Positions 1 through 7,891 of a DNA stretch of 7,891 nt are shown in pieces (positions within the stretch are counted from its first letter, which is position 1; each line of letters starts with the position of its first letter). The position numbers and the translations under genes were made by a program. The notes beneath the pieces were generated by a model. The model had not been told where the DNA came from, did not search any database, and saw only the letters and a program-made list of their open reading frames with translations. The stretch covers positions 1 through 7,891 of the forward strand of contig QMWA01000078.1 in NCBI GenBank assembly GCA_003661385.1, given 5' to 3'. The stretch is from Thermoproteota archaeon. Its GTDB lineage: Archaea > Korarchaeota > Korarchaeia > B14-G2.

Positions 1-273
1 CTTTGTTGGATTAGTTCCTGCGTTTCTCACGAATATTAAGAGTTCTCCACTTGGTAGGACTTCAACCTTGTCTATCTTGAGCAGTCCTGTAGTTTTTACA
101 CGCTTTCTCTCTATCCTTTCTTGTGTCTGTGACTGTGATGTCTTAATCCATAGGTATGTTGTGGCTGCTGCTGCTAGTGAGATTGTCGCCAGTAGTATGG
201 CTGTCAATGCTAGGCTTGTGCCTCTTCTTCCCTGTTTTCTCCGTGCTTTGGTGAGCATTATGTTTTTCTTCAT
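1..273 (-). CDS. Archaeal type IV pilin (class III prepilin), 3' end cut off by window edge
   Basis: Reading leftward from the ATG at 273, the frame stays open for 91 codons to the window edge. The N-terminus is a typical archaeal class III signal peptide. A very basic leader (K2, K3, K9, R11, R12, K13, R16, R17) ends in RRG at 16-18, with cleavage expected after G18. A hydrophobic stretch follows at about 19-43 (TSLALTAILLATISLAAAA, ending TTYLW), which would be the helix packed in the pilus core. The visible mature part is a short charged segment and then beta-like sequence (KVEVLPSGELLIFVRNAG, 69-86), as in DUF1628-type archaeal pilins. A GGTGA site lies 9 bases before the ATG, and an upstream ATG or GTG in frame is not evident. 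It is divergent from a cluster holding a platform protein and a prepilin peptidase, its likely processing enzyme. The total length is unknown. Confidence 0.85.
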   Translation of the reverse strand, partial: MKKNIMLTKARRKQGRRGTSLALTAILLATISLAAAATTYLWIKTSQSQTQERIERKRVKTTGLLKIDKVEVLPSGELLIFVRNAGTNPTK

Positions 274-282
274 TTTTCTTAC

Positions 283-287
283 TCACC
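283..287 (-). promoter_or_regulatory. Shine-Dalgarno site of the pilin gene
   Basis: On the minus strand this reads GGTGA, complementary to the archaeal 16S 3' end (ATCACCTC). It sits 9 bases before the ATG at 273, which supports that start codon. Confidence 0.55.
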
Positions 288-551
288 TAAATGTTCCCTG
301 CTCTATGGAATATTTTAAGTTTTGTGCCTGAGGGCATTTCTAGTTGTATGGCTTCGAGTTCACTTTACTGTCTGCAGAGTTTCTTTGCTGAAAGACACTA
401 GCTGCTGCTATTTTTGTATATTACATTCAGCTTGTAATTCATGTAATTCCTGAGACTTTATTTGCTCTGTGTTTGTGGGGTGTTTCTGCTTGGCTGCCAG
501 CAGCTTCCTATACTCCTGTAGCTGCTTGCTGCTTTGCTGCTCTTGATGCTG
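287..551 (-). pseudogene. Possible decayed gene, perhaps a pilin remnant, broken by stops and a frameshift
   Basis: On the minus strand a frame beginning just after a TAG at 554-552 reads as polar, helix-like protein rich in Q, K and E (for example KQLQEYRKLLAAKQK) down to a TAG at 410-408. It continues in the same frame (VSFSKETLQTVK) to a TGA at 362-360. A shift of one frame at that point continues as SELEAIQLEMPSG and then TKLKIFHRAGNI, ending with TAG at 289-287. The part from PSG to RAG (296-334) resembles residues 74-86 of the neighbouring pilin (PSGELLIFVRNAG), so this could be the tail of a duplicated pilin. No start codon or prepilin signal peptide was found. The similarity is short and could be chance, so this is a tentative call. 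Confidence 0.25.
311..318 (-). promoter_or_regulatory. Possible TATA box (TTAAAATA) for the pilin gene
   Basis: The minus strand reads TTAAAATA, preceded by the purine-rich bases AAAAC, which could be a BRE. With the usual archaeal spacing of about 26 bases, transcription would start near 288. That leaves a leader of about 15 bases holding the GGTGA site. This is based on spacing and composition only. Confidence 0.4.
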
Positions 552-553
552 CT
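521..553. repeat. Low-complexity TGCT/GCTGCT tract
   Basis: Irregular copies of GCTGCT, TGCT and TTGCTG follow each other for about 33 bases. There is no constant unit or spacer. A shorter GCTGCTGCT lies at 401-409. It reads as simple-sequence drift in a G+T-rich strand, with no function assigned. Confidence 0.5.
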
Positions 554-613
554 ATATTCTAATGTAGAAGAATGGATGCAACAATTGGATAGGCTCTAGT
601 CTGCTTGTGAATC

Positions 614-619
614 TTTAAA
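614..619 (+). promoter_or_regulatory. Possible TATA box (TTTAAA) for the platform-protein cluster
   Basis: TTTAAA touches the ATG at 619. If it is a TATA box, transcription would begin near 643, after that ATG. The first in-frame start would then be the TTG at 655, with GGGGGTT just before it. The element therefore bears on the true start of the next gene. It could also be chance in an A/T patch. Confidence 0.3.
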
Positions 620-1524
620 TGCACATGGAGCATGGGTTTAAGGGGGTTGTCCTCTTGTCTCTTGCTGTTGAAGCCTACAAGTTCTTTGGTAGGAGGACTG
701 AGGGCAGTAGGCTAGCTGGTTGGCTCACTAACAGGCTTCAGAAGGCTGCTATAAGTATGATGCCATCTGTCTACTTAGCATTAGCCATTTTTGCATCCAT
801 CTTGGCTGCGTCTGTTACTGGTATAGTTGTTCCATCGATTCTCCTGTTGCTTCCACTTGAGCTCTCATCTATAGCTAAGGTCATAGGTATAACTTCTCCT
901 GTGCTTGTTGGTCTTGTTACATTTGGTGTGTTTATGGTGTATCCTGATTTAAAGGCTAGTAGTAGGAGGGCTGATATAGATAAGAGGCTTCCTTATGCTG
1001 TAAGCTATCTTGCTACTTTGGCTAGTGCAGGTGTTTCTCCTGTTTTTATGTTCAGGATTTTGGCTAATCAGAGGGATGTTTATGGTGAGGTTGCTCGTGA
1101 GTTTGGGCTTATTCTGAGGGATATTCTCGTGTTTGGGCGTGATCTGTTGACTGCTCTTGAGAGGGCATCTAGGAGGTCTCCTTCGCTGAAGTTCAAGGAC
1201 TTTTTGGAGTCTTTTATTGCTACTGTGAGGAGTGGGGGTACTTTGCAGCAGTTTCTGGAGGCTGAGAGCGAGAGGCTTATGGAGGAGCGTAGGGTTAAGA
1301 TTAAGGAGCTTGCTGACCGTGTTGGGATGATGGCTGAGTTTTATGTGATTCTTTTTGTGGTAACTCCTCTGGTTTTCATTGTGATGTCTAGTGTTATGAG
1401 CTCTCTGGCTCCGGGGACTGCTTTGTCTGTTACAGCTCTGGTTGTGCTTTTTGCGTTTATAATGATGCCTGCTGGTGTTCTAGCGTACTCTCTGGTACTT
1501 GATGCTATGAACCCTGAGAAGTGA
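619..1524 (+). CDS. TadC/GspF-like type IV pilus assembly platform protein (single T2SF domain)
   Basis: This is an inner-membrane platform protein of the T2SF family, which couples a cytoplasmic assembly ATPase to pilin insertion or extraction. Hydrophobic segments lie at about 51-77, 90-108, 238-260 and 268-292. Between the second and third is a basic cytoplasmic helical domain (about 115-235). It opens with DKRLPYAVSYLATLASAGVS, a typical T2SF start, and includes LRDILVFGRDLLTALERAS and FLESFIATVRSGGTL. At 301 residues it has one T2SF unit, like bacterial TadB/TadC, whereas archaellum ArlJ-type proteins are about 500 residues. No second half is found beside it. The ATG at 619 has no ribosome site. 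A TTG at 655, after GGGGGTT and a TTTAAA element, is a plausible shorter start giving 289 residues. Its stop overlaps the GTG start of the prepilin peptidase gene (GTGA), so the two are co-transcribed and probably translationally coupled. Confidence 0.82.
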   Translation: MHMEHGFKGVVLLSLAVEAYKFFGRRTEGSRLAGWLTNRLQKAAISMMPSVYLALAIFASILAASVTGIVVPSILLLLPLELSSIAKVIGITSPVLVGLVTFGVFMVYPDLKASSRRADIDKRLPYAVSYLATLASAGVSPVFMFRILANQRDVYGEVAREFGLILRDILVFGRDLLTALERASRRSPSLKFKDFLESFIATVRSGGTLQQFLEAESERLMEERRVKIKELADRVGMMAEFYVILFVVTPLVFIVMSSVMSSLAPGTALSVTALVVLFAFIMMPAGVLAYSLVLDAMNPEK

Positions 1525-2288
1525 GTGGTGGTTTCTTGCAGCTGCTGGATTTTATATCTGTTGTAGCTTGTTTGTGTGCTCTTGTTGTTGCTTCTGTTCA
1601 GGATCTTAGGAGTAGGCTTGTTGATGATAGGATATGGTTTGCTTGCTTGGCTGTTGTTGTCCCTGTTGAGGTTATTCGTGTGGTTGTATGTGGTGGGCTG
1701 TGTTTGCATTTGGCTGCTATAGGGTGTGGTCTTGCTATTGCGTTGGCTTTGAAGCTTTCTGGGGTGATGGGGGAGGCTGACTGCATTGCTATTGTTGTCT
1801 GTGCTCTGGCGCTTCCTGTCTATGGGAGGGGGCCTGTCTTAGGCTTTATGGGCGTTGATGTGTTTCTTAACTCCATTTTGCTGAGCGTGTTTTCTGTGTT
1901 CTACTTCCTCGGTAGATCTTTGGTTGCCTACTTGAGGGGGGGCTTGCCGAGGGGTGTTGAAGCTTCTTTGCCTGTTAAGGCTCTGCTTCCTCTTGTAGCT
2001 TATCCAGAGAAGCTGAGTGTGCTGTTGAGCAAGAGTAGTGTGCTAGCTCCTGTAGAGGAGTTTGCTGTGGATGGTGGTGTGCGGAGGCGTGTTCGGCTTA
2101 GCTTGAGGGTTGATGTGTTTGATGGCGGGTGGAGGGAGGTTGCTGAAGAAGTGTATTCCATAACTGGAGACGTATACGTATGGTGTACTATAGGATTACC
2201 TCACATAGTTTTCATACTTGGTGGCTTTTTAGCTGCCCTTACAGTAGGCAACATAATATTTAAGTTGGTGTTCATGATACTCACTTAG
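1521..2288 (+). CDS. Archaeal prepilin peptidase (A24 family, PibD/FlaK-like)
   Basis: This is a membrane aspartyl protease that removes class III signal peptides from prepilins. Residues 10-27 are hydrophobic and lead into the first catalytic aspartate, in VQDLRSRLVDDRIW (D28 is the likely residue). Further membrane segments lie at about 40-55, 58-78, 88-100 and 112-132. The second aspartate is D87 in GVMGEADCIAI, the position of the GxGD motif, written here as GEAD. Residues about 140-218 form a soluble, charged insert. The end (VYVWCTIGLPHIVFILGGFLAAL) matches the closing W-P-hydrophobic segment of FlaK/PibD proteins. At 255 residues it has a usual length for the archaeal family. The GTG start overlaps the platform gene's TGA by 4 bases. 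The divergent prepilin at 1-273 is an obvious substrate candidate. Confidence 0.82.
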   Translation: MSGGFLQLLDFISVVACLCALVVASVQDLRSRLVDDRIWFACLAVVVPVEVIRVVVCGGLCLHLAAIGCGLAIALALKLSGVMGEADCIAIVVCALALPVYGRGPVLGFMGVDVFLNSILLSVFSVFYFLGRSLVAYLRGGLPRGVEASLPVKALLPLVAYPEKLSVLLSKSSVLAPVEEFAVDGGVRRRVRLSLRVDVFDGGWREVAEEVYSITGDVYVWCTIGLPHIVFILGGFLAALTVGNIIFKLVFMILT

Positions 2289-2291
2289 AGG
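2288..2291 (+). promoter_or_regulatory. GAGG ribosome site bearing on the next gene's start
   Basis: GAGG overlaps the stop of the prepilin peptidase gene. It is 2 bases from the TTG at 2294 but 8 bases from the in-frame TTG at 2300. By spacing the second TTG is favoured, which would shorten the protein by two residues. Confidence 0.35.
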
Positions 2292-2293
2292 CG

Positions 2294-3253
2294 TTGAGCT
2301 TGCAGCAGGGGTTCCTTTCCTGGCTAGCATCTCGGATAAGTGAGCTGCTTAGTAGGCTTCCTCTTCCAGAGGCATTGAAGTCGCCTATCATGTTTGTGAT
2401 GTTCATAGGTGTCTTGGTTTCCTTGGTCGTGTTCTTGTACTCTCTTGCCTCGTACTTAAAGGCTAGACGGGCTGTAACTATGGCTAAGGAGCGTGAGCTT
2501 CCTCCTCCACCGAGAGCTCCTGGAGCTCCTCCTCCACCTAAGCCTGAGCCTTCTCCTTCCTTGCTGTCTGAGGTCTTATCTGGTGAGCCTAAGGCCACTA
2601 AAGTTGGTGTTGGGGAAGAGTTAATAGGTGGTGATAGGGAGGTTGTCGGGGAGCTAGGTATGGGTGAACGCTCGACATCACCCTCAGAGTTGGATATAGA
2701 GGAGCTTTCTAAGAGGCTTAGTGAGCTTAAGCGCGAGCTTGAGTCTATGGCTGAGCAGCCTCCGCCTCCTTCTCCTGAGAAGCCTGTGTCTGAGCTTCCT
2801 CCTCCACCTCCTCCTTCAGCTCCGGCTCCCTCTGAGGAGCCTCTGCCCGTTGCTAGGGAGCCTGAGAAGCCAGCTGAAGCTGAGAAGCCTCCTGAGCTGG
2901 CGCCTGTGGAGGCTAGGTTTGAGCAGGTGCTTAAGGAAGCTGAACCTGAGCCTGCTGTGGCAGAGGCGAGGGCTGAAGCCCCTAAGGAGCCTGGCTATGT
3001 GAAGGCTAAGATCAAGGCATTAGAGGCTGCTTTGAAGGAGCTTGAGAGGCTTAGAGCAGCTGGTGAGGTGGGTAGTGAGAGCTATAACTCCCTAAGAGAT
3101 GAGATATCCTCTCAGATCGAGTTGTTGAGGAAGGATCTTGAAGCTATTGAGAAGAGGCGTAGGCTTGAGGAGCTTATGAGGAAGAGAGAGGAGTATGCTG
3201 CTAAGCTGAAGGAGATTGAGGAGGAGATTAGGAGAATTCAGTCTACTTTATAG
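2294..3253 (+). CDS. Single-TM, proline-rich coiled-coil protein, possible pilus-assembly scaffold
   Basis: I do not recognise a named family for the whole protein. An amphipathic N-terminal stretch (1-30) is followed by one strong membrane segment at about 31-54 (IMFVMFIGVLVSLVVFLYSL) and then KARR, so the rest is probably cytoplasmic. Two proline-rich linkers (about 69-88 and 156-203, runs of four to six prolines) flank a short heptad-like helix (131-153). The end (235-319) is a long charged coiled coil. Inside it, LERLRAAGEVGSESYNSLRDEI (250-271) has the helix, G-turn and SxExY/F helix pattern of SHOCT-like and related helical hairpins. It starts 5 bases after the prepilin peptidase gene, so a role in the same pilus machine is inferred. 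Its layout recalls crenarchaeal ArlX (one N-terminal TM and a cytoplasmic coiled coil), but no sequence relation can be claimed. The start is TTG at 2294 or 2300. Confidence 0.75.
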   Translation: MSLQQGFLSWLASRISELLSRLPLPEALKSPIMFVMFIGVLVSLVVFLYSLASYLKARRAVTMAKERELPPPPRAPGAPPPPKPEPSPSLLSEVLSGEPKATKVGVGEELIGGDREVVGELGMGERSTSPSELDIEELSKRLSELKRELESMAEQPPPPSPEKPVSELPPPPPPSAPAPSEEPLPVAREPEKPAEAEKPPELAPVEARFEQVLKEAEPEPAVAEARAEAPKEPGYVKAKIKALEAALKELERLRAAGEVGSESYNSLRDEISSQIELLRKDLEAIEKRRRLEELMRKREEYAAKLKEIEEEIRRIQSTL

Positions 3254-3262
3254 GGGGTAAGC

Positions 3263-3544
3263 TTGTCTAAGAGGAGGAGGGAGAAGGCTGAGTCAGCTAA
3301 GGAGGCTCCTCTGCTTAGTGAGTCTGTTGAGGTTAGGGTGCTTTCTCCTGAGATAGTCAAGGCAGTTGAGAAGGCAGTTTCTAGGATGAAGGTGATAACT
3401 CCTTACTCTGTCGCCTCGTCGCTTAAGATACCAATGAGTACTGCGAAGAAGGCTTTAAGGGCTCTTGAGGATGAGGGGAAGATCTCTCCTGTAGTTAAGA
3501 GTTGGAAGATAGTGATCTATGCTCGTGGCAGAGGGGGTGAGTAG
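3263..3544 (+). CDS. rps25e: Small-subunit ribosomal protein eS25 (S25e)
   Basis: This is a 30S subunit protein of the S25e family, found in eukaryotes and in TACK archaea. A lysine/arginine-rich tail (1-15) precedes a winged-helix domain. VLSPEIVKAVEKAVSRMKVITPYSVA (about 26-51) holds the first helix and the family's conserved 'K-hydrophobic-hydrophobic-TP' turn. SSLKIPMSTAKKALRALEDE (52-71) gives the next two helices, and KISPVVKSWKIVIYAR the wing. Length (93 residues) is usual for an archaeal member. It starts with TTG, 4 bases after GGGGGT and 9 bases after the coiled-coil gene, so it probably shares that transcript. The winged helix alone could suggest a DNA-binding regulator, but the basic tail and the VITP turn favour eS25. 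Confidence 0.8.
   Translation: MSKRRREKAESAKEAPLLSESVEVRVLSPEIVKAVEKAVSRMKVITPYSVASSLKIPMSTAKKALRALEDEGKISPVVKSWKIVIYARGRGGE
3536..3540 (+). promoter_or_regulatory. Shine-Dalgarno site (GGTGA) of the cyclophilin-like gene
   Basis: GGTGA within GGGGGTGA lies 10 bases before the TTG at 3551, inside the last codons of the eS25 gene. It supports TTG as the start codon. Confidence 0.5.
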
Positions 3545-3550
3545 CCTCGC

Positions 3551-3931
3551 TTGCACTACATTGAGAAGTATCCTCTCTACTTTATGACTCCACGTGGTGA
3601 TATAGCTACTGGAGAGGTTTTACGGTATCTGTCTCCGATGACTGCTGACAAGCTGTTTCATCTCCTGCCGATAAGGAGTATGGTGATAAGGAGGGGCTGC
3701 CTGCTGGTTATAGAGAAGGATGTGCGGGAGGGGGTTGAGAGGGGGAAGAGGAGCTTGTCTACTGGTGAAATAGCCTACTCTCCACTATCTAAGGCTATAA
3801 TGGTTGCCTTGTGTGATGTTGATGTATCTCATCCGGTGAACCCGCTGGGTAGGGTTATAGAGAACTTATCTGCACTAGAGAGGCTTCAAACTGGAGAGTC
3901 CATAGTGCTGCATGTTGAGCTTATGCCCTAG
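3551..3931 (+). CDS. Cyclophilin-like fold protein (TM1367 / DUF369-type)
   Basis: This is a small predicted cytoplasmic protein of 126 residues. Its second half has the signature of the archaeal and bacterial cyclophilin-like family (PF04126): STGEIAYSPLSKAIMVALCD (70-89), matching the family's 'GDVaYwPpgnAlaiff', then HPVNPLGRVIENLSALERL (94-112), matching 'sPvnviGri'. The first half (IEKYPLYFMTPRGDIATGEVLRYLSP) forms the opening beta strands. The family resembles cyclophilin in fold, but prolyl isomerase activity has not been generally shown, so no reaction is assigned. It follows eS25 after 6 bases and is the last gene of the left cluster. Its TAG and that of the opposite acetyltransferase gene lie in one CTAG. 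Confidence 0.72.
   Translation: MHYIEKYPLYFMTPRGDIATGEVLRYLSPMTADKLFHLLPIRSMVIRRGCLLVIEKDVREGVERGKRSLSTGEIAYSPLSKAIMVALCDVDVSHPVNPLGRVIENLSALERLQTGESIVLHVELMP
3928..3931. other. Shared CTAG: stop codons of two converging genes
   Basis: CTAG is its own reverse complement. TAG at 3929-3931 ends the cyclophilin-like gene on the + strand, and TAG read from 3930 to 3928 ends the acetyltransferase gene on the - strand. No room for a separate terminator exists between them. Confidence 0.9.
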
Positions 3932-4443
3932 GCTTGGAGCTTCTTGACCATCACCCAGGCATCTTCTCCGTCAGCATAGTACCCGACTATCTTGTCTCTT
4001 ATCTTGTACCCTAGCTTGTGGTATAGCCTTATGGCTGGGTCGTTTGTAACTCTCACCTCTAGGTACATTTCCCTCACGCCATGCTGCTTCATAGCTTTCT
4101 CCGCCTCCTGCATCAGTGTTGTTCCTATTTTCATTCTCCTAGCCTTAGGGTCTACTGCTATGGAGACCACATGCCCTTTCTTGACGAGCTTCAGCCCCTC
4201 TCTTGCTCTCTCTATTCTGCACATTATGTAGCCTACTACCTTGCCATCCATTTCTGCTACCAGGAAGGTGTCTGGCCAGTTCCTGAGGATGTGCTCAAAG
4301 AAGCTTTTTGGGTAGTTTTCTGGGAGGTTCTCGTAGTTGAGCTTTATGACCTCGGTTATGTCTTCCTCTCTGCACTTTCTGACCTTGAATGCATGCTGCT
4401 TTGCATCTAAACCTTTATGAGGGCTTAGCCTAGTGTCTCTCAA
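3928..4443 (-). CDS. ard1: Ard1/RimI-type protein N-terminal acetyltransferase (GNAT)
   Basis: This transfers an acetyl group from acetyl-CoA to the N-terminus of proteins in the cytoplasm. The match to the Sulfolobus Ard1 type is strong along the length. FKVRKCREEDITEVIKLNYE opens the GNAT fold (19-38). LPENYP follows at 40-45, the substrate-binding loop of this family. GYIMCRIE is at 71-78, KKGHVVSIAV (88-97) is the core strand, and YLEVRVTNDPAIRLYHKLGY (127-146) and GYYADGEDAWVM (154-165) close the domain. The length of 171 is typical. In the acetyl-CoA loop the usual Q/RxxGxG/A is RRMKIG (102-107), so a lysine (K105, codon AAA) stands where glycine is expected. The start is TTG at 4443; no ATG or GTG fits the frame near it. 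No ribosome site is seen and the mRNA may be leaderless. Confidence 0.9.
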   Translation of the reverse strand: MRDTRLSPHKGLDAKQHAFKVRKCREEDITEVIKLNYENLPENYPKSFFEHILRNWPDTFLVAEMDGKVVGYIMCRIERAREGLKLVKKGHVVSIAVDPKARRMKIGTTLMQEAEKAMKQHGVREMYLEVRVTNDPAIRLYHKLGYKIRDKIVGYYADGEDAWVMVKKLQA

Positions 4444-4463
4444 AATATCCCCGGTGGGAGCCT

Positions 4464-4472
4464 GCTGTATTC
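4464..4472 (-). promoter_or_regulatory. Possible TATA-like element in the ard1/protease divergent gap
   Basis: The minus strand reads AGAATACAG, centred about 25 bases before the TTG at 4443, the distance expected for a leaderless archaeal transcript. The match to a TATA box is weak. The 45-base gap must also serve the rightward protease gene, for which this element lies only about 21 bases from the GTG. Confidence 0.22.
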
Positions 4473-4488
4473 TAGCGACCTCTTATCA

Positions 4489-5538
4489 GTGGTTGAGCAG
4501 TTTTTTAAAGTTAGAGAGCATGCCACTGTACGTGGTATACCAACGTTCTGGGTTGAGCTTGAGCCTGATATGCAAGCTAAGTTCAGGTCTCTGCTATCTA
4601 CAATAAGGTCTCAGAACCTTATTGCTGTTCTAAGTGAAGACCAGGGGCTGGGAAAGATATCTATACTCAGGGCGCCAAGAGCAAGGAGGAGGTCTAGGCT
4701 GTTTTACGCAGCTCTCCTGGTGGTGACGCTGGCTACTGTATGCTACTCTGGCTTCATACATGTAAAGAGCTTCAACGAGTCTCTCAGGGAGCTGGGCAGA
4801 GAGCCTGTACACGTCTTATCTAACACCGTTGCATTTGCTGTGAGCCTGTTTTTCATACTAGGGTTACATGAGCTTTCCCATATGTTCGCCTCTGTTAAGC
4901 ATGGTAAGAGGCCTACGCCTCCGATGTTCATACCTGGCCCCCCTCCACTGGGTACTCTAGGTGCTGTGATACTCTCTGAGGAGCCTCTTGTTGACATGGA
5001 TGAGGTTCTAGATACTGGCTTCTCTGGGCCGCTAGCTAGCTTTCTGGTCTCCTTGGCCGTGCTGGCGGTAGGGCTGCCAGCGTCTGTGAGGGTTCCCGAA
5101 GAGGTTGTAGCAAGGTGGATTGCAGCTAAGAAGGCTCAGCTTATACCTACTCCACTAGCCTACCAGCTTGTCGAGATGCTAGTGGCTAGAGGATCTGGAG
5201 CATACCTTCTGTCTCCTGTCGCCTGGGCTGGGTGGGCTGGCCTCTACGTGACTTTCCTCAACCTCCTTCCGATTGGGCAGCTTGATGGAGGCCACATAGT
5301 GTACTCTCTTTTCCATGGCAGGGCTTCTGCTCACCTGCTGCTGAGTGCAGCTGGCTTGCTCGTGCTCTTCTACACTAACCCTGCGATGGCTATACTCGTA
5401 CTTGCACTACTGCTTATGGCTCCTTCTCACCCTCCTCCGCTGGATAGAGTTAGCAAGGTAGCTGGGAGGAGAAGGGCCATATACCTGGCTGCCTATGCTC
5501 TGATGCTGGCTTTATCCTGCCCTATTCCAGCTAGCTGA
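4489..5538 (+). CDS. Site-2-type intramembrane zinc metalloprotease (peptidase M50)
   Basis: This cuts substrates inside the membrane. The soluble N-terminal domain (about 1-65) holds FKVREHATVRGIPTFWVEL and a strand pair ending KISILRAP, as in archaeal members with this extra domain. Membrane segments follow at about 71-90, 110-130, 178-197, 236-258, 282-312 and 328-344. The zinc motif HExxH is HELSH (127-131). GPPPLGTLGAVI (150-161) is the conserved loop after it. GFSGPLASF (177-185) matches the 'tGPiAGf' helix. The third metal ligand is D266 in NLLPIGQLDGGH (258-269). All catalytic elements are intact, so it should be active. No PDZ domain is seen. The GTG start keeps the complete N-terminal domain; no ribosome site precedes it. 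It heads a three-gene rightward cluster. Its substrate is unknown. Confidence 0.9.
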   Translation: MVEQFFKVREHATVRGIPTFWVELEPDMQAKFRSLLSTIRSQNLIAVLSEDQGLGKISILRAPRARRRSRLFYAALLVVTLATVCYSGFIHVKSFNESLRELGREPVHVLSNTVAFAVSLFFILGLHELSHMFASVKHGKRPTPPMFIPGPPPLGTLGAVILSEEPLVDMDEVLDTGFSGPLASFLVSLAVLAVGLPASVRVPEEVVARWIAAKKAQLIPTPLAYQLVEMLVARGSGAYLLSPVAWAGWAGLYVTFLNLLPIGQLDGGHIVYSLFHGRASAHLLLSAAGLLVLFYTNPAMAILVLALLLMAPSHPPPLDRVSKVAGRRRAIYLAAYALMLALSCPIPAS

Positions 5539-5572
5539 GGTGTTCTGCTTGTCAGCTGAGCTAGCTGAGGTG
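5529..5572 (+). repeat. 14-base direct repeat, AGCTAGCTGAGGTG, two copies 30 bases apart
   Basis: Exact copies lie at 5529-5542 and 5559-5572, and the flanks are also similar (the bases following are TTCTGCT in one and CTCAGCT in the other). The first copy spans the protease stop and provides a GAGGTG ribosome site. The second lies inside the next gene, where it codes for ELAEVL. The 30-base period keeps frame, as expected of a small tandem duplication or of chance reuse of AGCT-rich words. Confidence 0.5.
5537..5542 (+). promoter_or_regulatory. Shine-Dalgarno site GAGGTG that decides the next gene's start
   Basis: GAGGTG overlaps the protease TGA and lies 6 bases before the TTG at 5549. The GTG at 5540 is itself part of this site, so the TTG is the better start. 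Confidence 0.5.
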
Positions 5573-5968
5573 CTCAGCTCCTTTCAACACGTCTCCTGGG
5601 GGGAGAGCAGCACACACTTTCTCCTCAAAATTCTGTCGCTGATGAAGCTGTGGAAGTCTGGCTTCAGGTGCTTTTCGTTTGAGAGAGAGCTTATGGGGCT
5701 TAGGCCAGATATACTTGGAATGAGGAGATTTAATCAGGTGGTTGAGGTGGCCTGGGTTGAGTGTGGTGGCATGAATAAGAGCTGGAGGGAGGTCAAGGCT
5801 GTTGGAGGCAAGCTTGCCAGAGAGGTAACTAGGAGAGCTAAGCTGAAGTGTAGGGTGGTCTACATATGGGCAGTTTCCAGTAGGGTCTGTGCTCCTGAGG
5901 GCATTCAGGTGTGGTTCTTCCCAGAGCACCTGCTGTCTCTGGCAGCTAGCATCTTAAGCTGGGTGTAG
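5549..5968 (+). CDS. Uncharacterised protein with a weak PD-(D/E)XK nuclease-like pattern
   Basis: I do not recognise this protein. Numbered from the GTG at 5540 it has 142 residues; the GAGGTG ribosome site favours the TTG at 5549 (139 residues). It opens with a helix (about 5-16) and a second helix (26-39). FSFERELMGLRPDILG (45-60) and NQVVEVAWVE (65-74) follow, an arrangement like the 'E, PD, then ExK' core of the PD-(D/E)XK fold (E48 or E50, D57, E69). The usual lysine two residues after E69 is alanine (A71); K86 or K91 in the next helix could stand in for it. The end has a strand (CRVVYIWAVS, 104-113), another (GIQVWFF, 121-127) and a helix. No membrane segment is seen. The gene lies between the protease and a degenerate ATPase-like gene, with gaps of only a few bases. 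Nuclease activity is only a possibility. Confidence 0.6.
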   Translation: MSAELAEVLSSFQHVSWGESSTHFLLKILSLMKLWKSGFRCFSFERELMGLRPDILGMRRFNQVVEVAWVECGGMNKSWREVKAVGGKLAREVTRRAKLKCRVVYIWAVSSRVCAPEGIQVWFFPEHLLSLAASILSWV

Positions 5969-5971
5969 CCT

Positions 5972-7546
5972 TTGAGAGCTCGTTGGAAGCTGCCCTTGGC
6001 AGCAGCTCTCGCTGCAGCTGCCTTAGCTCTGTCTCAGCGTGGTGGCATCGATATCTTGCTGGCGGCTTGGACTCTATTCTGTCTTGCTCCAGCTATTCTC
6101 ATCCTGCCTCCAGGTAAACTGCTAGCTGGCTTGACGCTGTCAACTATAGTATTCCTGCTTGTGGGCATCGTAAGCCACAGTATAGCCGCCATTATGAGCT
6201 TTTCTTCTCTTATACTCCTCAAGGTGCTCCCAATAGGGGGTAAAACGGAGCCTAAGGGAGGTTTGTCTGCAGCAAGGCGCCTCTTGAGGGCTGGCTTGGC
6301 GCTGGCGCCTCGTAGAGGAGAAGGCGAGGTGCTGCAGCAAGTCCCCTCAATCTCCCAGCTCACGCTGCGCTGGAAGCCGAGCTTGTCTATCGTTGGGGAG
6401 AGCAGAGTCCACGCGATCAAGCTCCTGGAGTACCTCATACTTCCTCTGACAGGAGGGCTTAGGCAGCCTATGGTCGTGTTTGATGTCACAGGAAAGCTCT
6501 CTGGATTGGCTGCGGTTAAGCAGGCTGCTGGGAGGGTTAAGGTCATAGATGGCAGGCAGATAGACTTCACGTACTATGAGCCTCTAGACAAAGTGGGGTT
6601 CATACAGCTGCTCTCCAGCTTGCTTGGCGATGTAGATGTGGGCGCTGCTAGAGTTGCTGTGGAAGATGGATTAGCTGCTTTCCTTGAGGCTTCTAGCCGC
6701 GAGTCTACTCTGAAGAGCATAGCTGAAGTCCAAAGCAGGCTTGGCTACTCCCCTCTTGAGGACCTGCTTGACCTGAGTAAGGTGAACGTGATAGACTTAT
6801 CTGCAGTCATAGACCCCAAGTTGAGGGGGGCTTTCCAGAGGTTAATAGACTTGCAGCTGTACCGGCTTACTAAAATGGGTTTATCTGCCCCCGTAGCTCA
6901 GCCTCTAGATCTGCTATCGCAGAGAGCTGATGAGGTGCTGAAGGGCACGCTGATGGAAGTCTTATCCAGGATAGAGGAGGAAGCAGGCCTCGTGATAGCT
7001 CTATCAGCCTACTCAGACTTCGAGTTCACAAGCTTGACCAGAGATCTCCTGATATCCGTGAGATCAGTGCCAAGAAGCCTCTCCAGAATGTTAGATTCTT
7101 TAAGGGAAGGCTTATCCAAGGAGCTAGCTAGGCTACCTGCATGGGAGGCACTCTATGTTGCTAGAGAGCCTAGTGGTCTTCAAGCCTATAAGGTCAGCTT
7201 AACTTCAGCAGACTTATCTCTGGTTCCTCAGCCTGCTGTCCATGCGCAGCCAGCTCGAGTGAAGGCTGTGGTAGGTGCTCTGAGGTCTCTTGGCAGGAAG
7301 GAGCTTGAGGCTGCTCTGAGGCTCATATCGCGGGCCAAGGAGGCTCCAATCCCAGAGCATGAAGCGAAGGCTGTTGCCCAAGTGAGGAAGCCTATGAGGC
7401 TCCTTAACCTCTTAGTGGAGCTAGGCATCTTAGACTGGGACCTAGTCTTCACGGAGAGGGGGGAGCCTAAAGCTGTCTTCAAGTCCACGCCTCTCGCTGA
7501 AGCAGTCCTAAGGGAGCTACTTCCAGAAGAACCTTATAGCCTCTAG
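5972..7546 (+). CDS. Membrane-anchored, degenerate HerA/FtsK-like P-loop protein (pseudo-ATPase)
   Basis: A basic start (MRARWK) and three or four membrane segments (about 7-21, 26-45, 50-85) are followed by a soluble part of about 430 residues. The soluble part follows the order of a HerA/VirB4-type motor domain. SIVGESRVHAIKLLEYLI (139-156) sits where Walker A (GxxxxGKS/T) belongs. MVVFDVTGKLSG (167-178) matches the 'iviDxxGEy' strand, and NVIDLSAVIDPKLRGAFQRLI (272-292) the 'vIDLS...R' strand and helix. GLVIALSAYSDFEFTSLTRDLL (339-360) matches the 'iataQ.p.dl' region. The Walker A lysine and serine/threonine are absent, and no hhhhDE Walker B is seen near 305-320, so ATP hydrolysis is unlikely. 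Residues about 472-515 look like a winged helix. TTG at 5972 follows GGTG by 6 bases. It may be a structural or DNA-tethering partner; the family assignment is inferred from pattern order. Confidence 0.65.
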   Translation: MRARWKLPLAAALAAAALALSQRGGIDILLAAWTLFCLAPAILILPPGKLLAGLTLSTIVFLLVGIVSHSIAAIMSFSSLILLKVLPIGGKTEPKGGLSAARRLLRAGLALAPRRGEGEVLQQVPSISQLTLRWKPSLSIVGESRVHAIKLLEYLILPLTGGLRQPMVVFDVTGKLSGLAAVKQAAGRVKVIDGRQIDFTYYEPLDKVGFIQLLSSLLGDVDVGAARVAVEDGLAAFLEASSRESTLKSIAEVQSRLGYSPLEDLLDLSKVNVIDLSAVIDPKLRGAFQRLIDLQLYRLTKMGLSAPVAQPLDLLSQRADEVLKGTLMEVLSRIEEEAGLVIALSAYSDFEFTSLTRDLLISVRSVPRSLSRMLDSLREGLSKELARLPAWEALYVAREPSGLQAYKVSLTSADLSLVPQPAVHAQPARVKAVVGALRSLGRKELEAALRLISRAKEAPIPEHEAKAVAQVRKPMRLLNLLVELGILDWDLVFTERGEPKAVFKSTPLAEAVLRELLPEEPYSL

Positions 7547-7891
7547 GCTTATCTTAAGCCCCCACTCTATATCTCCGACGTGCACCTCAATGCAAGCTCT
7601 CTCATCATAACCTATCTCAGCCAGCTCCTTGTACACTGCTCTCCAGTCTATCTCACCTGCTCCAACAGCCAGGTGGAGGTCGCTTCCATCTCTGAGGTTG
7701 TCGTGTACATGTAGGTGTACTAGCTTGTGGTAGAGGTTTGACACATACGACCTGAGCTTCTCCATATCAGACCCCTGTATGCAGGCATGTCCTACATCTA
7801 GCGTGAACATGAGCTTCGGTATCCTGTTGGTTATGTCAACTAGGCTCTTTACAGACTTGAAGAAGCCGTGGTCAACGTTCTCTATGGCAAC
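7517..7891 (-). CDS. Sugar-phosphate isomerase/epimerase-like TIM barrel protein, 5' end outside window
   Basis: The frame is open from the right edge to a TAG at 7519-7517, giving the last 124 residues. It belongs to the xylose-isomerase-like TIM barrel superfamily (AP endonuclease 2 type), whose members bind a divalent metal. The visible ligand motifs, in order from the first visible residue, are VAIENVD (E4), FTLDVGHA (D32, H35), LVHLHVHDN (H61, H63, D64), then DLHLAVGAGEIDW (71-83) and ACIEVH (E102). The motif HVHDN followed by H, then G-x-G-x-I-D-W, is typical of this group. The reaction and substrate cannot be told from the C-terminal part; sugar epimerisation or isomerisation is more usual for this motif set than DNA repair. 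Its last ten codons overlap the end of the opposite-strand pseudo-ATPase gene (7517-7546). Confidence 0.82.
   Translation of the reverse strand, partial: VAIENVDHGFFKSVKSLVDITNRIPKLMFTLDVGHACIQGSDMEKLRSYVSNLYHKLVHLHVHDNLRDGSDLHLAVGAGEIDWRAVYKELAEIGYDERACIEVHVGDIEWGLKISLEAIRFFWK

Follow-up and report, generated by a model that had tools for sequence, protein, structure and literature searches.

A membrane-anchored HerA/FtsK-type protein without catalytic motifs in Korarchaeia and its putative role as a scaffold

HerA is the DNA translocase of the NurA-HerA resection complex, where it works with a nuclease, NurA, that has an RNase H fold. Dead members of motor families are often regulatory or structural subunits. 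The locus described here raises the question of whether a membrane protein with the layout of a HerA-type motor, and without the residues of its active site, still belongs to the HerA/FtsK superfamily, and what such a protein may do. We analysed a stretch of 7,891 bases (hereafter the window), which is a complete contig (G000:C78) in a draft genome from the archaeal class Korarchaeia; 25 classmates were among the genomes searched.

The gene of interest, which we term pseudo-HerA, had been proposed to be a maintained gene on the basis of its long open frame, a ribosome site and tight spacing. The frame encodes 524 amino acids, 3 bases separate its TTG start from the stop of the upstream open reading frame (5540-5968), and a GGTG at 5961-5964 is, by eye, a modest match to a ribosome site. 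The gene and the parts of its product outside the core are as follows.

5972..7546, plus strand: membrane-anchored pseudo-HerA gene, TTG start, 524 aa; orthologs in 24 of 26 class genomes, HMM-HMM match to HerA
5987..6217, plus strand: N-terminal membrane segments, about residues 6-82; hydropathy peaks and helices in a low-confidence model, a conserved family feature
7232..7543, plus strand: C-terminal extension, possibly a winged helix; shared only between the window protein and its nearest relative, no significant Pfam match

The predicted membrane anchors were recovered as two strong hydropathy segments (residues 28-46 and 50-68), to which the low-confidence AlphaFold model adds a helix at residues 6-19, and most relatives carry two to four such segments by hydropathy. 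The predicted winged-helix-like tail fared less well: the helix-helix-strand-strand order in the low-confidence model is weakly in its favour, and the extension is not family-wide. In the largest genus, g2, the protein ends with a segment, CxxC...LCP, that may bind metal (for example L047 8805-9920, L053 9743-10840 and L056 6726-7793), a segment that the window protein lacks.

A HerA-type core by profile comparison

We found that residues ~138-413 of the window protein map onto the HerA core in HMM-HMM comparison, which bears out the originally noted HerA-type order of elements. The strongest match was obtained with six divergent members against 49 pooled HerA-like ATPases of the same class (probability 95.7, P 1e-8, score 75.5, 267 columns). 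A 20-member family profile scored 59.7 (P 1.1e-6) against the same pooled set and 49.7 (P 1.7e-5) against a profile of 30 HerA-like proteins, while a profile of only the window protein and its nearest relative (genome G021) reached 49.9 (P 1.7e-5), and the six divergent members scored 51.3 against a membrane-anchored HerA subfamily. For comparison, 60 column-shuffled versions of the 20-member profile reached at most 17.3 against the same HerA profile that gave 49.7, 24 unrelated neighbour families reached at most 25.1, and an ABC-ATPase family (C23), used as a positive control, scored 42.8. Single HerA subfamily profiles gave weak or partial scores against the whole family, the strong ones being obtained only with pooled HerA profiles, which limits the comparison. 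Collinearity of the alignment extends over the core from its P-loop strand as far as its C-terminal end, including the 'L..L..GEA' region, and a search with a simple family profile HMM retrieves a true HerA (E 2e-6).

We considered whether the protein could have another alpha/beta fold whose strand order resembles that of HerA by chance. Such a reading would be consistent with the lack of a library match for individual sequences: none of the 21 members matches Pfam DUF87 or HerA_C at E <= 1, the window protein has no Pfam match, no single pseudo-HerA sequence matches any chain in the PDB, and searches of NCBIfam and PADLOC gave no meaningful match. The AlphaFold model made with one homolog (pLDDT 36) is likewise unusable, and the fold rests on profile comparison. 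However, a collinear alignment of ~265 columns that scores far above the shuffled and unrelated controls, together with two profile HMM searches that retrieve HerA-type ATPases, makes a chance resemblance improbable. By its predicted RecA-like core and HerA-type strand order, the protein can be placed, from sequence, in the HerA/FtsK superfamily.

Catalytic positions and distribution of the family

The original prediction read the P-loop position as GESRVHAI, with no GK(S/T), and saw no Walker B acids. Alignment to the HerA profile agrees on both counts. The positions concerned are listed below.

6395..6418, plus strand: degenerate P-loop position GESRVHAI, residues 142-149; the HerA GKS falls opposite H147-A148-I149 in the profile alignment
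6473..6493, plus strand: second core strand VVFDVTG, residues 168-174; D171 and G174 retained and nearly invariant in the family
6785..6802, plus strand: NVIDLS strand, residues 272-277; among members S277 is invariant and D275 nearly so
6881..6898, plus strand: Walker B position LSAPVA, about residues 304-309; acidic residues absent

The HerA segment 'AATGAGKSN' is aligned to 'GESRVHAIK' in the window and to 'GPDLRSSAR' in another member (G009), and 'LEEAH' is aligned to about 'SAPVA' and to 'ATALS', respectively, with the Walker B 'EE' opposite ~A306-P307 of the window protein. Neither the arginine of GRKxG nor the sensor glutamine of SQRP is found at the HerA-aligned positions of pseudo-HerA. 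Accordingly, of the 'ATQ-like' strand described at the outset, the strand itself is present at residues 335-345 (EEEAGLVIALS) and the glutamine is missing. The sole GK[ST] of the window protein, in IGGKTE near residue 90, was rejected as an alternative P-loop: it is located in the linker that follows the membrane segments, and orthologs do not conserve it.

An intact Walker A in orthologs would have spoken against an inactive family. A direct protein search returned a single full-length relative, in G021 (JAOZGB010000016.1), 28% identical over its full length, and stepwise profile searches extended the family to strong full-length or near full-length matches in 24 of the 26 Korarchaeia genomes; no match was obtained in two genomes, G018 and G025, whose completeness is 70-71%. 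No member, across several genera and families, carries GK[ST] at the P-loop position or Walker B acids (hhhhDE/EE) at the aligned position, so that the catalytic motifs are lost in every one. In G020 the gene is split by contig ends, and the piece presumed to be N-terminal (L041) has IRSSPSEAEEA at the P-loop position. Collectively, the predicted fold and the dead active site are well supported at the level of sequence.

Outside the class, a profile search of 368 other archaeal genomes found no member. Weak partial matches in four of them (G055, G113, G133 and G260) are not family members, the best outside match (L114) being an ATP-competent membrane protein of HerA/VirB4 type with intact GSTGSGKS and VDEAH motifs. 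Viral contigs contained no relative of pseudo-HerA or of the protein encoded upstream of it.

Could ATP still be used, through an unconventional site or by a contribution in trans to the site of a neighbouring subunit? The second-strand aspartate and the IDLS strand are indeed kept. On the other side, the lysine, the serine/threonine, the Walker B acids, the arginine and the sensor glutamine are all lost, and nothing is constant at the P-loop position across the family, so that we regard residual ATP use as hardly likely. Even less can be said for a gene in decay, to which the missing catalytic motifs might point: dN/dS is 0.11-0.26 among 18 pairs of close members (Nei-Gojobori; values approximate, with dS > 0.6 in eleven pairs), presence in the class is near-universal, the context is conserved and the frames are open throughout the family. 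For the family, these data already contradict decay, a very remote reading, and uphold the maintained gene that was first proposed. With near class-wide orthologs, no GK[ST] in any of them, this range of dN/dS and shared synteny, the catalytic loss is ancestral and maintained.

Gene neighbourhood and the upstream nuclease-like protein

Next, we examined the genes around pseudo-HerA for indications of its role. In the window these are the following.

4489..5538, plus strand: peptidase M50 membrane protease, immediately upstream of the 142-aa gene; not conserved beside the cassette elsewhere
5540..5968, plus strand: 142-aa protein with a predicted PD-(D/E)XK nuclease fold, directly preceding pseudo-HerA, also in the closest relative
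7517..7891, minus strand: xylose-isomerase-like TIM barrel gene, partial; a syntenic marker

The 142-aa protein is 40% identical to its counterpart in G021 (150 aa), adjoins pseudo-HerA in both genomes, and shares with that counterpart the conserved stretches WGE...HFLLKI, FExExxGLRPDIL and VExAWVECGGMxKSxxEVK. No relatives were found in the other 24 class genomes, which leaves the partner in 2 of 26, or in the phages and plasmids searched. AlphaFold modelled it at pLDDT 73.5 with a helix-strand-strand-strand-helix-strand order, and Foldseek and VIA-align matched this model mainly to PD-(D/E)XK proteins, including restriction enzymes (best Foldseek E 1.3e-3). The closest predicted folds are EndoMS/NucS, XisH and Hjc-type PD-(D/E)XK proteins, with Z scores of 7.3 for EndoMS, 6.8 for AF1548, 5.9 for XisH and 5.5 for Hjc, all below 8, a range in which matches may merely reflect common arrangements. 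The RPD aspartate (D57) and E69 are conserved. An alanine, A71, stands where a lysine is usual, which makes nuclease activity uncertain; the conserved K80 and K86, located in the next helix or ahead of it, might take the place of that lysine.

This nuclease-like partner, which the original prediction had not picked up, is the strongest clue to the function of pseudo-HerA. In both genomes that carry the pair, which represent two families, pseudo-HerA also has the extra C-terminal domain. At locus L005 (3256-5918) the pair is closely preceded by two related genes in divergent orientation, both for probable secreted proteins (412 and 417 aa). A gene resembling Hjc-family Holliday junction resolvases directly follows the pseudo-HerA fragment of G020 (L018, G020:C5, 728-1120), and is a second, independent nuclease neighbour.

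The window also holds, at 1-3931, a probable type IV pilus region with a pilin-like N-terminus (minus strand), a T2SSF protein, an A24 prepilin peptidase with an archaeal C-terminus, a proline-rich coiled-coil membrane protein, an S25-like winged-helix protein and a cyclophilin-like protein. A link between pseudo-HerA and these pilus genes was rejected, as the arrangement is not found in other genomes.

Elsewhere in the class the neighbours are different. In most genomes pseudo-HerA stands tail to tail with lipid genes and not DNA genes: among f2 loci whose downstream flank is available, all but G020 have it convergent to the same geranylgeranyl reductase-like gene, followed, where visible, by the same radical SAM gene with an HMPTM zinc ribbon. 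A rhomboid-like gene sits in between in G021. The reductase-like and radical SAM genes are absent from the window, where the TIM barrel gene that lies ~9 kb downstream of orthologs comes directly after pseudo-HerA, its relative orientation unchanged. Directly upstream of other members is a PPDK_N-like gene or one for a NEW3-like secreted membrane protein, and the partner differs in other genera.

Such neighbours could mean that the same fold serves the membrane or envelope, acting on lipids or surface proteins and not on DNA, with the nuclease incidental in two lineages. The convergent geranylgeranyl reductase-like gene of the f2 loci and the position of several members directly 3' of the NEW3-like or PPDK_N-like genes are in line with this. 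However, convergent genes are not co-transcribed, the surrounding 20 kb are largely collinear so that adjacency may be inertia, the lipid genes are not next door in the window, and those HerA relatives whose function is known act as DNA motors. We consider an envelope function doubtful, though the most credible of the alternatives to a scaffold that handles DNA.

A putative scaffold at the membrane

Taken together, a membrane anchor, a non-catalytic RecA-like core and a neighbouring nuclease make up an anatomy that suits a scaffold more than a motor. We lean, by a modest degree, towards a class-wide, ancestral, membrane-anchored HerA/FtsK pseudo-ATPase that serves as a non-catalytic scaffold and here docks nuclease and DNA at the membrane. 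Under this hypothesis, the HerA-type RecA-like core would have been kept as a fold while the residues that bind and hydrolyse the nucleotide were lost, and the protein would act at the membrane in a structural or tethering role. In the window lineage it would dock the co-encoded PD-(D/E)XK-type nuclease and DNA there, and it may oligomerise with itself or, possibly, with an ATP-competent HerA relative of the same cell. The basic role of the family need not involve the 142-aa nuclease, because members without it keep the core.

The window genome does encode ATP-competent HerA relatives, including a membrane-anchored one, and G009 has a separate intact HerA locus (L059). Mixing with them is suggested by their presence in the same genomes, which is weak evidence because this presence is universal. 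A more elaborate possibility is unlikely, in which a class-defining pseudo-HerA would assemble into mixed rings together with an active HerA relative and bring a dedicated PD-(D/E)XK nuclease to the membrane; if true, such a mixed-ring DNA-processing complex would be of a kind not described in the literature searched. Upstream of the class's intact membrane-anchored HerA is a gene resembling relatives of transcription factor B, and a nucleotide-kinase-like gene and one for a small conserved membrane protein are also close by (L120 993-1721, L122 1022-1777, L123 3471-4127 and L084 3-803).

Compared with known systems, pseudo-HerA shares with HerA (DUF87/HerA_C) the RecA-like core, the strand order, the C-terminal core region and a place alongside a nuclease. 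It differs in having N-terminal membrane segments, in lacking Walker A, Walker B, the arginine and the sensor glutamine, and in its partner, which is PD-(D/E)XK-like whereas NurA has an RNase H fold; no nurA, rad50 or mre11 cluster was seen among the gene contexts listed (up to 20 kb). CedB and CedD of Saccharolobus are paired membrane HerA-type paralogs, both described as ATPases (PMC11868833). Like other archaeal membrane HerA/VirB4 ATPases and pseudo-HerA, they place N-terminal membrane helices before a HerA-type core, but they are ATPases with an extra N-terminal domain, while pseudo-HerA is motif-less and has no such domain. No CedA-type channel or CedA1 pilin was recognised by eye among the contexts listed. 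DndH and related systems contain inactive P-loop domains with a proposed role in DNA binding within a nuclease system (PMC10853773), and are alike in being kept without catalytic motifs; these domains, however, are of SF2/SF3 helicase type in large restriction systems, whereas pseudo-HerA is a HerA-type membrane protein.

The literature searched held no report of a catalytically dead member of the HerA clade. The pairing with a nuclease-like protein opens a direct test of its role. Because the family is near-universal in the class, is under purifying selection and has no member in 368 other archaea, pseudo-HerA is a candidate for a class-specific core function of this deep archaeal class.
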